From the NCBI GenBank assembly GCA_004764695.1, contig SMSO01000031.1, positions 4,201,048-4,265,047 of the forward strand: a DNA stretch of 64,000 bases, written 5' to 3'. The number at the start of each line of letters is the position of its first letter. The stretch's first letter is position 1. Source of the DNA: Schizochytrium sp. TIO01. Its lineage: Eukaryota > Sar > Bigyra > Thraustochytrida > Thraustochytriidae. The notes beneath the pieces were generated by a model that worked only from the letters and a program-made list of their open reading frames with translations, was not told where the DNA came from and ran no database searches. This document shows positions 1 through 64,000 of this stretch, piece after piece. Both the position numbers and the translations under genes were made by a program.

Positions 1-2942
1 GAATATCTGCTGGCGCAATGAACCCGTCACTATTGCTATCCAAGTTCTGCATAGCCACTCGTAAATCAACACCACTATCTTCCGCCTTCTCTAGGATACG
101 GTTAAGACGAACACGGATAGCTTGTACTCCATCATCTGCAAGTCGCAAAAATCGTCGCCAGTCTACAGCTCCTCCATGATCAAAGCGTTTCACGAGTGTT
201 TGTACATGTTCCTCACTGAGAGACATGATGTCAGAAGTACCAGCTTGTTCGACAGTAACCAATGGTGAACGCCAGGCGATTCGAACTTGGAGACTTCCAG
301 CATCTCTTCCATCTGCATCACGAAGCGGAAACTTTCCTGAAATAGCTTTGCCTTGAGCCAATTTAGCAAGAGGTACCACAGTCTTTCCAAGAAGTCCATC
401 AAAACCATCCCCTTCAAAAGCATTGTCATCATCGTCGTCGTCATCGAGAACATTGATCTCAAGTTTCTCACGCTCAAGGTAGCGTAAGATCTTATCATCC
501 ACTAATAAAGGAAACGGAGCTCGAAAGTCATAAACGGGATCAGATGTAGACTGAAGAATGGGAGTGAATGTGTCCGGAAATGAAAGAAGCTGAAAATGCA
601 CGAACGGGCTTGGAAGTGCTCTATCTTTGGTTGGTAAACCTTCACATGCAATAACAGTAATTTCAAGCTGGTTTTGAGCCTTCGCACGAGCAATCGCGAC
701 TTCTTCGTGTTCTTCCTCCACGGTTTTGAGCCTCTCAATTCGCTCACGTTCGCCAGGAACTTCGCGCAGGTATGTTTCAAAGAGTGTCTCGATAGGGAGG
801 GCGAGACGAATACAAATCTTGAAAGTGCCAATCACTGATCCATCTCGTACACTGATGATTTGAGCGTCCTCCACTTGCCACTTGCCGTTGCCTTGCAACA
901 AGGGACGCATCGATAGAGATGTTTGCCCTAAAAGCTCAAAATCTCCGTGGCGCGTGCGGTTAAGCTCCAGCGTGAGTGTTTCGCTTGCTAAATAACGAAG
1001 TAAAAAGTGATCAACGGTGACGCGGTACGTTGCGGCAAAGTTGAAATTCGGGTGCAACCCCGTAACCAAAGGAGATGTTTGTGTTTCGTAATCATAGAAA
1101 TCAAGCATCACGAATGTTGTCGCGCCATATTCAAGTTTGTGCTCATCTAAATTGGCTTGCTGGATCCAGATCTCAATGAGATTCTCGCCTGGTCCAAAAT
1201 CAGATGCAGATGCTGCGAGCGATGCAATGCTGATTGCATCATCACCAGTGTCAACAGAACGAGGCGAACCTGGTGCATCTCGAGAGATTTGCTGCTTCTT
1301 AGCCTTTTTGAGCAGTTGCTTGACCTGAGCTTCAAGAGCATGAATTTTCTGCAGCCTTCGGGCGCATAAATTTTCATAATCATCAAGTTTTCGCAGTAGC
1401 TCATTGTTACTACCCTTGAGTTTACGCTGCAGGTCCGTGATTTCATCGTTAAGGTCTCGGTTAATTGAGGTCTGGGCTTTGAGCATCCTCTCTGTCATTT
1501 CGAGCTCACGGCAAGTGTTAAGATGTGCGACTTGCAAATCTTGAAGCTTACGGTCACTAGTAGGTGCGGTTTCAAGAAAATCAACTTGACCCATAGATTC
1601 TTTGCTTCGTTTAATCATTGTTAGAGCGCGCTCAAGTTCACTAGAATCAACACCAGCCTCGCCGCTGTAAAGCCGCATTTTGTCTTCAAGGACACTCGAT
1701 CCCCGTTCGAGCTGCTCGAGCTTCAATTTAAGAGCATGATTCTCCTTTGCAAGCTGGTCCCGCTGATTGCAGAGTTGTTCCGAGCTAGATTTGAGAGCTA
1801 ATATTTCTGCGTGATGCATCTTTGCAGTTTCTTTGAGATGCTCGATCTGTACTTTTTGTTGCCGATCTGCTCGTTCTAGACCGAGTAGTTTATCGACTTT
1901 GGATCGAGACTCAAAGGCATCATTGATAAATGGACTCTCACATAATGCTGTAATACGATGCTCAAGGGTTTGTATTTCCTCTTTTGCTGCAGCAAGCTCC
2001 ACACTAAGATCCTGCGCGTGCTGCTGGTGAACCCCGAGTTGCTCGTTATCATGATGCAGAGTCTGTAGCTTTCTTCGTAAATCGCGAATGGTACGGTTGC
2101 CTTCTTCCATTCTATGAACAGTACGCTCATGGATTTCTGCGGCTGCACGAGCTTTGGCCTCAAGGTGCTCGTAACGACTTTTCACAATTCGAAGTTGTGC
2201 TTCCTTATCTTTAAGATCGCGTGCAAGCGTTTCTTGCTCACGAACGAAGACTCCCGATTCCCGAGGTTTTTCCCCCCATCATTCCAGACTGCCCTCCGCG
2301 GTTCATATTTCCCAAAACATTTTCTAGATCTGGTTCTGCGGGCGCTGAGGGCTGTTGGTGAGTTCTTCGCCGGAGCATATTGTTTTCTTCGTGAAGTTTG
2401 GTAATACGGTTCTCCATAGCTAAGAGTTTCTGGCGTAAAGTAGAAAGAGCTGCGCTTTCAGATGCAGACATGCCTAGCTTAGACCCACCTCCTCTGCTCG
2501 AGGGTGGTCCAGCGGTGGCAGGAGCCACTTTCCGCCGCGCTGACCCGGGTGCCGTCTTCGGGGCAGTCCGTAATTGCTCACGCAGATTTCGATTTACCAT
2601 ACGTAGTCGATCATTTTCTTTGCGCAAAGTTTGAATCAATTCATCTGCCTCCCGGGTGTCTGTGGTTCGAACTGGTCCACGCGAAGTATTCAAGAGACCC
2701 TTTTCATTGGCTTGCTCTTTAGCGCTCATGGTTTTGTCAATGAGCTGCAGTTTTGTATACATTTGCTTCATGACTGTCTGTTGTTCGTTGCTCTGATGTT
2801 TAAGCGCAGCATGGTCCTCTCGAAGTTGAAGGTATTTCTCCTCCCAAGATGCCTCGTCCTTTGGTCCCTGTGATTTCCGTATGCGCTGGCCAGGAGGCCC
2901 GTGGCCAGATGCGAATTCTATGCTGTTGTTACGCCCCAGCAT
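1..2942 (-). CDS. RPGRIP1L: RPGRIP1L/nephrocystin-8-like ciliary transition-zone scaffold (C-terminus cut by window edge; one frame break)
   Basis: Starts at the ATG read from 2942 (MLGRNNS...) and runs off at position 1. The first ~230 residues and the following ~350 are coiled coil (for example LREDHAALKHQ and LERADRQQKVQIEHLKE). They are followed by an RPGRIP1-type C2 domain, roughly 870-1190 on the plus strand, with the family signature FYDYETQTSPLVTGLHPNF. A second C2 lies roughly 245-680, and an EF-hand-like loop (NLDSNSDGFIAPADI) at about 15-60. The order coiled coil, then C2, then C2, and the SSELERALTMIKRSKE stretch match animal RPGRIP1L, which anchors transition-zone complexes at the ciliary base. 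Reading continuity breaks at 2267-2277 (a run of 5 T then 6 C on plus): the upstream frame stops at 2238 while the coiled coil continues in the +1 frame. I read this as a homopolymer indel. The frame is also open a short way upstream of 2942, so an additional 5' exon is possible. Identification is from recognised family pattern, not a search. Confidence 0.85.
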
Positions 2943-4200
2943 GGTTTGAGGAAATTGTTTTGATCCTAAATCCTGTGCACCACGAGCTGATGGCGCTCTT
3001 TCTGATCAACGCAAGAAGAAACCCTGGTTTCAACGTTTCGCAGAGATGATTGCTCTCTCTGATGTGCGCAAGCCCACCCGACGACGGCACTTCAGAAGGC
3101 AAGATCGCGGCGGCACTCAGAGTTCTCTCAACTGACCAGTCAGCAACAGAGGGATCTGTTCTGTTCTAGCCTTGAGTCAAACTAGCGACAGCTCCAACCT
3201 AGCCGCCTGGGCTCAAAGCCCGATTCTGCTTTCAGTGAACGTTAGCTTGGGTGCTCGCCTTTCATGACTTCATGCACCGAAGGTCTCTCGTGCGTTGAAA
3301 GTTGCCGTTACGATGTCTTAGGCAAAAGCGTAAAATATTGCTTTAAAGTTAAAAAGAAAAAAAACTCAAGAAAGTAAAAACACAAGAAAGTAAAAACACA
3401 AGACAGGAGAGCTCACGTACCCAACATGAGTATACCCCGAGCCCAGTTTTCCTGAAGATCATATTCATCACGCTCAGGGAAACCCTTGTACATTATTCTA
3501 ATTAACCATGCCAAATCCAGCACACTAAAATACATCGAGTGTGGCTGGCAACAGTCATTGATCTTTTATATCTCCATAAATTCCATATCATACGCTATTT
3601 TCCATATGTTCCATATGTTCCATATGTTCTATATATTCACTTATGTGGGCACCAGCAGTTGAGCGACTCCGACCACGTGCCATCGTGATGCCAATCGGCC
3701 ATCTGCCAAGAGTCTCGGGGCGCACGAGTGATGCTATGAAAACGAGCACACACATAACCATCCTTCCCTTAGTTCAAGTCGAAGGTTCGTGAAAGAGCGA
3801 TTTTGAGATTAAGTGAAGCAGCTTGGATATCTAAACGGAGGGTACTTATGTACGACATTCTCACAAAATGCGGAATCTATTTGACAGCTTTCAATCAAAT
3901 TAGTTCTTTAGATCATGATTGATATCTCATGCGACCAGAATGTTAGACTCTAGACAAACGGTCAGCCACAAGTGCTCGTGGACTTGGCATTGGTTGCAAC
4001 TGTCCAACCCTCGCGGCGTAGTACCCAGCGTATAGAATGCAAGAACTGGTTATGTGTGTATTTCTTTGCATCTCTATTTCGGTATTGATCTCAATTTTCA
4101 TTTCAATTGACGAAGAAGAATATAGATGGTTTCGTATTTCAAATTTTAAATTTGAATTTGAATTCAAATTTGAATTTCGAATTTAAAGAGAATCACCCCT
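2943..4200. other. Intergenic spacer with short tandem repeats
   Basis: No convincing gene. It holds the upstream region of the minus-strand RPGRIP1L gene, a 16-bp unit AAGAAAGTAAAAACAC repeated twice near 3368-3399, and a 9-bp CCATATGTT unit repeated about three times near 3602-3628. An AT-rich imperfect palindrome centred on GAATTC lies near 4140-4185. Confidence 0.5.
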
Positions 4201-4953
4201 ATGCATAATTCGAACTCTACTAAAGTTGAAAGTGAATTGTGTGTCTGCGATGACGATTGTGACTGTGAACCATGTCGCTTTGCGTGGGTAGCACTAGTGG
4301 TTTCGTATCTGGCTGAGGTGTCAAACGAGTGTGCAAGTAGCGACAGTCAGACCAAATTCATTTCATTACCAAAATTATCTCCCGTATCTGCCCCATCCCC
4401 AAACTTTCTTTCCACCCAGGCCAGTTCACGTTGCCTCCTGCTCCTGCTCCTGTTTCTCCTGCTTTGCGCTCTTCTGACCTCAACGATGACAGGTGTATTG
4501 ATTGGCAAGCGCTTTCGCACCAGACGCCACAGCCATAGCCCTCTGGCGGGGTCTCTTCAGCGGAATTCAGCACGCCCAACTTCCTTCCTTCTGCGGAGTC
4601 GGGCAATCCCAACGAGCTTCTTCTCGTCTTCTCGATGGCCCATGATTACTTCTCCTTCGCCCCGATCACCTCATCCTTTAGGACCGTCTTCAGATCGTAC
4701 AATAGGCTACTCGAGGCGCGATGTAGGTCGGCCTCAAAGGAGGACGAAGAGATCGGGGAATCCATCTAGGAGCACCCAACTGCATCATGCCACTTTTCTA
4801 GTGCTACTAGCAAAAACTCGCATAAATCAGCGTCAGATCTGTCTAAAATTTTCAGATGAGCAGCAGAGTTCGCTGAGCCAGAGGAAGACAGAGCGAAAAG
4901 AAAGGATTCTGAGGAGCTTCGTAAGAGCCCCGGTCTACAGTACATTTACATGA
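4201..4953 (+). CDS. Possible membrane protein, 250 aa, unrecognised
   Basis: ATG-initiated open frame of 250 codons, long enough that chance is unlikely at this base composition. The N-terminus has a Cys/Asp-rich stretch (CVCDDDCDCEPC). A leucine-rich hydrophobic segment at about residues 82-102 could be one membrane span. The remainder is Ser/Arg/Pro-rich and of low complexity. It lies just upstream of the SEC14-like gene on the same strand, so it may instead be that gene's 5' untranslated or promoter region. No family recognised. Confidence 0.3.
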   Translation: MHNSNSTKVESELCVCDDDCDCEPCRFAWVALVVSYLAEVSNECASSDSQTKFISLPKLSPVSAPSPNFLSTQASSRCLLLLLLFLLLCALLTSTMTGVLIGKRFRTRRHSHSPLAGSLQRNSARPTSFLLRSRAIPTSFFSSSRWPMITSPSPRSPHPLGPSSDRTIGYSRRDVGRPQRRTKRSGNPSRSTQLHHATFLVLLAKTRINQRQICLKFSDEQQSSLSQRKTERKERILRSFVRAPVYSTFT

Positions 4954-5169
4954 AACAGTAAGACTAGAGTCAGCGAAGAGGGCCTTCAAACAAAGAAGAA
5001 AAGAAAGACTAAAGAAAGTCAATCGCGGGAATGAGCAGCAATAATAGAACTCCTCCTTCAAGTGAAGTTTGCTTCTTCTGTCGATCTCTTCGCTATTCGG
5101 GGAGCGACGTGAGCTCTGCAAACCTCAAATCTGGGATTCCTCAGGTTTGCGAAGTTTTGGTGAGCGGTG

Positions 5170-6822
5170 ATGGCACTCCTGATAGCGCCGCGGGCGCTTG
5201 TAGAACAGTTTTCGCGAGCTGCAGGAGTCCATGGTGGGCTAAACCAGCTGGCCTTGGTTCTTGTGGTCTACGCAGTGCTCGGCCGTGCAGTGCGGGTTCT
5301 TATGGACCGTAGCGGGATGGTTGTGGTTAACCTGGAGGTACAATGTACGTGCTCGCTGATGCTTGTAGCAGCTCTCGCAGTTCTCGACATGCAGGATTTG
5401 AAACGAAGGGTTGGCGCCTCGTGGCCGCAGGGAGCCGTCGAGGAAAGCTCTGTTCAGGAGGTTCACAACGCTGGAGACAGCTCTGACCATCAAAATAGTG
5501 ATGATGAGGAAACTGAGGTTGTTGAAGATGATGGACAAATCAATGATCAGTTAGAGTCTCCCAGGCATCGCCAACGTGAAAACCGGGTTGGAATCACACA
5601 GCGCCGAAGCGGCCAAGCAGCGGCAAGTTCCACGTCTCAGAACAATGCAGGCAAGGACAAGTCACTATTGAAGCGTTTCACATCTACAAACCCATTGCTA
5701 CCTTCGGCAAATCTTGAACCATGGTGGGAGCATCGCCAGGAATCCTACACAGGTGAGCAGGAAGCAGCCATTCAGGAGATGCTTAACAGCCATTTTGGAG
5801 AGAATGCCCCAGAGGAGAAGCGCAGGGCACTCGAGCGTGTGATTGTAAATGGGGATGCACGAAGTGCTGCCATTCGTGCATTGGTTGCACGCCAGTTTAA
5901 CGTACAGGATGCCCGTAAGCTCGTGGATGATATGTTACAATGGCGTGCAGAAAACAAGATTGATGAAATCCTCAAGTACCCTCTGCCTCCTGAGACTCTT
6001 GGAAAAATTAGATCGTGTTTGTTTGACGGCTTCACAGGTGTTTGTAATCAAGGATGCCCTGTTTATTTGCTATTTGCAGGTCGTATGGACCTCGCCGAGT
6101 GTAAGCGATTGGCCGGCATCGAAGACACGCTGAAGTATCATGTTCAAGTCATGGAATATAACATGAATGTGTACTACCCCCTTATCTCACAAATGACCGG
6201 CAAGACAACTTCAAGAGTGACTCTTTTGCTTGATTTGAAAGGTTTTGGTGGACATAATGTGAAACCCTCGTTTTGGGAAATGATCAATGGTAAGTATCAT
6301 ATATAATCGTCACACAATTGGCAAGTAGAAATCACGATGTGTTTAATAATAAGACAATAAACTTGGCGAATAAAATAGGATATATACTCCTTATCAAATG
6401 AATGTGTACGACTAACTACGGATGATCTGCAATGGTTCTTTTGATACCATTCCTCAACATGAAATACAGCTCTTGCTGCAATTGACAACTTTTTCTACTA
6501 CGAGTGGCTGAACAAAGTCATTATTGTTAATGCTGGTCTTTTCTTCAAGTTCTTTTGGAAAACCGCAGCCCCGCTGCTTCAGCCAGAAACAAAACGAAAG
6601 TTTCATGTGATTGATATTAAGGGTTTGTCCGAGCACATCCCCTTGCATCAGCTTCCCGAGCGCTTTGGTGGTCATGTCGCAAATGAGGGTAGCTATTGTG
6701 ATAAAGATCATCCTTGGACAAACCATTATCACAAGTTCGATAAATATGTGCGCGAACAAGCAGTACATTACCAGACGGAGGGCATGCCACCACCGACGGT
6801 GGCAACTACTATTTCCAAATGA
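5170..6822 (+). CDS. SEC14-like CRAL-TRIO lipid-binding/transfer protein (two exons)
   Basis: Exon 1 is 5170-6289 and exon 2 is 6470-6822. The intron opens with GTAAGT and closes at TACAG, and phase is preserved across the join (MINA|LAAIDNFFYY), giving 490 aa. Residues 1-75 are hydrophobic and may be a membrane anchor, though part of this could be an unrecognised intron. An acidic linker follows (about 105-125). A CRAL-TRIO-N helical region lies at about 228-268, and a CRAL-TRIO lipid-binding domain at about 285-445 with KVIIVNAGLFFKFFWK, the KFHVI strand and LPERFGG. SEC14 proteins exchange phosphatidylinositol and other lipids between membranes. I chose the ATG at 5170 because it is the first ATG in the frame. 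Ligand cannot be predicted. Confidence 0.85.
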
Positions 6823-7449
6823 TAATTTGTAGCGTCAGTAAGAAATGCCTAAAAAATGTGAATTTTCAATCCACATTGTAAAGCGTTGGAAATGCTAAAT
6901 CTATCAACAGCAATTCAAGAGTTAGTGCACATTAAATACATACCATATACAAAAAGAATCTCAAGCGCAGTACATCATTAATCAGTTTCTCAAATTTTAA
7001 CGAGGAGGGTGGCAAGCTAGGGTAAATAGAGTTAATTACAGACATGAAAGTAAAATAAAGAGTTTTAAATTACAACATGTAGCTGGAGCAACCCCACTCA
7101 CTCAAAACAAAACGTCACTAGTATTTACATCTAAAAAAAATGGTGGCTAAGAGAATGCAAAACGCAGGAGCATTTGCAATAATCATACAAGCAGGCAAGA
7201 GGTATTCTGCTAAGCAGAATCAAGAACAATTTGGCTCTCCGAGAATCGTCGATTATCAGACTGGGAGTGTGGAAACACACTAGAGTAAGCCTCGTTGAGT
7301 TGACGTCCGTACCTGGTCCCGAGGGGCCGTCGACGGGCGCTGTTAGCATTACTTTGTCACGGCGAAAAGACCCGTACTCTCATTCCACAGATTCGGCTCC
7401 TGCGACGGCAGTCGTTCCGAAGAACGAGTGCCGCAACGATCTTGGCCTC
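6823..7449. other. Intergenic, no supported gene
   Basis: Three-prime flank of the SEC14-like gene, AT-rich up to about 7220, then GC-richer DNA that is open in several frames on the minus strand and belongs to, or lies 3' of, the possible gene at 7450-7803. Confidence 0.4.
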
Positions 7450-7803
7450 TCAACCAGCCGAAGCTGGTAGTCTGTGTCCCGCACGATGGGTGTTCTGCCA
7501 TTCCTGGCTGGCACTTGCTGCCCTGGTGCCCGAGGACTTTCCCACGACATAATGAGCCCGCCTCGAGGACGGGCGAGTGGGCCGCCGAAGCGTCCACTCC
7601 GTTCGTATGCCGTGCTGCCAACCTTGATGAGTTTCCGCACTGCTGTCACCAAAATCAGCACTCGAGAACCTGCTCATAATTATCTTGCAGTGATTAAACG
7701 TATTCCCGAAACAATTGCACAATCTCATTTGTATTCATTCTAAATTATAAGACTCCGCTATAGTTTAAACTTACCTCCGCCACTGATTCTCGCATCCACC
7801 CAT
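7450..7803 (-). CDS. Possible two-exon small protein with MGGC myristoylation start
   Basis: A hand-built model. Exon 1 (7775-7803) reads MGGCENQWR and ends at a GTAAGT donor. The next exon starts near 7672 after an AG and continues in phase as SRFSSADFGDSSAETHQG, open to a stop at 7450. MGGC is a classic N-myristoylation/palmitoylation start. The 7450-7670 stretch is GC-rich and open in all three minus-strand frames, so the C-terminal part and stop are uncertain; another frame ends at 7380. No family recognised. Confidence 0.35.
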
Positions 7804-8860
7804 TCAATACAAACGCTCCTTATCTTCCAGATCCCAAATAAGAGTGACCTAGACTAAACCATACTGTCATCACCTTTTTTCCCCCTCCACATCACAAGCA
7901 CCACCCGTTGTTCCGGGTATCCCCATGGGGTCCCCATAGACATAAGGTGTGTTCTAAGAGGTTTAATCACCATAGTGACCTATCAAGAGGTCTAAGAGCA
8001 TGGATAGACCATTTCGAAACGAAGCAGAGTGTCAAGGTCAAACTGGCATCGCTCGCTCGCGCTCTCTCTCTTTCGCTCTTGGCGTTGGGGATACCAGTAG
8101 GCGGAGCTGCAACCCGTGGTATCGGCCACCAAACGCGCTCTAGATCACTACCCTCTTCCCTCCCCCCGCGACGACGCTGGTCCTAGGGACGCCGGGATCG
8201 ATCCATTCGTTCGTTCATTCATCCATTCTTCATTAAGCAGCCTTCAGCTACATATCTATTTCGTCTGTCTCTTTCCCGCGCGCGTTCTTCTCTGGAACGC
8301 CACAAGCTGCGACCTTGATCTTTGGTGAAGCAAAGCACTAAGCATACAGCACCCGCGCCGCCGCCGCCCGCCCGTGCATTCTCTCTCTTTCGTTCGGAAT
8401 CGCTAGGATTCGCTCTGCTCTCGCCCTCTCTTTTCTCTTATTGTTTGACTGATTGATTTTTTTCTCTCAGTGATCCAGTGAGCAAATTGATTAACAAAAA
8501 GCAGGCACAAAGGATCTACTATCTTTTGTGCTCTTTGTTGTCTAACTTCGCGTCTCTCCGCACGCTTCTCTCAGCCGCTCTTCTGCTTGGATAAGCCGTT
8601 GAGCACATTGACAGGTCACTCTGTCAGCACGGATCTGTCTTTCTCAACGAAGAAAGAGTTTGACGGGAAACAGACGAAGTCTTTTTGGTAGGGCTTATCT
8701 TGTTGCCCACCTCAACTCGGTTATCTCACGCACCAATTGCTTAGATATTGCGGAGTGATTGACAGGTTATCTGATCGGTACTGACTTTCGGATTTGCATA
8801 TCTCTATCTTTCTCTGTGGAATCCTGACGCAGACGACGAGATACGCAAGCAAGTAAATAA
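7804..8860. promoter_or_regulatory. Upstream region and long 5' leader of the 8861 gene
   Basis: No open frame of note. From about 8040 the plus strand becomes pyrimidine-rich with CTCTCT/TTTCTC tracts and CpG-rich patches (8150-8400), consistent with a promoter plus long untranslated leader of a well-expressed gene. This reading is inferred from composition only. Confidence 0.35.
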
Positions 8861-9550
8861 ATGTCCAAGGCTAACATGGGCGACTCTGCAGCACTTCCGG
8901 GCTCCGAAATGGGTGAGGGCCACGGATTTCACATGGATGGAGGCATGAACCTCGACGCTGCCGGAGGCAACCAGAATGGTCAGGCCGGTGCTTCTGGCAG
9001 CAATGGTCGTGGTGATGACAATGATAACGAAGATGATGCCCAGGGCCGCGAGACGGTCGATAAGAACGGCCCTGATTACGTAAACTTGCGTGGCATTGTA
9101 GGTCGCGTTCACTACACGACGCTGACTGAGGAGGAGCTCAAGATCCTGGAGGATGAAGATCTCTGGCCTGCCAGCAAAACTGAGGGCAAGTTTTTTCACG
9201 AGTTTACGGAGAATCAGATCAACACGTTGGCTAAGGTCCGCGACATGGTGTGGAACCGTCAGGTGCGCAAGGAGTTCCCTGACAACGACCGCTTGCGCCA
9301 GGAAATGGAGCAGAAGCGGCAGCAGGAGCAGGAGGCACACCGGGAGGCTCTTGTGCAGGATCTCATGCACAACCAGCCGATGCATGTCGGCGTTGGCGAG
9401 GGCCTTGGTCGAGTCCCGCTAGAAACCTCCGACCACTATAACTCATTTTCGATGGATCAGGTCAAGGACCACTCGGCACAGCACAGCTATGCGTCCATGC
9501 TCGATCGAAACCATATGGTGAACCGCATGCAGGGGGATTACACCGAATAA
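8861..9550 (+). CDS. Conserved-looking hypothetical protein, 229 aa
   Basis: Single-exon ATG frame, MSKANMGDSA to a TAA stop. Residues 1-65 are Gly/Asn/Asp-rich and acidic, likely disordered. Residues 66-160 are charged and helical: LTEEELKILEDEDLWP, then a Trp-containing RDMVWNRQVRKEF, then a Gln/Glu-rich coiled segment (about 140-165). The C-terminal tail is His/Met-rich. Third-position codon use is more G/C-rich than most neighbours, as in eIF4A, suggesting fair expression. A 23-nt A run lies 220 bp downstream (9771-9793). No family recognised; cytosolic by lack of signal or membrane segments. Confidence 0.7.
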   Translation: MSKANMGDSAALPGSEMGEGHGFHMDGGMNLDAAGGNQNGQAGASGSNGRGDDNDNEDDAQGRETVDKNGPDYVNLRGIVGRVHYTTLTEEELKILEDEDLWPASKTEGKFFHEFTENQINTLAKVRDMVWNRQVRKEFPDNDRLRQEMEQKRQQEQEAHREALVQDLMHNQPMHVGVGEGLGRVPLETSDHYNSFSMDQVKDHSAQHSYASMLDRNHMVNRMQGDYTE

Positions 9551-11039
9551 GTGAGCTGCTCGCTCGCTTGCTTGCTTGCCATTACATTCTTGCAATCCAT
9601 TTTCCTGCTTAGCAAAAGCTGGAACAAATCGCAAGAGTGCTACTGGAGACGAAGCGCATGCATGCAAATCTCACGCGTCCTAGAAACACAAGAAAGCAAA
9701 CAGCCAACTCATTTCCTCTTCCTATCGAAACGAATCTCTCGCCAAGAAGCCAAACATCAAGCCAAGATCTAAAAAAAAAAAAAAAAAAAAAAAGACACCA
9801 ACAAGATTGAACTCATCAAAAAGAAAAAGAAAAAGAAAGCACTTCTCGCTCGCCTCTGCTCTGTGGCTTTGCCGTCATGTCCTTAGCGATGATCGCGATC
9901 CGCTACTTCTGTCGGCACGAGAAGCGAGTCCGGCACGTGTGTCATCTCCTTCCAGTCCTCCGCAGCCGCTGACAATTCTTTTGTTTATAGCCTAGCCTAC
10001 TGCTAAAGGTAACCCTAGTAATCCCACATTTCTCCATTTTTTCCTTCTCCTTATTATTTCTTATTAAATCTTAACCACCGACACAGGTTCTTATCGTTTA
10101 AGCTCCTTGTTTCTTGACGAAGGTTCTTTGTGAAGACCTTAGCAAGTAGGTCGCCCTGCGTGCTATATTTCATACGTCAGAATAATATAAGAATGTTGTT
10201 AGCCAGGGCATAAGTTATGCTCTGATGTAATCGCATGATGGAACACATAGCAACGCAATTCGTAGTATTGCCTCACAAGTTTTATGAGAAACGATTTGTT
10301 GTGATGAGAATCTCGCCAGTCCTAAAATCATAGCCTCTACAGCGTGATTATATAGTAGAAAGTCTTTGAGTGAGTCTATATGTAATTTTGTATGCACAGA
10401 TTGGAGAGGCGAAGATCATCTGGCTGCGTGATTTTTTTTTAATTTTATCATATTATTGTTCAAACGTCGCCAGTGAACGAAGCTTTGGAAAAAAAGAAAC
10501 GAGAAAATAAAAAGAGGTAGTACTTTTGATTTAATTAATACTGGTATATATATTACATAAACATAAACATAAACATAAACATAATAATAATAATAATAAT
10601 AATAAATTATAGCCTAGATTTTTTTTCTTCAATTTCTTCAGAGATAGAGAATCTAGGGTTTCTGTGTTAGGCCAGAAATGGAGACGAACAGGTGCTAGGC
10701 AGCGGAATAAATGTACCAAAGAAGCGATCCCGAATGTCAAAGAAAGGCCAATTGAACAAATTAAAAAGAGAGAAACAACAAACAAAACCCTCGAGAGTAA
10801 TGTAAAACAAATAGAAAAGAAGAGAGAATAATCAGGAGTCTTTGTCGGAAACTTAACATTTAAAATCCTAGGCAGGTTTAATATTCTGATATAGATTCTC
10901 TTCGAAGAAAAGAAAGCTAGGGCAAAATACTGACAAACGGAAGGGAATCAAAAGTTGAGACTGCAACACTAAGATTAACTTTTAAAAAATACAGATTAAT
11001 TTTAATGCTCAAAATGTTCCCTCGCCTCTAGCTAGAGAT
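9551..11039. other. Intergenic region with microsatellites
   Basis: No supported gene. Contains a poly-A run at 9771-9793 and, at 10554-10605, an ACATAA-type repeat running into (ATA)n. Confidence 0.5.
10554..10605. repeat. Compound microsatellite (ACATAA)n-(ATA)n
   Basis: About four copies of a 6-bp ACATAA unit directly followed by about eight ATA units. Confidence 0.9.
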
Positions 11040-11240
11040 CTATATCGTAGATAGTCTTTTAGCTCTACAGCACTTTAGCTGTCTCTCCAAGAGGTTCAAG
11101 TTCTCTGTGTCGATTTTTTTAGAATCAAATTCATACTCCTTCTTTCCGAGTCTGCTGAGATATCTCTGCAAAAGTTGCTTCTGTGTCACCTTCGACTTCT
11201 TGAACAAATACGTGTTATTCCCACTAGGTCGTAGCTGCAT
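11040..11240 (-). CDS. Possible small basic protein, 66 aa
   Basis: ATG frame with strongly protein-like, Lys/Leu-rich helical composition (KKSKVTQKQLLQRYLSRLGK, then DTENLNLLERQLKCC). An AG acceptor-like site sits just before the ATG, so it could be a terminal exon of a spliced gene. No family recognised. Confidence 0.3.
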   Translation of the reverse strand: MQLRPSGNNTYLFKKSKVTQKQLLQRYLSRLGKKEYEFDSKKIDTENLNLLERQLKCCRAKRLSTI

Positions 11241-11283
11241 TCATCTACAGAATATTTGTAGTCATACACACAATCACCTAGCA

Positions 11284-11439
11284 ATGAATGGATCCGTCTA
11301 TATCACTAAAACCAAATTGCTGTCATGTATCGAGGATGTTTTGTCTCACTTGACCGAGTTCTGTTTAGAGGGATTGGCAAGAAGCCGAGAGTACTGTTTC
11401 GAAAAGGATATGACATTTGCCCAAACATATGAACAGTGA
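11284..11439 (+). CDS. Possible small protein or exon, 51 aa
   Basis: ATG frame MNGSVYITKTKLLSCIEDVL... to TGA, with amphipathic helical composition. It faces away from the possible gene at 11040-11240. A minus-strand frame (11346-11669, one hydrophobic segment) overlaps it, so at most one of the two is likely real. Confidence 0.25.
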   Translation: MNGSVYITKTKLLSCIEDVLSHLTEFCLEGLARSREYCFEKDMTFAQTYEQ

Positions 11440-11667
11440 TCCCCTTTATTCAAAAACTTGTTTGCTTCAGGAGCTCCTAACATTTCCGATTCTCTGCATA
11501 CATGGTATTTTCCCCTTTTCATTAAAAGCAATAAAAGAAAGGGGGGAAGAGAAGTAAGGAGAAGAGAAAGTGAGTATACAACGTATAGACCATGGAATAA
11601 AATATTATGCTCGGCTTTGCAGAACTCAATGAAGTTTTTTTTTAAAGATACCATTGTGGACCAAAAC

Positions 11668-11795
11668 ATGCAGTCTTTTTAGAGGTATGTCTACTTAACT
11701 GACATGGGTGCTCCGTCGTCGACGACAATTTATGCAGTCTTTTTAGAGGTATGTCTACTTAACTGACATGGGTGCTCCGTCGTCGACGACAATTT
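11668..11795. repeat. Exact 64-bp tandem duplication
   Basis: Copies at 11668-11731 and 11732-11795 appear identical base for base. Each contains the palindrome GTCGTCGACGAC and the string GGTGCTCCG. Absence of differences suggests a recent duplication or a collapsed/expanded array. Confidence 0.95.
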
Positions 11796-13719
11796 TAATC
11801 GTTTACCATTTTGCAGCAATCAAACATAGCGTAAGTAAGTCACATTTGTGAGTGAAAGGTCCTATGTGTGCTCATTAGAAACTTGTCGTAATGATTGTTC
11901 TTGAATCAACAAACGTTTTTTTAATGTGAGACACGATACGGATGCGTTATAGTAATAGAAAGTTTGACTACTCGTTGGACTTATTTAACGTTGTGAAATC
12001 AAGACTTTTCAGTTCCTGCACTCTAAAGGTACTCCAAGAGCATTAAAATTTCTTTTTCTAGCACACCTAGCGGAATGCAATGCGATTTGTGTTTATTCGA
12101 TCATGTCTTGATATTATGAATATATAAACCGTTTGTGTGGCGGCGTTGCTCATTAAGCGAAATTTGCGGAGAAAATTGCTAGAATTTGCCCACAAACCAC
12201 ATTGGCATGGTGCTATATATTGACATAAGGCGTGTAGCATATGACATTGTTCAAGCTGTATAGCGCGTCGCAAGGTTCGAGAAGTGATGCGATTATATTA
12301 AAAACACTTAAAATCAAACCATTATTTTAGAACAAACTGTTCAGCACGTGATATGAAGATCTTTAAAAAGAAAGAAAGTGGGAATATAGGCCTAGCAGCG
12401 TTGACTCACAATGGAGCCAAGGGTTTTCACCTCCTGTGGGAGGTTATTTAAAAAAAAAAAAAAGTGTGGGGCACAGCGCAATCTTTTCTGTCGTTTATTG
12501 CTTTAGAAACAAACCTCTTCATCGGACTGCTGGTGACAATCGAATGGAGTTTTCGAAAAGGTCTGGTTCAATGAGTACCAAGATCCAAGTATTGAGTTGT
12601 AATTTCTATTACGATAGGAGTTGTCGTAATTGAATGGGAGCCCTGCAAATATACACATGTTGTGATCAGTTAAAGTCAATTCATCATACTCTGCAGTGCG
12701 CTTCACGATATCTATGTAAACAATCCTTTATATGATATCCGCGAGGTGAATTTTGCAAAAGAGGAGTGCGTCCCACCTTCAGTAATACGCTTTGGCTTGA
12801 GATTTAATTCCAAGTAAACACACTGGCAGTCGCGGTTCGCCATTGAGACTAAAGTGCTAACTTTTTCGGTATCTGAAGGATGCAAAAAAAAAAAGAACTT
12901 GAAGGAGTGAGCAATGGGATCTTTTCAAAGTGTTTCTGTTCTGCTTAGTGGCTTATTTTCTCCACCAATAAATCATAAATAAACATTCCTATTTAAAAAA
13001 TAAAAATACTCTAAAGTAAATTTCTATTTTAAAACTGGAAAAGAAAAGAAAAGAGAACAAGAATATGATTGAGAAAGAATAGTTCCCTACCTACAACGTC
13101 GTATATTCATTTTTTTTTTTAAACTAAAATTCGACCATATAAATATTGGAATAAAGCATACGAGTAGGAGGTAATCATCAATTCGATTCGATTTAATTCA
13201 ATTCGATTCGATCTGCTTGGAAAGGAAGAAAGGGGACGTGCCAAATAGAAAGACCCGACCTAACTCAACCCGACAGCATAAGACAAAGATCCTGCAGCTT
13301 TCTGCTTTATATTATTGCAAGACAGGTACTAGTTACCTACGCTCTCATGGTCCAAACAAAGCCTTTCCAGATACCTACGTATTTCTTCTCCACCTTGAAA
13401 TGAAAAGGACAACTCTGTATAATGCCTAGGTAGGTACTACCTAATCACTTGAAAATGGTTTTTATCGAAAACCTGCTAACGCTAAGATCTTCTATTCGTA
13501 AAGGGTAGCGAAAAAGCAACCGCCAAGCCACCATTCTGGTTGTCAAGTTGAACCACCGCAGATAACTCAACTTCACTCGTGGCGCTGGAAATGATGATTA
13601 AGCTATGCAGACATCCCTGAGGACCTTGACCAGCTGCTAAACAGGCAGTCTGACCTAGCCGATGAGGCCCACGTGTGCATGAAGGCATGAAGGATTCATG
13701 AAGTTATGGAAGGGCTGTC
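11796..13719. other. AT-rich intergenic region, no supported gene
   Basis: Long spacer with homopolymer runs, a repeated AATTCGATTCGAT block near 13179-13212, and GTAGGTA/TACCTAC-type motifs near 13320-13440. A 68-codon minus-strand ATG frame at 13482-13688 has weak protein-like character; I do not call it. Confidence 0.4.
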
Positions 13720-14048
13720 CTAACTAATGGAAAAGCCCACGGTTCGATTCTTTTCATAACTATAGGTTTGACTATGTGCAACTATTTTCAACTTGGAACG
13801 AAAGAAAGAAGGTATATACCGAAATCCAACAAGAATAAAGGCTGACACAGCAGCAAAGGCAAAACAAAAGGCAGCCTTTATGAACAGAATAACGGTCTGC
13901 CTGCCTGAGGTAAAGAATGTCCAGTCCATGCCCTTGCTAACATCCAATTTACTTGATAGATAAACTTCGAGATATAAACCTTCCGAGGGACCTTCTACTG
14001 CTATCAATTCGCCAGACCGACCTGCATTGAAAGTTGATTGATCGGTAC
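13720..14048 (-). CDS. Probable terminal exon(s) of a membrane protein, 5' part unresolved
   Basis: An open minus-strand frame reads STFNAGRSGELIAVEGPSEG and then a single hydrophobic span (about TVILFIKAAFCFAFAAVSAF) followed by a basic tail and TAG at 13720. There is no good ATG at the front. The frame is instead preceded by a branch-point-like TGACTAACTAAC and an AG acceptor near 14048, so I read it as the 3' exon of a spliced gene. An upstream exon may lie at about 14150-14220 but I could not fix it. No family recognised. Confidence 0.4.
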
Positions 14049-15500
14049 CTACTAATAGGTAGTTAGTTAGTCAGGCTAGGTAGGTATATCATGTGTATGT
14101 TAATTTTAACTTATTAATTTGTAAATTAGACTTTTTAATTAAAAAAGTACGATTTTGACTTTCCTTGAGAGATGAGAGAGAGGTGATTTGATTCCAACGC
14201 AGCTTTTAAAATAAAGACAACCTTGCGAACCACTTAAAAAGAAACGGCAAGTCAGGAGTCTGAGTGGGCGAGTGCAGCGACTCAAGTAAAGCCCTCCCTC
14301 GAGAGATGGACGGGAGAGTTAGTCATGAGGTCGAGGTTTCAAGAGGCCAAACGAGAGAGCGGGAGAGAGCTCTCTCTCTCTGCCTACTACCTTCCGCACA
14401 GACTGACACAGACAGAAAAACAGACAGACAGACACTTAGTTTGCCTAGGCCTGCCTAGCTCTCTAGCTAGAGTAAAAAGGAAAAGGGTGCTTGTTTGTGC
14501 CTAAAAAGTCGTTCGTTTTGTTCTGCTTGTTAGCCCAGAGAGGAAAACAAGTTTCTTTTTTCTCTTCGCAGCTTAGCAGCAAAGGAAGCCCAACTACCAC
14601 CTTCCCAACGTTTGCACTGCTTGAAGTCGTTGTTTCTTCTGTGAAGCAAACTTGTTCTCCTGCGTGTTGCCGCGGGAAGCCTGCTGCTCTTTCCTTGAGT
14701 CGCCGCAACGCCACGTCGGTGTTCCATAGTCAAGAACGTTCCTTCACGGTCCTTGCGTTCTTCGGTGGTTCTGTGGTTGGTCTTGATCTTGAGTTTTTGG
14801 CATCTGCGTCTTACTTCCACTGGGCAGAGCAGTCGCAGTGAAGAACTATTTTGTTTTTGGTTTAGGTCGCGAACGAGCGTACGCAAATCCCTCACAGCCC
14901 CTGGGTTTGAAGCTGGTGATCCGACCTCCACTGCCCCTCAGATGAGAGGAACTAGACACCACAGCTGGGGTTCCGTCACTGTGGCTCGTCAGCGCGAATT
15001 CCACCTTTTCGAATGTATTTCTACTCTCGGGATATATGCTGCACTGGAAGACAAGGTTCCACCGAGAGGAGGGACTCCAGTGGAGATGGCACCTGAGGGG
15101 TCTGAAATGATTGGCGCAGAGATTAGGCCAGTTTTCGGTGGTTCCTCAGCGACGCGTGTTTGTTCGATTGAGTGGCTGGCGCGCTTGAAAGAATGGCGGG
15201 TGTGGAAGAATGGGTGGTTGGGCGGGGCGTGTGCGAGGGTGTTTGTTCTACTGTACGGGCGGGCTTACAAGTGAGTTATCGCAGAATAGTTGACAGTATT
15301 TTGGCGGGAAAGTAGGAATTGGCGGTTTGTGGGAAAAAAGAGGCCCAAGAGGCACATAGAAAGACTAAGGAGAAGAAGGCTTGGGCGCTTGCTAAACAAA
15401 TCAAATTCAAGACCATCCACGCAACGACCCTCCGCGCCGCTCCCCCCGCGACCGATCCCCCGCGACCCGCTTTTTGCGCACGAACGAACGAATAGACATC
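14049..15500. promoter_or_regulatory. Region upstream of eIF4A
   Basis: Contains pyrimidine-rich tracts (14380-14460) and CpG-rich DNA close to the eIF4A start (15410-15500). A plus-strand frame with an ATG at 14942 stays open to 15274 (110 codons, protein-like in part) but sits where the eIF4A promoter and leader should be. I give it little weight. Confidence 0.3.
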
Positions 15501-17714
15501 ATGGCCGACCAGCAGCCCGACGTTGCCGCTCAGCAGCAGGATGTTGCCGCCCAGGGCGGTGAAGGCGCTATTGCCGGCGACGGCGAGATGACCTCCACGT
15601 CCCTCGGCGACGGCCTTACCGTCGAGTCCGTAAGTTGATCTCTTCATACTCTACCTGCCGTGGACGAGGTTTCTTCTCTTTGGGGCTTTGAGGACGAACG
15701 AGGACCGTAATGCTTGACGCGATAACGCCTTGCGCGCGTTCTATCGCCCATCACGCGGCGGCTTTCTCCGCTCTCGTCATCGAGGCTCTCAAAGAATCTC
15801 TCTTTTTCTTAGTTTTCTCGCTTTCTTTCTTTCTCTCTTCTTCTGGACTAGGACTCGCTAGGATTTACTTATAGGGAACGGGAGGACCCCATAGTCATGA
15901 TTGGGCTTCTTGGTTTTTCGCCTAGATAAGGCTCCTAAGAGTGGAACCTAACGGCAGCTTGTCAGGAGTCCTTGATTTTCTTTCATTCTTTTGATTTTCT
16001 CTTTCATCGCTCGTCTGCTCGTTTTCCTTTGGATGGTTTGATGCAGTGGCTGGGCACGCATGCGCACGCGCTCGTTGCTTGTGCGAGTGGTGGAAGTGAA
16101 AGGGACTCACATATCAGTATGGGGCATGATCACAACAGTGAAGGAACTGCTGAGGTTAATTGAAAAGAAAAGAAAGCAATGAGAAATTACTACCTGGGAA
16201 AACAGAAAGAAGGCGAGCAATTAATTAATTTTTTGGTTGTTAGAAGAATCGGCAACCACGCAGGCATCTGAGGTATAATCGCGCATGTGGTGATGGACTG
16301 TGTAAAATAACTAACGATGATGATGAATATTTGTAAACACGACTGGATCATATATACAATGAATATGTGGGAAACCAATTGTTAAATGCGCGTCTCCAAT
16401 CAAATATGCTGCTTGGAAATAATAGAACTGGACTGAGGTCACTGAGACCTTCGACGCCATGGACCTTCGCGAAGACCTTCTCCGTGGTATCTACTCCTAC
16501 GGTTTTGAGGCCCCCTCTGTAAGTGATCGTCTCTGTCTGACGTTGTTACACTACAATGAAAACATATATCAATGTGCAAAAATACTGACATGCTCCTCTT
16601 CTATCCTGTAATATCTCATGCTGATCATATTATTCGTGGATACTCTATAATTTCCACTTCACAGGCCATTCAGCAGCGTGGTATTAAGCCCATCCTCCTC
16701 GGCCACGACACCATCGCCCAGGCCCAGTCCGGTACCGGTAAGACTGCCACCTTCGCCATCTCTGCCCTCCAGAAGCTCGACATGGACCGCCGCGAGACCC
16801 AGGCTCTGATCCTCTCCCCCACCCGTGAGCTTGCTGTCCAGACCCAGAAGGTTATCCTCGCCCTCGGCGACTACATGGGCGCCCAGGTTCACTGCTGTGT
16901 CGGTGGTACCGCTGTCCGTGATGACATCCGCATCCTCCAGGAGGGTGTTCACATCGTTGTCGGTACCCCCGGCCGTATTTGGGATATGCTTGGCCGTAAC
17001 GCCATCCGCACCGAGAGCGTCCAGCTCTTTATTTTGGATGAGGCCGATGAGATGCTCTCCCGCGGTTTCCGTGACCAGATCTACGAGGTCTTCCGCTTCC
17101 TGCCCGAGAAGGTCCAGGTTGCTCTCTTCTCTGCCACCATGCCCCTCGAGGTCCTCGAGGTCTCCCGCCGCTTCATGCGTGACCCCGTCCGTATCCTTGT
17201 CAAGCGTGACGAGCTCACCCTTGAAGGTATTAAGCAGTTCTACGTCGCTGTTGAGAAGGAGGAGTGGAAGTTCGGCACCCTCTGTGACTTGTACGAGACC
17301 CTCACCATCACCCAGGCTATCATCTACTGCAACACCCGCAGGAAGGTCGACTGGCTCACCGAGAAGATGCGCTCCAAGGACTTCACCGTCTCTGCCATGC
17401 ACGGTGACATGGACCAGAAGGAGCGTGAGCTCATCATGCGCGAGTTCCGCTCGGGCTCTTCCCGTGTTCTCATCACCACTGATTTGCTCGCCCGTGGTAT
17501 TGACGTGCAGCAGGTGTCTTTGGTGATCAACTACGATCTTCCCACCAACCGTGAGAACTACATCCACCGTATTGGCCGTGGCGGTCGCTTCGGTCGTAAG
17601 GGTGTGGCAATTAACTTCCTCACCGCCGGTGATGTGCGCTACCTTCGTGACATCGAGCAGTTCTACTCCACCCAGATTGAGGAGATGCCCATGGACGTCG
17701 CCGACTACGTGTAA
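15501..17714 (+). CDS. EIF4A: Translation initiation factor eIF4A, DEAD-box RNA helicase (three exons)
   Basis: Exons 15501-15629, 16438-16518 and 16665-17714 join in phase 0 at GTAAGT donors and AG acceptors, giving 419 aa (family about 390-415). Introns are 808 and 146 nt. Motifs in order: Q-motif region (APSAIQQ, ~67-74), motif I AQSGTGKT (90-97), PTRELA (122-127), GTPGR (170-174), DEAD (195-198), SAT (226-228), [13 protein letters not shown] (289-301), [10 protein letters not shown] (341-350) and HRIGRGGR (371-378), ending in the eIF4A-type [11 protein letters not shown]. It unwinds mRNA leader structure as part of eIF4F in the cytosol. Codons are heavily C-ending, unlike most neighbours, as expected of very high expression. 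The N-terminal ~45 residues (Gln/Ala/Gly-rich) are lineage-specific. Confidence 0.97.
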
Positions 17715-18713
17715 GCCCCGGGGGGGCTGGCTGTCTTCCACCTGGTTGGCACTCAATAACTTTAGACATACCTAAACCAAAACCCAAAAAAGGATGAAGA
17801 AAACCTCTCGGAAAACCAAGTATATTTTTTCGCTCTCAACTACTACTACGACTACTACAACTACTACAACAAAACATCTCTACTTCTACACACAATTGCT
17901 TTCACTTCGTTTTGATAATCTCTCTTGCCTTTTTCTGTTAATGTTGTTTCCTGCCTTGATAACATATGATACCCATGGCTCATTTGATGGTTTTGCTCTA
18001 AAGAAGCCGCACCCTTTGAACCTCCACATTTCTAAAAAGCTGTAATTTCTCGCGCAATTGTCCCTTGTACACCTAATGCTTCGACGGATCAAGTTCTGCA
18101 CCCCCCTTTCATTCAGATTGGCCATAACAACCATCAACGGCTTGATATAGCTCAATTTCAACCAATAGTGTCCATCCCCTTAGTAAGGTATTGAACTAAA
18201 CTGGCTAAAAGAAAAAAACCATTGAAAAGGTATGATAGATGGACGACAAATCATGTCTGCCTTTTTCAACAAGAAGTAATGAACGATAGAACGTAAAACA
18301 AGGTGTTCTGAGTAGAAATCAGCCTGCACTTGGAAGGTTAAGTGAACCACTTACATGATTGAAAAAAATGTTTTATCATCAAAATACCATTCATAGTATA
18401 AGATTCAGGTAGTGAAGGAGTCCGCTCCAATAGATTGTGCTAAATTCAAAGAATGAAAGATGCCAGCCAGAACTTACACACCAACAAGAGGATTGGATGC
18501 ATCTCGAACCCTGAAAGGAAATGATCAACCGCACAAGTTTTGCTCAACCTCAAAGGAGATGATCAAACGCACAAGTTTGCTCAAATTATTGTGCTTTTTT
18601 GCCAACCCACGAATTTTAAGAACATGATTTCCGCTGTGCATGAATGTCTAGTGGCTTGGGTTTTCATGGGTGGTTTGTATAATAGTTTTGTCTTCGGAAG
18701 TGTCCAGGAGCGA
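17715..18713. other. Intergenic between convergent eIF4A and BET1
   Basis: Three-prime flanks of two convergent genes. Holds a (ACT)n-like tract near 17838-17872. A 160-codon plus-strand frame at 18540-19022 is the antisense shadow of BET1. Confidence 0.5.
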
Positions 18714-19106
18714 TTAACCGCGCCCCATAAGCATAAAGTACAACACCAAGAATACAACAACTACAAAGAGAACCAAGTAGCACATATGCTTGCTACCCCC
18801 CTTATCAATCATTGTTTGGAGGTTCTTGAGGGTCTTACTCATGAGTTCATTTGTCTGACCGAAAGTGGAACCCATACCGTCGAGAAGTTTGTTGTCCTCG
18901 TTAACTACACCATTGATTTGAATGGAGAGCTCACGCAGCTGAGAAACGCGCTCTCCCAAAAGGTCCGTTTGGCGATTGTTCTCCTCCTCAAGCATGTTGC
19001 GAGTGGCCTCAGCATACGCTGATCCCGCGCCAGGAGCCGGGCCGCCGTGGGCACGGCTACCGAAGAGATCTTGACGTTGGCTCATGCTGCCGCGATACGT
19101 TGTCAT
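18714..19106 (-). CDS. BET1: BET1-type Qc-SNARE
   Basis: 130 aa from the ATG at 19106. Residues 1-32 are a short Gly/Ala-rich N-terminus, ~35-105 the SNARE helix (LRELSIQINGVVNEDNKLLD, then the LMSKTLKNLQTMI heptads), and ~108-126 a C-terminal membrane anchor (CYLVLFVVVVFLVLYFML). The SIQI...NKLL..M pattern and the Cys-Tyr at the start of the anchor match BET1, which drives fusion of ER-derived vesicles with the Golgi. Length is close to the animal protein (118 aa). The same frame is open upstream of the ATG but that part reads like leader sequence. Confidence 0.9.
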   Translation of the reverse strand: MTTYRGSMSQRQDLFGSRAHGGPAPGAGSAYAEATRNMLEEENNRQTDLLGERVSQLRELSIQINGVVNEDNKLLDGMGSTFGQTNELMSKTLKNLQTMIDKGGSKHMCYLVLFVVVVFLVLYFMLMGRG

Positions 19107-20123
19107 CCCCAAGCGAAGCGGAAGGGGAATAAGTGTTGAGCGTGGTCGCTCGCAGGGCAAATTAGACAGGGTCAAAAGCTGTGCGATGGAGAATTGCTCA
19201 AGAGAAGGAAAACGAAGAGAAAGTACTTGCTCGCTTCTAATTGGGCCTTTTTCACAGCAATACTTTAACACCCTATAGCTGAGTGTGCAAATGAAGTATA
19301 GAGTAAAGACAAGTAGAGCAAATTGTAAATATCCATTATTTTAATTCATGAAGCAAGTAGTATTATTAGCACTAATAGCCTAGTGCTCTGGAGGGATAGA
19401 CTAATGAGTGCCACGTCGACTCCTACAAGAACCTGCGAAGTGGGACATTCTCAATCAAAAGTAATTTCGAGAAAGTGAAGCAGTGAGGATATCATGGAAT
19501 ATATGAGAGGTAGTTAATGAAGGAGCATGATCTGCCAAGCTCGAAGCCCCGCATAACTTGGAGCAAAAGTTGCCTGACGAGAATTATGATAATAGAATGG
19601 AGTTGAAGCATTGCGAGTCCTGATAAAGATCAATAAAAGGTAACACACAGCAACTCCAAGGTTGATTTGCCTCATTTTGAAACATACGTAGCGACACGGC
19701 CGATGTCAACGGATCGTTGATGAGGCAATATTGAGAACGCTTTATATTTTCGTCAAAGGCGAGTGTGCAGTGGGAACACTTACTATTGGGAAAGTTTGAG
19801 AATTACTTTAAATACGAGATCATAGTAAAGATTAGTTTTGCATGAATAAGTTTGTGTAGCTGGACAGAAGCAGAAGAATTTTGGCTTTTCCGAGGGCACT
19901 GTTTACCTTCTCCTGCCTCTGGTCCGTGCAAAGCAGAAAGGGTCACAACGAAGACAGGAAAGACCTGCATTATCTGAATTTTGGGCTGTCTGCAAAGTTT
20001 CTGAGTGTGCTTGCATACGCCGCGAAGGAGTTTCTTCAACGTCCCTTCTTCATCGAGATCGATTTTCATTAAATATTGTTCGTAGGCTCTGCGGGTTTTG
20101 AGGAGGTGACAGAAGCCGAAAAC
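19107..20123. other. Intergenic between divergent BET1 and the 20124 gene
   Basis: Mostly AT-rich with nothing firm. A minus-strand ATG frame at 19803-20069 (88 codons) begins with a plausible MKIDLDEEGTLKKLL but has no further support. Confidence 0.35.
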
Positions 20124-20876
20124 ATGTATTCAACCAAAGAGGTTCATAAAATGGCTAAGGTCAACTTCTTGGGTGGTGGACCTCCACCAAAGATGAAGGA
20201 CTCAGATCGATTCCGTGGCAAACAAATGGCGGCGAAGTTTCCTAAAACGGGCCATGCAAATACGCCGGGTGTTCTCTTCTCGGTCTTGCCTGGTGGAAAG
20301 TCTGATCCGTACGGAACAGGCATCTCCTACTTGAAAAAATGCCCTCCCGAGACGCGTAAGAAGGGTTTTGGCTCCGGAGATGCACCGAAGAATGATGAAT
20401 TTATGAACGCCCAGCGCGCGGAACAGCATAAGCATGCCCTCGATCGTGCACATGTTTCTGAGAAGGAGTGGAATAACCGGCACGGCCCCATTGATGCACA
20501 GTTAGAGATTCTCGAGGGGCGCTTGCGAGACCTTGAATCTAAGCACCCAGACCTGGCCACCGGAGACCGATCAGAAGATGATTATGTTAGCAAAGTCCCA
20601 AAGCGTCTTTACGACATTGGTCGTAATGCACATACAGAGGTGTTTCTTCATGATGCACGAGACCGATTCTACTCCCACAAGCGTTGTGCTCGTCGCAATA
20701 AGCCAAGACATGTCGCTGGTGTCGCAACAACTAGCTCTGAGTATGGCAAGGGGAGTTTCCCCAAAGACCTTGATAAGGTCACTATCCCAGGTGTTGTACG
20801 TGGTGGTGGTGGTGGTGGTGGTGGCGGCTCTTTTCTTGACCATGGCCACTTGCGAGTAGGTGACCATCATTACTAA
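20124..20876 (+). CDS. Hypothetical protein, possible axonemal/microtubule-associated type, 250 aa
   Basis: I take the ATG at 20124 (MYSTKEVHKMAKVNF). The frame is open 48 nt further up, preceded by a TAG that could be an acceptor, so an earlier exon is possible. Features: short Gly/Pro turn motifs, FRGKQMAAKFPKTGH (~47-61), DPYGTGISYL followed by KKGFGSGDAPKNDEF, one helical segment (about 125-155) and a glycine run near the C-terminus encoded by GGT repeats (about 20796-20828). No signal or membrane segment. The short repeated K/G/Y-P motifs resemble proteins bound inside or along axonemal microtubules, but I cannot name the family. Confidence 0.65.
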   Translation: MYSTKEVHKMAKVNFLGGGPPPKMKDSDRFRGKQMAAKFPKTGHANTPGVLFSVLPGGKSDPYGTGISYLKKCPPETRKKGFGSGDAPKNDEFMNAQRAEQHKHALDRAHVSEKEWNNRHGPIDAQLEILEGRLRDLESKHPDLATGDRSEDDYVSKVPKRLYDIGRNAHTEVFLHDARDRFYSHKRCARRNKPRHVAGVATTSSEYGKGSFPKDLDKVTIPGVVRGGGGGGGGGSFLDHGHLRVGDHHY

Positions 20877-21667
20877 GCGGTAAGCACTAACTTTCTTGTT
20901 GTTTGGTTCTCTTCGAGCTTCCTGACAAAAGTAAACGCTAGCAATGTGTTTATTGGTCCGAAACATCTCTTTTGATGGCGCAAGGGAAACGTTTCTGCCG
21001 TCTTTCTTCAATGACATATTTGCTTTTAAAATGATGTATACCATTTGTATATTGTGTCTTCCTTTTTTCCCTCCTGAGAGTAGATCGGGAATCTTTGAGT
21101 CTACATGTATTCTATAATTGACGTGTTGCTATATGTTTCAGGGAATTCTGATGGTCAACAAGCGGACATCCATATGGAACAGAAGTAAAAGGCAGCAGAT
21201 GGAGAGTTCGATCTAATACGAATGGAGAAAATGTGAATTTGAAAAGACATACGCCAAATGAGTTGCAAGATAAAAAGATAAAAAATATCATTTTAGAAAT
21301 GCAAGTGAACAGAGTGATAGATAAGGTGGTCATGTTTAGCTGCAGTATTAAAAGACGGGAATAGTAATAATCGTTTGGAAATTTCAATCAATCAAGAGAA
21401 AATCATGTTGCTACTACCACAGACACGCATGTAAGTAGGCATACAGTATATTTTGACTGTCCAACTAAAGACAACAAATTGCTGCACGAAACTGGATTTC
21501 CCCTTTTGCTGGTGAATATATCCATATCATTCATTTATAACCTTTTCAGCTCAAGTGCCCTTCTTCAATGAGCACGAAATTTTCGAATGTCAGGTTTGGT
21601 TATATTCATGCAAGAAAATGCGGAGTCATAAAGTATTCATCATGAGAATCACAGGTCAGTCAACCTG
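20877..21667. other. Intergenic between convergent genes
   Basis: Three-prime flanks only; nothing recognised. Confidence 0.5.
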
Positions 21668-23431
21668 TCATAGTGGTGACGAAGGTGAGTTGTTTTCATA
21701 AAAGTATTGAATGTGACCACGTTTCTGCATGCCATGGTAAAGGATCATACCAATAACGAGGGCTGCACCATTAATGGCAACAGATAGCCATGACAAGAGA
21801 CTTGTAAATACCACAACTCCGCCCAAAAGAATTGGAAAAGAAATGTAGAGAGCCAGCAATGACATGTTTTCGATCGGAAGACGGTATGGGCGTTTCAAAT
21901 CAGGTTGAACAAGACGAAGCTTTAAGAAGGCCAAAAGCTCGAGCATTGCAGAAAGGCAGCTAAACAAATTAGTGATGACAACAATCGCGTTGAAGTCCAA
22001 AGCCACCAAAGCCGAGATGACACAGAGAGCAAAGATGATCGCAAGGTACGGTGCTCCTGACTCATGACGGGCAGCAAAAATTGAAGGCATTAGACCCGTG
22101 CGAGCCATACCACATAATTGCCATGAATCTTCAAACACCTCGGCAGTGTACATACCAGCATTCGCAGCAAAGGACACAATGATGATCCACAGTGCCATGC
22201 CTTGACCCACTTGTTGCTGTCCAATTACAGAGAACCAACCTTCGTCCCAGCAATGCCAATCCGGTTTATTTACCATTGTAAAGATGGAGAGTGGAACAAC
22301 GTAGGTGGTGAGAACTAGCGCCAATGCAGCAAACAGGCCCTTTGGATAGGACCGTCCCGGGTTGCGAACCTCGCCGGCACAAGTAGACGACGCATCAAAA
22401 CCGGAAAGGTTCCAATACAAGACAGAGATCAACTGTGCCCAATCCTCAAGCTTCGCATCCTCGCGCACTTGTAGGAGACGTGATGGTTTGACCTCTTGCG
22501 TTGCCAGTACAAAAACTGACTGAAACGCAAACGGAAGGATCACAAGAATGGCAAGCAGTGTCATGCCGCGCCCAAACGACTTGGACCCACACACATTCGG
22601 GAGAGCAAAAAGTAAAACCATACCCAGCTTGACAAGATACTCTTCATACCATTTGGTGCCAGTGCCGTATCCTGCATCTCCTGCATCGGCAAACATACTG
22701 AATAAGCTCGATGTCTCTTCGATACTTGGCTTGATTGAGGCGTTGCAGTACTTCTGCCATGATGGATCAACGTCGCCAGAACTATCGCCATCAATGGGAT
22801 CTGACCAGTCACCTCGAAGAATTTGCGCTGCCGTGTCATATGCAAGCACAGGGTAGATTGCTGTATCAATGACTCCAGAAAGCCAAGACCAGTAAGCCTC
22901 CTGGAAGCCCCAAAAGGTGCCAAAGGCTTCTGCGACCCAAATGGAGTAGCCACCATCATCAGGAAAGGCTGAGGACAGTTCAGCAGTAACCATGACGAGT
23001 GGCAAGGCCCAGAGAAAGACGAATGCGATGAGGCCGAGGAACCCGGGTAAGGGACCCATGCTGGAAATGAGCTCCTCAGATCCCCACGGACCTCCGCTCA
23101 CGTTGAAGTATGTGATGAAGCAAATACCAATCCAGCCCAGCGGTTTGGCATGTTTGTGTTCATTTACAGTGAGCATAATGAAGGACTCACTCTGTGATCT
23201 TGTGCGGAGGCGGCGAGACCACGGTGACCCGGGTCCGTTGATACCAGAGGAGTCCGAAGCTCCGGAATCCGAGCTGGAGGAGTCATGGTTAATTCCACGA
23301 GCCCAGTCGTCGATCAAGACAGTATCGCCATCCTCCAAGAGCGGCGTGAGCATGCCTGGATGCGGCGAAGGTTCTACCGTTGAAGGTCGCGAAGGCGATG
23401 CCGACGAAGAATAGCCCTCACCCGAACGCAT
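21668..23431 (-). CDS. APC-superfamily amino acid/polyamine transporter
   Basis: 587 aa, single exon, ATG at 23431. Residues 1-95 are a Ser/Pro/Gly-rich cytosolic tail. About 11-12 membrane spans follow. The first contains the APC substrate-site motif NVSGGPWGSEELIS, and SGFDASSTCAGEVRNPGRSYP in the middle matches the conserved FD..ST.AGE loop of the plant PUT/LAT-like branch, which imports polyamines and neutral or basic amino acids. A non-conserved acidic extracellular insert with Cys lies at about residues 205-260. Near the C-terminus RLVQPDLKRPYRLP is also family-typical. Plasma or internal membrane; substrate not predictable from sequence alone. Confidence 0.9.
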   Translation of the reverse strand: MRSGEGYSSSASPSRPSTVEPSPHPGMLTPLLEDGDTVLIDDWARGINHDSSSSDSGASDSSGINGPGSPWSRRLRTRSQSESFIMLTVNEHKHAKPLGWIGICFITYFNVSGGPWGSEELISSMGPLPGFLGLIAFVFLWALPLVMVTAELSSAFPDDGGYSIWVAEAFGTFWGFQEAYWSWLSGVIDTAIYPVLAYDTAAQILRGDWSDPIDGDSSGDVDPSWQKYCNASIKPSIEETSSLFSMFADAGDAGYGTGTKWYEEYLVKLGMVLLFALPNVCGSKSFGRGMTLLAILVILPFAFQSVFVLATQEVKPSRLLQVREDAKLEDWAQLISVLYWNLSGFDASSTCAGEVRNPGRSYPKGLFAALALVLTTYVVPLSIFTMVNKPDWHCWDEGWFSVIGQQQVGQGMALWIIIVSFAANAGMYTAEVFEDSWQLCGMARTGLMPSIFAARHESGAPYLAIIFALCVISALVALDFNAIVVITNLFSCLSAMLELLAFLKLRLVQPDLKRPYRLPIENMSLLALYISFPILLGGVVVFTSLLSWLSVAINGAALVIGMILYHGMQKRGHIQYFYENNSPSSPL

Positions 23432-23920
23432 ATTAGTGTTTGTAAATAACTACTACAATTTTATCAAATCCTCTACAATTGTGCGTGGTGCTCCGCAACG
23501 ACAATTCTGTTCCTCGCCAAAATAACTACTTCTGCTTCAATTCTAGCGCAAATATAAACAGCAGTACCTCCAGGTCCAAAGCCGAGAGATCGTTCACACG
23601 ATTCTCGAACTCTCGCACTCACACGCCACGTGCCAGAGCGCGAAGAGGACCACAAAGAAGACCACAAGGCCGAAACAGAGAGCGAGAGAGAGAATGAATG
23701 CGTCAGTGAATGAATGAACAAGTGAATGAAGTCAACTTCACGAAGGCAAGCAATAGATGTGACAGACAACGCAGCTCAGCCGGCGGTGCGTGGGGTTCGA
23801 GAGGACACTGCTAGTGAAGCTACGAAACGCTCCCTCGCGACGACAGCGTGAGCGCACGGCACATGAACGAGGCGAACTCTCCGCGCGAGTCCGCACGAAA
23901 AGAAGGATTGAAGGGATGGG

Positions 23921-23984
23921 TTTGTTTGTTTGTTTGTTTGTTTGTTTGTTTGTTTGTTTGTTTGTTTGTTTGTTTGTTTGTTTG
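23921..23984. repeat. (TTTG)16 microsatellite
   Basis: Sixteen perfect TTTG units. Confidence 0.97.
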
Positions 23985-24094
23985 CTAAGTTGATCTAACT
24001 ATCGAAAGCCTTACTCTTAAAATTGTTTTCTTTTCTTTCTGGCTTGGTAGTGCTACTATCAGATAGTACTGCTAGCGGTTTTCCGCAGCAAACT

Positions 24095-24358
24095 TCATTT
24101 AAAAACTAAAATAAATAACATGTAAAATGGTTTTACGAGAAAGAATGAGGAGTTTTGCTTATTGATACTTATGGTGTCTTTTTTGTTCAAGTTCCCTGGT
24201 TTTTCTTCGGGTTCTTCTTCCTGTGGATCAATTTGCTTTCTAAAGCACATGTTCTTGGGGTCTTTCTGAGTGCGTGAGGGGCGTGTGGCAAATCGAACAG
24301 GTCTTGCAAGACACAAGCTAATATGCGGTGCTCTTAGCCCAAGACTCCTTTCTACCAT
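24095..24358 (-). CDS. Possible small protein, 87 aa
   Basis: ATG frame. The N-terminus is basic with Arg, Leu and Ala (LCLARPVRFATRPSR), resembling a mitochondrial targeting peptide. An acidic middle (DPQEEEPEEKPG) follows, then a hydrophobic C-terminus. No family recognised and no splice support. Confidence 0.3.
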   Translation of the reverse strand: MVERSLGLRAPHISLCLARPVRFATRPSRTQKDPKNMCFRKQIDPQEEEPEEKPGNLNKKDTISINKQNSSFFLVKPFYMLFILVFK

Positions 24359-24891
24359 CGCTCTGGTCTGCGAGCAACGCTTCGTTTTGTCTGTGAAATG
24401 TCAATGTCAATGTTCTTTTAAAGATTTCATATTTGGCGATTACTTTACTTTACTTTACTTTGGGGTGACATTCTGTTAATTTTAAACATTAAAAAATAAA
24501 TTTAAAAAATCAAGAAAGAAATAGTGTTTGCGGAGTTGGCCGCCCTGATCTGACTCACGTTCAGGCACACCCGTGGAACTCAAGCTGCGGCCCGCCTACA
24601 GGATTAAAATCAAGACAGTAGATTGAGCGTCGATGGCGGAGTTCTCCTATACCCAAAACTGTCATTAGGGTGGGCTCCACAGCAAGTTCCGCACGTCTTG
24701 GGCTCGGCGGCGGCGCTTTTCTTTTCTTTTCTTTTCCAATTGCTCTGCCTTTTTTTTTTTTTTTTTTTTGCGCGTACATTGCTTTTCGCTCATTAGTTCT
24801 AATAGTACCAGGTAGTAGTAATTTGCAATACAAAGTATACAATGTAAATTTAATTCTGTCATCGAGTCATATTGCCGAATATATTTTAAAT

Positions 24892-25461
24892 TTATATGGG
24901 ACGTTCATATATGTGTCTAACTATACAATTATCATCAACGAGTTCAAGAAATAAGAAAAAACTTAAAAAGGATAGGTTTCTGCGTCTTCTGGCTCTGTTG
25001 TTGCTCCCCGAGACTGCTAATGCGCTGCCCTCAGTGATCATCAAACTCTCCAGCAGCAACGTCCCCAGGCAACGCCACCCTCGCGTTGAAAGCTTGGAGA
25101 ATTTGGCCCAAAGAAGCTGCGGCTGTAGATTGTAGTAGTAGTGGTTGTTGTTGTTATTTTGCTTCTGTAAGTCGGTTCCTGGCAGATTGCCACAATAGTA
25201 GTGCATGAGGAAAGAACTGGCGGGAAAGCACAGTATTTCATTCAGTCTCGGCTTTGCAATCATCATCGCTCGAAGGGAATGGCACGAAACTTGAGAGTGA
25301 CTAGCTGCTCGTGGAGGGCTTGCCCATTCGATCGGGCGAAGTATTCGGCGGCTGGATGCATAACCCCTGATTATGGCTACCGCAGAGCCGAACGCCATAA
25401 GCTTTCCGAGTATGATATCGAATGGATGCATGGGTATTTTGTGAGAGAGTGTGCACCACAT
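24892..25461 (-). CDS. Possible protein, 189 aa, unrecognised
   Basis: ATG-initiated frame of 189 codons without a stop, unusual for this composition. It contains an Asn/Tyr tract (from CAACAA-type repeats near 25130-25160) and a basic RARRRR patch near the C-terminus. No domain recognised; a spliced or spurious origin cannot be excluded. Confidence 0.25.
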   Translation of the reverse strand: MWCTLSHKIPMHPFDIILGKLMAFGSAVAIIRGYASSRRILRPIEWASPPRAASHSQVSCHSLRAMMIAKPRLNEILCFPASSFLMHYYCGNLPGTDLQKQNNNNNHYYYNLQPQLLWAKFSKLSTRGWRCLGTLLLESLMITEGSALAVSGSNNRARRRRNLSFLSFFLFLELVDDNCIVRHIYERPI

Positions 25462-27008
25462 GCATGTTCAAGTGACGGGAAGCAGTGTTGACAAAATTAG
25501 AAACGTGCACGAAGGATAGCTGACGTAGAAAGGCATTTGAGCGAGATCGCCCTGGCGACGTGGCAGGCCGGCTGCTTGGTTGCACGAACTTGACGGTAAC
25601 TGTTCAAAGGGCGGTGCAAACAAAATCAATCTTGATTGCAGCGGCAAAGTGATCGACGAGTTCCCGTACGACGAAACGGTGGTTAAAAGGGACTATTTTG
25701 TCTTTCTTCTTTTCCCTTTCCTTTTGTGATATAATACGTACGATATAGAGGAGGCCTGGCGAAGGCTCAAGTAGACTAGTGTAATTCTCTGTGCAATAAT
25801 CTAGAGTTGGAGCAAGTCACGCTCGCTCCTTACTCCTCGTGAAAGGGACTTGGAAAGCGCTCTTTGAAGCGCGTCATGGAGGGAGCAATGAAGCCTCTGC
25901 CTCCAGATAATGGCACGTTCATCGCAGAAGCTCGAGCGTAAAGACAGAGCATGTGATGTTGATGCTTTACTGTGGTGGTGAACAAAGTCCATTGTGACGT
26001 TTGCGGCTGGCCTTCGTTAAAATGTAAGTTATTTTAACATGCCGTGACACGCCTACTCGTTTATGTCATCATAGTTTATAGTTACAATGCTGTACTTGTA
26101 GATGGGGCTAGAGATGAGATAAGTCACTCGTATCAGGTAAACTGGAGCTGATTGTAGTCCATTGCCACCACCTCGAATCCATAAACTTCGTCAGCGTAAC
26201 AAGTGAACAAACTTGCGATAGGCTATTTGTTCAATTTTCGTGCCACCATTGACTATTACTAATTCATGATGTCAATGCAAGTGCCCGCAGTTCAAGTTTC
26301 CGCTTCTGTCCTCTAGTATACAGTCTATAATCAGATTAGACTACTTACTTTCTACATCATGCTTATATTGATACCACACATAAAGGTAAATAGGGCACTC
26401 GGCAGAAAAACGATGTCTGACAAGCTTTGGGAGAATAGTCAACCAAACTGTAAGCTGCCTCGTTACTAGTTCTGAAAGTCAAATACCTGTTATGAACATA
26501 GAGAAGGAAGCAGATACGGTCTTGCATTAAGACCTAGCACACCGGTAAATGATGTGACGACGTTTACAAGATATTTATACTGTATAAGGGAAAAGATGGG
26601 CGTCACGAACGACCAGAACAAGTTTTGGGCGATGCTAGCTAGTCTAGTAGGTGGTCATTATACTACCTTCTTAATATTCATCATTTACATATATATGTAC
26701 AGTTCGAGCTATTAAGAAATGGAGGCTCGCACCGAGGTAGAAAGATAATCCAATGCATGTTAGTTGGTATATTCGATGCCGTTCGACCATCTATACTTCA
26801 TTTCAGTATTTGTGAGAGGTGACGATCTTATCCCATGCAAAAAGGCATCTGATGTAAAAAAAGGTAAATTCCTTAAGTTTAAACAACATTGCGAGTTCAT
26901 CTTCATGGTACATGCTTCCCCTCAAGCCTATCTCATGATAGAGTGCGGAGAAGTAAAGGAGCTGCCTTTGAGTACGTCCCAGCGAAAGGAAGGCTCTTTT
27001 GAGAATAA

Positions 27009-27906
27009 TTATTCTTCGGGAGTCGTAGGAGTGCATATTTCGCATCCACAGGCGTTTCCAAGTATTGAGCAGGGTCGGCATGTAGGCCGCTTGCAAGCAG
27101 TGTAGTACGCTACTGATGGTTTACAAATATGGCTGTTACAATCCCCGCTACAGCGTGCCTCGGTTCGAGGGCACGACGGGCAAATCGGTGTCGGACTAAT
27201 TTTGCCTGTCTTAGATGTAGTTTGACGCATGCACCCTAGGCAAATTTGCCAGACGGAGTCAGCTGCTGTGGTCAGGTCCGTGATGCAAGGCTGGCACACA
27301 ACCGAGCAACCACCACAGCACGGGAAAAACCTCATCATGTTTGAACTCCTTGTTGCAGTTTGTGCAAGTTTGAAGAGTCTTGCCAGGTGTTTTAATTGCC
27401 ATCGCAGCTTCGAAATTCACCAGATTCTGATCGATCGTGCCAAGCTGGCTTATAAGGGTGTCAATGTAGTCTATGTTTTCCCAAGTGTCAACCGCTGTGC
27501 GATGCATAGTGGTTCCTGCTTCAGCAAGACCTAGCTGTGTCATGTACGAGAGGTCTAGTGATGCATCTTCAATACTGCGATACATACGCTTATAAAGCTT
27601 GGCAAGTGGATAATTGGAAGAACCATTCTTATTCCTACGGGTTTTGGGTCCTTTTTTGAGCCGGTCTTCTTTGATTTCTTGTAATGCTTTACGTTTAAGA
27701 TCTTTCAAAGTAGCTTCATGCTGTTCATGTGATTTGGATTCTTGCTGCTCTTCTATCATTGTTTCGTGCGGTTTGTTCTCTTCAGAAGTGAGCTCATTAT
27801 CTTTTCCCTTTTCGGCAGGCTCCTCCTCATCCGAAGAGTCATCGATTACAACCACAATCTGGGGTGGCGAAGAAGCGCTCTTTGTGTCGTTGCTGTTTTT
27901 CACCAT
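27009..27906 (-). CDS. Cys-rich zinc-binding-type protein with acidic N-terminus (one frame break)
   Basis: I start at the ATG at 27906 (MVKNSNDTKS, good AAAATGG context). Residues ~15-35 contain VVVIDDSSDEEE, resembling a SUMO-interacting motif followed by an acidic patch. A Glu/Lys-rich region and a helical domain (KLYKRMYRSIEDASLDLSY...) follow. Near 27340 begins a Cys-rich part: CTNCNKEF, then CCGGC, CQPC, CLGC and CPSC pairs. The first frame ends at 27259, while the Cys-rich part continues in the +1 frame to 27009. The switch falls at GTTTTTCCC (27322-27330 on plus), a homopolymer indel in my reading. The spacing of Cys pairs suggests zinc-binding fingers; specific type unknown. Confidence 0.65.
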
Positions 27907-28891
27907 TTTCTCTCTACGATGGCGGCCAACTTGAGCCTTCTGCTCCAAGCAAGAAAGCACACGTTTTTTTCCAGTGCTCCTGATAGCGGAAAAGGTACCG
28001 AGGCCGAAGAAATCGCAATGCTTTCTTGTGAAAGAACTTCTCGCCGCTCTCAATGTCCGGGAGGCCCTGCAACCTGTTTTTGTCTGTCTCTCCTCGAAGT
28101 TAATGCTAAAACTGGCGCCGTAGTTGAGGCTAAAAAAATACAAACCTGTACCTAGCAGTACTTAGATGCTACTTACTTACGTTCCTTACCATGATATAAA
28201 AGAAGAAAAGGTGAATTTTACCCAAATGAAGGGAAGAGTGCTTAGCAAGGTAGAGTGAATGCTCAAAGACATTCTCCTTAATACGTGCAATACAGATCAA
28301 CAACATCATTACCAAGCATTTTGAATATTTGAGATGCTATAAGGATCAGTTGGACTGCAAAGTACTTGAAATTGTCCAGCACGATGATGTCCCATTTTGA
28401 CAATTCAATCTATTGATTAGTGATTTTTATTTAATTGGACGAAATCCGCAAGACAGTTGCATCCGTATATTCTCTACAGTCAGACAATGAGAGCAGATAT
28501 CAGTAAAGTCTGCCATGCTGACAGATCCGTACCAAACATGATCAGATATGTGGAACTGCACCAAAATTTGGGTTTAAATGAACAGATTTAAATACTTAGG
28601 TTCCTACTAATTAGCTAGTTAGCTAGCTACTGATAGCACTTTTAGCAGTGGATCCGAAGAGGCTTGTCAAGCTCAGGGTAGACCTATAAACGTGGGCTTC
28701 GCGAGCGAAATATCGAGGTAGAAAGCGCCCGCCATAAGGGTTACGGTCAGCCTAGGAGAACATCTACCCGATCGTCAGATTGAACATCTTGTTTCCAGGG
28801 ATAAACGTATGAACTAAAGAAAGCGTAACTGAAGCTTCGACGACGCGCATTCTTCTTGGCTTAGTCTTTGAGCATATCATCAGGCGCCGGC
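27907..28891. other. Intergenic between divergent genes
   Basis: Shared upstream region of the Cys-rich gene (-) and the 881-aa membrane protein (+). Direct TAGCTAGTTAGCTAGC-type repeats lie near 28610-28630. No gene seen. Confidence 0.5.
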
Positions 28892-31537
28892 ATGAGCAGC
28901 GGGAGGCCTGGAGCGCCAAGCTTTGCCTATAGCGAGAACAGGAAAGTGTCAGATGGGAATTTCTTAGATCTCTTGCAAAATGTGTCGTATATTGGCGTCG
29001 ATGATGGCAACGTGACCATGGGAATTACATTGTCAGAAGGCATCTTGGACAATCTCGATAGTGGCGATTCCGGACGAATATTAACTGTGGTCGCAGAGTC
29101 AAGCACAGTGCCACCGGGTGGTACTGTTCGCGGGCCACTTAATCTTATCCCATTTATAGATCTAGACTCACCATTTGTAGCAAATGTAGACTCAATTACA
29201 GCAGGAGCAAACCTCACAAACTTACACCTGAAAGGCTCATGCGCATACACGCGCACAGACCTGCTCACGACACCGATTATTGTGTATACGAATTCCTTCG
29301 AATATAACACATCCTTGGATACCATTTATATCCTAGAAAACCGTTCACTGTATTACGATAGCCCTGCAGCAGATTACTTTGGGCTGGTGAACAACAGCAC
29401 TGGCATTCCAGAGAATTGGAATTCCACCTTTGGTTCTGCTCCGGTCTTTTCAGAAGTGGGTTGGTTTGTATATAATTGCAGGGTCGATTCATGGTACACT
29501 CCAAAGTGGTACGGCTCTGTGTTTCACGAGTTCCCGCGTTTTCATCAGGATAACTTCTTCGTGTATCCTGCCTCTTCTAGTCACAAAGATTACATGATTA
29601 GTTTGTGTATCACAGCCGTGCCGCTTGTCTGTATAGGTGGACTTGTTGTTCTTTTTGAGCCGTTTGTACTTTTATTGAACAGCATTGGTAGGCTGCGATT
29701 CCTAATTCGTAGCAGATTCGTAAAGAAGAAACGTCAGCGTGAACACAAGAAACGCCGCTCGAAACAGGCGCAGCGTAGTGCTTATGCTGATGTTGCAAAT
29801 CGAAATGGCCGCGCAAGGATGTCCCATCGATTTGGCGGGGAAAGATTGGCAATCGAGTTATCTCGATCAATTGGTAGAAGCAATTCAAAAGGTCTTCACA
29901 CAAATGTGTCGTCCAACTATGAAGATGAAGACACAGACTCGGACTCAAGTGCGTTTGACCGTCCGCCTCGTACGAGCAGTAGTACTGTATGTCGATGCTG
30001 TTCATGCTGTTGTTGTAAGAAAGAAACCACAGTTGACTCGCTGCAAGGGATTGCACAGTCACCGACCTCTCCTATGAGTGATGGAATGCAGTCGCGAGCG
30101 AGCGGAGTGTTGTCTCAAAATGGCTCCTCAGGACGAACATCAATGCACCTTCTCGGCCTTACAGCAAAAGAGAAGCGTAGAGAAGCGCTGCGACTTCGCA
30201 TGGAGATCCTAGAGCTCAATGAAAAGTTGAGCAAAACTCTGCTGCCAAGCAGTTTTCTACGCCGTGCCTTCCTTATTCTGTTACTTATTCTCGCTCTAGT
30301 GGAAGTGCCGGTAGGCATTACCCTTGCTCTCGCCTTCCATGACCTAACTGATGACTTCTATACAGAAGCTAAGCTTGCACAGGAATATTTGACGAGTGCC
30401 CATGAGCTGGCGACAAATCGGCAATCTCGTGTCCAAGAATTTAGTTCTGCTTGTGGCTCTCTACTTTCCGACGCAGCACAGGAATTGATTAGCACAGAAC
30501 AAATTGAGCTCGCTGAGTATATTAACTTGGTAAGACCTTCGAATCTTGTACCGGCAGACGCTAACCTTCTAGGGGGGCTTCGCTACCTACTCCTCATTGT
30601 TTGGCAAGGTCTGAACTCCCTCCTTTGCCTCATGGTGGTGGCGTCTATTTGGTCTGGGGTTTTGACTTACTGTCGATTCACGTGGGGTGACGAGAAAATC
30701 GTCTGCCAAAGGCCTTCATTCTTTCTTGGCCGATGCCTCCAACCATTTATCATAATTATCACTTCTTTGTGCTGGATTGCCATTGGACTTTTCACGATCA
30801 TCGTTTCTGTAATGTCTGATGCTTGCGCACAACCGAGTTTTGTTCAGGTTAATACAAGCCTAGCAAATTACCAAAGCTCTGCAGATGCCCAGTACAATGC
30901 GCAAATATATAATTTCCGTACGACATTCAGTCAGGTCTTGCGCGGTGACAACCGCACTCATATTGGTGCTGTGAGTTTTAACGTGGGGTCATTTCTCTCA
31001 AATTGTTATACTGCTGCTCTGATTTTTAATCCTTACACATATATATTGCAGCTCGCAAATGAAGCACATTTGGAAGTTGTTGAAAGCCTGGCTGGTCAGT
31101 CTATTTCCTGCGACTCGTCCAATTATACAGCCTCAGGTTTTTATAGCCCCGTAGAGCAGCATACCCGATGTGAGCAAATAGCTGATGGGTTTGGGGCAGC
31201 GATTACCAATTTGTGTCAAGAGCATGGTCTATGGCAACTCTTCACATTTTATGTGTCTCTGATTCTCTTTACACTTCTTTCCCTTATTGTGTACAGTAAC
31301 TCGCGAGAGTTAACACCAAATCTTTTCCGTATGCACAACGGAAAATCACTCCAGGCTCGAATTCAGCAAATGCAGAGCAATCTGCGGGACTTACTGCAGG
31401 ATCAAGGTATAACTACCGATGCGTTCGTGCCTTCTCCAAACAGCCCTTACGACTCAACACGTTTGGACGATAATGGTAGAAATGCTCCTCTCTTCGACCA
31501 TCGTCCGACGCGGAGTCGGGATTATGAAGTGGCTTAG
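28892..31537 (+). CDS. Large multi-pass membrane protein, 881 aa, unrecognised
   Basis: ATG at 28892 (MSSGRPGAPSF). Residues 1-232 form a large hydrophilic domain with many N-glycosylation sequons (for example NVS, NLT, NST) and a few Cys, so probably lumenal or extracellular. A hydrophobic span lies at ~234-263, then a basic stretch (RFVKKKRQREHKKRRSK) and a Cys cluster CRCCSCCCC (367-375), a likely palmitoylation site. Further spans are at ~456-482, ~565-590, ~610-640 and near 815-840, with extracellular-type loops between them. The C-terminal tail holds a helical segment (ARIQQMQSNLRDLLQ). No signal peptide is seen at the chosen start. No family recognised; a receptor- or channel-like surface protein is only a guess. 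Confidence 0.85.
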   Translation: MSSGRPGAPSFAYSENRKVSDGNFLDLLQNVSYIGVDDGNVTMGITLSEGILDNLDSGDSGRILTVVAESSTVPPGGTVRGPLNLIPFIDLDSPFVANVDSITAGANLTNLHLKGSCAYTRTDLLTTPIIVYTNSFEYNTSLDTIYILENRSLYYDSPAADYFGLVNNSTGIPENWNSTFGSAPVFSEVGWFVYNCRVDSWYTPKWYGSVFHEFPRFHQDNFFVYPASSSHKDYMISLCITAVPLVCIGGLVVLFEPFVLLLNSIGRLRFLIRSRFVKKKRQREHKKRRSKQAQRSAYADVANRNGRARMSHRFGGERLAIELSRSIGRSNSKGLHTNVSSNYEDEDTDSDSSAFDRPPRTSSSTVCRCCSCCCCKKETTVDSLQGIAQSPTSPMSDGMQSRASGVLSQNGSSGRTSMHLLGLTAKEKRREALRLRMEILELNEKLSKTLLPSSFLRRAFLILLLILALVEVPVGITLALAFHDLTDDFYTEAKLAQEYLTSAHELATNRQSRVQEFSSACGSLLSDAAQELISTEQIELAEYINLVRPSNLVPADANLLGGLRYLLLIVWQGLNSLLCLMVVASIWSGVLTYCRFTWGDEKIVCQRPSFFLGRCLQPFIIIITSLCWIAIGLFTIIVSVMSDACAQPSFVQVNTSLANYQSSADAQYNAQIYNFRTTFSQVLRGDNRTHIGAVSFNVGSFLSNCYTAALIFNPYTYILQLANEAHLEVVESLAGQSISCDSSNYTASGFYSPVEQHTRCEQIADGFGAAITNLCQEHGLWQLFTFYVSLILFTLLSLIVYSNSRELTPNLFRMHNGKSLQARIQQMQSNLRDLLQDQGITTDAFVPSPNSPYDSTRLDDNGRNAPLFDHRPTRSRDYEVA

Positions 31538-31966
31538 TGTAACAAGGTACCATCCTGCTAAACTTTCCTTTGCACAAATAGGACAGATGTGCTGGTTTTA
31601 CTTCTGGACTCCACAGCTTTCTAGCATATGATGAAAAGGTAAAGTCACGCTGTTAGAGTTTCTGCGCGCGTTTGTTAATCAATAAGAGTGTCAAAAACTT
31701 TGGTGATCGCCGAGCATTTAGAAATTGGGGATATTTCAATGAAAACCTGGTGCTATATCGTACATGTATGTCTCTGGGCTATTTATGTAGATGAAATGTA
31801 TAACATTACCATAAACAGTGTTTCTTAATCATTCGAATTTGTGAGAAAAAAAGTGAAAAAAAGAGATATTATGTTATCTTTAAAGCAAGCGAGTGTGGTG
31901 ACATTATTTCAAGAGCAGTAATAGAATTGCTTTGAGGGTAGTATGCATAAAGTGGAATCTTTTGAA

Positions 31967-33100
31967 CTAAAAGTTGAGAAGAAACTCAAACATGCCCTCA
32001 CCCATGTTGGACATGTAAGAAACAGCGTTATGGTGGAGTCCAAAGTGGCAGTCGTCCTTGCGTTGCCAATTGCCGCAGGTTTTTACTAACGGGGAGTAGG
32101 CCATAACAGCACGAGCCAAACGACTAATACCAGGAGCGTTCTTGCCAGCTTCGCCAAGTGGGATGCGGTGGAAATTCTCGCAAGGTAAGACATGAAACCA
32201 TGTTGGGTGCGGAGAACGACGCATAGCTTCGTCGACCATAGACGGACCAGTAGAGCTAAGCACCTTGTGGCTCTTGCGACGTTCATACATAATCTTAAAG
32301 GTAATATTCCAGAACGGATCACCTTTAGGACCAGCCATGAGGCTGTTCTGAACCTCTTCATTGATCTTATAAGGGGACTCAATAAGGCTTACACGATCTT
32401 CCGGGATATGCTCCCAAAAGTTGGTAAACGGCTCATAATCTAGGTCGGCATAAAGACCACCATACTTGTAAAGTACAAAGTAGCGAGCAGCGTCAGCACG
32501 CTGAATGTTCATATAGAAGTTGTCGTAGGCCTCGAGGAACCATGAGAACTCATTTTTGATAAGCTCACGGGCACTCTCGTCAGTCCACAACATATGAGTG
32601 TACTCTGGTTCAGGGTACAGAGTCTTCCACATGTTATGATATTTCGTAAAATCTCCGGCCGGAACAATGTCATTCTTCCATTGCTGATGGATGATCTTAG
32701 GAATTCCATGCGGTTTCCTTGCATCGGTTATACCCACGCGTACTTCCTGTTGCAAACGATCGTGTGTATCTCGTGCCACAACACAGGGGTCTACGAAGAA
32801 AAGCCATGCAAAACTCAAGTAAATTACATTCAACAGCAGTAGGCCGGTTATTGCTAGGGCCAGCCAACGCAAAGATGCCTGCAATCTATGTTGCAGAGTA
32901 CGCGCAGGGGCTCCTCGCAGGTTGCCAAAGCCAATCTTGCTCACATCTTCGCTGTCGATGGCAGACAGTAAGTGAGCTCGTTCTTCTACATCCTTTTCTG
33001 ACGGGAGGTTTACATCGACTGTGACAGCAGGGCCGCCGTCGGAATCACCGCCTCCGACGTGCGTTCCGCTTGAAGCACGCCCAGTGCGCCGTGAAAGCAT
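31967..33100 (-). CDS. GT32-type glycosyltransferase (OCH1/IPC mannosyltransferase-like)
   Basis: 377 aa from the ATG at 33100. Type II topology: cytosolic residues 1-77, membrane anchor ~78-103, and a lumenal catalytic domain from ~130. Diagnostic motifs are IPKIIHQQWK (~133-142), RADAARYFVLYKYGGLYADL (~201-220) with the DLD metal/nucleotide-sugar site at 219-221, and a C-terminal His-rich CHFGLHHNAVSY. These match the DXD-containing glycosyltransferase family that includes yeast Och1 and the inositolphosphoceramide mannosyltransferases. It likely adds a hexose to a glycan or sphingolipid in the Golgi. Donor and acceptor cannot be assigned. Confidence 0.9.
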   Translation of the reverse strand: MLSRRTGRASSGTHVGGGDSDGGPAVTVDVNLPSEKDVEERAHLLSAIDSEDVSKIGFGNLRGAPARTLQHRLQASLRWLALAITGLLLLNVIYLSFAWLFFVDPCVVARDTHDRLQQEVRVGITDARKPHGIPKIIHQQWKNDIVPAGDFTKYHNMWKTLYPEPEYTHMLWTDESARELIKNEFSWFLEAYDNFYMNIQRADAARYFVLYKYGGLYADLDYEPFTNFWEHIPEDRVSLIESPYKINEEVQNSLMAGPKGDPFWNITFKIMYERRKSHKVLSSTGPSMVDEAMRRSPHPTWFHVLPCENFHRIPLGEAGKNAPGISRLARAVMAYSPLVKTCGNWQRKDDCHFGLHHNAVSYMSNMGEGMFEFLLNF

Positions 33101-33584
33101 CGCTAAGAGGACAAATAATGAAGGTTTGCGATATTGGTGCACAAAGCATGTTTTTCTGACACCTCATCCGGTCTTATATATATATATATAGTTTTTTAAT
33201 TTAGATAAAATATTAATTAAGTTTTTACAAAAAATAATTAAAAAAAAAAAAAAAAGACTAAGTATCTATGTTAAACGAATATAGAACCTAGCATAGTACA
33301 AAAGACACCAAGCGGCAAGATGAGAGCAATGGAAGGTGATACAAAAGGAGGAGTAACTTGGACTGCAATATGTGATTTCGACCACCAAATTATGGCCGCT
33401 TTTTGAATAAGAATGTCAAGAACATCCAGCAACAACACTCGAAAGGTGATTTAAGTGCAGCAGCCTTGAATATACCGAGGCTTACTAAATTAGTCAAAAC
33501 CTTTTCCCAACCTGGGGAGCTCTGCGTTTATTTATGTTACAGAATAGAATATTATAAATGAGACAGGGATGGCAAGCTAAGATA
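33101..33584. other. Short intergenic, (TA)n and poly-A
   Basis: A (TA)n tract near 33176-33191 and an A run near 33241-33255. No gene. Confidence 0.6.
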
Positions 33585-33816
33585 TCAAATAACTTGCATA
33601 TGGACTTGGGCTTGCCGTACTGACGAATTTTCTTCTGTCGCGGTGTCTTCCGTATCATTCGAAGAATTAGTAAAATGGAAGCTTCCTGATGGGCTCCAGG
33701 CCATCTCTTGTACGGGAGTTGCGGCGTCAGTTGAGATGTCCGTGTCATTAGTGGGCTGTCTTGACGCATCAGCTGTAGGCGAATGCATTTGAGATAGAAC
33801 AGGAGAAGGGGAGGGA

Positions 33817-33850
<34 letters not shown>

Positions 33851-34886
33851 GCGATGAAGAAGAATCTTGGTGCAACGACAGATTTTCTCGCGGGTGATGG
33901 CTAATGTCATTGCGACACATGGGGCAAGTACCGTTTTCCTGAAGCCATGTGTCCACACAATTTTTATGAAAGAAGTGATTGCAAGGCAGACGGCGAAGAT
34001 CTTCATTGTTCTCAAATTCGGCAAGGCAAATAGAGCACTCAAGAGAAAAGTTCTGCTCTATAAATGAGGCTTGATCAAATTTTACAACAGGTAGATTTTG
34101 GATAGCCTTCTTATCAGCACCTTTGGGCTTAAGCCAAGCGTAAGGAAACCAAAAAGGTGCCACTAGCATGCCCACAACTACAAAGAAAATGATCACAACA
34201 AAGTAGAAGAAGTCCAAGACAAAGAACTGAAGTGAAAAGAGTACCCAAAAGAGTACCCAAAAAGGTCCACCATCATTCGACACGATCGCACTAATGACAC
34301 AGATCCACGGGCTCATATTTCGCATGCCCCCCACAAACTTTAGGAAACTAGTTTTGGGACGATATTCACAGCGCTGTATTCGAACGAGGATCTGCCATCG
34401 TAAAACTACCTGCAGCTGAAGAAGCAATAGGAGTACGATTGAAACTAAAGAGGTCGGTTCTGATAGTACTTCACCGAAGTGCGTGCCAATGAGTACCGCT
34501 GTGCTAATCATACTTCCGAGAAAAACAACTGAAGCAGCAGTGAGAATCAATAAGGGATCGTGAGTAAAGAGTTGGAAAACCGTAGACAGCTTCTGCTCGT
34601 CTTCTACATAAGTGTAGTACTCACGCTCAGCTTGCGAAATTTCTCGTGGCGAAGAGGACGCTGCAACAGGTTCTTCTCGATCTGAATTCGAACTATTATA
34701 CTGTCCTTGATGATTTAGTGGAGGAGTCTCAGTTGGAAAGCGAGGTGCTGTACTTGATGCTCCTGAGGTCATGGCGTCGTTGGTTCCGCTGTCATTCCGT
34801 ATTAAAATCGTTGAAATCGAAGACAAAGTCCGCGACGGGCTCCTTGCTTCTCGCGGGGGAGCCATATCCGCGACAGGGATGAACAT
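33585..34886 (-). CDS. Multi-pass membrane RING-H2 E3 ubiquitin ligase
   Basis: 433 aa from the ATG at 34886. An N-terminal Ser/Thr-rich region (1-95) is followed by about four membrane spans (~112-134, 145-168, 192-220, 222-248). A C3H2C3 RING then lies at 284-324 (C284, C287, C302, H304, H307, C310, C321, C324; CSICLAEF...HFFHKNCVDTWL...CPMC). After the RING is a poly-Ser stretch from imperfect GATGAC/TCATCG triplet repeats (33825-33860 on plus). Architecture resembles plant and protist membrane-bound RING ligases that ubiquitinate ER or endosomal proteins. Substrate unknown. Confidence 0.9.
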
Positions 34887-35071
34887 TTGTTTAGGCTTTG
34901 CTTCTGCACGAATGAAATCTGTCAGACCTGTTCACGCGCTATCCGTTTCCACTTCAAACTTTTCCCTCTCTTGGTGTCTCTTGATCACGCTATTGCGAAG
35001 AAGGTTCAAGGTCTGAAAGCAGCCTACCTAATACAGTGACACACGCAAAGTACCGAGTCGGAGACGCCCAA

Positions 35072-35311
35072 ATGCTCGTTTTTCTTTTCGCTCTTGTATT
35101 GACCCAGTGCCACGCAAACTCAATGATGGGCCGTAAAAGCCCTTCAAAGTACCTCGCAAGTCTATTTGTCGAGACCCAGGCTGGGTTTGCTATCAGCTTG
35201 GCCTGCAAAGCGGTCTGTGAGTCCGCGTCCGCGTCCGAGCCTTGTCTTTGCTTTTCTTTCTTTTTTCAGACTTTGCAAAGAAAAAAAGAAAAAAAGGATA
35301 GTTCTTTCTAA
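35072..35311 (+). CDS. Possible small secreted protein, 79 aa
   Basis: From the ATG at 35072 the frame begins MLVFLFALVLTQCHA, a convincing signal peptide with cleavage after CHA, and then a short region with three Cys. The C-terminus runs into a Lys-rich tail read through an A-rich tract. It lies 190 bp from the divergently oriented RING gene, so it may be leader sequence of nothing. Low support. Confidence 0.3.
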   Translation: MLVFLFALVLTQCHANSMMGRKSPSKYLASLFVETQAGFAISLACKAVCESASASEPCLCFSFFFQTLQRKKEKKDSSF

Positions 35312-35402
35312 TTCTTTAGTCGCTGGGAAGGTTGTGGAACTACTAGCTTATTTTTCGAGTTGAACAAATGGACAAGCCAACTTACCTTATTCGTAGTATA
35401 AC

Positions 35403-35696
35403 CTACTTGCGCAAGTTAATACCGTGCAACTCACGCCGCCTGCCAAAGCCCGTATCAAGGTTCTGCCCCAGAGCCAGCTCAAGCACTTTGTCTCTTATTT
35501 TATGACCACTGTAGTATGTATACAGTGGGCTCTCTCTTGTAGGGTTATAGGGTTCGTTATTTTGGTTCATATTCGTGGTTTCCCTTAAAGATATCTGCGG
35601 CAGAATTTTCCTTTTGGCCTGAACGCTGTCCAAAGCTCTTATTATAGCACCTTCGCCACTGTCTTCAGCGCTGTCGAGCTCTCGACAGCGCTGCAC
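35403..35696 (-). CDS. Probable terminal exon of an unresolved gene
   Basis: A 97-codon frame with strong protein character (SAEDSGEGAIIRALDSVQAK, SPLYTYYSGHKIRDKVLELA, TGFGRRRELHGINLRK) but no ATG at its start. It is preceded by a good acceptor (CTTCTCCTGTGCAG, with GCTAAG upstream), so it is likely a 3' exon. No matching upstream exon was found before the 36647 gene. No family recognised. Confidence 0.35.
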   Translation of the reverse strand: MQRCRELDSAEDSGEGAIIRALDSVQAKRKILPQISLRETTNMNQNNEPYNPTRESPLYTYYSGHKIRDKVLELALGQNLDTGFGRRRELHGINLRK

Positions 35697-35699
35697 AGG

Positions 35700-36646
35700 A
35701 GAAGCTGACGCTTAGCATCAGTACTAACAGCACCACCAGCAGTACCAGTTAGGCTATATTATGGGGCTCTTAAGCGATTGCGGCCCGAGTTGCGGATTTT
35801 AAGGCGAGCAATAAGCAACCAAAAAACCGAAAATGAAGCTATATGCGAAGAAGTAATGCATGAGTTGAATTGTAAATAGTACTGAGTATTTACAATGTCT
35901 ACAAAATTTGCGATCGATTGGCCTTTCCCTTTTTTAAATTGGAATTCGGGTAGAGAAATTGAAACAGGCTTTCAAGCGACATTAGTTGCACATGGATTTG
36001 GACATCTGGCACAGTTCTCGACTCATCACACGAATAACCAATCTTTAAATGCATAAAAAATCGCTAGTTCTCGAATGGGAGTTTTATCAGATGCAGTGAT
36101 GAAGCGAAATCGCAACAAGGTAGATAGTGTATTATTTGGGTGTCACACTATTATGCAAATGTGGATATCGTGATTTCTGCAATTAATGAGAACCACGGAA
36201 ATTATGACCGATTGCTCGAAGCCTCGTGCTTGTTGTAGAATTCAAACCTGCGAACTCTGAGCCAGGGGTGAGTAGTAGTAATCTATTACTAGTGACTGGC
36301 AATGCAGAGCAGAGATTGCTTGAGCAGCTCACAGTGATTTTCATTTTATAATGAAAAGTTATCTCCTATTTCTTTACTAATTTATTTCTTGATTTCTTGA
36401 TTAAAAAATAATAATAATTAAAATTACAGACCAACGATATAGGTATTGATATCTCCCCTTATGTTTAGCTTAGCTAGCTTGTATCATAAGGCTTAATCGT
36501 TGATTCAATTGTTCAATTCATAATTACTGATTTAATTAGTAGTTTAGTTCGCTTCGATTATTTGTTCATTCGTTCTTCGGAGCACTCGCTCACCAAAAGC
36601 AATTGGAGCGCGGAGACCTCAATCTGTGGACTTCTGCTTGGCCACG
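35700..36646. other. AT-rich intergenic upstream of ZZ/bromodomain gene
   Basis: No gene seen. AT-rich with TTAATTAGTAGTTTAG-type tracts close to 36540. Confidence 0.5.
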
Positions 36647-38170
36647 ATGGATGTTGGGGATGCAGAGCGAATGTCGGACCTGGAGCAGGCGGCTCTGGAC
36701 GGCCTTTCGAGCCCGATCGCCGGCGACGCGTCTACGGTGCTGACCTGTCGCGGCGGTGTTGAGCAAAGGGTGCAGGCCTCGGCATCACTGCTTTCAAAGC
36801 GGCCTAATTTCGCAGCATACAAATGCGATGTCTGTGATAAGTATCCAATTCGAGGCTACAGATGGGAATGCACAGATTGTGTGGATTTTGACATGTGCAA
36901 TTCGTGCCAAAAACAGCGAAATGGTGGACATAACCCGAGCCATTTGCTGGTCAGGTTTAAGGTTGCTACTGCAAATGCGGCTACGAACTGGAGGGCAAAG
37001 GATAAAACAAAACCTGCGCCTGCGCTTACGCAACGCACCCTTAGCCGGATGCAGTCTGTGGATGGAAACAAATCTGTGACGACTCTCCGCAGTGAGATTG
37101 CTCGTCTTCAGATTAATCTACCTGGCAAAAAGATGGGATCCAAAAAGAGCGAGCTGGCTATGCGGCTGTTTGAGACAGGTGTAGATACGTATGAAGTAAC
37201 ACTGGAGAATCTAAAGCTATCTAGCGAGGTTCCTGAGAGTGTGGAGAGGTTTTTTCTCATGAATGCGCTGATCATGGCAGATATTGTTCGGACAGGCACA
37301 TTTGAAAGCCTCGAGGAGCCCACAGACGTGCACCCGGCTCCGCCCTTTGATGGGCCTCATATGGCAGCACTGCTGTGTGGAATGGTGCTTGAAATGACTC
37401 ATCGTGATAAACATATTTTTGCATGGTTTAGTGCTCCCGTGCCCCGCGATGTGCCTCGTTATTATACGGAGATCAAGGAGCCCATGGATCTTGCAACCCT
37501 CTCTGCCTCAATTACAAGCAAGGTCAAGGATGCTGCGAGTATTATGCAGAGTTCTCCAATAGACCTTTTGTCGGAAACTGTAGGGAAACTGAACTTGATT
37601 TGGAGAAATGCTGTCCAGTTCAACCCATTCCAACATCCAGTTCATGAAGATGCTATTCTGTTCCGTCGCCTTCTCGGCGTCTGTTTGGCGAACTTGTTTT
37701 CAATGTATCCCCAGCTTGAGGAGAAATACTGCAAGGACCCAGATGCATTTCCGGTCCAAGGCCTCAATTATGAGGACATTAAACCAAGGCCTTTACCTAA
37801 GATCTCTTCCATGCCGAGTAACTCAGCTTTTCGAATGCCCTCATCATCGTCTACTGCTTCTTCTGTGTCTTCAGTCCAGCAGGTATCAGGATTTAAAGTA
37901 GCAAAGTCAGATCGCATCAAATTAGAGCGTAACGTATCAAGCAGTTCAGCTAAGGCGTCGCGCCGACGCGTTTCTCCAGCCGCCTTCCGTCGTGAGACGA
38001 GCGTATCATCAACAGGCTCTTCCCAGCAGGATTTCCAGCCACCCGCTAAAGTTCCCCGTTATAACACGAACACTGCTTCTATTGGCTCAGTCCGCGATGG
38101 TGTCTCACAATTACACGATCGCATTGATGAGGTTGAGCGGGTTTTGCAGCAAATTTTCCCTTCTGTATGA
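36647..38170 (+). CDS. ZZ zinc finger / SAP-like / bromodomain chromatin protein
   Basis: 507 aa from the ATG at 36647. A ZZ finger lies at ~57-103 (C60, C63, C75, C78, C84, C87, H95, H99; YKCDVCDKYPIRGYRWECTD). A SAP-like helix pair follows at ~145-180 (TLRSEIARLQINLPGKKMGS). The bromodomain at ~245-352 has PRYYTEIKEPMDLATLS and the acetyl-lysine-binding Asn in NAVQFNP. Then comes a Ser/Arg-rich, likely phosphorylated tail and a short C-terminal coiled coil (~484-505). ZZ domains can bind histone tails, bromodomains read acetyl-lysine and SAP motifs bind DNA, so a nuclear chromatin role is inferred. This is not an ordinary CBP/p300, as no acetyltransferase domain is present. Confidence 0.85.
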   Translation: MDVGDAERMSDLEQAALDGLSSPIAGDASTVLTCRGGVEQRVQASASLLSKRPNFAAYKCDVCDKYPIRGYRWECTDCVDFDMCNSCQKQRNGGHNPSHLLVRFKVATANAATNWRAKDKTKPAPALTQRTLSRMQSVDGNKSVTTLRSEIARLQINLPGKKMGSKKSELAMRLFETGVDTYEVTLENLKLSSEVPESVERFFLMNALIMADIVRTGTFESLEEPTDVHPAPPFDGPHMAALLCGMVLEMTHRDKHIFAWFSAPVPRDVPRYYTEIKEPMDLATLSASITSKVKDAASIMQSSPIDLLSETVGKLNLIWRNAVQFNPFQHPVHEDAILFRRLLGVCLANLFSMYPQLEEKYCKDPDAFPVQGLNYEDIKPRPLPKISSMPSNSAFRMPSSSSTASSVSSVQQVSGFKVAKSDRIKLERNVSSSSAKASRRRVSPAAFRRETSVSSTGSSQQDFQPPAKVPRYNTNTASIGSVRDGVSQLHDRIDEVERVLQQIFPSV

Positions 38171-38858
38171 AATGGAAATGCATCGTACCAAACCTTAGAC
38201 TCTACACTTTAGAACATTATACGTCTGGAGTCCTTCTTCGTCTTATTATAGATAATTGTCATTCTAAAATCCAAACAAATATATTCCGCGTAACCTGTTT
38301 TCGCGGCTTTCTCCATTGTACATTTCCTATTCTATCAAGGTTGTTTTGGCCTCTCATTTCGCTTTATTTTTCCAAGTGTTAGCATATTGCTTGACGATGA
38401 TTCACGTGTTGATTGTTTTGATTGAGAGTTATGCAAATACTATTTTCAGGATGACAAGTAACTTTGTGCACCATTTCTGGCATAAGGAGAAAGAAAAACA
38501 ACAATATCTTGAAAGTAATTAAATAGTACCTGGTACCCCAACTGGCAGCTCGAAGAAATGACGATTTCCCTCGATGAAGATATAAGGGTTGCTTAGCTTA
38601 TGTTAATTCGTCCAAAATTGATTTCCTATCTTTTCATTCTTCTCATCCCCTTTTTTCACTTTCTGGCTGCATAAGATAAGTAGAGCTCTTGCCTTGCCAT
38701 TAGAGTAACCTTTATGCATTTAGAAAGGCGAGAACCTACTAAGGCCCATGGAAAACGAAGCCAAAAAAATCCCAGGATACGTGACAAAGCTCATAGCAAA
38801 TCAAATATGCCCAGACCAGCCATAGCAAGTGGATCTACCTTGCAGCAAGGCTTAGCAT
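38171..38858. other. Intergenic between convergent genes
   Basis: Three-prime flanks; no gene recognised. Confidence 0.5.
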
Positions 38859-40901
38859 TTAATCTGCCCTAAAGTTTGGCGCTGCAAGCGCAATGAAAAT
38901 ACTCAGGCTAGTGGGAACGCGCCCAATAATATCCTGCAAATCTTCGTGACGTGTCGCCATAAGCTGCTGGTCTTTTCCCTCTTCGTTGATAATTGTGAAA
39001 TTTTCAATGAATTCGTTCACGAGCCACACGGAGAAACCATGGTGGGTCCAAATGTCCCGTGCTTCATCATAGGAGACTTGCTTGTACTTGATCTCGCGCT
39101 CCAGGTTTTCAGATAACTCCTCAACAACTTTGGCATTCCTGAAAATGTCAGATACAAGTGTATAGGTCTTGCCTGCATGTAGAGATGGTTCTGCAATAAT
39201 CTTTGCAACGGCCTCACCCACATCACTCGTACTCACGACAGCAAATTCGACGTCAGGCTTCAGCGGGGAGCAAAATGTAGAGTCTGAGATAATCTTTTCA
39301 CGGTAAATGTAAAGATTCTCTGCAAAAAATGGCAGGCGCAGAATTACATGCTTCAAATTGGATTCGGCCAAACAGGTCTCAATAAGGGTAAAGTCTGCCG
39401 CCATGCTTGTCGAAGTTTCAGGAAGGTTCATGTTAATGACAGACATTAGAACGACTGTGCCCCGGAAAGCGGCGGCCTTAAGTCCAGCAATAGTCATCTG
39501 GCAAATCTTGGCTCGATCCTCGACAGGGGGTGCAATGATGAAAACGGCAGAGGGTTTATTCTCCTTCACCGTTTTAGCTACTGCTGCCTGATCGCCCATA
39601 TCCAGTGCAAAAGGTTCCACACCCTCTACGTCATCCTCACCTGCTTCTGCGGCTTTGTCAACGTTTCGCATGCATGCGATAACTTGAAAGCCAGCAAAGT
39701 GAAGCGCCCTCACTGAAGCCTTGCCAATTTTACTTGTGCTGTTAAAAACCATAATTGGGGCATTTGGATCAACAGTGGAATGGTGGCTGCCCTCCTTAGC
39801 TGCTTCAACTACAGCAGGCTCTTTGTGAGCCACAAACATTGGCAAGACAGCCTTAATAAAAGACTCTGTAGTTGTGACTTCGGAGCGCATCAATTTTTGA
39901 AGCTGTACAGAGTCATGGGTCATTGACGGAGAGCCTTCGTCAATGAGTTTGTACAACTCAATAATACCGTCAGCCTGCCAATCTGGGAAACCCATCCGCA
40001 AAAGAGCCTCCTTGGACTTTTCAGGCGGTACCTGCTCATACTGAATCTCCTTGTTTAGAGCCTCGGAGAAGATTCTGGCCATATCTCTGTGAGTATAAGT
40101 ATCGGAGGCAAGCTCGTACACTTCCCCACTGAGAGGTTCTGCGGTGCATAAGAGGTTCGCAGCAGCCTCTCCGACATCAGAGGTAACAACAGTACTAAAG
40201 GGCGAATCCGGTTTGCAGATTCCCATGATTTTGTCCTCGTCACGAATTGAGTGAATGTGCACAAAGCAGTTATCTGTGAAAAGTGGCACACGGAGGATAG
40301 CATATGGGATACCAGATTCCTTGATAGCTGTCTCAATAGGTACAAGCTGCTTTGCAAAGATGGTCACTTTTTCCTTGACAGAGAGTACTGAAAGAAGAAC
40401 AATATTCCCGACCTTGGCAAGGCGGCAGCCTTGGATAGCCGAAATACTAATTTCTGTGCGGTCGTGGGTGCCTGGGACAATGAGAAACACGGAGCGCACA
40501 TTGTTTTCAATTATTACCTTTGCGACCTCCTCCTTGTGACCAGGGTTTACTTTCACGGGTGTTACATAGTCAAAGCTACAAAGTCCTGCATCATTCGCTC
40601 GCGAGGTATCACGTGTGCCAGCGAAGACGCGAATTTTCTCACTTGCAAGGTCTCTCTTTACCAGTGCTTTAACAGTAGCTTTACCAATCATTCCGGTGCA
40701 TCCTAAGATGAGGATGTTACCTGGTGTCTCTCCAAGAGTTTCCTTACGAAGTCTCCCAACCTCAGCTTCGAGTTGATGGACTTTCTTCTCTTTAGCTGCA
40801 ATCTCTTCTTTGGCATCCTTCAGTTCCTCTTTGGTTTCCTTCAGAGCGTGCGCCGTCGATCGTTTGCGGTCGTGCGCCTCCACGGACTCCACACAACCCA
40901 T
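38859..40901 (-). CDS. Tandem NmrA-like Rossmann-fold protein with MGC lipidation start
   Basis: 680 aa from the ATG at 40901. It begins MGCVESVEAH, a consensus for N-myristoylation at Gly2 plus palmitoylation at Cys3. A coiled coil follows at ~18-55, then two NmrA/SDR-like halves. The first has an intact dinucleotide loop, ILILGCTGMIG (GxxGxxG, 67-73). The second (from ~382) has IMVFNSTSKIG, in which the glycines before the last are replaced. Both share RVPLF/RLPFF, TSDVGEAAANLL/TSDVGEAVAKII and the terminal VPPEKS.EALLRMGF / VSYDEARDIWTHHGF elements, so an internal duplication is clear. NmrA-like proteins bind NAD(P) and often sense redox state rather than catalyse. Membrane attachment via the N-terminus is inferred. 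Confidence 0.85.
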   Translation of the reverse strand: MGCVESVEAHDRKRSTAHALKETKEELKDAKEEIAAKEKKVHQLEAEVGRLRKETLGETPGNILILGCTGMIGKATVKALVKRDLASEKIRVFAGTRDTSRANDAGLCSFDYVTPVKVNPGHKEEVAKVIIENNVRSVFLIVPGTHDRTEISISAIQGCRLAKVGNIVLLSVLSVKEKVTIFAKQLVPIETAIKESGIPYAILRVPLFTDNCFVHIHSIRDEDKIMGICKPDSPFSTVVTSDVGEAAANLLCTAEPLSGEVYELASDTYTHRDMARIFSEALNKEIQYEQVPPEKSKEALLRMGFPDWQADGIIELYKLIDEGSPSMTHDSVQLQKLMRSEVTTTESFIKAVLPMFVAHKEPAVVEAAKEGSHHSTVDPNAPIMVFNSTSKIGKASVRALHFAGFQVIACMRNVDKAAEAGEDDVEGVEPFALDMGDQAAVAKTVKENKPSAVFIIAPPVEDRAKICQMTIAGLKAAAFRGTVVLMSVINMNLPETSTSMAADFTLIETCLAESNLKHVILRLPFFAENLYIYREKIISDSTFCSPLKPDVEFAVVSTSDVGEAVAKIIAEPSLHAGKTYTLVSDIFRNAKVVEELSENLEREIKYKQVSYDEARDIWTHHGFSVWLVNEFIENFTIINEEGKDQQLMATRHEDLQDIIGRVPTSLSIFIALAAPNFRAD

Positions 40902-43900
40902 CTTGAACAAGTAGAGATAGATTTACAGGTTTACCTCGAAGTGCGTTTGCTGAAAGCGAAGAACAAAGTTCACAAAACGCAAGGCCTTCTTCAACCTTTG
41001 GTCTAAACACTAGGCCAAGCCAAGCCAAGTCAAACTAAGAAAAGTCAAATTCTACGTTTCCGGATCTGCTGACGTGCGGCAAAACAACGTGCAATTTTCA
41101 ACGAAGAAGTAGGTACTATACTCGACTAGATACCCGTACTACCTTTTTCACCCAATTTTGTTGGTGGAATTCTATAATCTGTATCTGTATCTGTTATTAG
41201 CAGCGTACTTCAACCCAGACCTTGTGGCCTTGCTTTGTAAGAAAGTAAGAAAGTTTGTCTCCACTCAATACAGTATTGGTTAATCGCCCGCCGATTCTCC
41301 TTTTGTCAATTGCTAGCGTCCCGGACTGTGCAGGATATGCTCTTCACGGTGCCTTTGCTACCGGACTCTTGAAGTTGGCCTGAGACTCGAGACTCTCAGA
41401 GGCACTCGGAACTACTAGCTCTGCCACTAAGCGCTGAGTACAAGCGGGATCTGGCAGAGGATCCAGAGAGGTCCAGCTGAAATGTCCTTGCCCCACCTAC
41501 TGCGCCCACCACAGCGTAGCAGCAGCCTTCAAAATTTCGATGAATAGATAGATCTCTTGATGGGTCGCCTCGAGTAATCTGTATTTGTTTGCCTTCAAGC
41601 TAGATCGAGCCTTAGTAATTAAGGTAGGCACCACCCTCAGGTTAGCGTCCGAAGTACCCTGTATTAGACTGTATTAGACTATGGAGCTCAAGATCTCAAG
41701 ATTTCCCACCAGCCAGCCAGCCAGCCAGCCAGCAAAGCCTAAGCAGACCCGCTAGCGTGTGGGCAATCGCGCAACCTTTCTGGTTAGCGATCCGCCGAGA
41801 TCGGCTTTTGGGAGGTGCTTAGTCCTCACGTCGCTTCTCTAATTGCGGGTCTGCACTCTCGACCGCCTGCAGTGATAGGAGTTCTAAGATAAGATCACTT
41901 TTGATAGAGATATATATTGCTAGGAGCTCAGCTACTCGAAACGATACGCGTCGAGGTGCCTTGAAGCCAGCGAGGTGGCCACTACGGTAGAACTTCTTAC
42001 TAGAGTTTCCAAACTTTGGAATTCAAATTCGTGGAATTCAAATTCGTGGAATTCAAATTCGTGGAATTCAAATTCGTGGAATTCAAATTCGTGGAATTCA
42101 AATTCGTGGAATTCAAATTCGGACTTGGAGCGAATTGGTCCAACTCCTGCTCCTCGTGCAGGGCTGTGGCGGCCGCTCGGGTCGAGGTCGGCCCCGCCGG
42201 GCTCTCGCACGCTTGCTGCTGCTGCTGCCGCGTGCTTTTTGGTCTGCGCGGTGTCCGTGAGGTTCACCGCAACCAGGCCCCACCCAGTCAGTGAGTGATG
42301 ATGGTAAGTGCGATGAAGTTCCGGTTCTGGTCTTCTGCTTTCTTCGCTCTCGAAGCCTTCCTTGTAAAATGAGGCGCGAGAGGTCCTATGCAGGGCTACC
42401 GTATTACCTATGTGGCACGGCACCCAGTTCAACGACGTGATAACTTCGCTGGACAGTGCGGAGCAGAAGATGCTGAAAACTCGAGTGAGAACGCACGCAC
42501 GCATAGCCAGCTAGACGAGGCGACTCTCTCTCTCACTGTAGAAAATCAACCCAAAAGATTGAAACGCGCTCCCTCTGACTAGTTGAGGCGACCTGAAGAG
42601 CGTTCGTTCCCGACTAACTTGCCAGATTAATTTGATTTGCGAAGCTTTTCGGACTTCCTGGGCCCTATCATCTTCGCACTCTCACTAGTCAGAGGTAACA
42701 AGCCAAAACAATCACTCTTAATATCTTCAATCACATTTAACCTACCTCCCTTGTGAACTGGTTTATATGGGTGCCGCTTTGGAGATTACTAATTGTAGGA
42801 AGGAGCATGCATTGAGCAGGCAACCAGGTCCCCACGGTAATTCCTTTGCAGGCCTTCTCATACTCCGAGTGTGGTTTATATTGGGGCTTTGTTGACGTTT
42901 CTGAAGCATGGATTGCGAACTATTCGTTAAAAGCCAGGCCTGATGAGTTTTAACAATTTGATTCGATTGAAGAACTTCAAGGAAAAGTCGTTGGCCCTTG
43001 AGAGTGGCCAGGGCTCAAGAGTACTTTCTCACCTAGGGGCTATCCTCGCCAGACGCATACCGGCATAAATAAAAAAGTAATGGCCATCAATATCCGATTT
43101 GTTGTTTAAGAAAAGAATATAGTTGCCTTGATTAGTTTCAGTTTCGAAGAAGACAACAAAAGGGACCCACAGGTATTTTTCTAGCATGTGTCAAATGTTT
43201 AAACCCTGTCCAATCTGTAGAGCTCCAAAACAGGAATAACAACATCGCTTACCGCATAAGCAGCACCAAATAGTTAACGTTCTCAAGAGTGTAGAAAATG
43301 ACGACGTTGATGAACAACACAAGAGCGCGTTGAATGCCTGAGAAAATATCCTGCTGGACAAAATGGAAAGCATTTCAAAGACACCGCTAGATATATGCGC
43401 TTCTGCAAGTGCATACATTTGCTCTGTATCAGATATTTAATATTTTGCGACATCTCTTGACACCGTTTTCCCCAAATGGCATTTAATTAAAGCGCATTTC
43501 ATAAAATTCGGTTTATTGATGACTTTGCGCACGTCAATATTTCTATCTAATATCTCAGCAAAGAGCTCATCTTGGAGGAACTGCTTGAGGCAAACTCTTG
43601 ACAAAAATGTTTTTTTGCAACTCTTTCAGGAAACACGGTAGCGAAGCTCTATGTTACCATCTTAAGAACCTATATCGTTGGTCAGCAACCACTGAGTAGA
43701 TGTAAAATCCCATATGTGCGGACAAAGTATAAAACAATTTCTTCGGAAATGATCATGAAGACCACGGGAACAAAAAGTGTAACCAGACGGAATATTGGAT
43801 CCTTGAATCATCTTTATCTAGATCGCAAGTGTTTACATCCTCAAGCCGTAGCTCTGAGTTACGTGTCATCCAGGACTTTTTGATCCCGTGTTGCACAGAC

Positions 43901-45956
43901 TCACCGCGTTTCAAATAGAATCTGATTAATTCACAATCACAGTCTTCGTTCCAAAAAAATTGTATCTTTCATCTAATTCTTTTCACAATTGGGGTGTTCT
44001 CGTGGCGATTCACAGGTGGCCATCGCATCATGGAAATGGTGATACTAATATTCAAGATCACTCGATCATGACGGCGCTGGAGACCAGATCTCAAGCATCT
44101 TGTCAAAGTCAAAGTCTCTGTATGTATCATCATTATCGTCGTTCACTCAAGTTCTTCGCGAGGATTCCAAATTTTGGTCACCATACTGTGGTGCCTCCTT
44201 TTGAGGCTCAGCTGTTCCTCAGTATCAGATAATACGATCTTCGGAACACTTTCACTTTCTTCAAGTTCTTCAATTTTTGCTTTGAGAATAATCGGAATAA
44301 CAAACCATTTGAATTGATTTTGCTCAGGCGCCCTTGCCGCGAGAGCCTTCGTCCACAGTTTATCTACTAGCCGGACCGATCGCAGACATAAGCTCAGGAG
44401 TCGCTGGTACTCTTAGTATTAGTAAATATCAAGAATATTGCTAAAAGTTAAGAAAGTAGGAAACTGGATAAATTATTGAAAGTTATCCTGATTTGCCGTG
44501 GATGTAATTATTTATCCTAGTTTGAATTTCGTGCACGGTAGTACATTAAAAATGTCCAATTCAAAAAGTTTTTTGACTTCAATAATGATGAAAAATTGTT
44601 TCTCAAGCATTTTCAATTTTAACATATAAAATATATACCTTAGGCAGGGGTATTTACTAAAGACTAGGTAGAATGGATGTGTGCATAGTTATTAAGTATA
44701 TATATAATAATAATTAAAACAACAAAATAATAAAAGGGAAAGAAAGCTTTAATTAAAAGGCATTGCGGTGTGAAAGCATCATACTTTCAAGTTGCACGAG
44801 CAACTTAGTATATGAACTGTCAAGTGCATTCTGCGCCTGGCTTCAAAGAAGTAAGATATTGGCGTTCACAGAGAGCTAGGTTTATTTTTATACAACTGAA
44901 GAATAAATACCAAGTAAGCTTTATATTGTGCAAATTGAACTCCTTTATTCTACGAAACTATCCAACTTAAACAGCATAACACCTCAACTCTGAAGAGAAA
45001 TTCTCCTGAGATGCCATGCAATTTAAAATAAAGGGTAGACAGTGCACACAACGAGTGGATTGTGTACTGATCTTCAGAGCTAGCATTTCGTTTTCTTCCC
45101 TCGCTCGCTAGTGTGCGTGCGCACGCTCAAGTTCTGACTCTCTTTTGGTCGAACTTGAAGGTGGCTTTGACTTTGTACTAAAGGAGGTAGGCACTACTAC
45201 TGCTTGCAAGAGCACCTAAAAGTTACCACGATAAGCGGTTTTGAGATTGAAGATCATTCACTTGTAGGGAAACAAGTCATTCACGATGACAATGTTATTG
45301 TGTAACCTTTAAGTGACAAAGATTATCTGATATGGCTCAGGCTGAAGTCAGAATTGGAGTAAGACAAGAATTCTGGTATGTTAGCATATAGTAATAATAC
45401 CACCTACAAGAGTGCCGACACAAAGGTGTTGGTAATGAAGGTTGAATTTGGAGGCGGTCGTTTGGCTTGCTCAGCTCTCTAAGCGCTTGAACTACAGATT
45501 GTGGAGTTTTAAAGCACTGTAGAGAGTGAATGTTCAAAACTTTTATAGGGAAGTACAGCATGTACTCTATACAGCTCCCATCAGTGTCTGTTCGTAGCTG
45601 ATGATACATTCTCAACTTTTGTTTCTACAATTAAAAAGACATACGAGGGTACCTAGTTATTGTGTAGACTACTAATAGTACAACAAGGAAGTACTACATA
45701 CACTGGGATAGAAGGCTTTGCACAATTTTGTACAACGTCCATGTATTAGTAATACCTACCTACTATGACGCGTGTACTCGGCAAATGTTTTTGCTTGTGA
45801 TCATAGAGTTCTCGCTCCGAAGCTCTACAGCACCCGCAGGAAAACCATCTCGATGCCATGTTGCGTATATCACTTCCCCGCACAAGCTTTGCGCGCGCAC
45901 ATTAATTTGTTACACCTTTAGCGCACGCCTCCTTTGTTTCACAATATCTAATCATC
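40902..45956. other. Long sparse region with repeats
   Basis: No firm gene. Holds a (CCAG)n tract near 41708-41733, the 15-bp x7 array at 42018-42122 and AT-rich DNA. A 190-codon minus-strand and a 107-codon plus-strand frame both run through the 15-bp array and are products of its length being a multiple of three. A minus-strand frame near 45337-45609 is mildly protein-like. Confidence 0.4.
42018..42122. repeat. 15-bp tandem repeat, seven copies
   Basis: Unit GGAATTCAAATTCGT repeated seven times with only the last base changed in the final copy. It keeps all frames open (WNSNS on plus, EFKFV in another frame). Confidence 0.97.
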
Positions 45957-46368
45957 ATGGCTGACACACCACGTGTGAAGATAAGTCTATCAAGCCCGTT
46001 AACTCTATTTAATTGTGGCACTGATCCTAATATGGGATTGACTCACTCATCTCTTGTCTCGAAACTCCATATCTAGGTCGTTGGATGCAACAAGGTATTA
46101 GCAGAAGCCGAAATTCGTGGGACTAGAGCTGAGGATATCTACCAATTTCCATACCAAGTCAAAGCGGTCTCAAGACAAACTTTTTCTGGAGCTGCCGTGT
46201 TCGCTACAAGAGGCCAGCTCCAATTTAACAGCAACTCCAAGCGCAAGATCTTTGGGGGCTGCCACTGAGGTAAAAAACATGTTTAAGGGAACCCCATCAA
46301 CAACAATGACAACTATGTTGAGGCACGTAATTCTGAGTGGGACCCTCATAAAAGATGAGACGAAGTAA
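45957..46368 (+). CDS. Possible spliced small gene, exon structure ambiguous
   Basis: ATG at 45957 begins MADTPR, followed by a GTGAAG donor. Two acceptors fit in phase 0. One is at 46077, giving VVGCNKVLAEAEIRGTRAED and a frame that stops at 46266 after a 5-G run. The other, near 46102, gives QKPKFVGLELRISTN and stays open to TAA at 46366. The second model needs no frame break and yields about 95 residues. Neither matches a family I know. Confidence 0.3.
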
Positions 46369-46402
46369 GTATAGACGAAATGCTTTATCATTATTCTAAT
46401 TA

Positions 46403-46444
46403 TTTTTAGGTTCTGCAAAAAAATACCAGGGCAGAACCTAAAAA
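46403..46444. repeat. Perfect 14-bp inverted repeat (hairpin)
   Basis: Arms TTTTTAGGTTCTGC (46403-46416) and GCAGAACCTAAAAA (46431-46444) flank a 14-nt loop. The string AAAAATACCAG occurs in the loop and again just after the right arm. The element could be a structured RNA end or a small transposon remnant. Confidence 0.9.
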
Positions 46445-49400
46445 TACCAGCAACCTCACACGAGGCTTTGTCGGTTTGAGATTGATTGTCTAATTACACC
46501 AAAGTGTTCTTAGGGCAGAGCACGCGACTTATTACTTCATTGTGATGTATCGAAAGTTGATATCAGATGTTCATATTCTTAGAAAGAGAGACTATATATA
46601 TATATATATGCATGTATATTTTTAATTTAAAAATGACCTATATAGTTTTAAAAGCAAATCTACAGAAAAGAGATTATGTTAAAGTCAAAACATTCTCCAA
46701 GCTTTTGTTACTCCAACTTTAAATCCAGGAGTGAATTGGGGAATCATCATACACATAGCAATACCTTCATGAACCTGGTGTTAAAGTATAACACATACAA
46801 ATACCTGAACTAGCTCTGGAGGAGTTACGAGCAAGAGTGCTAGCAATTGTTACTGTGACTCGAAGATGATGGTTCTAATTTGTATAGTTCTGTCTCAAGT
46901 TGTGCATACTCCGGTTTGGCGATTATTTTTTAGACAGTTAACTAACTATATTAACTTTTTGAGTAGCGCACGTGCTCGTGTGCCGCTATGGCCGTGCAGA
47001 GAAAGCAGTGCACAGACATATTTTATCTGAACAAGAGGTCGCACGCTGTTTGAAGTGCATTAGGGGCCGCCGTCTAGGGGCCGCCGTTGCTGGATTTATG
47101 TTTGCACAGCTCGATGTTTGTCATGGACCATATATAGCGTTTATCTGCTTTTAATGTAAAATTAAAAAAAAAAAAAACAATTCTTTCTAAAATGACATTT
47201 ACCATCATGATCATTTTCCTAAAAAGAAAGAAAAAAGAAAAGAAAAATTATTTGCGCGTGCGCGCACACGTGTGTAAGATTTTGACAGTGGAGTGGGAGG
47301 AGGGTGTATTGAAAAGGCATTTTAAAAAGAGGTTTACCATTGACATTGAAGAGATCAAATAGAGTTGTCCCTACCAGAGCAGCTCCAGTGAGAATACATA
47401 TTATGTTCATTGTTTGTGGGAGAAAATTATACACTCAGCGCTCAGCACATGCCCATATTTGAAACCCCCTTCCTCTGTTCCAGTGTAGTTGAAAAGGAGG
47501 TAGTGGAGATGCGAGAGAGGGAGTGCCACTCTTATCCAGTCCCCCAGTCTTGCTTCTTCTGTAGGCACGCAATTATAGCTATTCATGGTGCTTTCTGTGA
47601 TGCTTTAAAGTCATCAGGTATGGTAGGAATACAAGAGGCAGACACCTAGAGCGAGCGAGCGAGCATGCAAACCAAGGAGATTTGTCTAGGAAAATAGTAC
47701 ATTTCGTGTTGAATTATCATTTCATTTATTTTCTATTAATTTCCATATATATATATTTTTTTTATTTAAGTTTTGAAAGAAAACATATTGGTAAGTAAGA
47801 AATAAATCTACCACATAGGAGTCACGTGTGCTCCCCTCTTCCTTTCCTCCTTCAACTTGAGGTCCTTCTTCTTCATTCCCAACTATGACTACCCTGATGA
47901 TCATGAGCCATGAATTAATCCAGAAGGCTGACAAAGTTAAGAATCACAAAGGTAGTACATCAGTATATTCACTATCTGGTGTATTTCTTCATGATACTAG
48001 GTACATTCTAGGCAGCAGGTACTGGATCGAACATATGAGTAGAAAGTAGAAAAAATTACTTAGTCCACTTCAAATTCACTTCAGCTTATTTGAAGCAGTG
48101 GAGTTAGTCTTTTCCTTCCCGCCACTTCGGGAGACGGGCTGGCTTCGCCGTTGCCAGCATGATTGCAAAGCGCATTTTCAAGTCCGTGCTATATTTGCAC
48201 AGCGTTCAGCCCTTGGGGGTAAATTACTTGACGTACTGGGAGCGTTTCGCGACCGACTGCTTGCCTGCCCGAGGTAGTCCCTCCTTCGTTTGTTTACACA
48301 CCATGATCAATCATAGTGGTTTGAGATAAGTTGGTTCGAGCACCATAAATACAGAATCTATAGTTAGCTAAGCAGTCGGTTCTCAGTCGCAGATTGTAAC
48401 TTTGATAAATCCTGAGCTTTGATTGTTGGGTGGCTTTTTGTTTCTCTCTCGGCACGTGGAGTTCTTAAAAAAAAAAAAAAAAAAAAATACCTTCTAAAAT
48501 AAGGTGAGAATAAAGTGTCACTCTTCTCGTACTGACAAGGTGGGCTTGACTCCAACTTGAAGTAGATAGCCTTGCCTTGTTTATGACAGCCGCAATAGCT
48601 GCGTTCCTTCTTGTGACTCTGGTCTGGCTATGCTGAAAAAGGAAGAATGTAAGAAGCAATCAAGAGCACGTGTGCATCGTTGAAAGAGGTTTAGTGCTAA
48701 TCATATTTTATTGCTGTTGTTATGGTTAATGAATGAATGAATGAATTAATAGTTTATAATTAGACCTTTTATCCTTTTTCTTTCCTTTCGCGCTTATCAA
48801 GTGCACATGACATTTCCACAGCCTGGAACAAGCAATGGTAGCTCATATAGAAGCTTGATTTGAAATTGTTGATATATTCGCGTTCTCACTCAGCCCCGGA
48901 GGAGGAGGAGGAGGAGGAGCAGGAGGAGGAGGAGTGCAACTAGAAAAAAGTGGTAAATAGAAAACAAAAATAGAAAAAGAAAGAAGAAAGTACTTTGCAC
49001 ATGCCAGTCAAACTTCGCTAAGAATCAGCTAATGACTTTTATAAAACGTCAAAGTTGGCAAACCTTGCTTTTCTTTTTTGTTAGAAAAACTCAGTTTTAA
49101 ATGAAATAATTTACTCCATTCTCAATTATTTGGAAAAGTCGAAGGTGCCTTAGGAGTTGCTTATATGAATGATAGAAGCCCATGATGGAGTGAATAAACT
49201 GGAATTATTCTTTTTAGAGTAAAAGAAGTGACTTTAAAAAGCCAAAAAATAAACATCGCTCGTCGATCGAGCGCTCCTTCAGAGAATCAATTATCAATCA
49301 TTCAACTCCATCTTGCTCGTCGCTCGGGGAGCGACAGCTAGGTCCCGCGAGCGATTTCTGCTCGTACATAACTGGGGAAGCGCGTATACTCGCGCCTGAG

Positions 49401-49911
49401 TTGTTCCGTGCGGACTTGCGCCCTCGCTCGTCCGGAGCCCAAGTCCATTCGTCATTCACTCGTTCATCGGAGGGCTGTGCACGTGCTCAGCCAATCTCCT
49501 TTATTGGAAAGGGGGAAAGCCGCGGCTTCTTTCTAAAAGTATATTTCCTTCGTGTTCTTGCGAGGTGAGGTGATCGCTGATAGAAGCAAGATACAAAACC
49601 AAGCAGGGGAGTGTGAGTCGCGCAACTTCTGATTTGGCACGCTCGAGGAACCGAGCTGTATTGATTGTTAAATAGTAGGAAATCGCCTCACGTCTGTCTT
49701 CTGTGGTCGATTCACTCATCTCTGTTGTTCGGTTGTTAACTCTATTGTTGCCACTCCGTTTCTACATCTCTCTGCCTTTGTATTCGTGGCGTTTCTGTGG
49801 AAAAGGCGGATCAAAGCGAACGACAGTACACCCTTCACTCAATACAATCGTTCATATACACACACCATCGTGCGCATCGCCCGGTAGCTCTTTAGATCAC
49901 AAACAAAGAAA
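46445..49911. other. Sparse region with possible short exons and microsatellites
   Basis: No complete gene modelled. Candidate exons: plus 46963-47154 (RAEKAVHRHILSEQEVARCL... to TAA, after a branch-point and TAG acceptor), minus 47336-47411 (MNIICILTGAALVG..., ending at a GTAAAC donor), and minus 47823-47932 (after TTCTTAACTTTGTCAG; MIIRVVIVGNEEEG). Contains a (GGA)n tract at 48898-48934 and an A run near 48466-48487. Confidence 0.35.
49501..49719 (-). CDS. Possible small protein, 72 aa
   Basis: ATG frame MSESTTEDRREAISYYLTIN with helical, protein-like composition, divergent from the tetraspanin gene 193 bp away. No family recognised; may be part of that gene's promoter. Confidence 0.3.
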   Translation of the reverse strand: MSESTTEDRREAISYYLTINTARFLERAKSEVARLTLPCLVLYLASISDHLTSQEHEGNILLERSRGFPPFQ

Positions 49912-51713
49912 ATGGTGATCTGCTGCTCGAAAAACACTTTCGTGGCCTCTGCTGCCATTTGGCTGCTGTTCTCCATTGCATGCCTGGCCTTCTCTCTGTG
50001 GGCTTGGTTTGGCGGCGACGGTCTGTACCGTGTACCCAGCAATAATGCCTACATCGGCATTGTGTGTGTCTTCGGTCTCTTCGTGCTGATTTCATTCTCT
50101 GGAGTCCTCTCGCGCATCATCCATGGTGAAGGTCTCTTGGTTTTCTACATCATCATGTCTTTTCTCATTTCCCTGGCAACCATCCTCGGAGGCTGCTTCG
50201 TGCTCCTGTACATGAACGACATCAGCACGTTTGAGAACCTCGATTCAACTGCGTCTAGTGCAGCGTCTAGTGCCGAGGCTGAGTTCTTCAAGTGGGCCAC
50301 AAGCAACCCTGAATCGTGGTTCAACCTCCAGAATACATACTCTTGCTGTGGCTACGACTTTGCCGAGCTTTACGAGAACTCGACCGACCTTGACACCGGC
50401 AACTCGTGTAACGCAACCCTGGATATTGAGCTCTCCGAGGCATGCGCGTCTTACACTGAAGACTGTGAGGATACTGCTCTTGAGACCTACAATGTTGCGG
50501 AGGACTACTTTTGTGTTGATGCAATCCGAATCTTCTTTCAGGAGCGCACTCCGTACTTTGCTGTAGGTGTGGCACTTCTAGCTTTGCTCATGATCATCTC
50601 TTGGGTTGCTGCTCTTCGCATGTACTGGGTACCTTACGAGGAAGGTGGCTTCTGGGACGGCAGTGACGATGAAGGGTTGCCTACTTCAAAGACTGGTGAC
50701 GATTCTGATTTACCCACGCCCACTGCCAACCCCGTCGGACCTCTTGGTACCGCCCGTAAATCTCCTTTTGATGATGACTATGAGCACGGAGATGGTGGCT
50801 TTGGTCGCGCCCCTCCTCCTACAAGTGGATTTGGTCAAACTGTTCGCAATTTTGGTAACCGTGTTTCTGCCAGAATGCCTGCTGCGTTTGGAGGTGCTGC
50901 TCCTGGAGGTGCAGGAAATGCCCAAGTTGGTGCATTCACTGGTGGTGCTGCTTCTGGACCTCTTGGTGGAGGCGCCCCGCCTCCTGGACCCCCTCCTGGC
51001 ATGGGTGGATTCCGCGGTGCCATCAATCGTGTATCGATGCGAATGGGCTTTGGCAGACCTCCTGCAGGCCCCCTCCTGGCTTTGGAGGCGGCGCATCACC
51101 AGCCTCAACGGCTCCTGCATCTCCTCTCGGCGGCTCCGGGCCTTCTTCAGGCTTTGGTGGAAGCTCTGCGGCTCCCTCTAGACCTTTTGGCGGTGGCATG
51201 GAGCTTCCGCAGCCCAACAGTGGCCTCGGAGGCGGCGCTGCTCCACCACCTCCTCCCAGTGGAGGTGGATTTGGTGCCAAGATGAAGGGCTTCGGAAACC
51301 GCGTGTCTGTGAAAATTGGGGCTGCATTTGGAGGCGGAAGACCTCCTATGGGACCTCCTCCCGGAGCTGGCTTTGGCGGTGGGTCTTCAGCACCTACTGG
51401 CGGATTCGGGGGTGGAGCGCCGAGACCCTCTGGCGGATTCGGAGGTGGTGCTCCCAGACCTTCTGGCGGATTCGGAGGTGGTGCACCAAGACCTTCAGGC
51501 GGATTCGGAGGTGGTGCTCCCAGACCTGCAGCACCAGCGCCTGCTCCCTCGAGAGGCGCAGGAGGCGGTGGTGGTGCACCAAGTCCAGCACCACGTGCCG
51601 CACGGCCACCTATGGGTGGTGGTGGCGGCCGTGGAGGCCTGTTGGCTCAGATCCAGCAGGGCAAAAGACTCAACCATGCTCAGACCGACGACCGTTCTGG
51701 CCCGCAGGTCTAA
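49912..51713 (+). CDS. Tetraspanin with proline/glycine-rich tail and C-terminal WH2 actin-binding motif (one frame break)
   Basis: About 600 aa. Residues 1-240 are a tetraspanin-like core. Spans lie at ~10-32, 46-68, 76-100 and 216-238. The large loop carries YSCCGYDF (CCG at 145-147) and further paired Cys, the tetraspanin hallmark. The cytosolic tail (~241-600) is Pro/Gly-rich, with three copies of a basic NRVS(A/M/V)(R/K) motif (NRVSARMPAAFGG, NRVSMRMGFG, NRVSVKIGAAFGG). It also has PPPPP and APPPGPPPG stretches, and about four GGFGGGAPRPS repeats. The last ~26 residues (51633-51710) read GGLLAQIQQGKRLNHAQ, a WH2 motif as in WIP/verprolin and WASP-family proteins, which bind monomeric actin. 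The first frame diverges at a 5-C run (51069-51073); the tail continues one frame over, so a missing C is likely. Kozak context AAAATGG. Confidence 0.85.
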
Positions 51714-52889
51714 AAATGCTTGCCGCACATGTATGGCATTGCATCCTTGCTTCCGTTTACTTACTTACTTTGATTGAACCTTTTTTAGCTCGAATTCTCA
51801 ACAAAATGTTTGTGTGTTGTTTTTTATTACTCCATCATTGTCTCCCATTCTTCATAGTTTTTTACATACAAAAAAAAAGGAAAGAACGAAAGCATGCCCG
51901 CTTCAAAAATTAATGGCTCGGTACTGATGACACATGGCAACTCTTGCCCATTTTTATTTTTGTGGCGTGAGTAAGGTAGAGGTTTCAGCCTGAAAGTCAT
52001 ATTTTCTACATAACAAAGCTCAAGTTGTTATGATTTCGACATTGTTGAATAGAAGAAGGAGTTTCTTCGTATGCAACGCAACATTTTGTAGACTTGGGAT
52101 AGTTTCTTTAGTAAAGAAAGTGCCCCTTTTCAACGCCACGGAGTTCTCTTAATTCTTGATGAACGAGTCTGGAGACTCTGACGATCCTTGCTAAATCTTG
52201 TAAGAGAGGAAGAATAAGAGGAAAGAAGATTCATTCCATCAAAGTATCCCCATGCGCATGCACAAGAACAATGCAGACATTATTTGACATCGTTAATTCT
52301 ATGCCTTCTATCAATGTTCATTCACCAACGTTTAGTTTAACGTCTTGCATCGAATTGCCTTTTTTGTTTGTGTCATCCATTCAAACTATAAAGGCAAACG
52401 AACAAAGTACCAAAAAAGGTACTCTAGTACGACTCGTAATAAGTATAATGTGCCGTTATTACCTTATTTTCGTTTTATATATAATACCATATGTGAAATA
52501 TTTTATGTCTTGTATATACCATTCTAACACAATGCGAACGGATCGATTTTTAGGAGTCATGACAAGTTCTTTGCTGACAACAGGGCGAATAGAAGAGAGA
52601 AGAACGCCACGCTATCGCCTTTGCGCTTGGTACGTCTTCAAGGGAATGAACAACAAGTCTTTTTTGGTAAATTTTTGTTAATGCTTTCAGACCCGCGCGA
52701 GCTCTCTCGCTGTTCCAAAAAACAAACAAACAGACAAACAAAACAAGCTGCTATTTTCATATACGACTGCACTCGAAGGAAGAATTTATTTGACTGGAGC
52801 GAGCTTCAGGAGGTCGGTGTTAAGCTGCACTAGCTTACAGGGTCAGAGGCAGACATACTCCAAGCAATATTGAAGCTGCGAAAGGCTCG
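51714..52889. other. Intergenic, no supported gene
   Basis: AT-rich. A 136-codon plus-strand frame at 52271-52681 has no protein-like features. Confidence 0.5.
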
Positions 52890-54029
52890 ATGGAACCGCC
52901 AGAGACAATGGCGCAGTCTGCGACCATGGGCATGACTTCCGACTTCTCTGCATCGATGAATTCTAGACGAAGGCGACCACGTCAGAATAACAGAAAGACA
53001 TTGCCAATGACTTTACATCCAACAACTGTTAGGAAAAGCTCTCAGGTAGAAAGCATTCTCCTAACAGCGCCGAATCTCGGCTCCCCTCCTCGCCGGGTGC
53101 AGTCTGCACAGAGTTCTAGGAGGCCTCGTATTCAAGACAACACCCAGCAGCAAACGACACAGACACAACAACGGCCAGGATCAAGAGGCTCAATCTCAGA
53201 CGTGCCTACTATAGCAAGTCGGCTTAAACAGCGCGATACTATGATGTCGACAAGACCAGTCAGCAAGTTCTGCTCTCTTTTGGTCAATGATGAGGTTGAA
53301 CTTATGGAAGCCATAAGTTGTCAACGAAGTAATAACGAACGTAGCACGAAGACTGCTATCGAAAAAAGCCTCTCTTACTTACAGAAGGTTCTTCTTGAAC
53401 TGCCTATTGACTCTCGAACTCATACTGCGAGTGGCGAGGCACTTGCAGTACTCAGGAGAGCGCTTTTCGACGATACCGATACACCGACTTGCTTCGCAGC
53501 GAAATATGCAAAACAGCGCACTGTTGATCAACATGCGGAGATTGGTGACCTTGCAGCAAGGAATCATTCTTTACTAACAGACATGGAGACCCTTCAGGAC
53601 CAAAACACAAAGTTGCAATCGGAGTTAGAAGCCTCACGTGCCGCCTGTACCGAGGGCGAACAAAGAGAAGAAAAGTTACATCAGTACGTACATCGCTTAC
53701 GCCAGGATCTCATGAGCTCGTTTGATGATCTTAAACACATGGAAGCGAATAAAGATAACGCGGTTTCAATGGTGAAACATCGCACGTTAGAGCTCGCGAC
53801 AGCAGAGCAGCACCTTGAAAACGCATTGAAGACTGCACAAGTGCTGAGGCACAACCTTGAAACAGCTCAAGGGCAGATTGATGATCAGATGAGTCACATA
53901 AACGAACTTCGATGCGAAGCTATAAACTTGTGGGCTCATATTGAAAACCCTGAAATGTGTGAGCGTCCACGACGGAAAAGTAAGCTTCTCCGTCATAGCT
54001 TTGCCAACGCTGAAAGCCCACCACCATAA
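52890..54029 (+). CDS. Coiled-coil protein, 379 aa
   Basis: Single-exon ATG frame. Residues 1-115 are Ser/Arg/Gln-rich and likely disordered (RPGSRGSISDVPTIASRLKQ). A helical domain is at ~120-200, and a long coiled coil at ~210-345 (LLTDMETLQDQNTKLQSELE, then ATAEQHLENALKTAQVLRHN). The tail is basic. The layout resembles basal-body/axoneme-associated coiled-coil proteins, but no family is recognised. Confidence 0.75.
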   Translation: MEPPETMAQSATMGMTSDFSASMNSRRRRPRQNNRKTLPMTLHPTTVRKSSQVESILLTAPNLGSPPRRVQSAQSSRRPRIQDNTQQQTTQTQQRPGSRGSISDVPTIASRLKQRDTMMSTRPVSKFCSLLVNDEVELMEAISCQRSNNERSTKTAIEKSLSYLQKVLLELPIDSRTHTASGEALAVLRRALFDDTDTPTCFAAKYAKQRTVDQHAEIGDLAARNHSLLTDMETLQDQNTKLQSELEASRAACTEGEQREEKLHQYVHRLRQDLMSSFDDLKHMEANKDNAVSMVKHRTLELATAEQHLENALKTAQVLRHNLETAQGQIDDQMSHINELRCEAINLWAHIENPEMCERPRRKSKLLRHSFANAESPPP

Positions 54030-54132
54030 AATTTGTATTATGTAGCGGCGCTTGCATTTAAAGCTTTGTACATTAATTCTTCACCTAAGCTGTGCCAGGA
54101 GCTGCTTGAATGGGCACGATACCCACAACCAC

Positions 54133-54448
54133 TCAAACATTGTAGAAATTTGACATTACACATGAAGAAGGAGAAGGAGAACTAAGAAAATCGAAGTATG
54201 CCCTGGCGCTTAGGGTCCAGTGTTTTTTTTTTAAAGTTAAGGTATACTCTTGATTTAATGTTTTATCTTTTAATCTGTGATGGATTCGTGATTCACGAAA
54301 AACACTAATATGGCTGAGAAAGAAAAAGACTAGTGCACCGGCAGTGAAAAACAGAGTAGGCCAAGGTGTTGTATTGGCTATGGAGAAAACTAGATGCATC
54401 AGGAGCTTACTTACATTGGAGTGTGAACCCAAAGCTAGCTCCGTACAT
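54133..54448 (-). CDS. Possible small membrane protein or 3' exons of the 54580 gene
   Basis: An open frame contains TPWPTLFFTAGALVFFFLSH, a likely membrane span, followed by a basic tail. It can start at ATG 54399, or at ATG 54448 (MYGASFGFTLQ) with a 37-nt intron (54378-54414, GTAAGT...ATAG). It could also be spliced onto the upstream gene, whose TGA lies in a GTGAGG donor-like site. Structure unresolved. Confidence 0.3.
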
Positions 54449-54579
54449 AATGTGCGTTGCTGTGTAGAGTATAGAATCAAAAGTGGAATATATGTGATTC
54501 AAAACGTCGTATTTATTATTGCCTGCTTTTACAGAGGTTAGTTCTATATCCTGCAACTTTTAAAAGAAAGGAAAAGTCC

Positions 54580-54943
54580 TCACGAGTCCATTGGCTTCCC
54601 CTCTATTACAACACAATCCGCTAGCGAAGGCCCCCCATGACTAGAGGCAAGCTGCGCTGAAGAGGCTGACCAGATTATTGAAAGACCGGTTGTGATAATA
54701 ATAGCAGTAATAGCAGCGGTTCGAGCATTTTGCGGATACGTGAGGTGAGTTTTACCAAGTCCACCCAGCCTTAATCTGAATAAAAGAGAGATTAGCGGTC
54801 ATTCATATTTAATTTGATTTTGTCTTTGTTTTTTCCCTTAAAAGAAGCGCATTTGTACTTAATGCCGACGAGCTGCGATAGTCAGAGGCAGCCAAAAGTA
54901 AACGTGAGTTTAGGATTTACCAGTTGCAGGATGTGTATTTCAT
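54580..54943 (-). CDS. Small single-span membrane protein, 70 aa (two-exon model)
   Basis: Exon 1 (54921-54943) MKYTSCN ends at GTAAAT. Exon 2 (54580-54769) joins in phase as LGGLGKTHLTYPQNARTAAI, with one hydrophobic span (ITAIIITTGLSIIWSAS) and ...VVIEGKPMDS then TGA. The composition and phase agreement support a gene; the exact acceptor (TTCAG or ATTAAG, six bases apart) is decided by avoiding a stop. No family recognised. Confidence 0.45.
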
Positions 54944-55014
54944 ATGTGTGTAAGGTTCGCGATGCAAGCATGCAAATAAAGAATAAAAGAAAGCAATCAT
55001 CAGCATCGTCTACT

Positions 55015-55713
55015 CTAAAGGTTGTATTTTTGGTACAATGCAGCGTATTTATCACGGATGGCATGCTCATCGTCGTCCTCACCTTCTTCTCCGCCGTAGA
55101 TGTTGTTCCCCGTGTTGAGCGAGTTGTCCAAGTTGGAGTCGCGATCACCATCGCCATAGACGCCCTCAAGAGCGCCATACTCCATGTCGCGCCTCGATGA
55201 GCCACCCAGCGGCTTGCTCGGTTCGTAATCAAAATCTCTCCGAGAGCGAATACCGTAGACACGAATCGTTACGAGCAAGTTCAAGCCTAATACCACACCA
55301 AGTATTAAGAAAAATAACGCTACAATGCGAACTTGCTTTTCCACGTGCGGGATCTCCTGCACTTGGGGGTTTGCAGATTCTGCGATACGTCTTTTGAAGA
55401 GGATGAATATCAGGCTGGTGAGCACGCTCAAGGCCATCAATGCCCGTAGCACGAAGATATATACAGAGAGCACAGCGCGAGAGCTATCTGCGTTAACTAA
55501 AATCGAGGCGCACGAGAGTACCAACAACGTGAATCCAGTCATCATGGGCATGATTTCTAGCACCGTCAGAGTCCTCTCTTCATACCCAAAGAACACGGCC
55601 AGTGACAGGAGCGCTATGCTTGACACGAATAGCACCACATTCAACAAACGGTACATGCACAGCGCCACGTCGTCCACCACCTGGTCGCGAAATGTCTGAG
55701 AAAACCACGCCAT
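55015..55713 (-). CDS. Four-transmembrane (tetraspan) protein, 232 aa
   Basis: ATG at 55713 (MAWFSQTFRDQV). Four hydrophobic spans at ~22-43, 52-73, 80-106 and 128-151 with short loops, then a 75-residue acidic cytosolic tail with Asp/Glu runs and a terminal YAALYQKYNL containing a YxxL-type sorting motif. No CCG motif and no large loop, so not a classical tetraspanin. Function unknown; endosomal or plasma-membrane location is a guess from the tail. Confidence 0.8.
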   Translation of the reverse strand: MAWFSQTFRDQVVDDVALCMYRLLNVVLFVSSIALLSLAVFFGYEERTLTVLEIMPMMTGFTLLVLSCASILVNADSSRAVLSVYIFVLRALMALSVLTSLIFILFKRRIAESANPQVQEIPHVEKQVRIVALFFLILGVVLGLNLLVTIRVYGIRSRRDFDYEPSKPLGGSSRRDMEYGALEGVYGDGDRDSNLDNSLNTGNNIYGGEEGEDDDEHAIRDKYAALYQKYNL

Positions 55714-57274
55714 CGTGGCTACGTCAACCCTTGCTTCCGCCAAACTTGACCCCGCCGCAACCTCCTTTTCAGCTCTGCCTTTGGTATCGCTATCCGAGTC
55801 TCTCTCTCTCTATCTCTATCTATCTATCACCTCTATATTCATTTATTCCCCTCCCTTATCCCCCTCTCTTCAACTTCTTCTCTTTCCTTTGGAAACGCGA
55901 TATCCTCCTTTCACTATTGCCTACTAACCTGCTTATTATTAGGTACATACATCCATCATCCTCAACAATAAATAACAGGAAACTTGAAAACCAAAACTTA
56001 AACAGTCTCCCTCTAACAGTCACGTAGGAAAGCGCCCTTACCGCCTGCTTAAGCCTATCCCTACTACTACTGAGCTTCTAAGAATCTGCTTCGCTTTTTC
56101 CTTTCTACGAGTCTTCTTAGGCTCCGCTAGCTAACCCTCCCATTACCTTTTGCCCTAGCAGGCACCACCTACCACCAGGGCTACCTATATTATACCTGCT
56201 ATTGCTATGGTTAAAATTTGAGGAAAGAATAATAGCTAATAAGAATGACGCTTTAAAGTCGCCAGGTGCTAGCGCTCGTCTAAGAGGAATCGACGGCTGG
56301 TGCCTTTCCGTCTGCAGTAAGCGGGCTTCTTCTGCACAAGGAAGCTAGCTGTCTGTATGTAGTAGTAGTTCATGGAGAGCAGAAGCTTCCTCTCGTACAA
56401 ACTAGCTAGTTAGGTAGCAGGGACCGACTGAAGTTGTTATGAATTTTATATGACCTTGTGACCTTGTGGTAAAGCAAGCAAGCAAGCCCCAATCATTCAC
56501 AGGCTAGCAGTGGCAGCAGCACAAAACATGAAGATTCACTCACTCATTTGCATTCTTAGCGTCCAACCGAAAGAAAGGGAGTTACTCACTTGTGCAGGTA
56601 GTAGTACTTGATTTTCGCGCAGAGTCCAGCTTGAAAGATGATGATAATGGACAGAAGAAGAAACGATCGAAATAAACCAAGCTAGGCAACGGTGGTGTAT
56701 TATGTAGTACTGCAACATTGTTCACCGCAACAACTGTGAAGAGATTTCGTTTAATCCAACACAAGAAGCAACAATTGCAGTGGCAGATGATCAACGAAAC
56801 GTCTCGCAGAAGGACAAGCGAGAATACATAATCGAGTGGCTGCCGCTGCCAGCGGAAGCAGCCGCTTCCCGGCGCTAAGTCAGGATGTTTGTTATCTGTA
56901 GTAGTACAAAACCGTTCTGAAATTACTTCCAGCAGCTCAACGGGAGGAGTCAACTGGAGTGGCGCTGCGAGATGGAGCAGAGTTTCCCTTTTCATGCACC
57001 CCGTTCCTGCTACGAGATCTGTTGCTTGTGATAGTCTGCTTGGTTAGGTTCTTCTCGACACTCTGGCAAATTTTATTTTGTATTGATTCGCGTGAAAGAG
57101 AGAAGTGAAACCAATCAAAAGAGGTCTTTCGATGAATGAAATTATGTTCTGTTAGTAGGCTGCTAACAGGACGTACCCTTTGAAAACAGCTGCATTAGTT
57201 ATATTACGCTCGTCAAGGACCGGTACAGAAGTTGCTTCAAAAGCTTTCTCTGATTGCTATTGTCTTGCGAAATT
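55714..57274. other. Intergenic, pyrimidine-rich then mixed
   Basis: Starts with a CT-rich promoter/leader for the four-TM gene (55790-55900). A minus-strand ATG frame at 56582-56995 (137 codons, one hydrophobic stretch) is weakly protein-like; I do not call it. Confidence 0.4.
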
Positions 57275-57662
57275 ATGTCGATGCACCCCAATTCGCTAGA
57301 TAGGATCCTGACGGACGCAAGCATAAATTTTGGGGAGTTGAATGGTGAGGATGTTATGAGGTTAGTAGTCATGTCATTCTGGCATTATCACTCAAGGAAG
57401 CGTTGCCCTATCACAAGTTTTCTTGGTCTTGTTTTTGCCTGTTCTAATGAGCGAGCCGAACCAACCCAAAAATCAAACTATACAGATGAATTTATAAAAA
57501 ATCCTTTTAATTAATCTAACAATTCATAGCGCTGAGTTTAGGAACATATTTAATGTGATCTCGATCAAGAGCAAGATGTTGTCAACTTATCGTTGTGAGT
57601 TCGCTCTTGAATTGTTGATGTACAAAAAAGTAAAAAGCTGCAAGAGTCAATTACAAACGTAA
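57275..57662 (+). CDS. Possible two-exon small protein, 72 aa
   Basis: Exon 1 (57275-57360) begins MSMHPNSLDRILTDASINFG and stops at a GTTAGT donor. Exon 2 (57530-57662) follows CTAAC...CATAG and reads AEFRNIFNVISIKSKMLSTY... to TAA. The join keeps phase (AG|C) and the two parts are similar in helical character. The exon-1 frame alone also stays open to 57514. No family recognised. Confidence 0.4.
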
Positions 57663-58909
57663 ACAAGAGAAAGCGTTATTTGACACTCTCCGACACTCCA
57701 GCAATCGTTATTGCAGTGTCTGTCTCAAATTTGCGTCAGAAAAGAGAAGACCAATTCCTAGCTCAAGCTGTGTCCATCCATACAACTCTTACTATATATT
57801 AAATTTGTAGCTCGTAGACCTCCAGCTTCGTTGCAATTTAATCTTCACCACGCCTTGAAATCAATAAAAACACCGGACTCTCCAAAACACTTTTCCTCGG
57901 CATCTCAAATTTCTGCAATTTAATCCCAAGCCACGAATGTGTCTCGAACAGTTGCTGCTACCGGCGATGAGGTGTAAACTCTAACACGTGTCAAATGCAC
58001 ACCTTCTCTGGCACATTTGCTAGCAACTCAAGTCTTGACAGACAATGGCTCCGAACCTCCATTTGATGATTTCACTCTTCAATTTTTCAAGTTTGGCCAG
58101 CCTCATGCACCCAGTCAGCCCCTTCATCACACCCAGCCCGTGCTCAGGATGCTTCAGCCTCACGCATCCACGTCATTATCGCATCATCTTCGTCTCGAAG
58201 CACCTCGAGGAATTCCTTTTCGAGGTACAGCTCCCACCTAGGCGCTATTACTAATAGTCCTTGCCCATGCTAATAGTGTCTCCAGATCAGCCAGAAGTTT
58301 GGAAGACCTTGATCGAATATGAGCGAGCACACACGCACGCCCAAAACCTCCCTCCTAAGACAGCCTGCGGCAGAACCAGAACATCTAAGCTGCAATCGTT
58401 CGCAGGCGTCTGCCTGAGGTCCTGCGACTGTCACGGTGCGCAATTTTATCTTAGCAAGGTGCCACCTGCGAGGAACTTGCAGAGTGATCGGCCTGTGGCT
58501 CTGTTCTTCTTTTGTTTCTCTGTTTATTTCTTTGTTGAAACTTGTTCGTTCGAGTTTCTTTATCTAAAAATTTTCGTCTCCGCGAGCAAACAAAACCACT
58601 GCTCGCTGAGACCTCGCTGCTCACCTGCTGCCGGGCGCTCAGGGGGGACGTCTTTGCCGGCGCTCCGACGCTTTATTTTCTTGCGGCGCGACTAAGGAGA
58701 AAGCCTCGCAAGGAAGGAGAGAGCCTTGCAGCGGTCGGTTCGAGAGCCTCGGCGGCCGCTGGCTCGAGCTATTAAGGCCTTCAGGCTTTTCGGGCCCGAG
58801 ACGAGGGCCGAGCGTGGAAGGTTGCCTCTGGGCAGAGTGAGGGTATTTCGTATATTCTCTTCGTTTTACCTTTGAGCTTGACGCTCTTGGGTGGCCGGTT
58901 TCTGCGGAT
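57663..58909. other. Intergenic and upstream of the 58910 gene
   Basis: A plus-strand frame with ATG at 58267 runs 143 codons to 58695, ending in GC-rich DNA next to the 58910 gene; I regard it as leader/promoter sequence. GC- and CpG-rich from 58610 to 58830. Confidence 0.35.
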
Positions 58910-59188
58910 ATGATGACTCCATGTGTCAAACTCATGCGCTTTGTGCTGCTTATTGTCGTGCTTATGCAGTTGTTTGGCCTACACTTGGAGGTGAAAGCCC
59001 AGAGTTTGGGTGCCCAGGGTGCCGCAAAGCTGGGCGACAGCGCCACGGCTGCTGGATCTCAAAGCGGGCCTGGGCAGAGAAAACTCATTGGGGACGCACA
59101 AGCGCACGACGATACATTCGTGAGCTTTGAGAAGTTCAAGGAGAATATGCTTGATAAAATCAGGCAAGAGCAGGCAAGGCTTCATTGA
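58910..59188 (+). CDS. Small secreted or ER protein, 92 aa
   Basis: ATG at 58910. A clear signal peptide (KLMRFVLLIVVLMQLFGLHL) has likely cleavage after VKA (~residue 30). The mature ~62-residue chain is Gly/Ala/Ser-rich, then helical (FVSFEKFKENMLDKIRQEQA). No Cys pairs in the mature part and no known domain. Confidence 0.65.
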   Translation: MMTPCVKLMRFVLLIVVLMQLFGLHLEVKAQSLGAQGAAKLGDSATAAGSQSGPGQRKLIGDAQAHDDTFVSFEKFKENMLDKIRQEQARLH

Positions 59189-59340
59189 GCTTCTTCTTCA
59201 ATCCCCAAATATCTTACTGTTGAATAGATTAAAAAGCAATTTCTCAGCACTGTCTTGACCACGATGCTGTGACGGTGCTCTTTTTTTTTTTTTTAATGAA
59301 GAGGACAACTAAAACGACGGCAAACATGTGATTATGCAAG

Positions 59341-59380
<40 letters not shown>

Positions 59381-59768
59381 GTGGTGTCGTCTTAAAGGTT
59401 ATCTGAAGCATCAATGGACATTTTTTTTAAATTGTCCCACACGCCTATGTATTCAAACAAAGCCATCTATCTGATGCAAGCATATGTGAGACAAAGATTT
59501 CCCAAGTCCATCCTTTTCTCTTTTCCTTCAAAATCCACCAAACCATTAAACAAAACCAAGAAACAGATCTAGAAATAAACAAGCAAACTGGCAAAGACCA
59601 AGCTTCCCAAACTTAACATTCTTCAAACGTCTACACGAATGTTCGTTTGTCACTTCCTCTCTCGCAACCTTATACGCATTGCTCTTCCTCTACAATCAAG
59701 CCAACAAGTTTTCTTAAGTGAACAAGCAAAAACCAAGCAAGTCTTCATTTACATTGTTGTATATCCAA
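59189..59768. repeat. Intergenic with (CT)n microsatellite
   Basis: A T run near 59281-59294 and a (TC)n tract at about 59343-59377. Otherwise AT-rich flank between convergent genes. Confidence 0.7.
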
Positions 59769-60269
59769 TCAGTATTCGTATAACTTCACTGTCCTCACAA
59801 GCTTATCTTCGCACTCGCGGTAATTCCGCCAATACGTATAGTACCCATTTTGCTTTACTCGCAAGCACTTGATGAAGCCATCTTCTCCCCAACGTTCAGG
59901 CTCTCCATAGACAGTACAGTATTCGTACACATCTCTCCAACCAACGCATTGCAATCGGTGGTTATCCTCCACCAACTTGGACCACTCGCGAGCCCGGGTC
60001 ATACGCATTGGCTTCGGAGGAATTCTCTTCACAGGCTGCTGGTCGTTGAAACTTGCATATTTACTTTCACGTGAGTCTCGAGAAGATGACTCAATCTTAC
60101 ATCTTGGGTCTTCCGTATCATGAAGCCCTTTACGACGTGAGAGTGGCACTTGAGACCTCAAAAGGTTTCGCGCAGACGTATTACTGCGACCAAAACTTCT
60201 TGGAGCTGTCGTTGCTGTTATTGCGCTGCTGTTTTGGCGCTGGCTCAACTGCATCCCGGTTACCTCCAT
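59769..60269 (-). CDS. MEIG1: MEIG1-like protein
   Basis: 166 aa from the ATG at 60269. Residues 1-90 are a Ser/Arg-rich extension. Residues ~92-166 match animal MEIG1 (about 88 aa): AREWSKLVEDNHRLQCVGWR, then the GEPERWGEDGFIKCLRVKQN block, and the closing YRECEDKLVRTVKLYEY, with the conserved Trp, Arg-Trp and terminal KxYxY. In mammals MEIG1 binds PACRG and is needed for sperm flagellum assembly; PACRG itself sits on axonemal doublet microtubules. A role in flagella of this organism is inferred. Recognised by pattern, not by search. Confidence 0.85.
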   Translation of the reverse strand: MEVTGMQLSQRQNSSAITATTAPRSFGRSNTSARNLLRSQVPLSRRKGLHDTEDPRCKIESSSRDSRESKYASFNDQQPVKRIPPKPMRMTRAREWSKLVEDNHRLQCVGWRDVYEYCTVYGEPERWGEDGFIKCLRVKQNGYYTYWRNYRECEDKLVRTVKLYEY

Positions 60270-60608
60270 GGTCTCCGCGTTTACGGCAATTTACCAGCTA
60301 TTTTTAGCGTTTTCAATACGCTTAACGTTCTTGCAGCTGCACCCAGCGCCCAGCAATGACAGCTAGTCTTGGGGTTTTTCAATTTACGATTTGCCAGGAA
60401 TATTACGACTCCTTTCAAAAGATCGCAACGTCTCCCTTTACTTATTCAAAGAGAAAGAAAAATGAAATCAAGAGAACTTGGACCAGTTACGCGAATAACT
60501 AATCAGGTTTATGAAGTCTTGATAGTCTTTGTATAGTACTTTTATTCTATGTACCAGTCTATCTAACTCAATATACAACGTTCACCTAGCTCTCCTATTA
60601 ATTGATTA
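60270..60608. other. Short intergenic between MEIG1 and the five-exon gene
   Basis: Upstream of MEIG1 and downstream of the five-exon gene, both on minus. No gene seen. Confidence 0.5.
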
Positions 60609-61214
60609 TTATAAGGCAAGCTTTGGCGTTTCAGAATTTGGACGCGACGAAGTGTTTCCAGAACGCTTACTAGAAAGATCTTCTTCTTGCGGCTACCGTG
60701 GACTTTCAAGATTAACAACGGGCAAGGGATCAAATTTGGCAAATCAAGGAGTTTGCTCTTATTGCCTTGTGCACGAATATCGATCGCTGCATCCCAGCAC
60801 AGATGGCAAATTCCGCAGATATTAAGTCGTGGACGTGAACGAATACATCCCCCCATTCTTCACACTGGCAACCCATGTAAAGGCAACCAGATGCCTTATG
60901 TTAAGACCTACTTTAACACGAAACTCCGCCATCATTGTCACACCCTGTTCATCAAAAGAAACGGCGGCACAGTGCACACCAGACCATGTTCCCGTTCCAG
61001 CTCTGTCTATCAAACTTTTATCACCAGACTTAATTCCTTACTTTATTTACTGTGATTTAATATTTCCGTGTCACTTAATAAAGAACCCAATTGGGTGCAC
61101 ACCTTCTACATTGGCTTTTTATTTTTAATGCAGTCTTGTATAGTTGCACCACTCATGCGAAAGTGGATCTGGACTTACCAGTACTAGTATAGGTACCTGG
61201 CATGCTTCGTTCAT
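60609..61214 (-). CDS. Five-exon small gene with short introns, 119 aa, unrecognised
   Basis: Hand-built model. Exons 61179-61214 (MNEACQVPILVL), 61051-61105 (KVCTQLGSLLSDTEIL...), 60912-61006 (AGTGTWSGVHCAAVSFDEQG...), 60775-60864 (CEEWGDVFVHVHDLISAEFA...) and 60609-60692 (PQEEDLSSKRSGNTSS... TAA). All four introns are GT-AG (73, 44, 47 and 82 nt), all joins keep phase, and total coding length is 360 nt. The first four exons give a compact alpha/beta-type domain and the last a Ser/Pro/Lys tail. Each exon alone is too short to attract notice. Function unknown. Confidence 0.55.
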
Positions 61215-61648
61215 CTTACAATGGGATTAAGTCGTGATACCCAATGGGGAAGTCAAAGAGCAAAAGGTGAAGGAATTGTGGAATATGGATTCTTGGAGGA
61301 CATCAAGAACCTGATTCTTAGTCTAATTGGGTATAGAGGATGAGCGCGGCAGTGTAGAATTGATTCCAATGTATCATAAATATTGTAATTCTAATCAGAC
61401 GAGTAAGTAGTACCAATGGGCTTAGGCCGGAGCAAGCACGAGCAAGAGTAAAATCGTTTGCAGACACAGAAACGAAAAAGTTACAACGGAGTGATACATT
61501 TCCAAAAGTTAAGCGTGAGCGCGTCTGAGCAATCTGTTTGCTAAAAGAGCATACGGTATCCTTTCACTAAGGTGGACACACGGTATTGCCCGAGCTGAAG
61601 GCAAGCCGCAACAAGTGGAGGAGGTCGCACGGAGCAAATATACAATAG
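61215..61648. promoter_or_regulatory. Divergent promoter of the five-exon gene and myosin
   Basis: 434 bp between two divergent starts; no further gene seen. Confidence 0.4.
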
Positions 61649-64000
61649 ATGCCAACAATGGATGCCTTATCATGGAAAAATGATGTGGACCATGCCGGCA
61701 AGGATTCAAGCATCATTGCTGGGGCCAAGCATGTGGCGATGGAGGAAACCAAGGATGATGACAAGTTAGATACCAGAAGCCCCAGAAACTCCATAAGCTC
61801 TATGGACCAGGTCTGGATCTGGAAGGGTGACATGTCGGGGGTGGAACTGTTGCCTGTTGTGGGTCGCACCAAAACTTCGGTGACCGTGGAGGATGACGAG
61901 GGTGAAGAGCAGATCCTAGATGTGGCTCAAACTTTCCCATTTAATGAAGGCCACCTTTCAGACTGCAATGATGCTGCTGACATGAACGATCTGCACGAGC
62001 CTGCCTTAGTTGGATTACTACAGCGGCGCTTTGGTGCTGAAAGAATTTACACATTTTCCGGGGATGTTTTAATCTCTGTGAACCCTTACAAAACGATTTC
62101 TAATCTATATACAATGGACAACTGGGAAACACATGGGCCTCATGTTTATGCGGTGGCCAAAAGGGCACTGGATGGCCTTCCGGCAAGCCAGGCCATTCTC
62201 GTTAATGGTGAGAGCGGAGCAGGTAAAACTGAGGCTACAAAACGTATCCTCAATTTCCTGGCCGCGCTTAGCCAACACACAAGTGAAAGTCTTCCGGCGA
62301 AAATCATGACCAATAGCAATCCAGCCCTGGAGGCTTTTGGCAATGCAGTGACGATCCGCAACGATAATTCTTCTCGTTTCGGAAAGTATGTTAAGATCTG
62401 GTTTGATGAAGCTAAGAATCTGCGAGGTATTTCTATGCATCAGTTTCTGCTGGAGCAGAGTCGATTGATCTCTCATGCAAATGGCGAACGCAACTATCAT
62501 ATTTTCTACCAGCTTATAGCTGGTGCCCGGCAATATGGGTGGAGTGATTTGCAGCTGCATGCAGGATCGCAAGCTTTTTCGATCCTTCGTTGTGATAATG
62601 TTGAAGGCCTTGACACCCGCGATTTTGAAGATTTTGAGGCTACAGTAACCTCTTTGAAGGACCTGGGCATCGGAGCTGCTCAAATAAATTCTATATGGCG
62701 TCTCTTGGCAGGCTTATTACACCTTGGTAATGTTGAGTTTGTTCCTTCTAAGCAAAAGGAAGAACATGCAACGTTAAGTGAGTCGGCGAAGAAAACACTT
62801 GCGGTGGCATGTTCGCTCCTTGGCATCAATGGTGCAGATATTGAACGCGTACTTTTACAGCGGTCAATCGGAGGGAAATCCTCCGTGGTGACTATCCCGT
62901 TGTCAGTCACAGAAGCTTTCCAGTCCCGGAACGGTTTTATCAAGACGGTCTACTCTCGCACATTTGCATGGATTGTAGAACAAACGACTCATCATGATCA
63001 GGAGTATAGTGATGCGTCCACTCCTTCTTCGATTGGCATCCTTGACATTTTCGGATTTGAAGTGCTAGAACAGAACTCGCTTGAGCAGCTATGTGTAAAC
63101 TTTGCCAATGAGGAGCTGCAGCGGCTATTCAACTGGCATGTTTTTGAACTCGAAAAATCACGATATGCTGCAGAGGGTATTAGTTGGGATGTTAAGGCAT
63201 GTTGCGATAATCAAGAGCTACTTGCAGCGATTCGCCAATGCTTTACCCTTCTAGAAGAGCAAGGTAGACTAGGTGCCCGGGCATCTGACCAAAATCTGAT
63301 TGCGCAACTCGACCTTGGCGACCTTGTGAAGCGGGATCGTGTTGCAGCTTCGGATCAATTCATTGTAAAGCACTTTGCTGCTTCCGTTACATACAAGATT
63401 TCAGGTTTTCTTGAAAAGAATAATGACGCCTTACAGGCAGATCTCAGCGACTTCCTGGTAGCGAATGCCTTTGTAGAGAGTTTTCTAGCACAGCAACTCT
63501 TTCCAAGGCCCGATGAACAAGCAGAGCATGAATTAGCGCTGTCAACAGGGGGGCGTGGTCGCCGCCAGGCACGCAAAATGGCGTCTATCAATAGTGTATC
63601 AAGTCGCTTTCGTGGACAAATGGCAAAACTTGTGGAGGACCTGCAAACAACACAGTTACATTTTGTTCGATGTGTCAAGCCCAACATGCATAAGAACATG
63701 GATGATTGGGATACAGGGCTAGTTGTGAATCAACTTCGGCACCTCGGTGTTATGGAGGCTGTCCGAATCCGTCAAGAAGGCTTCCCCGTGACCGTGAGCT
63801 TTGAGGATATGGTAGAGAATTTTGGAATGCTCTTGTCCGAGTCTGCATTGCATGAGCTATCTATGCGTGAAGCAGCAGAACTGATCCTATCCAGTGCACT
63901 AGGCGAGACTTCGAAGGGTTTTGGCTGGCAAGTTGGCACAAATGATCTCGTGTTTATGACCAAAGCTTCCCAGAAGGCATTGCAACATGCCAAGTACGAG
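61649..64000 (+). CDS. Unconventional myosin heavy chain, motor domain (C-terminus beyond window)
   Basis: An in-frame stop directly precedes ATG 61649 (MPTMDALSW; a second ATG is 9 nt on). 784 codons remain open to the window edge. N-terminal SH3-like strand VWIWKGDMSGVELLPVV (~50-70), P-loop GESGAGKT (187-194), switch I NDNSSRFGKYV, switch II DIFGFEVLEQNSLEQLCVNF, actin-binding segment FRGQMAKLVEDLQTTQLHFV, and the SH1/converter entry RHLGVMEAVRIRQEGFPVTV are all intact, so an active ATPase motor is expected. Class cannot be fixed without the neck and tail. The frame shows no sign of introns in 2.3 kb. Confidence 0.95.
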   Translation, partial: MPTMDALSWKNDVDHAGKDSSIIAGAKHVAMEETKDDDKLDTRSPRNSISSMDQVWIWKGDMSGVELLPVVGRTKTSVTVEDDEGEEQILDVAQTFPFNEGHLSDCNDAADMNDLHEPALVGLLQRRFGAERIYTFSGDVLISVNPYKTISNLYTMDNWETHGPHVYAVAKRALDGLPASQAILVNGESGAGKTEATKRILNFLAALSQHTSESLPAKIMTNSNPALEAFGNAVTIRNDNSSRFGKYVKIWFDEAKNLRGISMHQFLLEQSRLISHANGERNYHIFYQLIAGARQYGWSDLQLHAGSQAFSILRCDNVEGLDTRDFEDFEATVTSLKDLGIGAAQINSIWRLLAGLLHLGNVEFVPSKQKEEHATLSESAKKTLAVACSLLGINGADIERVLLQRSIGGKSSVVTIPLSVTEAFQSRNGFIKTVYSRTFAWIVEQTTHHDQEYSDASTPSSIGILDIFGFEVLEQNSLEQLCVNFANEELQRLFNWHVFELEKSRYAAEGISWDVKACCDNQELLAAIRQCFTLLEEQGRLGARASDQNLIAQLDLGDLVKRDRVAASDQFIVKHFAASVTYKISGFLEKNNDALQADLSDFLVANAFVESFLAQQLFPRPDEQAEHELALSTGGRGRRQARKMASINSVSSRFRGQMAKLVEDLQTTQLHFVRCVKPNMHKNMDDWDTGLVVNQLRHLGVMEAVRIRQEGFPVTVSFEDMVENFGMLLSESALHELSMREAAELILSSALGETSKGFGWQVGTNDLVFMTKASQKALQHAKYE

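Follow-up and report, generated by a model that had tools for sequence, protein, structure and literature searches.

The gene at 49912–51713 on the forward strand of the DNA analysed here (the window, a stretch of 64,000 nucleotides from Schizochytrium sp. TIO01 with a G+C content of 45%) probably encodes a tetraspanin with a WH2 motif at its end. The 1,802 bases are read as an intronless gene for a protein of about 600 residues, in which a tetraspanin domain is followed by a disordered Gly/Pro-rich tail and a terminal WH2 of the WIP/verprolin type, and from which one C is missing in the assembly. The sequence itself demonstrates both domains, the order in which they stand, and a tail that continues in a switched frame. 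The frame itself is broken as assembled: the tetraspanin is read in frame 1 and the WH2 in frame +2, so the fusion needs a switch between them. Against a one-gene fusion stands the literal reading of the assembled DNA, in which frame 1 runs from the ATG at 49912 for 457 codons, closes with the stop codon at 51285, and yields a 457-residue protein without WH2. Both families are ordinary, and the novelty is their combination, a new architecture of known domains.

The first part of the gene (49912..51066, 385 codons in an open frame 1) contains the tetraspanin domain and the first half of the Gly/Pro-rich tail, and its codon-usage score is positive in frame 1 until about 51070. Hallmarks of tetraspanins had been recognised at the N-terminus in the first-pass annotation, and the profile search bears this out, with residues 7–234 (49930..50613, forward strand) matching Pfam Tetraspanin PF00335 at 52.9 bits against a cut-off of 32.1. 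Four hydrophobic spans, at about residues 11–29, 48–66, 74–92, and 217–235, are visible both as hydropathy peaks and as AlphaFold helices; between them lie a short inner loop and two outer loops, one small and one large. The large extracellular loop carries the CCG motif (C145, C146, and G147; 50344..50352 in translation), which together with C166, C178, C185, and C201 gives six cysteines, and it also has two N-glycosylation sequons. The Cys pair of the CCG motif and a third Cys are invariant among eight aligned tetraspanins, this one and seven others from the same genome. The AlphaFold model of the tetraspanin has a mean pLDDT of 61, with low confidence in the large loop. Its best matches to solved folds are human Tspan15 (Z 12.6 over 164 residues, rmsd 5.9), CD53 (Z 11.8), CD81 (Z 11.6 over 144 residues, rmsd 4.6), and CD9 (Z 9.8); the values for Tspan15 and CD81 fall within the range of helical bundles. 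The Foldseek ranking also favours tetraspanins, but its E value of 0.017 is not significant; the fold search lends weak support, since the model of the large loop is poor. When the tetraspanin domain was compared by sequence with PDB chains, the sole hits were designed TPR proteins, which were discarded as chance matches.

The profile search of the 64 Mb genome returned ten tetraspanin matches, including the gene at 49912–51713. No comparable tail or WH2 was found in the other tetraspanin frames of the genome, and there is therefore no paralogue support for the fusion. No relative turned up in the collections viral_contigs and genome_contigs, a result that carries no information because both are free of eukaryotic genomes. 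Other membrane proteins were noticed as well. One open frame of 1,114 codons (L010, G000 C35:1551278-1551604, minus strand), whose tetraspanin-like match is weak at 24.4 bits, has many membrane spans and a big Ser/Thr/Pro-rich stretch. Within the window, another four-span protein is encoded 3.3 kb downstream at 55018–55713 on the minus strand; it lacks the CCG loop, and its tetraspanin match of 19.4 bits is below the cut-off of 32.1. At 28892–31537 on the plus strand, an 881-codon open reading frame contains several membrane spans; it matches no Pfam family.

The second part of the gene (51072..51713, forward strand, frame +2) comprises the remaining tail, the WH2, and the stop codon; it is defined by its open reading frame, by codon usage, and by a Pfam match at its end. 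The 28 codons that precede the stop codon at 51713 match WH2 (PF02205) with 34.9 bits against a cut-off of 23.1 and an E value of 1.1e-8. The motif, GGLLAQIQQGKRLNHAQTDDRSGP and its neighbours, is located at 51618..51701, and the matched residues, RGGLLAQIQQGKRLNHAQTDDRSGPQV, the last of the protein, span positions 1–28 of the 28 in the Pfam model. Among the 12 WH2-like places in the 64 Mb genome, this one has the best score. The amphipathic helix LLxxIxxG is present as LLAQIQQG and aligns with chains of WIP and N-WASP. The alignment with the crystallised WIP chain 2a41_C runs through LL..I..GK.L...T.DRS.P and so reaches the trailing DRSxP, which is indicative of the WIP/verprolin type; chains of the WASP family, N-WASP among them, were aligned as well. 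The first-pass annotation had taken the C-terminal LLAQIQQGKRL for a WIP/verprolin-like WH2 and had suggested a profile search of the last 30 residues; a score above the cut-off, and not the lack of one, was the outcome, and with the alignment to 2a41_C it agrees with that assignment. The actin-contact core LKK(T/V) reads LNHA here, with Leu kept. In WASP (2a3z) it reads LNKT, and only H and A of LNHA are without precedent in the aligned chains. Because LNHA stands in place of LKK(T/V), the affinity for actin is uncertain, and the KLKK of WIP, a proposed actin contact (PMC3397550), is absent; both points count against the reading proposed here. Judged by its sequence, binding of G-actin by this WH2 is likely, not assured.

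Two other WH2-bearing frames of the same genome deserve mention. A 459-codon frame (L018, G000 C31:1128728) starts with the WIP-like WH2 FLADIQKGKKLKQVNQADINDRSQ, and its remainder is RhoGAP-like by eye, which makes it another unusual WH2 combination. A 985-codon frame on the minus strand (L013, G000 C33:1413755-1416841) contains many WH2-like repeats, DLLASIRN, DLLSAISN, and NLLDSIRAA among them, only some of which are above threshold.

The tail that connects the two domains extends for about 350 residues past the fourth span and consists of 28% Gly and 16.5% Pro. The description of it as Pro/Gly-rich with three copies of a basic NRVSxR/K motif, made in the first-pass annotation, proved accurate. 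The copies lie at residues 316, 372, and 463 and belong to three longer repeats: repeat 1, GFGQTVRNFGNRVSARMPAAFGG (50827..50895, frame 1); repeat 2, GGFRGAINRVSMRMGFGRPPA (51004..51066, frame 1), which stops at the frame break; and repeat 3, GFGAKMKGFGNRVSVKIGAAFGG (51267..51335, frame +2). Aligned with each other, repeats 1 and 3 reach z 13 against shuffles. The motif of repeat 3 was found nowhere else in the 64 Mb genome and is confined to this locus. The three basic repeats are followed by four tandem GGFGGGAPRP(S/A) units with a 33-base period (51392..51527, found with Tandem Repeats Finder and in translation). It had also been suggested that polyproline in this tail recruits profilin-actin. 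This part of the proposal is weak, as the longest proline run in the tail is five residues, although a profilin gene is present in the genome.

The frame change falls on five consecutive C at 51069..51073, the same run that the first-pass annotation had cited, though not in its reasoning, and this placement follows from codon usage, homology across the break, and the lack of a plausible intron. According to a codon-usage score whose training set was other genes from the same genome, frame 1 ranks first up to the scoring segment that starts at 50992 and frame +2 from the segment at 51082; the single exception past 51082 is a segment inside the tandem repeats in which frame 1 is slightly ahead. 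An alignment of the tail upstream of the break with its downstream part, read in frame +2, scores 190, and shuffles average 99 (z 9); the shared Gly/Pro composition accounts for part of the raw score, but the shuffles preserve this composition. Comparison with the other two post-break frames gives z values of -0.4 and 0.7, that is, no homology. The end of repeat 2, where RPPA is followed by GPPPGFGGG, resembles RPPMGPPPGAGFGGG in repeat 3, and if one base is added to the five C, RPPAGPPPGFGGG is recovered as the counterpart of RPPMGPPPGAGFGGG. The frame switch is best explained by one absent base.

These data bear on the possibility that two adjacent or overlapping genes are present, a tetraspanin gene and, from about the ATG at 51198, a gene for a small WH2 protein rich in Gly and Pro. 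An ATG-initiated open reading frame of 171 residues that contains the WH2 does exist at 51198–51713. However, frame +2 is coding-like already upstream of this ATG, an intergenic spacer is absent, the tail sequences on the two sides of the break are homologous, and both sides carry the repeat motif found only at this locus. The last two observations oppose the refutation by two separate genes that had been foreseen for the fusion, and we regard this arrangement as extremely unlikely. One gene is favoured because codon usage switches at the break, homology is seen only in the corrected frame, and the locus-unique motif occurs on both sides. From this sequence evidence, a single gene very probably carries both the tetraspanin and the verprolin-type WH2. 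The fusion put forward in the first-pass annotation is upheld to this extent, with both domains confirmed and very probably in one gene, but not as a single open frame across the 1,802 bases.

It might also be proposed that the cell joins the two frames itself, through splicing or a programmed -1 frameshift, and produces two forms, with and without WH2. Regulated output of this kind would make for a neat switch, and inspection shows that a P-site CCC inside CCCCC could pair perfectly again once it had slipped by -1. However, the site differs from the canonical X XXY YYZ heptamer. As for splicing, no right-phase GT-AG pair across the break has a donor that is better than poor, and candidate introns would remove tail sequence; an intron bridging the break was rejected for its poor donors. 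The corrected frame gives RPPAGPPPGFGGG, parallel to repeat 3, with nothing lost, which speaks against both mechanisms and leaves them very unlikely.

The remaining explanation is that the break is real, the result of a recent one-base deletion or a polymorphic allele, and that the protein made, 457 residues long, is a tetraspanin that has lost its WH2 and whose end is aberrant and rich in Leu. This is what the assembly says when read literally, and a DNA search of the 64 Mb genome found the gene once, with no second copy or allele. However, the downstream frame retains its codon usage for 640 bases to the stop, with the WH2 intact, so that any loss would have to be very recent. The omega-3 PUFA synthase of the same assembly served as an internal control. 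In thraustochytrids, the omega-3 PUFA synthase gene is a single open reading frame. In this assembly it is divided into two frames, with an apparent extra G in AAGAAGGGCTCGCGAG, at a G run at about 4360–4390 of the locus (L024, G000 C4, near 611,030); a second synthase frame lies nearby in the opposite orientation. This homopolymer break in a gene generally known as one open reading frame suggests that residual homopolymer indels are present in the assembly, and it stands against a real break in the tetraspanin gene, which we consider unlikely. A sequence error is the likeliest cause of the break at the five C, with a polymorphism less probable, and the reading of one gene with one C missing is retained below.

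The proposed protein resembles tetraspanins such as CD9, CD81, CD53, and Tspan15 in its four spans, short inner loop, and large loop bearing the CCG and a total of six cysteines, and also in its N-terminal cysteines, which are possibly palmitoylated. The C-terminal tail of tetraspanins is usually short, whereas the tail described here is about 350 residues long and has a predicted actin-binding motif. A WH2 followed by DRSxP and a long disordered chain rich in Gly and Pro are features shared with WIP and verprolin. In WIP, however, the WH2 is N-terminal and comes with the KLKK contact and profilin-binding motifs (PMC3397550), whereas the protein considered here has it at the C-terminus, with KRLNHA in its sequence, and a tetraspanin at the N-terminus anchors the chain in the membrane. 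The layout of WIP/verprolin, with an N-terminal WH2 and a C-terminal WASP-binding segment, is thus not that of the gene at 49912–51713, and no WASP-binding segment was recognised by eye. The WASP family is similar in having a WH2 with LLxxIxxGxxL and poly-proline stretches, but differs in its WH1 domain, GTPase-binding part, and Arp2/3-binding acidic end, none of which is found here; the WH1-containing WASP-like proteins of this genome are separate.

How such a protein might act can be outlined from its parts; most likely, a tetraspanin at the cell surface would tether G-actin through its tail. The tail would be cytosolic, as in other tetraspanins, and as the ends of tetraspanins are cytosolic, the WH2 would face the cytosol. 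The flexible Gly/Pro-rich linker of about 340 residues would let the WH2 reach G-actin near the membrane, and the NRVSxR/K repeats may touch acidic lipids or be regulated by phosphorylation. By delivering or holding G-actin at the membrane, the WH2 could turn clusters of tetraspanins into sites of actin assembly or anchoring, with the actin-containing ectoplasmic net as a possible location. A lone WH2 does not achieve nucleation of filaments. For this reason, the protein would most likely deliver or buffer monomers locally, or cooperate with WASP-like WH1 proteins and profilin. The genome contains a profilin gene and two WH1-domain WASP-like proteins, so this partner machinery is present. In animals, tetraspanins are connected to actin through ERM proteins and the partners EWI-2 and EWI-F (PMC4861716). 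We propose, tentatively and with clear reservations, that the tetraspanin described here may bind actin monomers itself, without ERM or EWI adaptors, and may serve this protist lineage to couple tetraspanin membrane domains to actin assembly, for example, at the ectoplasmic net or bothrosome of Labyrinthulomycetes.

No tetraspanin with a WH2 was found in the literature searched, and the same search gave nothing relevant on tetraspanins in thraustochytrids (the coverage was incomplete, with most subscription journals outside it). Tetraspanins organise surface domains in many eukaryotes. If the proposal is true, the protein would be a one-protein version of the link between tetraspanins and actin and a simple reagent with which to test their coupling. 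The ectoplasmic net of thraustochytrids is an actin-containing membrane structure unique to the group, and its components are mostly unknown (PMC12221091); the main text of that paper does not mention tetraspanins. The predicted tetraspanin-WH2 protein would give the net of a thraustochytrid a concrete candidate component.
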